Under the pieces are notes generated by a model. It had not been told where the DNA came from, did not search any database, and was given only the letters and a program-made list of their open reading frames with translations. A program made the translations under genes and the position numbers. A stretch of DNA of 45,408 nucleotides from Haloquadratum walsbyi J07HQW2 (GTDB lineage: Archaea; Halobacteriota; Halobacteria; Halobacteriales; Haloferacaceae): assembly GCF_000415985.1 (NCBI RefSeq), contig NZ_KE356561.1:2266417-2311824 (forward strand). Direction: 5' to 3'. This document shows, piece after piece, positions 1 to 45,408 of the stretch (within the stretch, counting starts at the first letter, position 1; each line of letters starts with the position of its first letter).

Positions 1-1
1 A

Positions 2-70
2 TTTGGCGCTGCTGCCGTTGGATTAGAAGAGTGGACGCAGAACCAGACAAAAAACCAGGAGCCCTCATAA
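2..70 (+). CDS. C-terminal end of an unidentified gene entering from the left
   Basis: An open frame enters from the window edge and ends at a TAA (68-70). Its last 22 residues are FGAAAVGLEEWTQNQTKNQEPS, a small hydrophobic stretch followed by a polar tail, as at the end of a membrane or secreted protein. Too little is visible to name a family. It could also be chance reading. Confidence 0.4.
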   Translation, partial: FGAAAVGLEEWTQNQTKNQEPS

Positions 71-456
71 TCGAAAGAGGGTGCATACTCATCGATTGGG
101 CTCACATTACTGACCTAGCTTATCTAATAATTTTGATGTTTCTCAGGCGTAGATCACTGACATATCATTATGCTATAGAACAACAGATCACCTTTGATCG
201 TATCATATCGGAGACACAGAAACCTACAGTGGAGATCACCCTGTCACCGATGGGCGGTAATCGACACCAGTCAACTACCCCACCCTACTTCGCTCATCGG
301 GGAAACCGATTCGCTCTCTCCTTGAGGAAGGGGACTCCACTCGAATATGTTGAATATTATATCCGTTCGGACGATGCCCCCGCAATGTCTATGATCTACT
401 GCCCGTCAAAAAAAGAAGTCACCAACCTGATTCTACGACAACAATTTTTTGAGTAA
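31..456 (+). CDS. Doubtful hypothetical protein
   Basis: A 141-codon frame from a GTG ends 8 nt before the sensor kinase start. It overlaps the frame entering from the left edge, and its composition (LYHYAIEQQ, PPYFAHRG) is less acidic than its neighbours. I recognise no domain. The position directly ahead of the kinase would suit a small partner, but the sequence gives no positive evidence, so it may be non-coding. Confidence 0.2.
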   Translation: MDAEPDKKPGALIIERGCILIDWAHITDLAYLIILMFLRRRSLTYHYAIEQQITFDRIISETQKPTVEITLSPMGGNRHQSTTPPYFAHRGNRFALSLRKGTPLEYVEYYIRSDDAPAMSMIYCPSKKEVTNLILRQQFFE

Positions 457-463
457 TTGACGA

Positions 464-3130
464 ATGATCATACACATGCAGTCGTCTGGCATGCAACCTG
501 GCTCTGAAACACAGATTCAGGTTCTCCACGTTGATGACGATCCCTCAATCACGGAGTTAACAGGGACGTTTCTCGAACGCAAAGACGACCGAATCTCTGT
601 TGAGACAGCAACAAGCGCTACAGAGGGATTAGAGACTGTAGACAATCCCGACCGACTCCGACCACCTGACTGTATTGTCTCTGATTATGATATGCCCGGA
701 ATGGATGGAATCGATTTTTTGAAAACTATTCGAGAGGATTACCCTGAGATTCCGTTTATTCTATTTACTGGGAAGGGAAGTGAGGAGGTCGCAAGCGACG
801 CTATCTCTGCAGGAGTTACCGATTACCTCCAGAAACGACCCGGCACTGAACAGTACGGGTTGTTATGTAATCGGATTAGGAACGCTGTCCGGACGCAACG
901 AATGAAACAGCGAGCTGACAGAACAGATGAATTGATGCGATTAACGGAGTTTGCCGGGGGGACTGGTGGATTTGAGATCAACGTTGACACCGATGATGTG
1001 TTGATGACCGATGGTTACCGGGGACTTGTGGGGGTACCCAATGACGAACCCATCTCACTGGAAGAAACAATCGAACTCTACCATCCAGATGACCAATCAG
1101 AGGTACGGCAAACTATCAACCGAACGATCGAAACAGGCGAGCAAACACGTAGGGGTTGGCGGCTTCAATCGCTAGACGGCACTGAGCGCATAGTGGATGT
1201 GACGCTCACACCAGTTGAAAATAATAACGATGGTGCCAACCTCCACGACGATAAAAATAAGACTCATTATGAGACCGCTGTCACCACACTTAGAGGTGCT
1301 ATCCATGATGTTACTGACCGTCGCGAACGTGAACAGGAACTCAGGACGCAACAACGGTTTATCGAGCAGTCACTCAATGCGTTAGATGACCTGATCTATG
1401 TGCTCGGAACGGACGGCAGCCTTCGACGATGGAACGACCGCGTTCCCGAGGTCACGGGTTATTCCGACTCGGAACTGGACAACATGCAAGCTCCCGAGTT
1501 TTTCTCTAGTGAGGATCGTCAGGCAATCGCCGATGCAATAGAAACAACTCTATCAGGGCAACCAGTCATTATCGAGGCTGATCTACTTACTGCTGATGAC
1601 GAGTGTCTTCCATATGAATTTACCAGTGCAAGGCTGACCGACACTGATGAAAATGTAACTGGGTTAATCGGGGTTGGTCAGGACCTGACTGATCGTAAAG
1701 AAATCGAAGCCGATATCAATTGGTATCAGACTACTATAGAAAATCTTGAACAAGGCGTTTATATTCTTAATTCTAATTACGAATTCCAGTTTGTCAACCA
1801 TCGGGTTCAATATATTGAGGAGATTTCTGGGCAGGACTGGCGTGGTCGTCAGCTCTCATCTCTCACTGAGATGGAGATTCTTTCTACAAACGAAATTGAA
1901 CGAGTTCAAACGGAGATTGATTCTCTCGTCGCTAATACGACTGATCAAGGCAGCATCGAAGTCAATCCTAAACTCCCCAAACCAACAGGTGTCTGTGAGC
2001 TTAGACTCACGTCACTTGACGTTCAAACGCAACCCAATGAAGACCTCGTACTTCTCACAACTCGTGATACTACAGCAGAAAAACAGCGCGAACAGAATAT
2101 TCGAGAACTCAAACATCACTACGAGACGCTGATGGAGAATTTCCCCGACGGCGCGGTGTATCTGTTCAATCGTGATCTTGAGTATGTCCGTGCCCGCGGA
2201 ACAGAGCTATCCAGAGTCGGACTTTCACCTGATGATGTTCAGGGTAAGACACCGCATGATATATTCTCACGGGATATTGCTGATGAACTCTGTCAGTATC
2301 TTGAAGAAGCGCTAACGGGTGTTGCCAACACATTTGAACAGGAGTATGGAGGCGAACGATACCAGACTCAGACGGTGCCAATTCAACTTGAGGGTGAGGA
2401 GAACACTCAAATCATGGCAGTCACGCAAAATATCACCGAGGAAAGTAAGAATAGGCAGAAAATGCAACAAAAGAACGAACAGTTAGAGGAGTTCGCGAGC
2501 ATTCTCTCTCATGACTTGCGGAATCCACTCAGCGTGGCTGAAGGTCATCTCGAATTGGCAGTGACTCGGGATATTCACAACGGCGAGGATAGCACTGAGG
2601 ATAATCACATTGTGAAAGCACAAAATGCAATCGAGCGGTGCCAGGGACTCATTAATGACCTATTGAGATTGTCACGAGAGGGCGACCGAGTGGACGACAT
2701 CGAACCCGTTAGACTTGATAATATGGCTGAGGAATGTTGGGAGACGGTAGAGACAGCGGCGGCGACACTCACCATCGAGGATCGACACTCAGATCCACAG
2801 ACGCTCAAAGCCGATCGAACTCGGCTCAAACAACTATTAGAAAATCTCTATCGAAATGGCGTTGAACATGGCGGCAAGGACGTGCGCATTTTAGTTGGTG
2901 TCATGAACGATGGCTTCTACGTGGCAGATACTGGTCCTGGAATCACCGAATCTGCCCGCGAGAAAGTCTTTGAGGCAGGATACTCAACAACCGGAGAGGG
3001 AACCGGATTTGGTTTACGAATTGTCAAGCAGATTACTGACGCTCATGGATGGGAGATTAATATCACCACTGCTGAAAGTGAGCAAGACGGTGCACGATTC
3101 GAATTTACCGATGTTCAATTCCTGGACTGA
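464..3130 (+). CDS. Hybrid response regulator / multi-PAS / histidine kinase
   Basis: An 888-residue cytoplasmic signalling protein with no membrane segments. An N-terminal receiver domain covers about residues 17-135, with acidic DDD near 24-26, the likely phosphoacceptor Asp74 in SDYDMPG and the conserved Lys124. About four PAS-type sensor modules follow (roughly 150-290, 300-410, 415-535 and 545-665). The HisKA dimerisation helix has phosphoacceptor His683 in SHDLRNPL, and the C-terminal ATPase domain shows an N-box (ENLYRNGVEHGG), DTGPGI and GTGFGL, so the kinase looks catalytically complete. Receiver-first PAS kinases of this layout are common in haloarchaea and often sense redox, light or small ligands. 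No output regulator lies beside it, so its target is unknown. A start at the next ATG (476) is equally possible. Confidence 0.93.
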   Translation: MIIHMQSSGMQPGSETQIQVLHVDDDPSITELTGTFLERKDDRISVETATSATEGLETVDNPDRLRPPDCIVSDYDMPGMDGIDFLKTIREDYPEIPFILFTGKGSEEVASDAISAGVTDYLQKRPGTEQYGLLCNRIRNAVRTQRMKQRADRTDELMRLTEFAGGTGGFEINVDTDDVLMTDGYRGLVGVPNDEPISLEETIELYHPDDQSEVRQTINRTIETGEQTRRGWRLQSLDGTERIVDVTLTPVENNNDGANLHDDKNKTHYETAVTTLRGAIHDVTDRREREQELRTQQRFIEQSLNALDDLIYVLGTDGSLRRWNDRVPEVTGYSDSELDNMQAPEFFSSEDRQAIADAIETTLSGQPVIIEADLLTADDECLPYEFTSARLTDTDENVTGLIGVGQDLTDRKEIEADINWYQTTIENLEQGVYILNSNYEFQFVNHRVQYIEEISGQDWRGRQLSSLTEMEILSTNEIERVQTEIDSLVANTTDQGSIEVNPKLPKPTGVCELRLTSLDVQTQPNEDLVLLTTRDTTAEKQREQNIRELKHHYETLMENFPDGAVYLFNRDLEYVRARGTELSRVGLSPDDVQGKTPHDIFSRDIADELCQYLEEALTGVANTFEQEYGGERYQTQTVPIQLEGEENTQIMAVTQNITEESKNRQKMQQKNEQLEEFASILSHDLRNPLSVAEGHLELAVTRDIHNGEDSTEDNHIVKAQNAIERCQGLINDLLRLSREGDRVDDIEPVRLDNMAEECWETVETAAATLTIEDRHSDPQTLKADRTRLKQLLENLYRNGVEHGGKDVRILVGVMNDGFYVADTGPGITESAREKVFEAGYSTTGEGTGFGLRIVKQITDAHGWEINITTAESEQDGARFEFTDVQFLD

Positions 3131-3266
3131 TCTGTGCGTGTGGTGTGTCCGTGTACTCTCAGCTTTATTTTTAGTTTTTAGTTTCAATTTTCAGGTTTTC
3201 AATTTGACTTCTTGTCTCACTCTTCATGGATTCCAGATTTCAACATTATGATCTGTGTTATAACAC

Positions 3267-4379
3267 CTATGCATATTCAAAGCCGGATTCCCATCGGAAT
3301 TGTCCGTTCCGCTGGATAATTTCATCATCAATCTCAAGTTGTGCACCGGATCCAATGTCGGCAATCAAATCAACGTGAACGGCTGAGTCATTTCCAGACT
3401 CATCTGCAGGGAGACAGGCGTCATATGCACGCCCAACCGCGAGATGGACGGTGTCGCCCATCTTCTCATCAAATAATATCTTATTCGTTATCTGATCGAT
3501 TCCACGATTCATTCCAATCCCGACTTCACCTAGTCGTCGGGCGCCAGGATCGGTGTTCAGAATATTACCGAGCGTGTCAACTCCTGCTGTGGCATCATAA
3601 TCAATAACAGTCCCATCTTCGAAAGTTAACACTGCGTCGCGAATCCGTGTATCTTGGATCGTCATCGGCACATCAAACTGTACGGTTCCTGAGACAGCCG
3701 TCTCGACAGGTGCGGTAAATACCTCACCAGATGGTAGATTATGTGAGTCGTATGCAACGGACGCTGCTGAATTCACCGCTGTTCGGTTCTCTATTGACAT
3801 TGTGATATCGGTATTTGAATCATCACTCACGATGCGCAGTTCGCTCCCAGCATCGAGATATTGCTTGAGACGGTCCATTTCATCAGCTAATGTCTCCCAG
3901 TCACGGAGGATTGCGTCATAGACAAAGTTTTGATACTGTTCATATGCCATTCCTGCTTGCTGAGCAAGTGCCCGTGTTGGATGCACTGTTGAGACCCAAT
4001 CGGTCGACATCCGTGCTTCTCGCACCTGTGCATTTGCTTGTGCAGCTGCTTGTTTGGTTTCACCACTCACATCGGCTGTTGCGGTCGTATTGCGGTCGCC
4101 AGCAAGGATCAAAACACTATCAGCGTTGTCGTATAATGCGTGCTCATGTGCTGGTGCTGACTCGAAGTCTGTGTCATGTGCCCGGGAGTATGCCCGTGAG
4201 ATTTCTGCTGAATTGTATGTCGTCACGAGGTTTGCGCCTCGCTCACCGAGCACGTCAGCAACAGCAACTGCCAGATCGTGTGCACCCTCAGCTACGTTGA
4301 TAACGACGTTATCACCAGCATCAATGCGTGCACTCCAGTCAATGAGCAGTGATGCATGCTGGTGAACTCGATCATCCAT
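3267..4379 (-). CDS. M29-family aminopeptidase (thermophilic metalloprotease type)
   Basis: A 370-residue protein, the usual length for peptidase family M29 (AmpS/PepS/aminopeptidase T). Family hallmarks are visible: NLPSGEVFTAPVE in the middle, then GEVGIGMNRGI, LFDEKMGDTVHLAVGRAY and VHVDLI. These regions supply the Glu, His and Asp ligands of the two-metal centre. It should remove N-terminal residues from peptides in the cytoplasm. It is convergent with the sensor kinase gene across a T-rich 136-bp gap. An A+T-rich TATA-like box about 22 nt upstream of the ATG (4402-4409) suggests a nearly leaderless transcript. All key regions look intact. Confidence 0.93.
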   Translation of the reverse strand: MDDRVHQHASLLIDWSARIDAGDNVVINVAEGAHDLAVAVADVLGERGANLVTTYNSAEISRAYSRAHDTDFESAPAHEHALYDNADSVLILAGDRNTTATADVSGETKQAAAQANAQVREARMSTDWVSTVHPTRALAQQAGMAYEQYQNFVYDAILRDWETLADEMDRLKQYLDAGSELRIVSDDSNTDITMSIENRTAVNSAASVAYDSHNLPSGEVFTAPVETAVSGTVQFDVPMTIQDTRIRDAVLTFEDGTVIDYDATAGVDTLGNILNTDPGARRLGEVGIGMNRGIDQITNKILFDEKMGDTVHLAVGRAYDACLPADESGNDSAVHVDLIADIGSGAQLEIDDEIIQRNGQFRWESGFEYA

Positions 4380-4781
4380 ACTGTATTGTTTGCTTGTGGT
4401 GAATAAAAACGACGACGGTCAGTGCTGTATAGATGCGAGGCGAGTACGCCTTCGGTGGTCATAGAGCTTCAAAATCAAAGCCCACACCGCTTTAGCCCTG
4501 AAACGAAGTCATTAGATTGGAGATTCCGTCGTTCTGAATTAGTTATTTGACTACGGCTATGATATATAACATGTGTACTGATTGTGATAAGCATAAAATT
4601 TCCGTCAGATAATCTCATATATCAGGGTACAGAGGAGTCATCTCACGCCCGTTTGTAGTTCATCAACGAAGTGATTACAATACACAGAATCGATGATTCA
4701 AACTGATTATAAATACATTCGGTCGCCGTATGACGGTGATTTTCCAAAGGTCTTTGCCCTTGCCCCAGCTACCCGTACTCA
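4380..4781. other. Divergent intergenic region
   Basis: These 402 bp separate the aminopeptidase gene (minus) from the conserved haloarchaeal protein gene (plus). They hold the aminopeptidase TATA-like box and, about 65 nt before the right-hand start, an AT-rich TTATAAATAC stretch (around 4707-4716) that may serve the plus-strand gene. I see no RNA gene. Confidence 0.5.
4402..4409 (-). promoter_or_regulatory. TATA-like box of the M29 aminopeptidase gene
   Basis: On the minus strand TTTTTATT ends 22 nt before the ATG at 4379. This spacing fits a haloarchaeal promoter with a very short or absent leader. Confidence 0.5.
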
Positions 4782-5795
4782 ATGGACGATGCCGTGCGGG
4801 TCCGTGACGCCGCCAGAGAGGCAGTTATGGATATTGAACCTGGTCCTCTCCGCACGGCGCTTCACACTCGCCTCACAGATACGGCGATGACACCCGCCGT
4901 GCTTGCACTTGCGAGCGCTCGGGCACTTGGTAGTCCTGATGATAGTGGTAACCCTGAGGATGTAACTAATCGAGACCGATCACCAATCAGCGATGGAGCT
5001 GGAAGTACATCTGGAGGGACTCGCGAGCATGGACGTGTTCCTGAAACAGCGTCTGATGACGGTGAAATGCATTCTCATAACCCAAATACAAACGGCGATA
5101 TCGATATCGATATCGAACCGAATGGTAATCTGAACGCTGAAACAGCAGATGAGGATCCCGACAATCGTCATGTCAACCAGTATCAGCGTACAAACGCGGG
5201 CGAAAGCGTACACCGATTGCCGCTAATTGACCGTGCAGCAGCTGTGCAGTTGATATATGAAGGGCTACGTCTTACTCGATCACTCGCTGACACAGAACCA
5301 TGGGTCACATCAACGACAACCGATGGAGACAAACATAAGAATGCGAGTGTAAATACAAATAAAGATACCACAGCCGAATCTGGCGACATTGACGCTGATC
5401 TCAAGGTCCTTGCCGCAGACGTATTTGTCTCACGTGGATTCGCGTTGCTTGCTCAGACTGATGCCGCAGGACGGGCTGTAGACGTTGTCCGCGCCTTTGG
5501 TCGGGATCAAACGCTCAATCGGACAGAGAGTGCTGAGAGTGCTGCACATGATGGGAATCTTGAAGCTGATATCTTTGCACTTGCCGTCGCGGTCGGTGCT
5601 TCTGCGGTTGATGAGACAGTCACGCAAGCCGTAGTCGAGTATGTGTCAGAACTCTCTCGTTCATATACAGAAGCAGCCAATGACGGGCTTCCACCTGAGA
5701 AGATCATCTCAAAAGCTGTTGAAAATCGTATTGACGCCCTCAACACGGATAATCAAGATAATCCAGTGCCATCATCAACGACTGATCGACACTGA
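4782..5795 (+). CDS. Conserved haloarchaeal protein (DUF7114-like)
   Basis: A 337-residue acidic protein. The N-terminal part (MDDAVRVRDAAREAV, then LRTALHTRLTDT) and the C-terminal two thirds (AAAVQLIYEGLRLTRSL, LAADVFVSRGFALLAQTD, VVRAFGRDQT, DIFALAVAVGASAV) match my memory of a haloarchaeal family annotated DUF7114, whose helical pattern recalls polyprenyl-synthetase-like folds. Between them, about residues 55-130 and 170-205 are low-complexity Asp/Asn/Thr-rich insertions, unusually long for the family as I remember it. The start at MDDAVRV follows the family pattern; an in-frame upstream extension is not supported. The function is not known to me. Confidence 0.75.
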   Translation: MDDAVRVRDAAREAVMDIEPGPLRTALHTRLTDTAMTPAVLALASARALGSPDDSGNPEDVTNRDRSPISDGAGSTSGGTREHGRVPETASDDGEMHSHNPNTNGDIDIDIEPNGNLNAETADEDPDNRHVNQYQRTNAGESVHRLPLIDRAAAVQLIYEGLRLTRSLADTEPWVTSTTTDGDKHKNASVNTNKDTTAESGDIDADLKVLAADVFVSRGFALLAQTDAAGRAVDVVRAFGRDQTLNRTESAESAAHDGNLEADIFALAVAVGASAVDETVTQAVVEYVSELSRSYTEAANDGLPPEKIISKAVENRIDALNTDNQDNPVPSSTTDRH

Positions 5796-6064
5796 AATAT
5801 GACTTTCGGTATTCGAAACCGGACGCACAAACCAGCGTTCCAAATCAAATTACTGTGGTTTCAGATATAGACATTGGTTATATTATCAACCACTGTTAGG
5901 ATACTATCAACCGGTGTGTTCCACCCGACCAAGTTCAGGAAATTACTGCTTGAAATAAGAACTATACGTCTTATCACATGATCTTGAGCATTTCCGAGAC
6001 ACTCGCTTCATAATCTGTAGATAATCAGAAGTTTTGACAATATTTCGGTGTCATTCACTCGTAT

Positions 6065-6520
6065 ATGAACTTCACTCTCTGGTTTCGAGCTATCGTGTTC
6101 TGTTTACTTTTATTTATTAACGGAGGGATGATGATCAATTACGCCCAACACGTCGAATAGCAATCGCCGTATCCAACAAAAGAGGATATACGGAATAATT
6201 ATGAATCTCACGTTGGCGATCAGGTGAACTTCTGGGCTCGTGTGGATACGGTTCAAAAAGATACAATCAGTGTCACGCACGGACAAACACTGTATATTCA
6301 AACGAACGACCTGACAGTGCGTTCTGGTGATTGAATTCAGGTATATGGCACGCTCAAAGAGCAACAACTCGAAGTTGAACGTATCATCGTGAGTCCTCAA
6401 TTCAATCGATTGTATATGATCGTCGCTTCTGCAGGCGGTGTGGTACTTTGATTATTTGTCTTCATTCGCCACTGGAAGGTAGATGCCAGAGATTGGGCAA
6501 TCGTCCCGCGTAATCAATGA
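6065..6520 (+). pseudogene. Membrane-anchored protein gene interrupted by three in-frame stops
   Basis: One reading frame of 151 codons from ATG 6065 to TGA 6518-6520 holds three internal stops: TAG 6158, TGA 6332 and TGA 6449. There is no frameshift. The conceptual product has an N-terminal hydrophobic segment (IVFCLLLFINGGM), a middle part with beta-rich character (VGDQVNFWARVDTVQ, IQVYGTLKEQQLEVERI) resembling a small OB-like domain, and a second hydrophobic segment (LYMIVASAGGVVL) before a basic HWKVDARDW tail. Each stop is one transition away from Trp, Gln or Arg codons. The final stop overlaps the ATG of the next frame by 4 nt (ATGA), so the two were an operon. I do not know the family. 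Confidence 0.7.
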
Positions 6521-6984
6521 GCGACTTACTGACACATGTCCTCGTGATGTATATTCTGAGCACGCTCGCAGTATGGCGGATTTGTTCTTTTAACCGTCGT
6601 TATGTTGGAATTACGATGCTTGAAGCAGTCATTCCGGATGCTGCCAAGGGATTGTTACCCGCAGGACCAGAGATTATTTTATTCGGCATCAGAGCGTCTT
6701 GATATGCACTTCAAACAGTTGACTCAGTAATCGTTTTCATTCTTGCTGTGATTTTATTCTTCCGCACTGATGAGAGACGTGCCATCTTTGACGCTCTCAG
6801 TCTCGGTACGATGGTGCATGTGTTTCTTGATTTTCTTGTTATCCGGACAGATGCAATGACACCGCCGTATCTGTATCCACTCACCTGGGCGCCGCTTCCG
6901 TCGGGAGGTATCTATCTCAGTTCCGATATCTGGTATAGTCTAATTGCTCTGTTAGTGAGCGGTATCATATTGTATCTTGATTAA
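6517..6984 (+). pseudogene. Membrane metal-dependent hydrolase-like (YdjM/DUF457-type) gene with one in-frame TGA
   Basis: A 156-codon frame is intact except for TGA 6700-6702. The product starts MSDLLTHVLVMYIL and contains an AVIPDAAKG turn, MVHVFLDFLV and a C-terminal PLTWAPLPSGGIYLSSD followed by a last membrane helix. The spaced His and Asp in helices (LLTH, VIPD, VHVFLD) fit the small integral-membrane metal-dependent hydrolase family (YdjM/LexA-induced type). Restoring TGA to TGG would give a continuous protein. It is the second gene of a decayed operon, overlapping the first by 4 nt. Confidence 0.7.
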
Positions 6985-7112
6985 AAATAACTTGCAATAC
7001 ATACAGCTTTGTGAAGTCTCCAAGGAAGAATCGAACATAAATAAACACACGGCTGTGTGAACATTGGACAACGCCACCGAACCGTTAATCAGATGGGTGT
7101 CATAATAAAACT

Positions 7113-8519
7113 ATGTCAACACACGTTGCCGTCATCGGTGCATACGGCAGTGCTGGTATTGCTGCCGCGCAGCAACTTGCCGAGATGCCAGAGGTTGAGG
7201 TTACGATGATTGATGACGGCGACCCCGGAGGAGGACTCTGTATTCTTCGCGGGTGTATGCCATCAAAAGAGGTGCTTTCAGCTGCTGAACATCGATTTGC
7301 GGCTCGACACGACGACCGTTTAGATGGACCACTGCCGGATGTTGATCTCGATTCAGTTGTTGAGACAAAAAATAAACGTGTATTAAATTTCGCAGCACAT
7401 CGACGAGCAGGCGTCGAGGAACTTGCTGAGAAGGAGAACGTCCAATTTTACACTGAAACAGCACAGTTCCTCAATGACCGAACACTCTCAGTCGGTGACA
7501 CTACCATTGAGCCAGATTATGTTGTCATCGCAACCGGCTCTTCAGTGAATGAGCCGTCGCTTCCTGGTATTGAGGATGTTTCAATGATGACAAGCGCGGA
7601 TGTCCTTGATGCGACCTCATTTGGAGACTCGGGAATTGTCATGGGCTTCGGATACGTCGGCATGGAGATGGTTCCGTATCTTGCAGAGGCAGGAGAGATG
7701 GATATCACCGTCATTGAGCATGATTCTCGACCGCTTGATGAGGCTGACCCAGCGTTTGGTGATGCATTATTATCGTATTATCGCGATGCATTCGACATAA
7801 CCGTGCTTACTGAAACGGACGAACGTCGTGTTGAATCGACAGCAGACGGTGGCGTAAGGATGTCGGTCCGACGGGAAGGACGTGAAGAGACAATCGAAGC
7901 AGATCAGCTATTCGGATTTACCGGACGGCGACCTGCAGTTGATAATCTTGGGCTTGAGAATACATCGGTGAATCCTGAGCCCGGATGGGTTCCGGCGACA
8001 ATGCAAGCCCGGGGGAATGACCGGATTTTCGTTGCTGGTGATGCAAACGGACGAGAGCCAATCCTCCACGTTGCCAAAGAACAGGGTGTCACTGCTGCGA
8101 ATAACATTCGTGCACATGCAACCGGCGATGACCTCACATCGTATCAAAATGTGCATCATCATGTTGTATTCAGCGGACTTGGGGTTCTACCATATGCCCG
8201 GGTAGGTCACTCAGTTGAGTCCGCGGAAGCAAGTGATCATGAATTTATTTCCGTGAGTCGGGAGACAGCGAGCGATGGAGTGTTCAAGTCGAAGAATGTG
8301 CCGGATGGGCTTGCCCGGTTAGTTGTTGATGTTGACGGCACGGTACTTGGATGGCAGGGACTGCATTACCATGCTGACCCGATGGCAAAGACAATGCAAA
8401 TCGCCGTTGAGTTAGGACTCGATGTTCGGGAACTCCCAGATCGAGCATATCATCCGACAACACCCGAAATTATTGACGGACTGATTCGCTCAGCGACAGA
8501 ACAGCTCGAATCTGTCTAA
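7113..8519 (+). CDS. Pyridine nucleotide-disulfide oxidoreductase (dihydrolipoyl dehydrogenase / mercuric reductase type)
   Basis: A 468-residue class I flavoprotein disulfide reductase. Visible are an N-terminal FAD-binding fold (VAVIGAYGSAGIAAA), the redox-active cysteine pair in GGGLCILRGCMPSKE (C-x4-C), the VIATGS element, an NAD(P)-binding fold (GIVMGFGYVGMEM), the second FAD contact (RIFVAGDANG) and a C-terminal dimer domain with HPTTPEI in place of the usual His-Glu dyad region. It should move electrons between NAD(P)H and a disulfide or related substrate. There are no 2-oxoacid dehydrogenase or lipoyl genes nearby and no metal-binding N-terminal domain, so the true substrate is open. 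Transcribed alone. Confidence 0.92.
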   Translation: MSTHVAVIGAYGSAGIAAAQQLAEMPEVEVTMIDDGDPGGGLCILRGCMPSKEVLSAAEHRFAARHDDRLDGPLPDVDLDSVVETKNKRVLNFAAHRRAGVEELAEKENVQFYTETAQFLNDRTLSVGDTTIEPDYVVIATGSSVNEPSLPGIEDVSMMTSADVLDATSFGDSGIVMGFGYVGMEMVPYLAEAGEMDITVIEHDSRPLDEADPAFGDALLSYYRDAFDITVLTETDERRVESTADGGVRMSVRREGREETIEADQLFGFTGRRPAVDNLGLENTSVNPEPGWVPATMQARGNDRIFVAGDANGREPILHVAKEQGVTAANNIRAHATGDDLTSYQNVHHHVVFSGLGVLPYARVGHSVESAEASDHEFISVSRETASDGVFKSKNVPDGLARLVVDVDGTVLGWQGLHYHADPMAKTMQIAVELGLDVRELPDRAYHPTTPEIIDGLIRSATEQLESV

Positions 8520-8599
8520 ACTATGTCCATACTGTTTGTGTATGAGTAACACACAAGCGAGAAAATACAAATATGGATCATCATATGTAACTAGATGTG

Positions 8600-8722
8600 A
8601 TGATCGAAACGACTGAGGAAACGAACGCAGAGTCGACGATTGCCTGTGATGCATGCGGTAATGAGTTTCATTCAGCAAAAGCAGCCAAACAGCATATGTA
8701 CGATGTCGGATTGCTGAGATAA
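8600..8722 (+). CDS. C2H2-type zinc-finger microprotein
   Basis: A 40-residue frame from ATG 8600 to TAA 8720-8722. It holds CDACGNEFHSAKAAKQH, a Cys-x2-Cys pair followed 12 residues later by His, and ends MYDVGLLR. This matches the style of haloarchaeal single-finger microproteins, where the terminal HxYDxGL segment recurs; the fourth ligand is not obvious. It lies 80 nt downstream of the flavoprotein gene. The function (nucleic acid or protein binding) is inferred only. Confidence 0.6.
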   Translation: MIETTEETNAESTIACDACGNEFHSAKAAKQHMYDVGLLR

Positions 8723-8819
8723 TGACAGTAGAGTCAGAATATTGTATAATTACTATATGATTGCTAGAATCAACTGAGCGTCATTCACTCAGAAAGGGCA
8801 ATGGTGAGTCAACTATTAT

Positions 8820-9143
8820 TCAATCATCCACAGAGCCGGTATCACTTTGTTGATCAGGCATCCGATTGAACACTGTTGTTTGTGCGTTCTTCAGACGGCG
8901 ACTGAACGTTGTTCGACCGACATCAAGGGCGTCTGCAACATCTCCAGCCGGTGCATCTTGAGGACGAGAGAAAAATTCCATTCGTGTTGCAGTCTCTATT
9001 GCCTGTCGTTGGTATTCATCTAATTCACTGAACACCTGTGCGTCGATTGACTCACGCTCAATCGTTTCTCTTGATTGTAGATGCATCGCCGGAGACTGCG
9101 TTCGGAAGATATCGATAATGTCTGCAACACTGGTATCGGTCGG
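8820..9143 (-). pseudogene. C-terminal fragment of a Bat-type HTH_10 regulator
   Basis: The frame encodes an HTH_10 (bacterio-opsin activator-type) DNA-binding domain: LDEYQRQAIETATRMEFF, then a second helix pair with DVADALDVGRTTFSRRLKNAQ. An ATG exists at 9086, giving 88 residues, but coding-like sequence (VADIIDIFRTQSP) continues upstream in frame to a stop at 9144-9146 with no start codon. The sensor half is therefore missing. Full-length members carry PAS/GAF or other domains ahead of this HTH. It could still be made as an HTH-only protein from the internal ATG, but a 5'-truncated remnant beside a decayed transposon is more likely. Confidence 0.6.
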
Positions 9144-9505
9144 TTAGATGTAGATGTAGCAAGAATTCCGTCGAACGTGCATTAGCGGAGACGGTGACCA
9201 CTACGACTTCCTCAGTCTTGAGAGAACGATGTATATCAGCCGTCTTGACGTCGATTTGACATGCCCCTTCTGTTCATCACTCGATACTGCTGTCGTTGTT
9301 TTGACTGACTTATGCGCGGCTGCCGCCGTATTTATTATATCGCACACCGAGCCGTCTCCCTGTATGAGATACCAGACCGTCTCATCTTCAATACGTACAC
9401 TGGTGAATGTGACCGACGATCAAGTTCGCCTCTCACAAGGTCGCAATCAAAACGAACACTCGAAAGCGTGGGAATTCATTCTTCTCGAGTACGAGACACG
9501 CCCCA

Positions 9506-10260
9506 ATGTCAGAGTTGAGAACTTGCAACAAGTCAGAGCCGTCTGCGACAAGGCGAAAAAACGGTGTGGGTGTTGACCTCGGCATTTGTCACTTCGCGGC
9601 CGTCACGTACAGCACGGAGGATGCCGATCTGTACCCCGGGAATCGTCTGAAACAGGACAGGGACGGCTACTATTTCCTGAAGGAAACCATCAAATGCAAT
9701 CACTCGGGCGGACAAAAATCCACTTGTCTTCACACCAAGTGGTCGGAGCGCCGCACCCAGTTCACTCCACTTCTTCCACATCCTCTCGAAGTATATTGTT
9801 CAACGGTGTCTTGAGAGGGGTGTTGGGCGCATTCAGGTCGGTGGGTTGGAGAGTGTCTCTGAGGACGAGAACGGTCAACGGTGAGTCGAAGAATTGGGGC
9901 ACACACGGCAACCTTGATTTGCATGCATGGGCGTTCGATCGCTTCACCTCGATTCTCGAATACAAGGAGAAGGTCGAGGGGATTCAACTCGGAGAAGTGT
10001 CAGAACGCGACACGAGCAAGACATGTTGCGTGTGATGCGGCGTTCAACGCTGACAATGGGGCGGGGGCGGAGAATATCCGTCTCGACATCAGCAATAGTG
10101 AAAGTAACTCCGAGTCCGCACCCAGTTTGGGGGATAGGACCCCCGGCTGGTTAGCACAGCCCGACGTCTACCTCTGTGAGTTGTCCAGCGGATTCCAACT
10201 GCAGGAACAAGTGGTAGACTCCAAGTCATAATATCCCAAACGCGGTCGGGATTCCGTCGT
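9506..10260 (+). mobile_element. tnpB: Decayed IS1341-type element carrying a tnpB pseudogene
   Basis: Fragments of a haloarchaeal TnpB (IS200/IS605-group RNA-guided nuclease) appear in three frames. First comes GVGVDLGICHFAAVTYST and LYPGNRLKQD (RuvC-I Asp region), then ESKNWGTHGNLDLHAWAFDRF and EVSERDTSKTCCV, then CDAAFNAD, ENIRLDIS and GWLAQPDVYL, ending at TAA 10229-10231. The zinc-knuckle segment between TCCV and CDAAFNAD is deleted, and several frameshifts and stops are present, so no nuclease is made. The 3' end runs into a small ATCCC/GGGAT hairpin (10233-10252), as expected for the guide-RNA end of such elements. The left end is not resolved, and no tnpA partner is visible. Confidence 0.75.
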
Positions 10261-10559
10261 CTGCAGGCGCGGGAGGATGTCAATCTTGAATTGTCTATGA
10301 TACCATTAGGTAATACCCATTCAACAGCGGTTGTCTTAGGTTTAATTGAAACACTGTCTCTGCCACCTGCTCGTGATCTTCCCTCAATCACCAATCACTA
10401 ATCAGACGTTTAACGCCTCAATTAGACTGATATCTGTGATTAACGAGAACTCTGTATCCCCTATAAACCGACACCAACGGTTCTCTTCGGATGTATCCAT
10501 ATCGTAGTCGTAATAAAATATTAATACTATCAATATCTTTCATGTTATTATATTAGTGC
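10261..10559. other. Gap between the TnpB remnant and the atoE-like gene
   Basis: About 300 bp without a supported gene. The left part may hold the right end of the transposon. The last 60 bp are very AT-rich (TAATAAAATATTAATAC) and presumably contain the promoter of the transporter gene. Confidence 0.4.
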
Positions 10560-11987
10560 ATGTCAGCAACAAACGGCACAATCATTGAGCGGGTCGGGTA
10601 TTGGTTTTCTGATAAGGTGGAACGATGGATGCCAAGCCCATTTTTATTCGCGGTCATCCTCACATATCTGGTCTTCCTTTCCGGACTAGCCTTCACCAGT
10701 TCCGGTCCTGCGCAGCTGATTCAAAGTTGGTATGACGGGTTCTGGGCATTCCTTACTTTTGCGATGCAGATGGCATTAATTCTCATGACTGGATTCGCTA
10801 TTGCGTATCACCCGCGAGTCAATGATGTGATCACGCGGTTAACCGAGATTCCATCAAGCGGTAAACAGGCGGCAGTTCTTGTTGGCGTGGTAGCAATGGT
10901 GCTTGGCTGGATTCATTGGGGATTCAGTCTGATTCTTGGTGGTATTTTTGCACGTGAGATGGGTGTGACGGCTCACGAGAAAGGGATCGACGTCCACTAC
11001 CCGCTACTCGCAACAGCTGGTTACCTGGGTCTTGGACTAACCTGGCACTGGGGACTTTCAGCCTCTGCACCACTCCAGATTGCAACAGAAGGAAACGCGT
11101 TTATTGAAATGGGGATTGTCAACGGAGTTGTCCCGACGTCGGCAACAGTCTTCAGCAGCTATGCAATTATCCTGTTTGTGCTCTCGGTTGCCTTCGCCGC
11201 GACGATGCTCTATCTACTTGCACCTGGCTCAGAGAGAGCACAGGGAATCGAAGAGTTTGTTGACCCGACGACTCTAAACAATGAGGAAACAGATGAGGTT
11301 GCCACAGACGGATCAGGCGCCACCGTCAGCGCCAGTGCTGGCGCCACAGCAGACCCTGTCCCTGCTGAGTTGATCGACAACAGCCGGATTCTTGGCATCA
11401 TTATCGCGCTCAGCGGTGTCGGGCTATTCGTTTTCCAATTTGCCCAGCAGGGGCTGGATGCCCTCTCACTTAATGTCGTGAACTGGGGATTCCTTTTTGC
11501 TGGTCTACTGATTTACACCAATCCCTCGGCATACCGTGAGAAGTTCAGTGAGGCTGCGTCCTCTGCGGCTGGAATCATTCTTTTATTTCCGTTTTTTGCG
11601 GGAATTCAAGGGATCATGAGTGGATCGGGACTTGCGGAGTTGCTCGCGAATCAACTCGTTGCTGTTGCAAGTCCTGCGACGTTTCCGATTATTGCGTGGC
11701 TCACAGGTAGTATTATTAATCTCTTTGTTCCCTCTGGTGGCGGTGAGTGGATTGTTGTCGGACCGTCAGTGCTTCAAGCAGCGAGCGATCTTGGTGTCCC
11801 AGCAGGGAAGGCAACAATTGCGTATGCCGTTGGCGATGCCCACACAAACTTGTTGAACCCATTTTGGGCACTCCCATTGCTTGCTATAACCGGTATCAGA
11901 GCTCGCGAGATGTTCGGATACGCTGTTGCAATGTTGCTTCTCCTCATTCCATTTCTTACGATTGCGCTCTATATAGTCCCGTACTGA
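10560..11987 (+). CDS. Short-chain fatty acid / acetoacetate transporter (AtoE family)
   Basis: A 475-residue integral membrane protein with about 12 hydrophobic segments. Family landmarks of AtoE-type short-chain fatty acid transporters are clear: MPSPFLFAVILTYLVF near the start, IHWGFSLILGGIFAREM, GLGLTWHWGLSASAPLQIA, and LFVPSGGGEWIVVGP with a DAHTNLLNPFWALPLL motif near the C terminus. A polar low-complexity loop (about residues 235-270, T/A/S-rich) lies between the halves. The gene is convergent with the acetone carboxylase operon, whose product is acetoacetate, so uptake or export of acetoacetate or related C2-C6 acids is a sensible role. The substrate is inferred. The frame is intact. 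Confidence 0.9.
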   Translation: MSATNGTIIERVGYWFSDKVERWMPSPFLFAVILTYLVFLSGLAFTSSGPAQLIQSWYDGFWAFLTFAMQMALILMTGFAIAYHPRVNDVITRLTEIPSSGKQAAVLVGVVAMVLGWIHWGFSLILGGIFAREMGVTAHEKGIDVHYPLLATAGYLGLGLTWHWGLSASAPLQIATEGNAFIEMGIVNGVVPTSATVFSSYAIILFVLSVAFAATMLYLLAPGSERAQGIEEFVDPTTLNNEETDEVATDGSGATVSASAGATADPVPAELIDNSRILGIIIALSGVGLFVFQFAQQGLDALSLNVVNWGFLFAGLLIYTNPSAYREKFSEAASSAAGIILLFPFFAGIQGIMSGSGLAELLANQLVAVASPATFPIIAWLTGSIINLFVPSGGGEWIVVGPSVLQAASDLGVPAGKATIAYAVGDAHTNLLNPFWALPLLAITGIRAREMFGYAVAMLLLLIPFLTIALYIVPY

Positions 11988-12408
11988 CGACATTAAGTAC
12001 CACCTGCTCATTATTGCCGCGTCTTTTATTTCAATATCCGGATGAGTCTGAATTTATTAGGTGCAACAGATGTGCCAGATTTGATAAGTGATATCTTGGG
12101 TACTGCCGATGCTTCATCCATTCTTGAATCTGAGCAGTCACACACTATTCTGATGAGAGTGTGCGCTATTCCGTCTCAGTATCTGTGTCATACAGACTCT
12201 ACAGCATCTAACTGAACTCTCGGGTGCAGGTCTGTTGAACATAAATGAGGTCTTAATCACTCCATCGATACTCTTCGCCATCTTAAAAAGTGAGTGCGCT
12301 AGTAAATAATGCCAGCATGTGTAGTTAGCGACAAGACAAAACTACTGTCAAGATACCATATCATACCGAGGACTGATCGCGAAAATGAAAGACGTCTGTA
12401 TCGAGAGC
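11988..12408. other. Convergent intergenic region
   Basis: These 421 bp between the transporter stop and the gamma-subunit stop hold no frame I can support and no recognisable RNA gene. As a convergent gap it should contain the terminators of both units; a clear hairpin-plus-T-run was not seen. Confidence 0.4.
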
Positions 12409-12924
12409 TTACGCTGGCTGTGAATCCGGCGATGGGATTGGCTCGTCAATCCAGTCTGTGTAGAATGTTTCAATATCTGGTTCGAACTCGTGGATGATAG
12501 GATATCCGGGCATGACGTTGTTTACTTCAAGCAGCGTCTTGCAGCCAGGGCAGAAATACTCTCGAAGCTCCATGTAGTCTGGGTGTGGATGCATGTCTTC
12601 AGGATAGATTTCGAGATACTCTTTCTCTGTATCTCGAACGTTAATCAAGGCATCATGCTTCCAGTTCTTGTCGTGTTCGCAGAACTCATGACCACAGTCG
12701 CATTTGATTATCCACTGATCTCCTGGTTTAGCAACGACGTATAGATGATCTGCATATGGAATGACAATCGGGTCGTCCCAATCGACCCGATCTTGAAGCA
12801 CATCACGAACCGTTTGAAACCGATCCGCGTCCTTGAAATCACTCATCATATCGTGCAAATCGCTCCATTCGAGATTATCGTCGACTAAGTCTTCGATTAT
12901 CTCACGGGGATAGCTTTCTGGCAT
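12409..12924 (-). CDS. acxC: Acetone carboxylase gamma subunit
   Basis: A 171-residue protein matching the small subunit of acetone carboxylase in length (bacterial AcxC is about 170-180) and sequence. It begins YPREIIEDLVDDNLEWSDLH, then IVIPYADHLYVV and IKCDCGHEFCEHDKNWKHDA, and near the end has YFCPGCKTLLEVN. The paired CxCGxxFC and CPGC motifs look like a metal (probably zinc) site. It is the last gene of the operon, 17 bp after the alpha-subunit gene. It assembles with the alpha and beta subunits into the cytoplasmic enzyme that converts acetone and bicarbonate to acetoacetate with ATP. Confidence 0.92.
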   Translation of the reverse strand: MPESYPREIIEDLVDDNLEWSDLHDMMSDFKDADRFQTVRDVLQDRVDWDDPIVIPYADHLYVVAKPGDQWIIKCDCGHEFCEHDKNWKHDALINVRDTEKEYLEIYPEDMHPHPDYMELREYFCPGCKTLLEVNNVMPGYPIIHEFEPDIETFYTDWIDEPIPSPDSQPA

Positions 12925-12941
12925 TTGTATTCACCTCTGGA

Positions 12942-15497
12942 TTAGTCATCATCCGTTGCTTGTGCTCTTGGTGCTTGGTCGAAGGATAAACTTGGACCCG
13001 AAAGATCCTGAATCGACCGTTCGCTGTTCCATGTGTATGGTACCTCTGGTTCATCATCTCGACCGACTCCAAGCCACGTTTCGTGACTTTTAGTTGGATT
13101 ATTCCATTTCTTCTTCATACCAGTCTTGAACCGATTTTCAAGCGACTTCGCAGCATCCTCGCTTAGTGAGAAGCGGAAGTCATCTGATAGATCCCAGAAA
13201 TTGCGGTAGAAGTCGGTGAACTGCTTACTCATCCGCATGCTACTCTCATATGTTTTCTTGACGTCCTCAATCAGATCCTCTTCTTGAATACGCACGCGCT
13301 CGTTTTCTAACCATTCGGAAACCGGCTTGGCTTTTTCTGCACGTTGCTTCATCCGCTTTGCGCGGAGCTTTTCAGTCGCTTCTTGATCGAGTTCCCACTC
13401 ACCCTGCACAGCAGAGTTGTGTTTAGCTTCAGTGTCAACTTGATCGACAACGACGGCATATGCGTCCTCAGCGTGTCGAGGTAGGACGTACCCGTCGTGA
13501 ATATCCTCAACGACCTTCTCTGGTTCTCGTTCTAGTGGATCACCTAGCCCTGAACCCCCGCGAAGGTAATTCAGGTACATATCATACTCATCGAATTCCT
13601 TTGGTGTGCTAATACCCTCAGGACGACGGGTAACATCAGCCTCGACCTTAGACTCAAAGTCACCGCTTTCTGGGTCTAGGTCAGACTGTGGGTAATCCTC
13701 TCCACTCTCAAATCGTTCTTTCAGATCGGTGTCTTTGGCGTTGAGGATGTAGCCTGAGGCGGCTGGATATCCACCAAAGAGACCACTATCGCTCGACATG
13801 TACCCATTACCCATTTCATAAAGCAGCCATCTACTCACGTCTTTGACTGTCCGCATTGACTCGAAGCCTGCGCCACCTGTCCGTCGACCTGCACCGCCGG
13901 TATTTGGTTTGACATTTCGTCCAAGGAACGGCAGCGGTTCGGTCATCTCCCAGACCTCGGCGTCACCGCTGTCGCCCTCTGGGTTCCAGATCGCTGCAGC
14001 GTGTGGTTCACCGTCCTCAACATAGCGAGCTCCGGTGCCCTCACAGGCAGCTTCGAAGGAATTCACCGCATGAAGCTTGCCAAACTGATCAATGCCACCG
14101 CCCTGAAGCCAGTTTGAGGTATTCGCGTTTCCGGAGTTGATCTCCTCGCGGAATCCACGGGAGAAGTATCCACGTGAGAGGTGTTGCCAGAGTGGCGCCC
14201 ACGCAGATACGAGGAAATGCCACGCGTACGCGTGTGCAGTCTCCGTGTTCTGTGTATTTGCCCACGACCCTTCTGGGAGGTGGAAATCACAACTGTAGTA
14301 CGCACCGTCATTGACTAACTTATTCGGAATCACCGTCTGAGTGAGCATTACCCAAATACCACCCTGGATAGCAGCAGGCGTACAGTTATATGGATGCCAA
14401 CCCCACTTATTAGCTCCCTCGAAAGACACCTGGAAGGAGCCATCCTCACGAACATGCAACTCAGAGGGAGCGTGCATAAGATGATTCTCACTCGCATACG
14501 GTCGTGAGAGGTTATCTTGTCCCTCATAAAGTGCGTCGACAAACGATGCACCACGATAGGTACCCGGTAACATCGTCTTCTGGATCCGACTTCGGAAGCC
14601 CCGACGACCGTCCTCAATCGCCTCACGAGAGAGCTGTTTGAATTTCTCAATCCCATAGTCGTCGATAAGATCATTCACTGCGTTGCGAATCATCAAACAA
14701 CCAGTCATCCGCGTCCGCTCATCAAGTTTCAGGAAATCCGGCGTTCTGGTTTTGTCTGGGAAGTCATTTTTCCAAGAATTGTATATTTCGAAATCTTCTC
14801 CAATTTTTCGAGCAGTGTAGTGAGCCCCATCACCGAATCGAGAAGCCTGAGATACATTCATACTTCCAGGACCAACCGCTCCTGTATCGATAACATGATT
14901 GACACCACCAGCCCAGGCAATTAGCTCGCCATCATGGAAAATTGGAATGAGGGTCGCAATATCACAGGGGTGGACGTTGCCCACATGCGTATCATTATTG
15001 ACGAAAATATCGCCGGGCTCAATCCCAGGACTTTCCTCGTAATCATGATTGATCATATATTTGATTGCCTCACTCATCGTGTGGATATGCACGATGATTC
15101 CTGTCGATATTGCAATCGAGTCTCCTTCCGGTGTGAACAATCCATAACAGAGTTCGCCCTCCTGTTCAACAATCGGGGTTGCAGCGACCTCCTTTGAGGT
15201 TTCCCGTGCGTTGACGAGTTCGCCACGCAACTGTGCGAACATCTGCTCGTACTCGATTGGATTTTCATCCTTCAGCGAGAGCTTTTCGAACCCTGCGTAG
15301 TGATCTGTCTCATCGGTTTTCTCCTCAATATCTTCGAACTGTCCGCGAAGGCTCTGTCCGCCCCAGGCGATACCTTCACCGTTTTGCAGCTTTGTTCGGA
15401 CTTTTCGCTGTTCCTCCTGCATGAGTGGAAAGCTCTCTTCGCTTTGACCGTGCTGTTCTTCTGCTGATCCGTCTGATGCGTGTTCTTCTGAACTCAT
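12942..15497 (-). CDS. acxB: Acetone carboxylase alpha subunit (hydantoinase B-like)
   Basis: An 851-residue hydantoinase B-type protein, longer than bacterial AcxB (about 775) because of an acidic low-complexity N terminus (SSEEHASDGSAEEQHGQ) and extra C-terminal helices. Family regions include ISTGIIVHIHTMSEAIKYMI, GDIFVNNDTHVGNVHPCDIA, GGVNHVIDTGAVGPGSM, WGWHPYNCTPAAIQGG and LRGGSGLGDPLEREP. In the known enzyme this subunit carries out the carboxylation step. It lies downstream of the beta gene across an unusually long 145-bp gap and immediately upstream of the gamma gene. The acidic additions fit halophilic adaptation. Confidence 0.93.
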   Translation of the reverse strand: MSSEEHASDGSAEEQHGQSEESFPLMQEEQRKVRTKLQNGEGIAWGGQSLRGQFEDIEEKTDETDHYAGFEKLSLKDENPIEYEQMFAQLRGELVNARETSKEVAATPIVEQEGELCYGLFTPEGDSIAISTGIIVHIHTMSEAIKYMINHDYEESPGIEPGDIFVNNDTHVGNVHPCDIATLIPIFHDGELIAWAGGVNHVIDTGAVGPGSMNVSQASRFGDGAHYTARKIGEDFEIYNSWKNDFPDKTRTPDFLKLDERTRMTGCLMIRNAVNDLIDDYGIEKFKQLSREAIEDGRRGFRSRIQKTMLPGTYRGASFVDALYEGQDNLSRPYASENHLMHAPSELHVREDGSFQVSFEGANKWGWHPYNCTPAAIQGGIWVMLTQTVIPNKLVNDGAYYSCDFHLPEGSWANTQNTETAHAYAWHFLVSAWAPLWQHLSRGYFSRGFREEINSGNANTSNWLQGGGIDQFGKLHAVNSFEAACEGTGARYVEDGEPHAAAIWNPEGDSGDAEVWEMTEPLPFLGRNVKPNTGGAGRRTGGAGFESMRTVKDVSRWLLYEMGNGYMSSDSGLFGGYPAASGYILNAKDTDLKERFESGEDYPQSDLDPESGDFESKVEADVTRRPEGISTPKEFDEYDMYLNYLRGGSGLGDPLEREPEKVVEDIHDGYVLPRHAEDAYAVVVDQVDTEAKHNSAVQGEWELDQEATEKLRAKRMKQRAEKAKPVSEWLENERVRIQEEDLIEDVKKTYESSMRMSKQFTDFYRNFWDLSDDFRFSLSEDAAKSLENRFKTGMKKKWNNPTKSHETWLGVGRDDEPEVPYTWNSERSIQDLSGPSLSFDQAPRAQATDDD

Positions 15498-15642
15498 ATG
15501 TCGTCTGATATTTTCATCTGTTTACAGCCAGATGAAGGCTGGTGTAGTGCACCTACCTCACTCTGGGTGGATTTTTGCCTCATGACCCTCTAGTGTGATA
15601 GATGCATATCTACACGAAATATCTGCAATATGAGACTGCCGA
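15498..15642 (-). other. Intra-operon spacer of the acetone carboxylase genes
   Basis: A 145-bp spacer separates the beta and alpha genes, while alpha and gamma are only 17 bp apart. It contains a small CAGCC/GGCTG inverted repeat near 15525-15541 and AT-rich stretches. It could hold an internal promoter or an mRNA processing site that adjusts subunit ratios; this is inference. Confidence 0.35.
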
Positions 15643-17817
15643 TTACTCCTCAGGCATGAGGTGGTGAACGCGGTGCTTATCTAGGGATGTCTTGTAATTC
15701 GGCGGAACCACATATGTCGTTGCCTCACCTTCAAGAACTGCAGGACCACTGAGTTCGTTACCTGGGTTGAGGGCATGAAGATCATACACATCTGTTTTGT
15801 CCCACTCACCGTCCCAGTATGCCTCGCGTGACCCCTTGATTGCGTCAGCAGGTGGCTCAGCGCCCATTACTTCTTCTGTCGGAATCTCTGGTTTGACGAC
15901 ATCACGAACACCGCGGACAGATGCCTGTGTGATCGTATGTCCGAGCTCTGGGGACCGTGCTTCTTCGGAGTACTGCCGTCGGTAACCCTCTTCGAATGTA
16001 TCTATCAATTCGGCTAATTTCTCGGGGCTATCAACGCGAGAAACAGGTGACCGAATATCGATGCTGTTGAGCTGCCCTTGATACTGCCCGAGGATGTTGT
16101 ATTGGAACTCAACTTCATCCATTCCAATGTCACTTTTGTCGAACTCATTTTTGACCTTCGCCTCGAGATCCTTCCAGACTTGCGTCAACTCTGCTCCGGC
16201 AGTAGTGGCTGCAGTATCCATGGATAGATCAGCATCAATATCGATGCTCGTGGTCTGATCGTATCGATATTCATAATCGGCTGCACCACAGCCAAACGCA
16301 GAGAACCCAGCAGCCCACTCTGGGATGAGTACCTCATCGAAATTCAGATTCTGTGTATATCCGGCTGTGTGGACCGGTCCACCTCCACCATAAGAGAGAC
16401 ACTTGAAGTTCGATGGGGCGTACCCCTCACCAGTCACGACAGCTTCAAGATCGTTCTGTAATTTGTTTTCGAGGATCTTGATAACCCCCTCTGCCGCCTC
16501 GTATACACCCATATCTAATTTATCTGCGACTTGTTCTTTGATAGCTTCTTCAGCCACCTCACGACTGATTGGCATGTCGCCACCAAGGAAATTCTCTGGG
16601 TCAATCCAACCTAATGCAACGTGACAGTCGGTCACAGTTACCGTCTCAACATCGGTCTCAGTCGCACAGACGCCGACTTTGTCTCCAGCACTCTCTGGAC
16701 CGAGTTCGATCTTATCGAATGTTGGGTTTACTCGAACGTAACTGCCGGTTCCTGACCCGACACTGTCCATGTTGACCATTGGTAATGACAACAGAAGTCG
16801 AGCCATCTCTGGACTATAATCGATTTTCCAGTCATTGTCAATGATGATCCCCATATCGAAGCTGGTTCCACCAATATCGGTACAGACGAGATTATCATAG
16901 CCGAGTTCCCTCCCGAAGTAGTTCGCCCCAATCATGCCACCAATCGGGCCGGAGATCAGTGTCCGTGCAAGCTCATTCGCGTATATATCGATTGTTCCAC
17001 CGTGACTCGCCATGACTCGGACGCCGACCTCACCACCATGGTCATCAACTGACTGCTGTACTCTCGTCAGTTGTTGCCGTGAGGGCTCTGCAGCAAATGC
17101 CTCCGCAACAAGCGTATTCAGTCGTGGAAGTTCCTTCAGGGTAGGATAGTACTCACTCGACAACATGACTGTCGTATCCGCATCATGTTCCTCAATGACC
17201 TCTTCGGCGACTTCTTTCGCTCGTTGCTCATGTCTATCCTCTTGATATGAGTGAAGAAACATAACCGCGATTTCGTCGACGCCCTGGTCAAGAAGGTCGG
17301 CAACACCCTCTCTGATGTCGTTTTCATACTGATCGAGAGGGATCAATTCATTCCCTTTGACATCGATCCGCTCTCGAACACCTCTGATTCGTTTCCGTGG
17401 AATAAGCGGTTCTGGGTGCTTGTGCGTATTCACGTGCAGACGATCTGAGTATGAAAACCCAGTATATGACTGCCGCCCACGCCCCATTCTGAGCGTGTCT
17501 TCCATCCCAGCGGTGGTGAGAATACCAACATCGACTTCACTTTCGCGCTCAACCAGCCGATTGAGCATTGCCGTTCCTGAATACACCGTTGAGACAAGAT
17601 TTGGAAAAGCATCGTCCACATCGAGCTCCCATGAACCGAGTGCATCTTTAGATGATTTGATGAATCCTCGGGATTCATCCTCAGGAGTAGTCTTTGCCTT
17701 CCCAACTGTAAATTTGCCATTCTCATCCATCAGAAACGTATCGGTCAATGTTCCTCCAGCGTCAATTGACAATGTTTCTGCTTTGTGCTCTGAAGAATCA
17801 TTACCTGAGGTTGCCAT
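15643..17817 (-). CDS. acxA: Acetone carboxylase beta subunit (hydantoinase A-like)
   Basis: A 724-residue hydantoinase A-type protein, close to bacterial AcxA (about 717). The N-terminal nucleotide-binding motif LSIDAGGTLTDTFLMDENGK, the second ASKHA-type motif VCTDIGGTSFDMGIIID and the region CLSYGGGGPVHTAGY are intact. This subunit is the ATP-using half of the enzyme, phosphorylating acetone and bicarbonate. It is the first gene of the operon acxA-acxB-acxC. Its upstream region carries a palindrome and a TATA-like box, and an HTH_10 regulator pair lies further upstream in the same orientation. The start at MATSGNDSSEHKAET gives a short acidic leader ahead of the domain. Confidence 0.94.
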   Translation of the reverse strand: MATSGNDSSEHKAETLSIDAGGTLTDTFLMDENGKFTVGKAKTTPEDESRGFIKSSKDALGSWELDVDDAFPNLVSTVYSGTAMLNRLVERESEVDVGILTTAGMEDTLRMGRGRQSYTGFSYSDRLHVNTHKHPEPLIPRKRIRGVRERIDVKGNELIPLDQYENDIREGVADLLDQGVDEIAVMFLHSYQEDRHEQRAKEVAEEVIEEHDADTTVMLSSEYYPTLKELPRLNTLVAEAFAAEPSRQQLTRVQQSVDDHGGEVGVRVMASHGGTIDIYANELARTLISGPIGGMIGANYFGRELGYDNLVCTDIGGTSFDMGIIIDNDWKIDYSPEMARLLLSLPMVNMDSVGSGTGSYVRVNPTFDKIELGPESAGDKVGVCATETDVETVTVTDCHVALGWIDPENFLGGDMPISREVAEEAIKEQVADKLDMGVYEAAEGVIKILENKLQNDLEAVVTGEGYAPSNFKCLSYGGGGPVHTAGYTQNLNFDEVLIPEWAAGFSAFGCGAADYEYRYDQTTSIDIDADLSMDTAATTAGAELTQVWKDLEAKVKNEFDKSDIGMDEVEFQYNILGQYQGQLNSIDIRSPVSRVDSPEKLAELIDTFEEGYRRQYSEEARSPELGHTITQASVRGVRDVVKPEIPTEEVMGAEPPADAIKGSREAYWDGEWDKTDVYDLHALNPGNELSGPAVLEGEATTYVVPPNYKTSLDKHRVHHLMPEE

Positions 17818-17873
17818 TGTGACGAATTACCCTGTTAAATGATTAGTGATTACTCCTAAATCGAAAAAATCTC

Positions 17874-17914
17874 GATGATATATGTTCTTCTTTAAATAAT
17901 GACTATATATCATC
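17874..17914. repeat. Inverted repeat bracketing the acx TATA-like box
   Basis: The arms GATGATATAT (17874-17883) and ATATATCATC (17905-17914) are perfect 10-bp complements separated by 21 bp, with the TATTTAAA box in the spacer. This is a candidate binding site for a dimeric regulator. Confidence 0.55.
17891..17898 (-). promoter_or_regulatory. TATA-like box of the acetone carboxylase operon
   Basis: TATTTAAA on the minus strand, about 73 nt before the acxA ATG. This position predicts a leader of roughly 45-50 nt. It sits between the two arms of an inverted repeat. Confidence 0.45.
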
Positions 17915-17915
17915 A

Positions 17916-17929
17916 AAATGATATCATTT
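17916..17929. promoter_or_regulatory. 14-bp perfect palindrome upstream of acxA (candidate operator/activator site)
   Basis: AAATGATATCATTT is a perfect palindrome centred about 28 bp upstream of the acx TATA-like box. That placement is where archaeal activators usually bind. The neighbouring HTH_10 protein is the obvious candidate to bind it, but this is inference. Confidence 0.5.
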
Positions 17930-18069
17930 ATTCTTGGATATAAGGACTGATACCCACTGACTATTTTTCCCTTGCAATGATCAAAGCAGTGACTAGGCGA
18001 AGATATGGTACTTGAAAAATGTCGACTAATGTCTTGTCAATCGCAGTATGATCGAAATAACGAATTAAC

Positions 18070-18483
18070 TCAAGCATTAGACGGATGTATCTCATACTCT
18101 AACCCTTCTAGGGTCATGATCTGTTCACCGAAAATAAGATGCCCCGAGAGTTGTTGATGGAGTAATAACGACTGCATCAATTCATCAACGTGGACTTTAC
18201 CGGCGCTCGTCCGATCGAGGATGCCAATACAGATTCGATCAGCGTCGACTTCTATCGCAAACTCGGTCAGGTTTGCAGCGGTATCCTCCTCTGGAAGTGT
18301 GTCTACCGTATATCTGACATCGCGATCAATCTCAGTGATTATCTCTTCTATAGGGGGATCAAGATGTGGAACAGACGGTAATTGTAGTAGATGGACATCC
18401 TCATCCGCGGCAACAACCGACTCAAAAACCTCATTGATGAACTGTTGAGACTTGGTTGAATTAATAATAAAGATAGTTGTCAT
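18070..18483 (-). CDS. UspA-like protein paired with the HTH_10 regulator
   Basis: A 137-residue acidic protein with a UspA-like alternation of strands and helices: TTIFIINSTKSQQFINEVFE, a middle helix with LTEFAIEVDADRICIGILDR, and a C-terminal half with DELMQSLLLHQQLSGHLIF. It lacks the clear G-x2-G-x9-G nucleotide loop of ATP-binding Usp proteins, so ligand binding is uncertain. It starts 2 nt after the stop of the HTH_10 gene and is surely co-transcribed. It could tune that regulator or the acetone pathway. Confidence 0.6.
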   Translation of the reverse strand: MTTIFIINSTKSQQFINEVFESVVAADEDVHLLQLPSVPHLDPPIEEIITEIDRDVRYTVDTLPEEDTAANLTEFAIEVDADRICIGILDRTSAGKVHVDELMQSLLLHQQLSGHLIFGEQIMTLEGLEYEIHPSNA

Positions 18484-18485
18484 GA

Positions 18486-19163
18486 TTATGATCCGAAAAG
18501 TAATGTACAGAAGCTGTGTTCAGCCCTACGCAGACGCTCACTTAGGGTCGATCGGCTGATACCGAGTTCTTCTGCGATTTCTTTTGCATTTACCCTTTGT
18601 GGAACTTTAAAATACCCCATCTGATAGGCGGTTTCTAGAACAATTAATTGTTTTTTTGATAACTTCCCAGACATAGTTTGTCTGATCTTGTTTCCGCCGA
18701 GGGGAAATCCAATTTTGCCCGTTTGTGTTGTTCCAATTAACTTAATCTCACCGAAATTCTCTTCGATAGCTCCAGCAACTGTTTTAAGATGACTCCAGTC
18801 ATACATTGATGCGATCAATTCTATGTGTGAACGTTTGCCGACGATTCTGTGAGGAATTGTCTCGTTTGTCGTTAATGACATGAGGACTGGCGCCTCCGAA
18901 CTCTCAGTCAGCACACTGAGATGGTAGGTGTGAGACTCGGTTTCTGTTTGCGCCATATCGATAATTTTGAAATTTGACAACTGGCTCGAGAAAGTCTCCT
19001 CAGAAACGTCTGAATCGCACTGCACCGTCAAAGAAAGTATAACATCATTATCCGCCACGGGCAGTGCATTGTTGAGTTCAACGTTCGCAACCTCATCGCT
19101 GATAGCAAACATTGTTGATGAAACCCCTGCAAGGGGCATTTCAAGTTTAATCCTGAGCATCAC
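18486..19163 (-). CDS. Bat-type HTH_10 transcriptional regulator
   Basis: A 225-residue protein with an N-terminal ligand or sensor domain (about 1-155; beta-rich, with VILSLTVQCDSDVSEETF) and a C-terminal HTH_10 domain. The latter starts LSKKQLIVLETAYQMGYF, followed by VNAKEIAEELGISRSTLSERLRRAEHS. This organisation is typical of haloarchaeal Bat-like regulators. It lies upstream of the acetone carboxylase operon on the same strand, with the UspA-like gene between, so it is a good candidate activator of that operon. A 7-bp inverted repeat lies 77-97 bp upstream of its start, possibly for autoregulation. The spacing of helices in the HTH looks intact. Confidence 0.85.
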   Translation of the reverse strand: MMLRIKLEMPLAGVSSTMFAISDEVANVELNNALPVADNDVILSLTVQCDSDVSEETFSSQLSNFKIIDMAQTETESHTYHLSVLTESSEAPVLMSLTTNETIPHRIVGKRSHIELIASMYDWSHLKTVAGAIEENFGEIKLIGTTQTGKIGFPLGGNKIRQTMSGKLSKKQLIVLETAYQMGYFKVPQRVNAKEIAEELGISRSTLSERLRRAEHSFCTLLFGS

Positions 19164-19239
19164 TGGGGTCGATTATAATTTTGGATTTGGACTGCCTATG
19201 CGATCTTGTGTATCCCCGTAGTGGTTTTTACTGAGAGTA

Positions 19240-19260
19240 TATTGAGTGTTTTTCTCAATA
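19240..19260. repeat. Inverted repeat upstream of the HTH_10 regulator gene
   Basis: TATTGAG (19240-19246) and CTCAATA (19254-19260) are perfect complements with a T-rich 7-bp spacer. It may be an operator of the regulator gene on the minus strand, or a hairpin. Confidence 0.35.
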
Positions 19261-19313
19261 CAGTCAATTTGATCTGAACAGTACAATGGAGAATATGTGC
19301 TTATTTAACTCTT

Positions 19314-19565
19314 TTAGACAAGTGCTTCAGTGAGCTTCTTGATTAGATGTGGTGGCATTGAGTTATAAACGACAGGGCGCGCCAGGTGCACATCACCGTC
19401 AGCGAGGATGAGTTTCCAATCCCCCAGTATATGCGTCAGTGATCCCATATCGACCCGAGTGTGCATCAGTAGAGTTGTTCCTGATATCGCCGACGACCGT
19501 CGAACGATTTGATGAGGCTGGATCAGGAGCAAACCTGAGGTCGTATTCAGTGAGTTCAACATCAT
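19314..19565 (-). CDS. Unidentified 83-residue frame, probably a gene remnant
   Basis: The frame starts 4 nt inside the end of the FAD-oxidase fragment (19562). It contains LLLIQPHQIVRRSSAISG, MHTRVDMGSLTHILGDWKL and ARPVVYNSMPPHLIKKL. I recognise no family. It sits between a truncated oxidase fragment and the HTH_10 regulator, in a zone of decay, so it may be the end of another broken gene. Confidence 0.3.
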   Translation of the reverse strand: MMLNSLNTTSGLLLIQPHQIVRRSSAISGTTLLMHTRVDMGSLTHILGDWKLILADGDVHLARPVVYNSMPPHLIKKLTEALV

Positions 19566-19780
19566 GATGATCTTGAACCTTCCCCGGCTAGTCGGGCTTG
19601 ATAGATACTGTCATCAGTCGAATAGAGAATTTTGGTGTATTCGTCGAATCGAACGTCGCCATCAATCCGACCCCGAAGTGTCATTACAAACCCACGGTAT
19701 TCAGGGAAATTCGGTTGTTCGGTGTCTATTGTTGTCACTGTTGTTGTCCATCTATCTGAACCCGAATCGCTCTGTGCCAT
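19562..19780 (-). pseudogene. N-terminal fragment of an FAD-linked oxidase (D-lactate dehydrogenase/GlcD type)
   Basis: A 72-residue frame contains LRGRIDGDVRFDEYTKILYSTDDSIYQ, here given as two parts: LRGRIDGDVRFDEY and TKILYSTDDSIYQ. This is the conserved start of haloarchaeal FAD-binding oxidases, which normally continue for hundreds of residues with VVFP and a full FAD fold. Here it stops at once (ARLAGEGSRSS). The rest is absent from the window, so this is a truncated remnant. Confidence 0.55.
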
Positions 19781-19783
19781 ATG

Positions 19784-21380
19784 TCAACTACCTGGCTTGG
19801 ATACGGAAGGACCAGAGATCATAGAGCCACGGGATCTCAATAACTTGGAGAAGACCGACTTCTTGAGACGACTAGCACACCGCCCATCTTTATTGAGTAG
19901 TGTCACCTCAGAGTCGTATTCAGACTGGAGTAACTTCGCAATATGAGCTGATAGCTCAGAATCCGGACCACCGGCTGTGGGAATGAAGATGCGGAGGGGT
20001 CGAACCCGCGGTCACGGAAGATCAAGAAATCACAGGGAATCGTTTCGATCTGTTCGTCTATGATCGATTCAGTCCATCCCGGTGAGCCGTGTGAATCCGG
20101 GTCCCACCCCCATCACGACAAGACCAGCCGTGTGTGCGAGCAGCATCAAAGATAGCCTCATAGGATTTATGTAACAGGATCGCATGTGTCTTCATACCGG
20201 CGCTAAACATTTTAGCGTCCTTACGAGCGTTGTCGAGTAGTCGCTTTGAGGTCTCGTCCATCTTATCGGATCGATCGGCAGCAGCCGAAAGCGCCGTTTG
20301 GTCAGGAACAGTGGCAATGTGCGTAGCGACCACTGTTCCGTTGCGCTGTTTGGCGATAGCGCTGGCGAGTATAATGAGATCTTTTTCATTTTCAGGATTA
20401 GCTAACGGCACCATCACGCGGTACTGTCCACCATCTGGTTGAACACTGGTAACCGCATTGACGGCTGCATCAGGCATTACTTCGGAATGTGAGGTGATAT
20501 ATTTTGATAGAATTCCCCGTTTCTCGGTCCGAGAGCGGGCATACAATACATACCAGACAATCGCTGCGGTAGCAATACCAAACGAGAGCAGCAAGGCATC
20601 TCCGGCGATAAACACCAACAATGCAAATGAAAAAACGATACCAAGGATTGGTACCAGTGGATACAGCGGCACGGTGAACGCGGGTTTGTATTCTTTGGGG
20701 TTCACATATCGCATCACGATGAGTGCGAGATTCAACAATCCATAGATGATGAGATGTATACCCGATGCAGCACCCGAAAGTAGCGTCAGATCACCGATGA
20801 TAATGAATAAGAGAATGAGCCCACCAGTGATGCCAATCGCTCTGTAGGGCGTCCCGAGGAACGTGAACACTGCAAGGATAACGACCAGCAGGGTGACGAT
20901 TACATTCTGGAGTCAACCGGTTTCCTTTGCATCAACGTAGTTGATGAGGATAAAGAAGGCTCCACCAGCAAGTGCAATGAGTTGCACGATAGTTATTGAC
21001 ACCGGCGCAACACCGACACTACCACTAAGACCGAAGATCCGGGCAATATAGCGTCCAAACCCGATCATATAGAACGCGCTGGCGAAAGCTAGACCGAACC
21101 AGTTAGCCCACCCCGCGACAGAGCCGAACACGGGACCAAGCGCGTGATTGACGTAGTAGTACGCCCCACCCAAGCGGGGCATCGCTGTCCCAAGTTCGCT
21201 TACCGACAGCGCGGTAAACATAGCAATAACACCGCCGAGGATGAACGTGACTGACGCCATTGAACCGGCTTTGAGGATCGCCTCTCCCGGAAGGACGAAA
21301 ATACCCGCACCGATCATCGTCCCGATATCGATAGTTAGAGCCGCCAGTAATCCAAGGTTTTTCGCGAGGTCCTCACTCAT
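19784..21380 (-). pseudogene. APC-family amino-acid transporter with C-terminal Usp domains, decayed
   Basis: The gene starts MSEDLAKNLGLLAALTIDIG, followed by GTMIGAGIFVLPGEAI, SELGTAMPRLGGAYYYVNHA and LGPVFGSVAGWANWFG, the signature of haloarchaeal amino acid/cation transporters. An in-frame TGA (20913-20915) follows VDAKETG; the frame then continues cleanly (VIVTLLVVILAVFTFLGTPY) to the first Usp-like segment (YRVMVPLANPENEKDLIILA). Near 20085 and again near 20000 the frame shifts; the remaining Usp part (FIPTAGGPDSELSAHIAKLL) ends at 19784. One stop and several indels make it non-functional as a whole, though the first 155 residues could still be made. Its start overlaps the upstream Usp gene by 4 nt. 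Confidence 0.8.
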
Positions 21381-21796
21381 GTCTTCTCGCCACGGGGGAG
21401 AGCGATGATTGGACGATCAGCCTTGGTAACCAGTTTTGTCGAGACATCAGCGGAAAGAAACTGCATGAGACGACTCCCGCCGCGGGATCGATAGGCAATG
21501 GCACTTGCGCCGACCTCATCAGCCACTTTGGATATCTCCGCTGCGACATCCTGCCCATAGACGGTGTGGTCTTCGGCGTCCGGAAACACTGACTGGATGG
21601 CGGCACATGATTCTTCAGCTTGTTCGACTGATGTCTTATCCGGCGCGCCACCGCTTTTCTCGACAACATGAATTGTCGTCACATGATTTGGCTTGTACGG
21701 TTCAAGAGCTCTCGCCGTTTTTAATGCGTCATCTTCGTTCGCAACCGGTAGAAGCACGTGCGTGGGCATGGTTCTACCGTCAGACTCACTACTCAT
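21377..21796 (-). CDS. UspA-family universal stress protein
   Basis: A 139-residue (or 131 from the internal ATG at MPTHVLLPVA) UspA domain: THVLLPVANEDDALKTARAL, ADEVGASAIAYRSRGGSRL and a C-terminal TKADRPIIALPRG. The glycine loop is abbreviated compared with ATP-binding Usp proteins. It overlaps the broken amino-acid transporter gene by 4 nt (ATGA), the typical haloarchaeal Usp-transporter operon, so it has probably lost its partner. Confidence 0.82.
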   Translation of the reverse strand: MSSESDGRTMPTHVLLPVANEDDALKTARALEPYKPNHVTTIHVVEKSGGAPDKTSVEQAEESCAAIQSVFPDAEDHTVYGQDVAAEISKVADEVGASAIAYRSRGGSRLMQFLSADVSTKLVTKADRPIIALPRGEKT

Positions 21797-22109
21797 ATCT
21801 GTCAGTCCACCTATTTTTTGTTAATAGTATGTGCACAGCTGAATGCACTCACCGCGTATTATGGGATGTAGTTTCGAAAAGAGAGTTACTTTCTTGAGCC
21901 GCCAGATGAATCTCAGTTTTTAGTCCTCTCGCGCCAAACAGTTACTAACCTAGCGATTGGTGGTTTTCGAAATTTTCAGTTTTTATAATGAATTATACTT
22001 GCAACTTCTCTGATCGAGAGGTCTTCGTTGAATCTTACCCAGTAGTTCAATTACTCTCAGGCTTAGTAATGGAGCCTTGATAGAGGTCTCATTGCTCTAT
22101 CCATAACCG
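21797..22109. other. Divergent intergenic region
   Basis: These 313 bp lie between the Usp gene (minus) and the JAMM-like gene (plus). AT-rich stretches suggest promoters for both sides. No gene is supported. Confidence 0.4.
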
Positions 22110-22619
22110 ATGATCTTGATATGGGGTATATCAGCAGGCATATCAAGTCAAAACACCTGTATCATACCAAATATAAATACAGATATGATTCTGTGGTCAG
22201 CACAGGCAATTCGCATCTCACCGATACTCCGTGATGCGGTTGAAAATCACATCGCAACTAATCATCCTGAAGAAGCCGGTGGGTTTCTTGACTGCGATCG
22301 ACAGGGTAGCCATCTTCGCGCAACCAGCCACGTTCCATTCGAGAATGAGGCTGCGAAACCGAAACGATTCTTCAAGACTGTCGTTGATGACCGGGCTCCG
22401 CCTCCGCCGCGTGTCTTCTATCACTCACATACTACAGCCAAATCTGTTGCCGGGCTTAGCAGCGTTGACAAGCGCTCAATTCCAGAGCGATTTGCAGTTG
22501 TCATTTTCGCCCCACGATCGAACGCACTCAGTTACCGCGGGTTCAGACGCGGAGTGATCAACTGGCATGAGCTTCGGGTCGAAGCAGATGAATCAGGTTC
22601 ACAGTTGGCTCGTCTTTGA
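22110..22619 (+). CDS. Stand-alone JAMM/MPN-domain metalloprotease-like protein
   Basis: A 169-residue frame; the domain itself begins near residue 34, and a second ATG at 22185 (MILWSAQAI) is a plausible true start giving 144 residues. The JAMM motif is visible: Glu in HPEEAGGFL, then His-Ser-His followed by nine residues and Ser-Ser-Val-Asp (FYHSHTTAKSVAGLSSVDK), with FAVVIFAP after it. JAMM enzymes cleave isopeptide bonds of ubiquitin-like modifiers (SAMPs in haloarchaea) or act on sulfur-carrier proteins. No E1-like or SAMP gene is adjacent, so the substrate is unknown. The divergent neighbour is a Usp gene. Confidence 0.75.
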   Translation: MILIWGISAGISSQNTCIIPNINTDMILWSAQAIRISPILRDAVENHIATNHPEEAGGFLDCDRQGSHLRATSHVPFENEAAKPKRFFKTVVDDRAPPPPRVFYHSHTTAKSVAGLSSVDKRSIPERFAVVIFAPRSNALSYRGFRRGVINWHELRVEADESGSQLARL

Positions 22620-23148
22620 GACCTAGTGTCAGGTTATGGGTGACAGGCTATTTTATGAGCGTGCTGGTGGACTCGTGAGAGAATAATCGTGTTTTTCATA
22701 CACAACAGCCACGCCGCGTCTGACAAAAAAGCGCTCTCAGGGTGAGCGCTGATGAGAGTGGCTTCTGACATCCTAAGAGACAACCAAACTTGATCTGATC
22801 AACGTGTTTGAAATGAACGGTATTTTTTTGAGTTTGAATTTCTATCTCCTCTCTGCACTTTCTCACTCACTCGAAGATATAATATCTCGTGGTGAGACCG
22901 CTGTAATGTCTGCTCTATCTTACAAATCATCAAAGTGTATTAATTGTATATATGTACTGGTATAGATGGGTTTAGTGTATGTACACACTCATACCACTAG
23001 AGTAAATATACAAACATAGGATGAAACTTTTAATCAATGGTTGAATCTACACTTTTGTCGACTACATGAATACAAAAGGTCGCCGTTCAGTAGAAGGAGC
23101 AGACAAATGCGCACTAAGTACCAGTGAGTTGAATCATGGAGAATCCAG
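22620..23148. other. Intergenic region upstream of the SSS transporter
   Basis: These 529 bp hold no supported gene. Around 22728-22748 there is a short GC-rich palindromic stretch (AGCGCT repeated). The right end contains GCGCACTAA (23109-23117), a motif also present before the ureohydrolase gene, and AT-rich promoter-like sequence near 23025. Confidence 0.45.
23109..23117 (+). promoter_or_regulatory. GCGCACTAA motif upstream of the SSS transporter
   Basis: The 9-bp GCGCACTAA lies 32 nt before the transporter ATG. The reverse complement of this motif forms the right arm of the inverted repeat just before the ureohydrolase gene (26012-26022). Candidate shared regulator half-site. Confidence 0.4.
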
Positions 23149-24705
23149 ATGAGTATCATTCTTTACGGGATAATCGGCATCATCGTAACGATGCTGATGG
23201 TCGGGTTCTACGTTGCACGAAGAGTAAAAGGCGACAGCATGAATTACATAGTCGCCGGTCGGGGACTGATACTCCCGCTTGCGGCGGCAACACTAATGGC
23301 GCAGTCGTTAGACTCAAATGCTACATTAGGGAATACTGATCTTGTTGCTTCTTTCGGATTTTGGGCTGGTGCGGCTCTCCCACTTGGGCTTGCGACGTGT
23401 TTGTTCTTGACCGGTCTGTTTTTCGCGAAACCAATGAATCGTATGAATCTAACCACATTGCCGGACTTTTATCGACGAAAATACGGACGCACGGCAGAGG
23501 TTCTCGCCAGTCTTATTATGTCGTTTGCTTATGCTTTCCTTTTGGCTGGAAACCTCGTCGCTGGTGGGTTCCTGTTTGAGATTTTCGTCGGCACGAGCTT
23601 TGAACTCGGTGTTGGGATTATCGCCGTCTTGGTGGTGACATACACTGTTGCTGGAGGATTGTTCTCAGTTGCATACACTGACTTATTACAGGCTGCTGTA
23701 GCACTGATTGGCTCAGTCGGTTTAATTGTATTTATTGGCACACAATATGGATTCACCATCCCGTCAGGAATGGGTCCAACGAACATTGGTCAATTGACCG
23801 ATCCAAGTCAGGGTGCGTATATTAATCTGGCAACTATTGTCGCCCTTGGATTAGGAGATATTGTTGCCATTGACTTCATGGAACGTGTATTCGCGGCTGA
23901 TAGCCCGGAGACTGCGCGCAAGGCATGCTTCATTGGTGCGGCTGGGACCCTGATTATCGGGGTGCCGTTCTCGATTGTCGCACTGTCTGCCAACCCAATT
24001 CTCACCTCTCTCGGGGTAGATGTTGGGAACCAGGCTGTTTTGTACTCACTATTGCAGAACGCAGTACCACCGTGGCTAGCTGCACTTGTTATCGCAGGGA
24101 TCCTTGCAGCCTCATTTTCAACGAGCGATGGTGCAATCCTCGGCACATCGGCGGTTATCGCACGAAATATCGGAAACATCCGCGTTGATGAGAGCACACC
24201 CACTGTCACTGATGGTGGATCGGCTAGCGGGGGTCTACTTGAAACGAAAAGTGACAAACTTCTTACCGTCACCCGGCTGATGACTGTACCAATCACATTA
24301 CTGGGAATATTCCTCGCAATCCGTGTTTCAGCGACGGGGATGCTGCTCGTGTTAGCGTTTGATATCATGTTAGCAGGAGCGTTTGTTCCACTAGTGTTGG
24401 GTCTTTACTGGTCGGAGATGGCGACTACGCCGGCGGCATTAGCCTCGATGGTTAGCGGTTCGCTTGCTCGAGTTATTTTATTTGTTTTGGTGCCGACGAC
24501 GTATGCGTATCAAAACACGTTGTTATACATTGAAAACGATATTTTCACATCGTCATTCGATGGACTACCAACATTCATCGCAGCCGGTGTGAGTTTCGTC
24601 GTTTTCGTGGCTGTCGCTTACATGACGAAAGACAGCTATGGGGTTCGAAATCTTGATACCGACGGCCGGCGCACAATCGTCGCTGGCGGTGAAGACGAAG
24701 ATTAA
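23149..24705 (+). CDS. Sodium:solute symporter (SSS family)
   Basis: A 518-residue membrane protein with about 13 hydrophobic helices. SSS landmarks include GFYVARRVKGDSMNYIVAGR near the start, LTTLPDFYRRKYGR, VVTYTVAGGLFSVAYTDLLQ and GILAASFSTSDGAILGTSAV. It imports a small organic solute with Na+. The next genes encode AbrB-PhoU and an agmatinase-type ureohydrolase, so the solute may be a guanidino compound or polyamine precursor; this is context-based inference. A GGAG lies a few bases before the ATG. The C-terminal tail is short and acidic. Confidence 0.92.
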   Translation: MSIILYGIIGIIVTMLMVGFYVARRVKGDSMNYIVAGRGLILPLAAATLMAQSLDSNATLGNTDLVASFGFWAGAALPLGLATCLFLTGLFFAKPMNRMNLTTLPDFYRRKYGRTAEVLASLIMSFAYAFLLAGNLVAGGFLFEIFVGTSFELGVGIIAVLVVTYTVAGGLFSVAYTDLLQAAVALIGSVGLIVFIGTQYGFTIPSGMGPTNIGQLTDPSQGAYINLATIVALGLGDIVAIDFMERVFAADSPETARKACFIGAAGTLIIGVPFSIVALSANPILTSLGVDVGNQAVLYSLLQNAVPPWLAALVIAGILAASFSTSDGAILGTSAVIARNIGNIRVDESTPTVTDGGSASGGLLETKSDKLLTVTRLMTVPITLLGIFLAIRVSATGMLLVLAFDIMLAGAFVPLVLGLYWSEMATTPAALASMVSGSLARVILFVLVPTTYAYQNTLLYIENDIFTSSFDGLPTFIAAGVSFVVFVAVAYMTKDSYGVRNLDTDGRRTIVAGGEDED

Positions 24706-24829
24706 TACGAAAACGTTTGGTTTTTTCGTAGAATCCTGCTGTAGCGAACATCAAGAAGCTTATACAGTAAAAGGTACGTATATTTTTTATCTATATGCAT
24801 TTAGATACGCAATTTTCAGGTCGTACTCG

Positions 24830-25879
24830 ATGAAAGGGGAATATCCACAAACCCGTCGGAAAGCCCAGCAGCTGGGATCTTCAACACTTGCGGTGACCGT
24901 GCCTGCCGAGTGGGCTCATCATCACGATATCACAAAAGGTGATCAACTTATCCTTCAGCGAGATGAAAACAGTAGCTCATTGCTCGTTACCCCGGAAGAG
25001 CCAGCACTAACTGAGACCAAGACGACAATCGCCGCCGAGACGATGAGTGCAGATGCACTTTCACGGGCGGTCGTCACCCAGTATATTCTTGGGCGTGGAT
25101 TTATTCGGATTGAAGCTGGTGACACGCTTTCATCGGCGCAATACGATGCTGTCCTTGACGCCCAGCGCCGGCTTATGGGGCTTGGTATCGTCGAAGAGTC
25201 AGCCACTCACATCACCATCCGATGTTCTGTCGACCCGGGTGATTTTGATTTACCAACTCTGTTTGGTCGGCTTGGGCGGACAGAGGCAACGATTAGATCA
25301 AGCGCCGTCGAAGCGCTGCTGGCAGCTGATTCTGACGCCGCCCAGCAGGTACGAGACCGAAGCCTCCAAATTGAAAAGCTATTTTCGCTATTCCTCCGAC
25401 TCGTGTTCACTACGTACCGGAATCCACAATTGAACCAGATGGTTGGTGTCGGATCGGGATTCCCGCTAATTGGGTATCGATCAGCAGCTCAAGACATCGC
25501 ACTAATGGCTGGTATTGCCGACAGGATAGCTGTGATCGCGGCTGAGGATCTGGTCGAACCGCTACCTACTAGGGTCGCTAACGGTGTTGAGTCAGTACAC
25601 GACGCCCTTGGGGCTGCTGCTGAGTCTGTCAGGGAAGCTGTCGTCGACCCAGAGTACAGTCGCGTTATATCAGCACACGAACGGCTTCACACATTCCGCG
25701 AGTGCTCGGAAGCAGCAATCGAGCAGTTAGAAGATGACCGTCCTGACCCGTTACTCGCTCTTCATCGGTGTCATATACTCTTTGAGCGAAGCGCGCGACA
25801 CACAGAGGATACGCTCGATGTGGCGACACATCTTGCATTTCGTGAAAGCCCAGATGTAGTAACTCAGAGCAATCCTTAA
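24830..25879 (+). CDS. AbrB-PhoU regulatory protein
   Basis: Starting at ATG 24830 the protein has 349 residues; an open frame extends upstream into the transporter's 3' end, but that extension lacks domain character. The first ~50 residues form an AbrB-like swapped-hairpin DNA-binding domain (RRKAQQLGSSTLAVTVPAEW, then ITKGDQLILQRDE). The rest is a helical PhoU-like domain with the usual pattern of two repeats (RDRSLQIEKLFSLFLRLVF and CHILFERSARHTEDTLD). Haloarchaeal members are linked to regulation of transport; here it sits between a symporter and a ureohydrolase, so local control is plausible. Confidence 0.87.
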   Translation: MKGEYPQTRRKAQQLGSSTLAVTVPAEWAHHHDITKGDQLILQRDENSSSLLVTPEEPALTETKTTIAAETMSADALSRAVVTQYILGRGFIRIEAGDTLSSAQYDAVLDAQRRLMGLGIVEESATHITIRCSVDPGDFDLPTLFGRLGRTEATIRSSAVEALLAADSDAAQQVRDRSLQIEKLFSLFLRLVFTTYRNPQLNQMVGVGSGFPLIGYRSAAQDIALMAGIADRIAVIAAEDLVEPLPTRVANGVESVHDALGAAAESVREAVVDPEYSRVISAHERLHTFRECSEAAIEQLEDDRPDPLLALHRCHILFERSARHTEDTLDVATHLAFRESPDVVTQSNP

Positions 25880-25981
25880 AATATATTAACATGAATAAAT
25901 TGTTGGAACGGGCATCTACTCAACCGATGAACTGGCATTTCATGCAAGAAACGTTTTAGTATTACCTGAAACTTCAAATTA

Positions 25982-26022
25982 TTACGCACTAATCGAAATG
26001 ATTACTCTCTGTTAGTGCGCAA
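25982..26022. promoter_or_regulatory. Inverted repeat (candidate operator) before the ureohydrolase gene
   Basis: TTACGCACTAA (25982-25992) and TTAGTGCGCAA (26012-26022) are complementary at 10 of 11 positions with a 19-bp spacer. The right arm ends 11 nt before the ATG. GCGCACTAA, also present upstream of the SSS transporter, is contained in the right arm (reverse strand). Confidence 0.55.
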
Positions 26023-26033
26023 TTAATTAAATT

Positions 26034-27140
26034 ATGACAGACAAAAGATCTGGAGAGGACATCTACGGCGAGCAACATAAAGAATCAAATGAACCAATCT
26101 TCAGTGGCATCCCGACATTTCTCAAACTCCCACAAGTGGACCGAGATCAATTGGCTGCCGAAGACGTTGACATCGGTATTATCGGTGCGCCTTTAGATAC
26201 AGCGACCACCATCCGACCCGGAACTCGTTACGGTCCCCGTGCGGTGCGGGCAGCATCGACGGTCCCGTCCCCACCGTATGAGCACTTCAACATTGAGACC
26301 GGTGTTGATCCGTTCGATACATTCAGTGTTGCAGATACCGGTGATGCAGCCGTCTCACCAGGTGAGACACGCCAGAGCCAGCTAAATATTGAGGATGCAG
26401 TCGCTGAGGTAAGCGAGCAGGCGACGCCAATCGTCATCGGTGGCGACCACTCTATCTCACATCCTGATATTAAGGGCTGGGCAGAGGCTAACGGTTATGA
26501 CGATATCGGTCTCGTTCACTTCGACTGCCACGCGGACACTGGCGAAAATGGTCTAACCGGGTTCGACTACGACCATGGTGCGTGGGTAAAGCGAGTCTAC
26601 GACGAGGGGATAATGGATGGTGAAAACTACACGCTGATTGGTCCTCGTGGTTTCTGGCCTGGTCCTGATACTTATGAGGGGATGCGTAAAGCGGACATGA
26701 AATGGTACACTTCGATGCAGGTAGGGAACATGGATCTTGACGAGATTGTTACAGATGCTGTCCAACGAGCGACTGATGGCACCGACGCTGTCTGGGTCTC
26801 ATTTGATGTTGATGTTATGGATCCTGCGTACGCGCCCGGCACTGGCGAGCCAGAACCTGGAGGACTCCTTCCTCGAGAAGCAATTTATATGATCCGTGAG
26901 GTTGTCAAAGCACTTGACCCCGAAGACTTCGGGTTTGATGTTGTCGAAGTCTCACCAGCTTACGACACCAGCGACACCAACTCATATAACGGTGGAGTTA
27001 CCAGTGGACTTGCCAACCGTCTGATCATTGAAGTAATGGGTAGTATGGCTCTCGCAAAACAAGGATTAATTGAGGGCTCACCAATTACGCCGAAGGAATC
27101 ACCTGGTCCGAGTAAACCGCCTCAAACTGCTGACGACTGA
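26034..27140 (+). CDS. Agmatinase-family ureohydrolase
   Basis: A 368-residue member of the arginase/agmatinase superfamily, somewhat longer than typical agmatinases (about 300-320). All three metal-binding motifs are intact: GGDHS (136-140), DCHAD (164-168) and SFDVDVMDP (about 257-264). These hold the Mn(II) or Ni(II) pair that hydrolyses a guanidino group to urea (or ammonia plus urea for guanidine). The Cys in DCHAD replaces the usual Ala of DAHxD. The preferred substrate (agmatine, guanidinobutyrate, guanidine and others) cannot be read from sequence alone. It follows the AbrB-PhoU gene after 154 bp with its own operator-like repeat. The C-terminal tail PKESPGPSKPPQTADD is disordered. 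Confidence 0.92.
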   Translation: MTDKRSGEDIYGEQHKESNEPIFSGIPTFLKLPQVDRDQLAAEDVDIGIIGAPLDTATTIRPGTRYGPRAVRAASTVPSPPYEHFNIETGVDPFDTFSVADTGDAAVSPGETRQSQLNIEDAVAEVSEQATPIVIGGDHSISHPDIKGWAEANGYDDIGLVHFDCHADTGENGLTGFDYDHGAWVKRVYDEGIMDGENYTLIGPRGFWPGPDTYEGMRKADMKWYTSMQVGNMDLDEIVTDAVQRATDGTDAVWVSFDVDVMDPAYAPGTGEPEPGGLLPREAIYMIREVVKALDPEDFGFDVVEVSPAYDTSDTNSYNGGVTSGLANRLIIEVMGSMALAKQGLIEGSPITPKESPGPSKPPQTADD

Positions 27141-27543
27141 TACATCACGCATCACCTCCTGTTCGACCGCGGACCAATACCGACAACCGTATTTGCTATC
27201 GGTTTAGATATATCAAATTATCGCGTGCTGCGAAAGACGATTGAGCGGCAGAGCTGTCCGATTATCAGTCCACAGAGCATTTCAACGGTGAGAATTTGTC
27301 GAGATACTTGTGTTCTGTAAGATGTGTAATTAATGTAAGTATGACGCTCAGAGAGCTTTGAAATCTTCTCTGAACCCTTCGGTGGCAAAGTTTGGTATTG
27401 AGACCCTAACGATCATCATAATCTCGAAGTAACTCGTATTGTGGCTTCTGATAGTCACTTCTATACTCGATCTAATAAGGAACTACACTCACCGAGTACG
27501 ACGCTTCGGTGTCCATCCACCGCTGACGGCATAATTATTTTTT
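27141..27543. other. Gap downstream of the ureohydrolase gene
   Basis: These 403 bp contain no frame or RNA I can support. The last 100 bp before the next start are AT-rich. Confidence 0.4.
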
Positions 27544-28434
27544 ATGAAACATGTTATCAATATGAACAAATGGCGATCTATCCCGGTTGCCATCGCTGGG
27601 ACCGTCATCATGATCGCTGCCGGGCACGCAATCTTTGCTGGGGTGTTGATCGGGACCGACGTGGCATCATATACTCCGGACGGAGTGACCGTGTCGGATC
27701 TGTCGTGCGAGGATGCGCTGGAGGGGGCTGATACTGCTGGCTATATATTCTCGCGTGTTTGGTCGAGTGGATTCCACACAGCAGGGACCGACACTCTTGA
27801 CACTGAACTCGGTTCGGAGTATAAACTGTTCAGATTTATCCGATCACTCGGCAACAACGCGAGTATGGGCAACATTCTATAATAAAGAGGAGATCACCGT
27901 TGTGACGTTCTTTTCGGACATCCCTGGCGACGCTAGCATTGACGACTTCCCGATGAGTGGTTCGCTGACTGCTTCACCCTACTCTTTGAAATCGACGAGA
28001 CAACCGCTGCGGCTTACGTTGCAGAACTCAAAACAACGGTCCGAACGGGCGACCCCGCTGAACTCGGTGCGAGTGCACCGAGTGTCACGATCAACGAACC
28101 GGTCGCGTTCCGACCCGCGCAACGGCGATCAATGCAACGTCCACGCCTGGGTCAGGTTTATACGAGCGTGTGTATCATGCCGGCGACGACCGACTTGGGA
28201 GCGTTGAGTTCGCGCTTTCTCGTGCGACTGTGATACATGAGGTTGATGGGTACGCTTACACTGTTCACGTTGGCTAACCACAATGGTGTAGCAGTCGATG
28301 CGCAGACGCGTGCGCTCCGGTCATTTGAGGAACATACCGTCCGTGCTGTTTTCGAAGAGATATTCGAAGCAATGTGGATCCCACCAAAGATAGCCAATTA
28401 TATTCAACTTAGATATCAGGGGAGCATGTGGTGA
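27544..28434 (+). pseudogene. Frameshifted secreted/membrane protein gene of unknown family
   Basis: Coding-like sequence runs through all three frames. The first frame has an N-terminal hydrophobic segment (IPVAIAGTVIMIAAGHAIFA) and continues to DTELGSEYKLFRFIRSLG. It then switches to TTRVWATFYNKEEITVVTFF, then to TLLFEIDETTAAAYVAELKT, then to YHAGDDRLGSVEFALSRATV and finally NHNGVAVDAQTRALRSFEEH, ending at the stop at 28432-28434. At least four indels are needed, so the gene is dead. The N-terminal helix with a polar ectodomain suggests a membrane-anchored extracellular protein; the family is unknown to me. Confidence 0.55.
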
Positions 28435-29414
28435 GAAGTCCTCTTCACCTGTTTTATTATGACATTTAGCTGTTTTACTGACTGCTTACCGGACCTCGGC
28501 ATGACCAATTTACACTAATTAATGAGAATCACAGGGTGTATTATGATTTATTCTCTCGTACAATTACTACTAGTTATTTATGAACATACAAACAATCCAA
28601 TGATCATAAACTATATTCACGGAGATCCCTACTTCGCGTAAGAATATCTTGCGATAGTTTATATATACAAAATATAATAAAGCCATTCCTCCCTGTAAGC
28701 TATTGATGATCCGTACTCCCCGGTCAGAAGTTATTGGTTACTGGTAGATCCCCTGCGTAAATGCCGGAAAAAAAGACAGATCCGTATCAATATTATATGG
28801 ATATTGTAATAATATGTATCGTAGGGTACTCTCGGAGTTATCCGAGAGAACTTTGGATGAGTCAGGCTTGGATAATCTCGGGAATGCCCTGCGGCGTGCG
28901 TTACATATCACAGATATGTAATATACAGTCACGACTCTCTCTGACGTACAATCTCTCACCGACTGGAACGCTTACCGTTAGTTGAGACTGTGATCAGATA
29001 TTTTACGTGCACAATCAAGCTAAGTCAGATGTATAGACACAGCATCTGAACGTTTGGCAGATGATCGAATAACAGCGAGCAGGCATGTCACATTAGACAC
29101 CACATTTTTGAGTTGTATTCTGCGACAGTGACAGTGCAAAAGAGCAAGACGTTGGAGACATCGTGCCCTTGGAGACGAACGTCCACTAGCTAACGGTATG
29201 CGAAGAGACTCTTATATAATCCATCGTATAACCCGTGAGCGAATGGTGTGTTGGTCCTGTCATTACCCACAGGTCACGGAATTACTCCGTGAAGTCGCCA
29301 ACAGGATCGGCGGGCACATTCTTGTTTACTTTTAATTTCTAAATATCACTATCAGTTGAGCGCAATTACCAATCATGAAGCGAATAAGTAGCTGTCGGGC
29401 AAATGCATGCATAA
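28435..29414. other. Gene-poor AT-rich region with possible fragments
   Basis: About 980 bp without a supported gene. A 35-residue frame at 28814-28921 (MYRRVLSELSERTLDESGLD) has coding-like composition and continues past its stop (YTVTTLSDVQSLTDWNAY). Another short stretch near 29244-29336 reads CHYPQVTELLREVANRIGG. Both look like scraps of decayed genes. The region is otherwise AT-rich. Confidence 0.35.
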
Positions 29415-30143
29415 ATGAGAAGACCCAGCCTCAGTTGGGCTGTTGAGACGGTTCCCGAAACACTCAGCAAGTTTTCTCGCGAGTTCGTTATGGGGGTTGT
29501 CCTGAACCTTGCACTCATCATCGGAGTGATTGTGTTCGAGTGGAATCTCGCCGATATTGCCGTCATGTACCTCATTGAAATAGGAGTGGTCTATCTCTTA
29601 TTTTGTTCTGCCGCGTTGTTTGCACCGCAGCCAGTGGATGATCTCGATGGAGAGGCGTGGAATACGGAGCCCACTGCACTGCAGCCAATTTCTCTACTCC
29701 CGCCGGTGTACTGGCGGAATATCACATTTATCGGGCAAAAGAGTATCTTCACGATGTGCGTCGCAGCAGTTGTGACACCTGTGCTTTCCAACTACGATCT
29801 GGACCCGGGAATTCCCTTATCAGTTATTTGTGCAGTTGTCAGTATCATTATTTTTCAGCTGATGCGTGTTTGGCAGCACTTTATAGCCAATCAATCGTAT
29901 CAAGAGAAATCGCCGGCGGACGCACTGACATTTGCATTCGCGCCAGTCACTGAATTGATCTTGATATTGCTCTATGTGATTGCCCCTATCACTGTCGTAT
30001 TAGCGGGGACCGCAATAGCTCTAAATATCGATATTAGCTCACGACTTGTGTTATTGATATATTTAATCCCAATAGGGATGATTAGGGCGTGGATAGGAAG
30101 CTTAGACCCGGAGACAGACGATCTTGAAATTAATTTTAACTGA
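29415..30143 (+). CDS. DUF6498-like integral membrane protein
   Basis: A 242-residue protein with about six hydrophobic segments. The first membrane region (VVLNLALIIGVIVFEWNL, then ADIAVMYLIEIGVVYLLF) and the central LLPPVYWRNITFIGQKSIF match my picture of haloarchaeal DUF6498 proteins. The C-terminal half has LILILLYVIAPITVVLAG and a final acidic tail. A decayed paralogue lies 0.6 kb downstream on the other strand. The function is unknown. Confidence 0.7.
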   Translation: MRRPSLSWAVETVPETLSKFSREFVMGVVLNLALIIGVIVFEWNLADIAVMYLIEIGVVYLLFCSAALFAPQPVDDLDGEAWNTEPTALQPISLLPPVYWRNITFIGQKSIFTMCVAAVVTPVLSNYDLDPGIPLSVICAVVSIIIFQLMRVWQHFIANQSYQEKSPADALTFAFAPVTELILILLYVIAPITVVLAGTAIALNIDISSRLVLLIYLIPIGMIRAWIGSLDPETDDLEINFN

Positions 30144-30687
30144 TGCGTAGATAATAACTTGATGTCAGGTGCACTCAGGATCAATGGAAATCAACGATAG
30201 TTGCTGCTACTATCATTGGCAAGGAAAGACGACGAGAATATGAACTCGGGGTACAGGTGACCGATCGATTTAGCCGATTAGTCGTTTTTCGTCAGTAAAA
30301 AATAGAATGGTGCTTTTCCGGAAATGATGGTGTGGTGATCAATAATATTATTCACTCGGAGTATAGGACGCAACTAAAACTCGGTTCAGTATACGCCACC
30401 ACGGTGGGTAGGATATCCGAAATCTTTGGCGTATATGATATCCTTACTACTCTATTCATACAGCCATGCAGTGAAGATTGGTCAATCGAATCGTACACCC
30501 CACCTCACTGTTTCTAATAAAATCAACGACGAAAGTTACCCAGACTATCTGATTATACTCCTCAATATCCACAACTGCGACAACAACCACGTTTTGTCTA
30601 CCATACGGCACATATCAAACGATGTGAATATACACTGTTTTGATGATGTTAGACCACTCTTTAGCCAGGTGGATCTCTCTTGTGGCG
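30144..30687. other. Gap between the intact and decayed DUF6498-like genes
   Basis: About 540 bp. Open frames exist on both strands but have no coding signature or recognisable domain. Nothing else seen. Confidence 0.4.
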
Positions 30688-31085
30688 TTATACTGGAAAC
30701 GGTGTGGAATCTAACACCGCCCATGCCAATAGACCGACCGGCAGCCCGATTACTAGCCATAGAGAGACGATCACCGCCGAATAGGGAATATTCCGAGGAT
30801 AAATCGAGGGCGGGGGTAACCTAGCATGAATGGCTAGACTACCAGCTTCCGCTGTAGACTGGCGAGTGGTAACCTGGGATACCCATGTGTGGATATATTC
30901 TCTGTGGGCGAGACAAGTTCCGCGAATAGCGCTTTCCTGCGGTGATGAGTGCGGTAAGAAACGCCTCACAAAGCTAAATAACGAGCAGTAGGACGACGCT
31001 TCATTCAAACGCAACCACGACCAGCGGCGTGAGATTCCCGGCGATGACTACTAACGGTCCAACAGCTTGTCTCGGTATTGTCAGA
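30688..31085 (-). pseudogene. Decayed DUF6498-like gene
   Basis: On the minus strand the reading TIPRQAVGPLVVIAGNLTPL shifts to CEAFLTALITAGK, then to KALFAELVSPTEN and then to LPPPSIYPRNIPYSAVIVSL and LWLVIGLPVGLLAWAVLDST. The order and the PPxxxRNI element match the intact DUF6498-like protein at 29415-30143. At least three indels separate the pieces, so no full protein is made. Confidence 0.55.
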
Positions 31086-31469
31086 CCCAGTTGAGAGTCG
31101 ATTTTATCCTTTGGAGGGTCGGAAGAGGGGAAAGGGATTGCAACGCTGATCGACGTTTCAACAGATACACTGTTGCCGGCACCACAGCCAGGATCCACAC
31201 TACCGCCCCTAGAAGGCATAGCCACAGAAAGCGAGACCACCCAATTTGGGCGCGTAACTGTCTGGCGTCCCAAGCAATCACCACTGGCACCAACGACCCA
31301 GGATTCGATGAAGAGCCCACTCCAGACGCCAAGTGGTATTTCTGTCGCCATCAGAAGAGTAGTAATCCACCCTATAACTCCAAGACCGATCAACAGCTGA
31401 GGAGTTGAAGACCCAGATACAGATACAGATACCAGACTCAGACTCAGACTCAGACTCAGACTCACTCAT
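31086..31469 (-). pseudogene. Decayed membrane protein gene starting at a hexamer repeat
   Basis: From ATG 31469 a Ser-Glu repeat (SESESESESES) is followed, in shifted frames, by QLLIGLGVIGWITTLLMATE and IPLGVWSGLFIESW, then WDARQLRAQIGWSRFLWLCL and GAVVWILAVVPATVYLLKRR. The last piece resembles the two-helix C-terminal part of small haloarchaeal membrane proteins. Two or more frameshifts are needed. It sits directly upstream of the decayed DUF6498-like gene, so both may have been one operon. Confidence 0.5.
31414..31462. repeat. Hexamer microsatellite (CAGATA x3, CAGACT x5)
   Basis: Three copies of CAGATA are followed by five exact copies of CAGACT. On the minus strand the array codes for Ser-Glu repeats at the start of a decayed membrane protein gene. 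Six-base units change length without shifting frame. Confidence 0.8.
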
Positions 31470-31945
31470 CCTGTCGTATGGTCGTTATTGGAATTTGAGT
31501 AACAACAATCCGAAAATGTAGCTCATACGCTTCGACAAGTCGATGCTTCCATGGAAACTGCCTAGGAGCGTTCACAGCTGTTTTGAGAGTATACCGAGAG
31601 TAAGTACATCACCCTCTCTGGTAAAGAGCGTTCCCTTGTCGCTGTCGGGCATATATTAGCTCATATTTTATTGCGTGATAACAGCAATGTCACAGTAGCT
31701 GACTCTGAAACGTAGTCGGGTGACTATCTTGGAGGATAACCCATGTCCAGGTAACGATATGATGCCTTCGACAGCTCTCTGCAATAACATAGGTCTCACT
31801 AAAGCGAATATATGAACACTCTATACACAAAAATAGGGTACACCGCCATTTGAAACATTACTCTAAGAATCTAATCGCCTACAGTCCCAAACGATAAGTA
31901 AACGTTCGGCGATAGACGCACTATCTAACCGTTTGTCGATGTTAT
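31470..31945. other. Gap upstream of the decayed membrane gene
   Basis: These 476 bp hold no supported gene or RNA. They are moderately AT-rich near 31800-31870. Confidence 0.4.
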
Positions 31946-32800
31946 TTAATTCATCCCACTGGTATCCTGTGAGACGATGAGATCGAATTCAGGAGCTCCC
32001 ATCCCACCGGATTCGAGATACCCTGCAGCGAAAGCTGTGTACACCTGTCCACCAGCCAGACTCACATCGAACTCTCCAACTATGTCACCATCATTGCTCT
32101 CTGTATCGCCACGAACCTCGAGCGTATAGTCACCCGCCGGAACTTCAGCGCTGCCAGACTCACTGTAGGAAACGCCATCAAAGAGTGCATCACCACTAGA
32201 CGCGACAGTGATGTCAACAGCCGGCGCATCAGGGGACACATGCACTGCTCGGACACGAGCAGTGTCGCTCCCAGGGCTTGCATTATTATCTTCAAGAATA
32301 AGTGGTTCAAACGATTTCTCAGCCATATCGCCGACTTCTCCAATTGCGGCGATTGTATAATTCGTCTCTGCCTCGAGTGTGACTGCCCCAGAAAAGACTG
32401 AGCTATCAGGGTCACCAGCGGCAGTAATTTCAAGTTCACGTTCGCCAGCAGGGACTTCTAAGTAGTCGCTCACTACGTTGAAAGCTACATCTTCAAGAGC
32501 CACTGAGCCGTCAACATACACATCAACGTTTGGTGCATCCGGTGACATGTGTGCCACGCGGACATTGGCATTCTCTGCAGGCTCCTCAGTTGGTTCCTCA
32601 GTCGACGTTTCTGTTGGCTCTTCAGTTGGTGTTTCTGTTGGTTCCTCTGTTGACGTATCCGTTGGCTCCTCGGTCGCTGTGGCGGTATCGCCGCCTCCAC
32701 CATTACCGCTACAGCCGGCAAGTCCGACCGCAGCTCCAGTACCGAGACCAAGCAGTATACGCCGTCGAGTCATATCAGAATCGTCTGAATTCATCTGCAA
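31946..32800 (-). CDS. Tat-exported lipoprotein with two DUF4397 domains
   Basis: A 284-residue protein. A twin-arginine signal (TRRRILLGLGTGAAVGLAGC) ends in a lipobox with Cys at about residue 30, so it is exported folded and lipid-anchored outside the cell. A Thr/Glu/Pro-rich linker of EEPTETS-type repeats follows (about 36-77), typical of haloarchaeal surface proteins. Then come two DUF4397 repeats, each starting with V-x-V/A-H-x-SPDAP (NVRVAHMSPDAPNVDVYVDG and RAVHVSPDAPAVDITVASSG). DUF4397 is a beta-sandwich of unknown role in surface proteins. Transcribed alone. Confidence 0.92.
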   Translation of the reverse strand: MQMNSDDSDMTRRRILLGLGTGAAVGLAGCSGNGGGGDTATATEEPTDTSTEEPTETPTEEPTETSTEEPTEEPAENANVRVAHMSPDAPNVDVYVDGSVALEDVAFNVVSDYLEVPAGERELEITAAGDPDSSVFSGAVTLEAETNYTIAAIGEVGDMAEKSFEPLILEDNNASPGSDTARVRAVHVSPDAPAVDITVASSGDALFDGVSYSESGSAEVPAGDYTLEVRGDTESNDGDIVGEFDVSLAGGQVYTAFAAGYLESGGMGAPEFDLIVSQDTSGMN

Positions 32801-33107
32801 ATGGCTATGTGCGTTTCATAATTAACGACTTTCGTGATTTAGACTCAATTCTCTTGTAATTCTGCCGAAAATGTATCTATTGAGGTCTCTCAACCAGCTT
32901 AGGCGAAAGCTCTTTGAATCCGGTTCGTTCATATATTTTACGATGAAGAATCGGCTTGCGAACAACAACCAAAATGGCAATTATCCTAGACAAAAAGAGG
33001 TTATGACTGCTCTTCCTCAGGATGCATCAAGCGAGTAACACCAGGAAATACTGTGAAAATCAGTGTATCGGTGGACTCTTATTTAACCACAGAAAAGCCA
33101 AATCCGC
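32801..33107. other. Divergent intergenic region
   Basis: These 307 bp separate the DUF4397 lipoprotein gene (minus) from the winged-helix gene (plus). An AT-rich TTAATTATGAAA stretch about 25 nt before the lipoprotein start is its likely promoter. No gene is supported. Confidence 0.4.
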
Positions 33108-33386
33108 ATGGAAACAGTCCTCTGGCAAGCCCTCGCTGGCACGCGTGGAGGACCCAACCGGGCGCGAATCCTGCGCACACTGGATGACCGCCCCCGGAAC
33201 GCCAACCAACTGGCGGATGATCTCGGACTGGCATATAATACTGTTCGTCACCATCTCGATGTGCTGGAGCAGAATGACATTATCACTAGTGGTGAAAAGA
33301 GCTACGGGACAGTCTACTTACCGAGTGACCGAGCGCGATCCAATTGGGATACCGTGGAGACGATCATCTCACAAGTGGAAGAATGA
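33108..33386 (+). CDS. Winged-helix (ArsR-type) transcriptional regulator
   Basis: A 92-residue winged helix-turn-helix protein: GGPNRARILRTLDDRPRNAN, the recognition region LADDLGLAYNTVRHHLDVLE and the wing NDIITSGEKSYGTVYLPS. It is cytoplasmic and probably binds DNA as a dimer. The next gene, 54 bp downstream, encodes a small DUF7521-like membrane protein; the two are a recurrent haloarchaeal pair. Confidence 0.9.
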   Translation: METVLWQALAGTRGGPNRARILRTLDDRPRNANQLADDLGLAYNTVRHHLDVLEQNDIITSGEKSYGTVYLPSDRARSNWDTVETIISQVEE

Positions 33387-33440
33387 TACCCATCATAACT
33401 ACTCTCCCACCGTAATTACACATGGGGGAACACAGATCCG

Positions 33441-33722
33441 ATGAGTCTCATGCTTGACACAGCACGCGTCGCTGCGGCTGTAAACACTGCATTTCTTGTC
33501 GGTCTTATTATCATGTGGGCGCGGACATACCGTGAGATTCGTGCTCCCCTAACGCTTGGCTCTATTATTTTTGCCACACTACTACTTGCAGAAAATATCG
33601 TTGCAGTTTATTTTTATTTCACTGCACCCGTAATGCCGAGACTTGCCGTCCAGTTCATGATGATTCTTCAATTATTGGAGACAATTGCCATTGCCGTCCT
33701 CACGTATGTCACTTGGCAGTAG
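33441..33722 (+). CDS. Small DUF7521-like membrane protein
   Basis: A 93-residue protein with three hydrophobic helices (AVNTAFLVGLIIMWARTY, LGSIIFATLLLAENIVAVYF and the final FMMILQLLETIAIAVLTYV). It matches the haloarchaeal family that accompanies winged-helix regulators (DUF7521). It is probably co-transcribed with the regulator gene, perhaps a membrane sensor or its target. The role is not known to me. Confidence 0.75.
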   Translation: MSLMLDTARVAAAVNTAFLVGLIIMWARTYREIRAPLTLGSIIFATLLLAENIVAVYFYFTAPVMPRLAVQFMMILQLLETIAIAVLTYVTWQ

Positions 33723-33916
33723 TGCTCATCATATAGTCACTTTCGAGTGTTCACTCATCGCTCGTGGCGAGTCACTTACCAACTTCCTCGGCGCTCGTCG
33801 TTCGTCCCTCTCGGAAACCGAAACAGATCTATGATACTGCTGGTCTCACCGTCCTCGAACGACGGTAGTTACGATATGGTTACATCGATCAGTCGGATAA
33901 TATCTTGTGCAATCGG

Positions 33917-34197
33917 TCAGTAGCACCAGGTGGTGACATATCCAAACCTATCAGTGATCGTGGCGTTTTTGACCGTTAAGATATGCCACGGTGACGCCCA
34001 ACTTCGCTCTGGTGCGCCGCCCTCTGCCCACGCGTCTGGCATCAGTTCGATTGCGTTGGTACGCTCGGTCGTCTTGATGCCCACTATCATGTACTCCTCA
34101 CCGTAGAGGGGGATGCTGGTGCTCGCTCAGGACGATATACGGTCGACTACCGTTCTGAAAGGTGCTGGATTCCAAATCATATAACTCCCGAGTATAT
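33917..34197 (-). pseudogene. Decayed PemK/MazF-like toxin gene
   Basis: On the minus strand ELYDLESSTFQNGSRPYIVL ends in a stop after EHQHPPLR, and one base over the reading continues YGEEYMIVGIKTTERTNAIE, then DAWAEGGAPERSWASPWHIL, ending CY-stop at 33917. The GSRPYIVLS, TT-x-R and G-x-SxxSPW-x-x-T features fit haloarchaeal PemK-like growth inhibitors. A frameshift and the absence of a start codon make it inactive. It follows the winged-helix gene at 34177-34572 directly, as a toxin follows its antitoxin. Confidence 0.6.
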
Positions 34198-34572
34198 GAC
34201 TGTATAAGAAACTCTACTCTGAGCTATCAGCAATGGCACGTCACTTATTATGATCCTCGGTTCCCTCTCGCTCCGCGACTGTATTGATCGACGATACCAA
34301 TCCAGATACGTGCCGACACGGTCCTCATCATCTATAGCCCAGTAAGGCTCAGCGTTATGGACCAGTTGTCGCTCTTTGAGTCGCTGAGGCGTCTTGCCGA
34401 CCAACCTATAGGTCACACTCGCTACTTTGTGGACCTTTTTATGAGTAACCCCCTGCTCTGAACGCTTGGAGAGCAATGCGAGGACCCTGTGCGTGTTTGA
34501 CCACTCTTGAAGTGTCCAATCGAACTCCTCGTCATCATTTGATTCCTGATATTCTTTGGGCTCGATCGGCAC
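34177..34572 (-). CDS. Winged-helix antitoxin-like regulator
   Basis: 131 residues from a GTG. MPIEPKEYQ followed by EWSNTHRVLALLSKRSEQGV and LKERQLVHNAEPYWAIDDED is the layout of haloarchaeal winged-helix antitoxin/regulator proteins paired with PemK-like toxins. The recognition helix region (VASVTYRLVGKTPQRLKERQ) is less regular than usual and the C-terminal 25 residues look degraded, so it may be drifting. Its 3' end overlaps the decayed toxin frame. Confidence 0.6.
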   Translation of the reverse strand: MPIEPKEYQESNDDEEFDWTLQEWSNTHRVLALLSKRSEQGVTHKKVHKVASVTYRLVGKTPQRLKERQLVHNAEPYWAIDDEDRVGTYLDWYRRSIQSRSEREPRIIISDVPLLIAQSRVSYTVIYSGVI

Positions 34573-34691
34573 TGTATGTCATAACTCATCATCAGTTGTC
34601 GATAAGCATGGCGTCGGAACTAATCGACGTGTAATCTGTCGTCCTACCATCGTGGTAGAGTTACCGCCACTGTAGCGATGATGTTTAAATA

Positions 34692-35388
34692 CTATCCATA
34701 ATTAATCACTATCAAAATATGCTCTAATGAATCGTGGGACGACGATAGTTTGGCGTCTGGTAGCCGAACGCAGCGAGTCCGATAATTATTCAGATTTACT
34801 AGATCCCATTCGGTTGTGGTGTTAATTTCTCCATCTTCCTCTCGCTGAGTTATTCCATCTTTTAGCTGAGTAATCTCTTCTTCGTGCCGTGTTATCTCTG
34901 ATTCGAGCCGAGATATTCTGTCCCCTTCATCGGCTACCTGTAGAGAAGTCCTGCTCTCCTCTTGTTGTAGCTCAGTCTCTATTTCAGATATCCTCTTTTC
35001 TATACCCGTCTTAGTATCACTATCTTCGACTCTATACTTTTCATCTTCAAGTTCCTGGATTTGTGACTGACACTCTGTTTGAGTTCTGCTGAGTCGACTT
35101 TTGAATGAGTCAATTTGCCTACGATAACCGCTTATCCTAGTCCGCAATTGCTCAATTTCAGCCTCCCTATCTTCAATCTCATCTTGCCGGCGGTCTATCC
35201 CGTATCGTAATTCCTCAATTTCTTCCACGATCTCCTCATCTCTTGAGAGTCTCTTCCCTGAACATGCCCGCCAACTTCCATCTTCTTTCCTTAACTGGAG
35301 TTCACCCGTGACAGCTCTTGATGCCGTACCTATTTCGAATATAGAAATTATGTTGACAACTGCTGTTTACTCAGTTTGAGACACGACA
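34692..35388 (-). pseudogene. Coiled-coil part of a broken lipoprotein gene
   Basis: From a GTG at 35228 the frame gives 178 residues, mostly heptad-rich coiled coil (IDRRQDEIEDREAEIEQLRT, IEKRISEIETELQQEESR, RLESEITRHEEEITQLKDG). Coding-like sequence continues upstream in frame (GELQLRKEDGSWRACSGKRL) to a stop near 35370 without a start codon. The Tat lipoprotein signal needed for such a protein lies further upstream in another frame (35467-35610). Most likely one gene broken by a frameshift and stop; the coiled-coil piece could still be made from the GTG. Confidence 0.45.
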
Positions 35389-35466
35389 CTTATCTTGCTT
35401 ATTTCGAATCTACGGGTCCCCACTCAGCTACACTTTCCGAAGAGAAAGCCTCACGTTCGCTATGAG

Positions 35467-35610
35467 TCAACTGTGGTACTCTTTAGTGAATTCTTTGCGA
35501 TTACGTGACTCTTCATGACTCTGTGTACACCCCGCTAACCCTATTCCAACAATTCCACACGCCGAAAGGAACTTTCTCCGATTCGCTTGGGTTTGAGACT
35601 GGTGCGCCAT
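35467..35610 (-). pseudogene. Tat lipoprotein signal peptide orphaned from its coiled-coil protein
   Basis: A 47-residue frame starts MAHQSQTQANRRKFLSACGI and continues VGIGLAGCTQSHEESRNRKE before a stop. It has the twin arginines, the hydrophobic core and the LAGC lipobox (Cys28) of a haloarchaeal Tat lipoprotein, but the mature protein ends after about 20 residues. The coiled-coil frame at 34692-35388 lies downstream in another frame, so this looks like the 5' end of the same broken gene. Confidence 0.55.
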
Positions 35611-36020
35611 ACTGACCTATCAAATAGTGGTATTATAATTCCGTGTGTACAGCAAACCATAGTATACCTGAAATCACTGGGAACGATCTATTCACAGACT
35701 CAGTGTCTTCTATGGCGGCTTTTGTGACCCTCAGATTGGGTATTAAGTAAGTAATTGGCTTTATGATCACGATAGTCATCAACTATATTCAGATCGTACA
35801 CTTCGAGATGAGTCTCTAGGCGCTAACTGATAGATCTAAAGTCGGACTCGACAGACTCGGACGTAACAATTTCTGAGTCGATAGTCTTGAGATGATCAAA
35901 GATGTTCGTTCTTTCAGAAGCAGGTTGAATCCAGGGGTAATACACAGACAGAGTCCAACCAAAGTAGGCTATATGTATCTTTTATATCTCGAATGAATAA
36001 GACGAGTTTATTCTGCTAGG
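35611..36020. other. Intergenic region
   Basis: These 410 bp between the orphan signal-peptide frame and the DUF7113-like gene contain no supported gene. Promoters for the two divergent units are expected here. Confidence 0.4.
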
Positions 36021-36035
36021 GTGGCAACCGATTGT

Positions 36036-36389
36036 ATGCTTCTTATCACTGGGCTGGCAGGCGGGACGGGAACGACGGGGACGCTTTATGAACCGGGTGA
36101 GACTGCGCCATCGTATATGGGGGCGCCCAGATCCGAAGCCCCGTACACATGGATTTGTGATACGTTCTACCAAGTAGACTCTGGCGGTCAGCAACTAGAC
36201 ACAGACGATGGGGAGATTCGCGTCGCATTTGATAGACCAACGGTCCAAGGCTTCGAACAGCGCGATGAAGCTATCTCCGCGGCAAAGACACACATCCACA
36301 CCCAGTTTTCACGGATAGGGATCCACGCCGAACCCGACTTTTATTTGAATCCACCTGACGAAACCGATCACGTCTCGATCAACCCCTAA
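36036..36389 (+). CDS. DUF7113-like haloarchaeal protein
   Basis: 117 residues from ATG 36036 (a GTG at 36021 would add five). MLLITGLAGGTGTTGTLYEP, then TWICDTFYQVDSGGQQ, IRVAFDRPTVQGFEQRDEAI and AAKTHIHTQFSRIG match my memory of a small haloarchaeal core family annotated DUF7113. It is acidic and soluble, of unknown function. It is the last chromosomal gene before the tRNA scar and appears intact. Confidence 0.72.
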   Translation: MLLITGLAGGTGTTGTLYEPGETAPSYMGAPRSEAPYTWICDTFYQVDSGGQQLDTDDGEIRVAFDRPTVQGFEQRDEAISAAKTHIHTQFSRIGIHAEPDFYLNPPDETDHVSINP

Positions 36390-36480
36390 GTGCCTCTCAG
36401 GATCTCAGGTACTCGTCGTTTGAATGGGTTTTTTGTAGGCACAGAGAGCTCAGTGGCCATAGGACAGAGAGAGCGAAAAG

Positions 36481-36524
36481 AGCCTGAGGCGGGATCTGAA
36501 CCCGCGCTCTCGTCCTTACCAAGG
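36481..36524 (-). tRNA. 3' half of a tRNA-Thr(GGT) gene, attachment-site scar
   Basis: On the minus strand the sequence runs from the anticodon loop TTGGTAA (anticodon GGT) through the anticodon 3' stem GGACG, variable bases AGAGC, a perfect T-arm (GCGGG, TTCAGAT, CCCGC), the acceptor 3' strand CTCAGGC and discriminator T. The 5' half is absent: the bases that should give CGTCC, the D-arm and GCCTGAG are replaced by AAAAAAGACC and unrelated sequence. This is the standard product of tyrosine-recombinase integration into a tRNA gene, so it marks one end of an integrated element. Confidence 0.85.
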
Positions 36525-36558
36525 TCTTTTTTAAATTGACCGCTTCACGCCCACCACT

Positions 36559-36625
36559 GCTGGTTATCGACTTGACGCATTCCTTCTCATCCCGGGATGA
36601 CTACATAGGTATACAAATAACCAGC
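36559..36625. repeat. Nested palindromes just inside the element end
   Basis: GCTGGTTAT (36559-36567) and ATAACCAGC (36617-36625) are perfect 9-bp complements. Almost at their centre lies the perfect 12-bp palindrome CATCCCGGGATG (36588-36599). Possible binding or recombination site. Confidence 0.55.
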
Positions 36626-36695
36626 GGGTACAACATCGGGAGTCACAGGAGTACGGTCCAGAAAACATCGCACAGATTCAAACCGGCTACCTTTG

Positions 36696-37337
36696 TTACA
36701 TGCTCACAATCGAGTCGCTGGCGGGGAACGGCTCCAGTATAGAAACAGGCACCAGATAGTTGTAGTGACCGTACTTCGACTTCATTCGATCCCTATCGAG
36801 AATCGTCTCTTTCGTTGCCGCGCCAAAGAGCGTCAGCTTAGCACCCTCTAATTGCGCGGGAACGTAGTAATCAGAATTAACGCGTCCTTCTTTCACCGGT
36901 AAAAATTCGGCTTCTTCTGACTTGTCTTTATTTCAACCGTCCGTTCAGCTCCCTCGATCGAGACGTCAAAATCAACACCATCATCTGTCCATCCAACGAT
37001 CTCGGTATTTAGTTTCGGATCAGCACAGATGGCAAACGCCATCTCAACCCATAAGTCCAATCACATGTCGATCCTCGGGGTTCACACCCCAGGTGCTCGA
37101 CTTATTATCCCAGTCATCGTATTCTTCGAACGACTGGTTCCGCTCTCTCGCCATCTCACCGACCAGCCGGACATATCGAGGCGGTATTTCAACGCTGACA
37201 GTCACTCGTGAACTCGTCAATTCGCCCTTCTCGGTCGATAAGCCGATTCGAATTTGAGAACGGCAGTTGATGACTGTAGTGAACTCTCGCTCATACCCCT
37301 GTGGTCCATCGTTGTTCATCGGGCTCACTGCGCCCAC
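36696..37337 (-). pseudogene. Decayed PD-(D/E)XK nuclease-like protein gene
   Basis: Three frames together give one protein. The first (from 37337) has TVSVEIPPRYVRLVGEMARE and ends EDRHVIGLMG. The second reads EMAFAICADPKLNTEIVGWT, then DDGVDFDVSIEGAERTVEIK and TSQKKPNFYR. The third has EGRVNSDYYVPAQLEGAKLT and continues to FPASDSIVSM. The DFDV followed by EIK spacing is the D-x(n)-ExK core of PD-(D/E)XK nucleases. Two frameshifts inactivate the gene. The family of the rest is not known to me. Confidence 0.5.
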
Positions 37338-37506
37338 ATAACTACTTAGTTGGGCTGGCGATTCGTGCCGGGATCAAGGAGAAATAGCTAGATATCTTAT
37401 ATCGTCACCTCAAATATGATCAAACAAGTCTTCCACAACTAAGAGTGGCAGTTCGAATCGCCAATTAGCCGCCCAATTTATTCCACTCGGAGTGAAACAA
37501 CTACGT

Positions 37507-37764
37507 ATGTCAAGTGACTCAGACCCACGCGTGGAGGCGGAATCCACGATCAACGACAGTTATGGAACGACGATCCCAGCACCGATTCGACACGCACTTG
37601 ATGACACGCTTGAGCCGGGAGATACCGTTCGGTGGATTATCTCAGATGGAGAACTTTCGCTTGAGATCGTCCACGAAGAATACGGTGCGTTTGAGGACGT
37701 CGAACCGTTCGACGGGCCGGCGTGGGAGAGCGACACTGCAGCTGAGAGTGCTTGGAGCGAGTGA
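37507..37764 (+). CDS. AbrB-type (VapB/MazE-like) antitoxin
   Basis: 85 residues from ATG 37507, with an in-frame ATG at 37492 as alternative. ESTINDSYGTTIPAPIRHAL and EPGDTVRWIISDGELSLEIV form an AbrB-like swapped-hairpin domain. The acidic C-terminal tail (EDVEPFDGPAWESDTAAES) is the usual toxin-binding part. It overlaps the PIN-domain toxin gene by 1 nt (TGATG), so both are translated from one mRNA, and the pair should autoregulate. Confidence 0.85.
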   Translation: MSSDSDPRVEAESTINDSYGTTIPAPIRHALDDTLEPGDTVRWIISDGELSLEIVHEEYGAFEDVEPFDGPAWESDTAAESAWSE

Positions 37765-38207
37765 TGCAGGTAGTCTGTATTGATTCAAATATTGTTCTCG
37801 CCGCGCGAAATGCGAATGCGAAACGTCACGACGACGCTACGGCGATATTCAACGCGATCGATACCGGGGAGCTGCCCCGTGCGCGACTGATAAACTACGT
37901 TGTCCCCGAAATTCTCCATCCACTCCAGAAACGCATTAGCAAAGCGGCTGCATTCGAAACTCTTGATCGTCTGCAATCGAGTCGCGGGTTCGAACTTGTC
38001 TACGTCTCGAAAACCGTTCACCTATACGGCGAACAGTTGTTCAGAACCTATGAGGCGTTATCAGGGTCGGAATGGGTCGATTCGATCCTCACTGCGTACA
38101 TGCATAGTGAAGACATCGGATACATCTATTCGTTTGACGACGACTTCGACGTGTCTGATGATGTGACCCGACTCACGACCGCAATAAACCCATTCAAGCC
38201 AGATTGA
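37764..38207 (+). CDS. PIN-domain toxin (VapC-like)
   Basis: 147 residues from ATG 37764. The PIN active-site acids are visible: Asp6 in VVCIDSNIVLAAR, the Glu in VVPEILHPL, and Asp in EWVDSILTAYMH and YSFDDDFD. VapC-like proteins cut tRNA or rRNA when freed from the antitoxin. The gene is directly coupled to the AbrB-type antitoxin gene upstream. An in-frame ATG 12 nt upstream exists, but the overlapping TGATG start is preferred. Confidence 0.87.
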   Translation: MQVVCIDSNIVLAARNANAKRHDDATAIFNAIDTGELPRARLINYVVPEILHPLQKRISKAAAFETLDRLQSSRGFELVYVSKTVHLYGEQLFRTYEALSGSEWVDSILTAYMHSEDIGYIYSFDDDFDVSDDVTRLTTAINPFKPD

Positions 38208-38277
38208 GAGCTTTCAGCTGAGTTGGTTTCCCAACTCCACAGAGAAGTTTGACAACCAAATTCTTATTCTCCCAGTC

Positions 38278-38584
38278 ATGTCATCAGAGCATATGAGCAC
38301 AGAGTCTGACACCAATCAAGATCCCCCAGTTGGGATAACCATCACGCTCAATTACGACGACGAGTGGCGGGTGGCAAGCGATGAAGAGACAGATGTCACG
38401 AGTCAAGGAAAACCTCGATAAAGCACTCAAAGGATACTACGGAGAAAGCGAGTCTCCGAGCAATTCGGAACTTCGAGACATAGGTATTGATCCAGAACAG
38501 AATAGCTCTGGAGCGGCTCTCAGAGCTCGAAGATCAAGGGACTCTGGATGGGCTCGAAGAGCTGCGAGGCTGACAGAAATTTAG
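38278..38584 (+). pseudogene. HicB-like antitoxin gene with a frameshift
   Basis: The first frame (38278-38421, 47 residues) ends shortly after GITITLNYDDEWRVASDEET and DVTSQGK, the typical HicB start. The remaining part appears in another frame: ENLDKALKGYYGESESPSNS, then ELRDIGIDPEQNSSGAAL. The loop normally between SQGK and ENLDKAL (about six residues) is missing, so a small deletion caused the shift. No HicA toxin gene is visible on either side. Confidence 0.6.
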
Positions 38585-38906
38585 GAGGTTGAACCTGTTC
38601 AGAACCTCGCTGTCTGAGGGGTGTCCGCTGCGTTCTACCAGGTCTGGACACTCCGCCATTTACATCTCAGATAGAATGACCCCTGTCCCGGTGTGCCGGG
38701 AGGGCGCATAAGATATTTAATCTAATGACATGACGATTTGGTATCGTGTGTCTGTATGATATTGAGCGTTGAGGAACGCTGTTTCTCGATCTTTGCGAAC
38801 GGACGAAAGGTACCCACACCGGGAGAATCAAGCTTAAGAGCTTGTGCCTGGCAAAAACGGAGAGTTGCGTACCGCGATCGGTAGGCAAGTAGGCTGAGAG
38901 AATTCC

Positions 38907-39452
38907 ATGTCAACAAAAATAGAGCCCGATACGGTCGAGCATCTGGAAGGTGAAACAATCAATCGGTATGTGCTGCCAGAGGACGGGGAGACAGCGTTCT
39001 GGGTTGACACCTCCGCCAATTCTTGCTCTGTGACATGGGAAGCCTCAGACGAGTTCGAGGTCGAAGGCTATGTGGACTTCTTGTCAGGTCTTGACTGATC
39101 CGGAACTACGCTGGATTGCTTAGCCTCGTTTGATGAGAGAAATAAGCGACTCGGGACAGATGGCATTGAAACTGTACAGGATCAGCCGGATTACCCATCG
39201 GAATGTGCCTATCTAAGGGCTGAAGCCGAGGATCTCGACATGGAGTGAATTGAGAATGATCATACGAATGTGCTTGTGCTCAGCTCCAGTCCGTATAATG
39301 AGCGACTGTTCCACGAGATTTTCGACAACATGAGGCAAGTGCATACTGAGCCTGACTTTGATATTCCGTGTTCCAAGGGATTTGAACAACTAAAGAGAGT
39401 TGTCTCCCGAGACGGTGAAGATGGTTTCAACAAGAGCCAGAGATATAGCTGA
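38907..39452 (+). pseudogene. Unknown protein gene with two in-frame TGA codons
   Basis: One frame runs 182 codons from ATG 38907 to TGA 39450-39452, broken only by TGA 39096-39098 and TGA 39246-39248. The first part is TVEHLEGETINRYVLPEDGE, then AFWVDTSANSCSVTWEAS and YVDFLSGLD. After the first stop comes LDCLASFDERNKRLGTDGIE, and after the second VLVLSSSPYNERLFHEIFDN. All three parts have coding-like composition without indels. No family recognised. The first 63 residues could be made as a small protein. Confidence 0.45.
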
Positions 39453-39636
39453 GTAGATGTCGTCTCAGAAGTGCAAGTCATTGCGTTGGAGTTCTTCCTG
39501 AGAGCATTTCCAAATAGAGTGAGTTCGGCTCAGTCGGTCTCTGTTTCGATGTCTATGGTCATCGCCGTCTTGATGTGTGCGTTCAGTTCTTTGTTATTCC
39601 CCAGCAGAAGAGTTGGTTTGAGAGGAAATATACTGG

Positions 39637-39762
39637 CTAAGAGGACTCCTCCGGCAATAATACGCAGGGTTGCCTGAGTTCGGTGCAGTGTCCGTCGTTG
39701 TCGCGGTAGAGGCAGAAGTTTTGGAGTTCTTGTTCGTTGTTTTCTTGGATAGTGCTGCTCAT
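39637..39762 (-). CDS. Small Cys-containing protein
   Basis: 41 residues from ATG 39762. NNEQELQNFCLYRDNDGHCT and ELRQPCVLLPEES hold three spaced cysteines and a His, like a small zinc-binding protein. A TTTAAATAT stretch directly precedes the ATG. Downstream coding-like sequence (another frame) suggests it may be the start of a broken longer gene. Confidence 0.3.
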   Translation of the reverse strand: MSSTIQENNEQELQNFCLYRDNDGHCTELRQPCVLLPEESS

Positions 39763-39868
39763 ATATTTAAAAACGATGTCTCTGACAATTCAAAGGTGAG
39801 AACTACATGAATCAGGCTAAGCGGTTAGCCGAGGAACTCTCTAAACTGTAGGAGACTGACTTGTGGCA

Positions 39869-40161
39869 TCATCTCCGGGACTTGATCTTCTTGATTGATT
39901 CAGGTGTGTATGCTTGATCTCGGTGCTCTACGCCAAGGAGTACGACTTTGTCGCCGTCAGGGTCGAAGAACACTCTGTGGTCTAATTCGCCGGTTTTCAG
40001 TTTCAGTCGGAAGATTTCCAAGCCTTGCTTGTTAATGAATGACGTGTTTTGTCCGAGGGGACCGTTTCTGAGTTCTGCGATCCTACATCTAACCTGTTTC
40101 TGGACTGTTCTTCCAGCTTTTCAGATCTTCAACAGGCTCCTTCTCGGATCTCAAGCTTCAT
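39869..40161 (-). pseudogene. Decayed RelE/ParE-like toxin gene
   Basis: The start MKLEIREGA (ATG 40161) overlaps the RHH antitoxin gene by 11 nt. The reading then shifts to EPVEDLKSWKNSPET and again to VQKQVRCRIAELRNGPLGQN, then EIFRLKLKTGELDHRVFFDP, DGDKVVLLGVEHRDQAYTPE and a stop at 39869-39871. The strand-rich FRLKL...HRVFF pattern and the tail KVVLLGVEHR are those of RelE/ParE toxins. Two frameshifts inactivate it. Confidence 0.65.
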
Positions 40162-40396
40162 CCGACAACCCGAGTTCCTTGTCTAACTCCTGAAGCGTGT
40201 ATCGGTCTTCCTTTGCTTCTTCGTACTCTTTGACACGTTTCTGAAGCTTCTCTGCGACTTCAGGTCGTAGTACCAAGTCCTCTCCTACCTTGTCCCGCAA
40301 TGCTTCACGGACGTACTCGGAGACGCTGTTGTAGTTCTTTCTCTCAACTACAGCCTCAACCTCGCTTTTCTGATCATCTGGCAGTTTAATTGTCAA
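40151..40396 (-). CDS. Ribbon-helix-helix antitoxin (RelB/ParD-like)
   Basis: 81 residues. MTIKLPDDQKSEVEAVVERK and YNSVSEYVREALRDKVGED form a CopG/ParD ribbon-helix-helix; the C-terminal part (KLQKRVKEYEEAKEDRYTLQ) is helical and acidic, suited to wrapping a toxin. It overlaps the decayed RelE/ParE-like gene downstream. The antitoxin frame itself is intact, so it may now act only as a DNA-binding protein. Confidence 0.82.
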   Translation of the reverse strand: MTIKLPDDQKSEVEAVVERKNYNSVSEYVREALRDKVGEDLVLRPEVAEKLQKRVKEYEEAKEDRYTLQELDKELGLSDEA

Positions 40397-40681
40397 CGAA
40401 GCTATAAAAAGTCATCATAGTGATACTATGATAAGACAGATATGAAAATTGACCTGTATATATGATGACAAACCTATATTAGCAAAAGGTTTGGAAAACC
40501 AGCACAAGCCTGGTTTAGATACAGTAGGAGAAATCTCCGTAGATATTCACTCAGAAGAGAAATCTGACGGGTTAGTGCAACAGTCTCTACGTGCCATTTC
40601 GTATACCTGAGACTGTATGGCTGATCTACCCTAAATTTATCAATCTGTGGTCACAATGTACATACAAGAGGTGACTTGTGA

Positions 40682-40984
40682 ATGGGCAGTACCAGAGTCA
40701 ACTTCCGTCTCCCGGAAGAGTTGATCCAGAAAGCGGACGTAGCAGCCGAGGTCAGCAAAAAAAACCGGACTGAGATCGTCAAAGAGGCACTCCAAGAATA
40801 CTTAGACGACATCGAGGGCGACGAGAAATTCAAGGAAGCAGTCGTAGAACTCTACCTCAACGATCAAATCAGATTCGAAGTACTCAAAGAGTTCATCGGA
40901 CGGCAGGACGCTGAATCAGTACGTGCCTCCAAAACCATTCTGGACCAAGGTGAAGATCTAGCCGACGACCTCGCAGGATTATAA
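40682..40984 (+). CDS. Ribbon-helix-helix antitoxin paired with a PIN-domain protein
   Basis: 100 residues. TRVNFRLPEELIQKADVAAE and KKNRTEIVKEALQEYLDDIE form a CopG-type ribbon-helix-helix DNA-binding domain; the acidic C terminus (VRASKTILDQGEDLADDLAG) probably binds the toxin. It lies 12 bp before the PIN-domain gene, in the same orientation, and should regulate their joint promoter. Confidence 0.85.
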   Translation: MGSTRVNFRLPEELIQKADVAAEVSKKNRTEIVKEALQEYLDDIEGDEKFKEAVVELYLNDQIRFEVLKEFIGRQDAESVRASKTILDQGEDLADDLAGL

Positions 40985-40996
40985 AGGCTTGAGAGA

Positions 40997-41482
40997 ATGA
41001 TCGTAGCGGATACAAGCGCCCTTATTTCTATAGCCTCAACCGATCTCCTCGACACCTTCCTAACAGAGTTTGACGTCCACACCACGGATACAGTAGTCGA
41101 AGAACTGGAGGAAACCAGCGAATACGACGACCGGCACGGAGAAGCCGCCCAAACAGTGCTCGACAACATCGATCAGATCAAGGCCCATCATGTCCAGAAA
41201 GAGTTCACTTCTTCCCGTATAGATCAAGGAGAAGGCGGCTGCGCACTTCTGACCAAAGAAACAGAAGCAGAGTTCCTGATCACCGACGATCTCCGGGCAC
41301 TACCCGAGCTCCAGAACTTAGCAGACGCAAAAGCAGCTATCTCACCAATCATCCTGAAAGCACTCGTCAAAAGAAACGTGCTTGAACAACAACAAGCAGT
41401 GAATAAACTTGACGAACTCGCGGAACAACGGGACTGGCTCGGCGCACCAATCTACGGAAGAGCACGGAACTTGTTTAACTAA
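40997..41482 (+). CDS. PIN-domain protein, probable toxin
   Basis: 161 residues. MIVADTSALISIASTDLLDT carries the first PIN Asp, VVEELEETSEYDD the Glu, and DQGEGGCALLTKETEAEFLI followed by TDDLRALPEL the later acidic residues. This is the PIN subclass often linked to RHH antitoxins, with a probable endoribonuclease function. The gene is intact and immediately downstream of the antitoxin gene. Confidence 0.82.
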   Translation: MIVADTSALISIASTDLLDTFLTEFDVHTTDTVVEELEETSEYDDRHGEAAQTVLDNIDQIKAHHVQKEFTSSRIDQGEGGCALLTKETEAEFLITDDLRALPELQNLADAKAAISPIILKALVKRNVLEQQQAVNKLDELAEQRDWLGAPIYGRARNLFN

Positions 41483-41708
41483 ACCACGTCAGTTTATTCC
41501 TCTATCTTCTTCAAATCATGTCTGCGAAAATGGATATCAGGAACATCACCGTTATCGAGTTCTCGCAGAATCGATTCTTTCGTTGTCCCCAATAGAGACA
41601 TTCAATAGCAAAATTTAACCGATTTACCGTGTAGTATATAAAAGATATTCTAATCGGTCAAAATACCACACCGATATCTAAGTATATGAGGTACTCGACG
41701 AGGGACCT

Positions 41709-42836
41709 ATGCAACTCTACACGGCTGCTGAAACAGAAACTGGCACAAAAATTGTTCCATATGAGCAGACCGGGTTCAAATCTGAGGAAACATTTGAAGA
41801 CCAACTACAAACCCATCCAGAACTCCTGATGAACGAGCGGGTATTTCTCATTGGTCGACAAGTCCAATTGGATGGACAATACGCCGATCTCGTTGGGCTT
41901 GATCGATGGGGGAATATCATCGTTATTGAGCTAAAAGTCGGGAGTTCTGGGTCCGGGTCGGCGAGCGAAGAGACAATTCTCTCACAGCCGCAGAATTATG
42001 CTCGGTCATTTGAATCGTTCGGGTATGACAATCTCAATGAGGTCTATCAGGAGTATTGTGACCGGATAGAGCGTGGAAAATATGACATTAGCAAGGACTC
42101 CGCTCATGATGGCACTCTCCAGACGGACTTTGAGACGGTGTTTGGGGATTCAATTGAAAAACACCAGTTTAACAGTACACAGCGGATGGTCGTCGTCGCA
42201 GAGGAAATCACTCGACGAACAGAGCGAAACGTGAGGTATCTTCTTGAGCAAGGACTCAATTTCCAGTGTAGGGAGATACAGACATTCCATCTATCAGGTG
42301 ATGATGACTCCAAAACGATGCTGACGAGTTCCACTGTCGTTGATTATCCAACAAGCAGGGTCCGCCCGAGGAATCGACCAAACCCTACGTATCCAAGGCT
42401 GGTCAACAACATTCTCGAGAGGTCACACCCAAAATTCCAATCTGTAACGAAAGCGGCGTCAATCAGTGACCTGTTCCCAGAGGGGATTGATATGCGCGAG
42501 CCTCGACTCGTCAGTCAGAACACGCATCATCCGACATCAATCAGATATCGACTCGCTCCAAAACCAGATGACGGAACCATAGTGATTGCAATTGACGCTC
42601 AAGACGATACTGTAGACGCGGTCTCAGAAGTTCAAGAGATGCATGCGGATTTTTCCGAGCAGGGGCTTGAGGTCACTGGGAATCAAACATACCGTGTCGT
42701 CACCCGCAAGTGGGAGATCGAGAGTGCCGACGGTCTTGATGAAACCATGCGCGACGAGATTGCGGACACTTTCGCGATGTTGGTGAGATTAGGTCATGAA
42801 GCGTTTGCTGATTCGCAGAGAGAGATCCACGGCTGA
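41709..42836 (+). CDS. NucS/DUF91-like PD-(D/E)XK nuclease
   Basis: 375 residues. The nuclease core lies at the N-terminal end: TFEDQLQTHPELLMNERVFL (Glu), GQYADLVGLD (Asp) and NIIVIELKVGSSGS (ExK). Together these form the PD-(D/E)XK metal site seen in NucS/EndoMS and DUF91 proteins. The C-terminal half (TQRMVVVAEEITRRTERNVR, then a long variable part) may bind DNA or a partner. Classic NucS has an N-terminal DNA-binding domain ahead of the nuclease; here the nuclease comes first, so it is a relative rather than NucS itself. It lies in the integrated element and may act in defence or element maintenance. Confidence 0.78.
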   Translation: MQLYTAAETETGTKIVPYEQTGFKSEETFEDQLQTHPELLMNERVFLIGRQVQLDGQYADLVGLDRWGNIIVIELKVGSSGSGSASEETILSQPQNYARSFESFGYDNLNEVYQEYCDRIERGKYDISKDSAHDGTLQTDFETVFGDSIEKHQFNSTQRMVVVAEEITRRTERNVRYLLEQGLNFQCREIQTFHLSGDDDSKTMLTSSTVVDYPTSRVRPRNRPNPTYPRLVNNILERSHPKFQSVTKAASISDLFPEGIDMREPRLVSQNTHHPTSIRYRLAPKPDDGTIVIAIDAQDDTVDAVSEVQEMHADFSEQGLEVTGNQTYRVVTRKWEIESADGLDETMRDEIADTFAMLVRLGHEAFADSQREIHG

Positions 42837-43616
42837 CAGGATGTTGAATCATTGATTCGCACCGGTCAAATTGACGAATGAAAAAGTCACACAGTTATAT
42901 CACTAAGCTGGGAAGTACCAGAGCTGCGGTGGGAGACGGGATTGAGAGTGGTAATAGGTACTGTAAGCATCGACCGACGGCTTGTCGGCTAAGAACACTG
43001 AGATAGCGTCTATCGGTTCAAACGATCGAGAGATTAACTCACGATCCAATTCCACTCCGAGGTGTTTAGCCTCCTCCCTTTCTTTCAGAGGTGAGCCCGC
43101 AACAGTAGGTCAAGGACAATTACCACTCGGAATAATACCCATTTTGGGGCGGTCGACTGGAAGGGGGGGGGCCGATATGACATCCGTACGTACTCGCTTG
43201 GCACTGCGTACCCGCGTACGGGAGGGTCTGAACTCGGGTTGCCGGATTACAGAGCTGTGTCCACGCCGTATTATTATAGGTAATTACTTTTATTCGCAGT
43301 GGATAGGCGAGAAATTATAACAGACCCGGCGCGAATCCGGAACACGACCTTCTTGCTCTACTGACGCTTGTGCGTGGCACTCCGATCAGTCTCTATGAGA
43401 AATCAAGTGTACTATGCTCTCAGTACTGTTGAGTGACTAATCGCAGAAACGGTTCCGACCAGGGCTGATAACCCGGCCTCTGGATGCCGTTTCTCCAGAA
43501 GGGATGCTGTCGCTACCCAAGTGGATGCCTAACCTCCCCACGTTAGCGAGGCTCTAAGTGAGCCTCACGTGAATATAGGCGTGTAACAGGGATATTCCTC
43601 CTTATCATCTGACATT
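42837..43616. other. Gene-free region of the element
   Basis: These 780 bp have no supported gene. They contain a run of nine G residues near 43166-43174 and a strong hairpin at 43539-43571. Local composition is more GC-rich than most of the window, unlike normal spacers here. Confidence 0.45.
43539..43571. repeat. Long hairpin upstream of the LAGLIDADG gene's 3' end
   Basis: CACGT plus GAGGCTC pairs with GAGCCTC plus ACGTG: 12 base pairs around a 5-nt loop (TAAGT), with a 4-nt bulge (TAGC). It may be a terminator for the minus-strand gene at 43617-44123 or a protein-binding site. Confidence 0.55.
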
Positions 43617-44123
43617 CTATAGTTTACTAGCCGACTGGACTATCTCTTCAATTTCATCGGTCGCGATTGAGTTGGTCGCGCTGATGTAGTTGATATCGTC
43701 TCGGAGCTCAGCCAGTTCGATCACCTCATCTGCGGTGAGTTGTCGACCGGGTTGGAGCAGTTCCAGCGCGGATCGCCAGTTCTCATACGCATTTTGCTTC
43801 GCCGAATTGAGAAACTCAGTGGAGGGGTTTTGCTCAAGATACTGGTCGATCAGTTCGATCAGCTCATGACACTCGGCTCGGCTTGAGATTACCCACTGAT
43901 AGCCTTTCATCGTCGTATTGACCGTTCCTAATCCGTAGAGTTGACACTGATTCTCAAGTAGTTCTTGCTCATTCTTGCCCATCGATATCGCCATTTTTGG
44001 TCCGTAGTAGACGTCATATCGATACCGATCATCGCGGTTGAAGATGACGAAGAATGACCCCTCGCCTGCGATGAGGCCCATCGTGTACGCGAGAGAGATT
44101 TCACTGTGGTTGGTTGGTTGCAT
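43617..44123 (-). CDS. LAGLIDADG homing-endonuclease-like protein
   Basis: 168 residues. The motif SLAYTMGLIAGEGSFFVIF is a LAGLIDADG helix with the catalytic acid (GEGSF), and YGLGTVNTTMKGYQWVISSR with CHELIELIDQYLE matches the core beta-alpha pattern of the single-motif family. One motif per chain implies that it works as a homodimer. It is not embedded in an intron or intein, so it is a free-standing endonuclease of the element. The C-terminal extension (QLTADEVIELAELRDDINYI) is helical. Confidence 0.78.
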   Translation of the reverse strand: MQPTNHSEISLAYTMGLIAGEGSFFVIFNRDDRYRYDVYYGPKMAISMGKNEQELLENQCQLYGLGTVNTTMKGYQWVISSRAECHELIELIDQYLEQNPSTEFLNSAKQNAYENWRSALELLQPGRQLTADEVIELAELRDDINYISATNSIATDEIEEIVQSASKL

Positions 44124-44444
44124 TGATTGTGTGTTTCCGCTGTTCGTAGGACGGTGCCGCCGCTCGTCGACTGCGGATTATTTCTTATAGGATAGTAGTC
44201 ATTAAGCGATGTTGTAACCGCTGATAGCGGCTTGGTGAGGGGGACTTATTTCCATGAATCGTAGCCTTACACAGAAAGATGGAGTGCCACCACGGGCGTC
44301 TATTGAGCCTCTAACGCAGATATAGCACAAGATTTTAGATACGATTGATAGTTTGGTAACTGCGAGTGGGAGGTTACATACCAGCCCCAGTACGTATCGT
44401 AAGAAAGCCAACAAATTAAACATCCAATTCAGTGATTTAGATAT
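44124..44444. other. Divergent gap between the LAGLIDADG and exonuclease genes
   Basis: These 321 bp carry AT-rich promoter-like stretches near 44175 and 44330. No frame or RNA is supported. Confidence 0.4.
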
Positions 44445-45089
44445 ATGGATGATTTCGTTTTTCACCACTCACTCAATCCGGATGAGATTGCCACTCGATA
44501 CGCCAGCATCGACATTGAGTGCAATTCCATCGATCCGACAAACGGTCAGACAGTAGCGATCGGAATCGGCCTGAAAGACACTGTTGCTGGTGAACAGTCT
44601 GTTGACATTCTCACGCTCGGCGGGGCAATGTGCGATGAGGAAACGCTGATCCGACGCGCCTTTGAACGAATCAATGAATTTGATCCGACCGCGCTCGTGA
44701 CGTTCAATGGTCGGGAGTTCGATCTCGATTACCTCTCCGGACGTCTCGCTATACTTGATTCCAATCAACAGATTGAGCTTCATTGCGAGGACAACCACAT
44801 CGACCTGTTTGTTCCGCGGAAGCAGAAGGCGGATGAGCAGGGTATCAAATGGCCGTCACTGGAGGAGGTATTGGAGGGTCATGGACTCGCAATCCAGCCG
44901 ACGCACTGGCGTGGCGAGCAGCTCACAAACAAACGGTTCGGTGAAGAACTGGCTCCCAAGTATCTCCAAGCGATTACAGAGGATCGTACAACCACTGTCG
45001 ACGAACTCGAAAGATTGATTCACCAGTATGTGGAGGGCGACATCGAAGCCAATCTTGTGCTGTACGAAACAGATGCTGGTCGTCGGTAG
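44445..45089 (+). CDS. PolB-like 3'-5' exonuclease (RNase H-like fold)
   Basis: 214 residues. The three exonuclease motifs of the DEDDy type are visible: Exo I ASIDIECNS (Asp and Glu), Exo II TFNGREFDLDYL (Asn-x4-Asp type) and Exo III YVEGDIEANLVLY (Tyr-x3-Asp). This matches the predicted 3'-5' exonuclease family related to the proofreading domain of B-family polymerases; no polymerase domain follows. It should digest DNA (or RNA) from the 3' end and lies between the LAGLIDADG gene and the integrase. Confidence 0.85.
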   Translation: MDDFVFHHSLNPDEIATRYASIDIECNSIDPTNGQTVAIGIGLKDTVAGEQSVDILTLGGAMCDEETLIRRAFERINEFDPTALVTFNGREFDLDYLSGRLAILDSNQQIELHCEDNHIDLFVPRKQKADEQGIKWPSLEEVLEGHGLAIQPTHWRGEQLTNKRFGEELAPKYLQAITEDRTTTVDELERLIHQYVEGDIEANLVLYETDAGRR

Positions 45090-45092
45090 TCG

Positions 45093-45408
45093 TCACCAAA
45101 TCTGCTCAGCGGCGTCGTTACGAGTTTCAGCGTCGGAGTGAAGATATTTCATCGTCGTGGTAACGCTCTTGTGACGAAGCTGTTCCTTGGCGTGATGTGG
45201 ACCAATGTGATTCGCCCAGTAGGTTGCTACCCCGTGGCGAATCGAATACCACGTGATGTTTTTATGTTCCGGAATGGGGAGATTTCCCTCGTCAACGAGA
45301 CGACTCAGCAGGTAGTTACATGACTTCGAACTGTACGTGCTTCCTTGCTTCGTGAGCCAGAGATCGTCCCGGTCTCCGTACTTATCAAGCGCTGCTCGCT
45401 CCTCCAAC
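45093..45408 (-). CDS. Tyrosine recombinase/integrase, C-terminal part (runs off the window)
   Basis: Only the last ~105 residues are present; the gene continues past the right edge. The catalytic features of XerC/D-type integrases are intact: ITWYSIRHGVATYWANH (Arg-His, the RxxH-like box), AKEQLRHKSVTTTMKYLHS (His, then the nucleophile Tyr). It ends close to the convergent exonuclease gene. With the tRNA-Thr scar at 36481-36524, it is the likely enzyme that integrated this element. Confidence 0.9.
   Translation of the reverse strand, partial: LEERAALDKYGDRDDLWLTKQGSTYSSKSCNYLLSRLVDEGNLPIPEHKNITWYSIRHGVATYWANHIGPHHAKEQLRHKSVTTTMKYLHSDAETRNDAAEQIW

Follow-up and report, generated by a model that had tools for sequence, protein, structure and literature searches.

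A truncated tRNA gene at positions 36481-36524 of a 45,408 nucleotide stretch of Haloquadratum walsbyi J07HQW2 DNA (NZ_KE356561.1, positions 2,266,417 to 2,311,824; hereafter 'the window') is almost certainly the attachment site at the distal end of a genomic island, about 10.0 kb long, that integrated site-specifically into this genome. The island has an intact tRNA gene at one end and a direct repeat of the 3' part of that gene at the other, its integrase gene lies inside it next to the intact tRNA, and its interior is absent from two related genomes, G010 and C23. We refer to this island and its integrase as B, and to different integrases found beside tRNA-Thr on two other contigs of the assembly, contigs A and C, as A- and C-type.

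The displaced tRNA half and the two ends of the island

The minus-strand sequence of window 36481-36524, CCTTGGTAAGGACGAGAGCGCGGGTTCAGATCCCGCCTCAGGCT, matches positions 29-72 of the 72 nt intact tRNA-Thr(GGT) with 43 identities in 44 nt, a resemblance that is not due to chance given its E-value in a search of the genome against itself (4e-14). The one mismatch falls in the T-loop (TTCAGAT vs TTCAAAT) and is an A58>G change in the tRNA numbering that we assigned. A58 is nearly universal in tRNAs, and its replacement fits a copy that is no longer under selection. The original prediction, made from the window alone, had described 44 nt with perfect stems and no 5' half. Its location, strand, tRNA identity and missing 5' half all stand, the last because TTTAAAAAAGA, which precedes CCTTGG at the half copy, is unrelated to the intact tRNA; the perfect stems do not, since besides the T-loop change only the T-stem is complete. 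The anticodon stem is represented by its 3' strand plus 2 nt of its 5' strand, and the acceptor stem by its 3' strand only. Neither ARAGORN nor Rfam calls the half copy as a tRNA gene.

As had been anticipated, the minus strand to the right of the window carries an intact tRNA-Thr(GGT), at G000:C1:2313718-2313789, 1.9 kb beyond the window edge and 10.8 assembly-kb from the half copy; its 3' 44 nt, expected to equal the half copy, do so save for the one base. The element thus runs from the half copy towards higher coordinates, as proposed, and ends at this gene. The start of the B integrase gene lies within the element, on the strand of the intact tRNA and 138 nt downstream of it. A tyrosine recombinase had been placed at the right edge of the window, and one is there, but only its C-terminal third, the rest being on the next contig. 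The open reading frame at the window edge matches a PHROG integrase (E=3e-14) and shows the Box II arginine, histidine and tyrosine regions, with the first arginine box falling in the gap between the two pieces. Both pieces align in order, at 88-89% identity, to the contiguous integrases of G213, G252, G229 and G233, with ~55 aa missing in the gap (Table 1).

Table 1. Features at the distal end, in the interior and at the integrase end of the island (window positions unless marked C1)
Feature	Position	Strand	Evidence
DUF7113 protein gene, first outside the element	36021..36389	+	Pfam PF23425 E=3e-46
Sequence outside the element, downstream of the tRNA before integration	36390..36480	-	resembles A-type tRNA-to-integrase spacer
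Displaced 3' half of tRNA-Thr(GGT), very probable distal attachment site (attR-type) of the element	36481..36524	-	43/44 identity to positions 29-72
Conserved distal arm next to the half copy	36525..36690	.	71-74% DNA identity to G213, G252, G229
Distal-end gene, weakly DUF6998-like, two frameshifts	36693..37211	-	unbroken in homologues at this end of the G213, G252 and G229 elements
PrlF/MazE-like antitoxin	37507..37764	+	NCBIfam NF007429 E=3e-6 (below curated cut-off); Pfam PF15937 E=7e-4
PIN-domain VapC-like toxin, start overlaps antitoxin stop	37764..38207	+	Pfam PF01850 E=8e-9; TIGR00028 E=6e-9
Ribbon-helix-helix regulator or antitoxin	40151..40396	-	Pfam PF01402 E=2e-5; RelB/ParD-like in NCBIfam
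Ribbon-helix-helix antitoxin-like protein	40682..40984	+	Pfam PF01402 E=1e-6
PIN-like putative toxin, PADLOC candidate PDC-S70	40997..41482	+	PADLOC E=3e-9; Pfam PIN_4 weak (E=0.01)
NucS-like nuclease, PADLOC candidate defence family PDC-S11	41709..42836	+	PADLOC E=4e-26; NCBIfam NucS E=7e-5
LAGLIDADG-2 structured RNA	43446..43570	-	Rfam RF03094, 124 bits vs gathering score 94.9
LAGLIDADG homing endonuclease	43617..44123	-	Pfam PF00961 E=2e-8; PADLOC HEase E=9e-12
PolB-type 3'-5' exonuclease-like protein	44445..45089	+	Pfam PF03104 E=6e-10
Tyrosine recombinase, C-terminal third (104 aa)	45093..45408, runs past window edge	-	88-90% to G213, G252, G229, G233 integrases
Tyrosine recombinase, N-terminal 245 aa	C1:2312845-2313579	-	on contig next to window contig

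The source genome is a composite metagenome assembly (PMC3630111), and the passage from window 45408 to the contig that bears the tRNA is a scaffold join consisting of two 20-N gaps that flank a 978 bp contig. This small contig contains an Orc1/Cdc6-like gene and the C-terminus of another integrase, and it aligns over its full length (83%) with G010 DNA in which an A-type integrase precedes orc; contig A of the source assembly, which bears a tRNA-Thr and the beginning of an A-type integrase, aligns immediately before it on the same G010 DNA. Given the whole-length match to an A-type integrase and orc, the 978 bp contig is best read as a misplaced piece of another, A-type element, and for the same reason we dropped the Orc1/Cdc6-like gene as a candidate replication gene of the B element. 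Correction for the misplaced contig gives an element length of about 10.0 kb, in the direction originally proposed, and this figure replaces the earlier one of at least 8.9 kb. The half copy, the distal arm and the integrase C-terminus all lie on one gap-free stretch, the window itself.

The assembly has two further tRNA-Thr genes with the same sequence as copy B, namely A (C1:8724-8795) and C (C1:2635890-2635961), and each of the three is followed by a different integrase. Upstream of A and C, 380 and 461 bases, respectively, are identical or near-identical and end exactly at 50-N gaps. The contigs in question (L038, L039) are short, carry A- or C-type integrases, and have been scaffolded inside unrelated genes. 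We considered three real, element-borne duplications of tRNA-Thr(GGT) and rejected them on account of the short contigs between 50-N gaps and the upstream identity extending to the contig ends. The simplest reading of a composite population genome is that copies A and C represent a single tRNA-Thr locus as it occurs in other strains, with different elements probably occupying it in other cells.

The proposed course of events is as follows. A circular element whose attP copied the last 44 nt of tRNA-Thr(GGT) would have recombined with the host gene by means of its own tyrosine recombinase, with strand exchange in the anticodon-loop region. This would leave an intact tRNA at the integrase end, its 5' part from the host and its 3' part from the element, and would have pushed the host's original 3' half, together with the old downstream flank, to the far end, now window 36481-36524. 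We infer the recombination itself, as well as any present mobility of the island and a role of its cargo in defence or addiction.

Cargo and the element family in haloarchaea

The interior of the island encodes two toxin-antitoxin-like pairs, a homing endonuclease with its RNA, a PolB-type exonuclease and a NucS-like nuclease; the last of these shares 35% identity with a nuclease of the G252 island. Scans of the B island's proteins against Pfam, NCBIfam and PADLOC recognised no restriction-modification system, and Pfam, NCBIfam and PHROGs gave no virion, packaging or replication hallmark anywhere in the 10 kb. Judging from these gene families, to which a putative defence role can be assigned, it is most likely an integrative defence and addiction island. 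Within it, the LAGLIDADG-2 RNA is full-length and sits directly downstream of the LAGLIDADG endonuclease reading frame. The PrlF-PIN cassette and its upstream region (window 37321-38224) are 91% identical over 904 bp to copies located elsewhere in G010 and C23, and G010 has three copies of the 174 bp upstream of the cassette.

Both ends can be tied to one element family. Among 293 genomes drawn from the order, 11 others carry an integrase that is 60-90% identical over the N-terminal part, and tRNA-Thr(GGT) adjoins it in every one (directly upstream in 10, in an altered arrangement in G300); integrases from the same draw at 42% identity or less lie mostly beside tRNA-Gly or tRNA-Glu. In 8 of the 11, a pattern search located another 3' half of the tRNA on the same contig and strand, at a distance of 9.9-30.6 kb. 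G213, G252 and G229 have DNA homologous to window 36525-37213, the stretch just inside our half copy, at their own far half copies, and on the strength of this shared distal DNA the half copy belongs with the B integrase. Members of the integrase's family also share a conserved tRNA-to-integrase spacer. As we define it in this analysis, the family comprises islands that combine an integrase of this clade at tRNA-Thr(GGT) with the conserved distal arm, and the source island has both. At the altered locus of G300 (L193 2982-5345), the arrangement is reversed: a tRNA-Thr copy lacking the 3' 15 nt precedes a B-type integrase, on the far side of which there is an intact tRNA-Thr.

Restriction-modification genes are present in all eight relatives whose element is bounded by a half copy, of type IIG or methyltransferase type in six and type I in two. 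Profile searches of the same eight genomes, about 29 Mb in all, returned by our count some 29 methylase loci of this kind; by this measure about 0.15 methylase loci are expected in the 149 kb of the relatives' elements vs the eight found, one per element, with the qualification that the enzymes of G029 and G047 are almost the same and the eight cases are not all independent. No virion, packaging or replication hallmark was recognised among the scanned proteins of the relatives' larger islands.

History of the site and competing explanations

G010 and C23 (G012) retain the same gnd-ferredoxin or tRNA-Thr neighbourhood without the element's DNA at the site, so that the region is not conserved in all relatives, the outcome that would have told against an integrated element. 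Island DNA in these two genomes is limited to short repeats and one toxin-antitoxin cassette located elsewhere. The tRNA-Thr site of C23 is occupied by another element, and no perfectly empty site was found in any strain of the source lineage. Outside the island, window 36390-36480 together with the half copy is 83% identical over 139 bp to the flank downstream of the intact tRNA on contig A (C1:8630-8767), and the same flank follows the intact tRNA-Thr in G010; a match to DNA that follows an intact tRNA-Thr is what would be expected of the pre-integration site. The adjacent DUF7113 gene is 97% identical in G010, where the same spacer and a degraded tRNA half adjoin it. Since the outward flank resembles the arm on the integrase side of A-type elements, it may itself be the remnant of an earlier element. 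The tRNA-Thr site has been used repeatedly, and in G010 a half tRNA is directly followed by an A-type integrase.

Compared with G010, the source genome has an inversion of ~45 kb that extends from window 4710 to the gnd gene and takes in both the island and tRNA-Thr (window about 4421-4710 and C1:about 2315590-2315745). Window 4710-19360 matches G010 256175-233930 in reverse, and in G010 this stretch lies between the ferredoxin gene and a tRNA-Gly. Another G010 locus (L074 9649-11000) has an intact tRNA-Thr, the A-type spacer and then a helicase-like gene, in which a putative intein-like insertion follows GGDDDQ.

Repeated use of the site raises an alternative in which the half copy stems from an older, different element and forms the inner junction within a tandem array, with the B element ending elsewhere. 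The A-like outward flank, the other integrases at the same tRNA on contigs A and C, and the half tRNA ahead of an A-type integrase in G010 would all suit it; against this, the interior beside the half copy is homologous to the far ends of the B-type elements in G213, G252 and G229, and sequence searches found no further tRNA-Thr half inside window 36525-45408. A tandem history at this site is likely, but we regard the half copy as B's own far end and its origin from an older element as very unlikely. Wrong scaffolding of the metagenome as the sole link between half copy and intact tRNA deserves attention in a composite genome (PMC3630111) in which an A-type contig of 978 bp sits inside the integrase gene and two tRNA-Thr contigs inside unrelated genes. 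Yet the half copy, distal arm and integrase C-terminus adjoin without gaps, and contiguous sequence of other genomes repeats the same order, which renders the idea extremely doubtful.

Descent from an integrated HF1-group halovirus that used the same tRNA would account for the kinship of the integrases: HRTV-24, a virus of this group, carries a tRNA-Thr(GGT)-like attP with an adjacent integrase that is 64% identical to the island's and branches within the clade of the island's integrase in the tree. HF1-group proviruses are, however, about 77 kb long (PMC7230728), and the Pfam, NCBIfam and PHROG scans recognised no structural, packaging or replication hallmark in the island, so that we rejected a full HF1-like provirus for its lack of virion genes and regard a remnant of one as highly improbable. 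As for chance or a non-integrative partial duplication of the tRNA gene, nothing specific speaks for it, while the E-value of 4e-14, the precise 44 nt ending at the discriminator base and the same arrangement in eight relatives speak against; that recurrence refutes it, and we assign it virtually no probability. The explanation we retain is a B island that ends at its own displaced tRNA half.

Relation to known systems

Archaeal elements routinely integrate at tRNA genes (PMC8371274), and strains C23 and HBSQ001 were reported in 2011 to have a half tRNA-Thr at this same locus (PMC3119063). Within the literature searched, what seems to be new is the element itself, the population-level multiplicity at the site, and an integrase clade with restriction in all of its bounded members. 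The analysis delimits an integrative element in an archaeon that is among the commonest in salt lakes, presents one tRNA gene as a recurrent entry point for several integrase types within one natural population, and in other genera reveals tRNA-Thr islands that each carry a restriction system. It also offers a clean system in which to ask whether haloviruses mobilise, or are mobilised by, defence islands that share their integrase and att site.

A broader proposal can be built on this last point, namely that the tRNA-Thr(GGT) islands form a coherent haloarchaeal mobile-defence family, putatively moved or excised by the virus integrase in a satellite-like manner and carrying restriction directed against such viruses. 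The sharing of integrase and site with HF1-group viruses and the restriction cargo are observed and mobilisation by viruses is only putative; we hold the proposal as a whole to be unlikely. HRTV-24 has a type IIG restriction-modification gene close to its tRNA-Thr attP and integrase (L180 3001-6044). Its product, gp40, shares 31-32% identity with type IIG enzymes from three islands and less with the others, and at these levels of identity we did not adopt HF1-group viruses as the source of the islands' restriction enzymes.

The closest known counterpart at the locus itself is the 6.7 kb region between tRNA-Thr1 and its partial copy in C23 and HBSQ001 (PMC3119063); the partial tRNA-Thr that we find in G012 at C3:103049-103105 has the coordinates given there for C23. 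That region shares with the source island the host tRNA, the neighbours (gnd, ferredoxin) and the type of displaced 3' copy, but its integrase is gone, its interior is different and its spacer is C-type rather than B-type. The restriction-modification islands at tRNA-Thr(GGT) in G213, G252, G229, G208, G029, G047, G235 and G248 have integrases of the same clade (66-89%) at the same site, and those of G213, G252 and G229 also have the distal end in common with the source island; they carry type I or type IIG restriction-modification, whereas the source island instead carries the NucS-like nuclease, toxin-antitoxin pairs and homing endonuclease.

HF1-group viruses, for which tRNA-Thr as attP and two proviruses at tRNA-Thr have been published (PMC7230728), share with the island the integrase clade, the tRNA-Thr(GGT) site and the spacer, but they are tailed viruses with 77 kb genomes; PHROGs and Pfam found no virion or packaging genes in the island, which at about 10 kb also falls short of the ~77 kb of a Hafunaviridae provirus. 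SSV-type integrases, like that of the island, are archaeal tyrosine recombinases that target tRNA genes; they differ in having the attP inside the integrase gene, which is split on integration, whereas in the island the att core lies outside, 138 nt upstream of the integrase start, and the gene is left whole.
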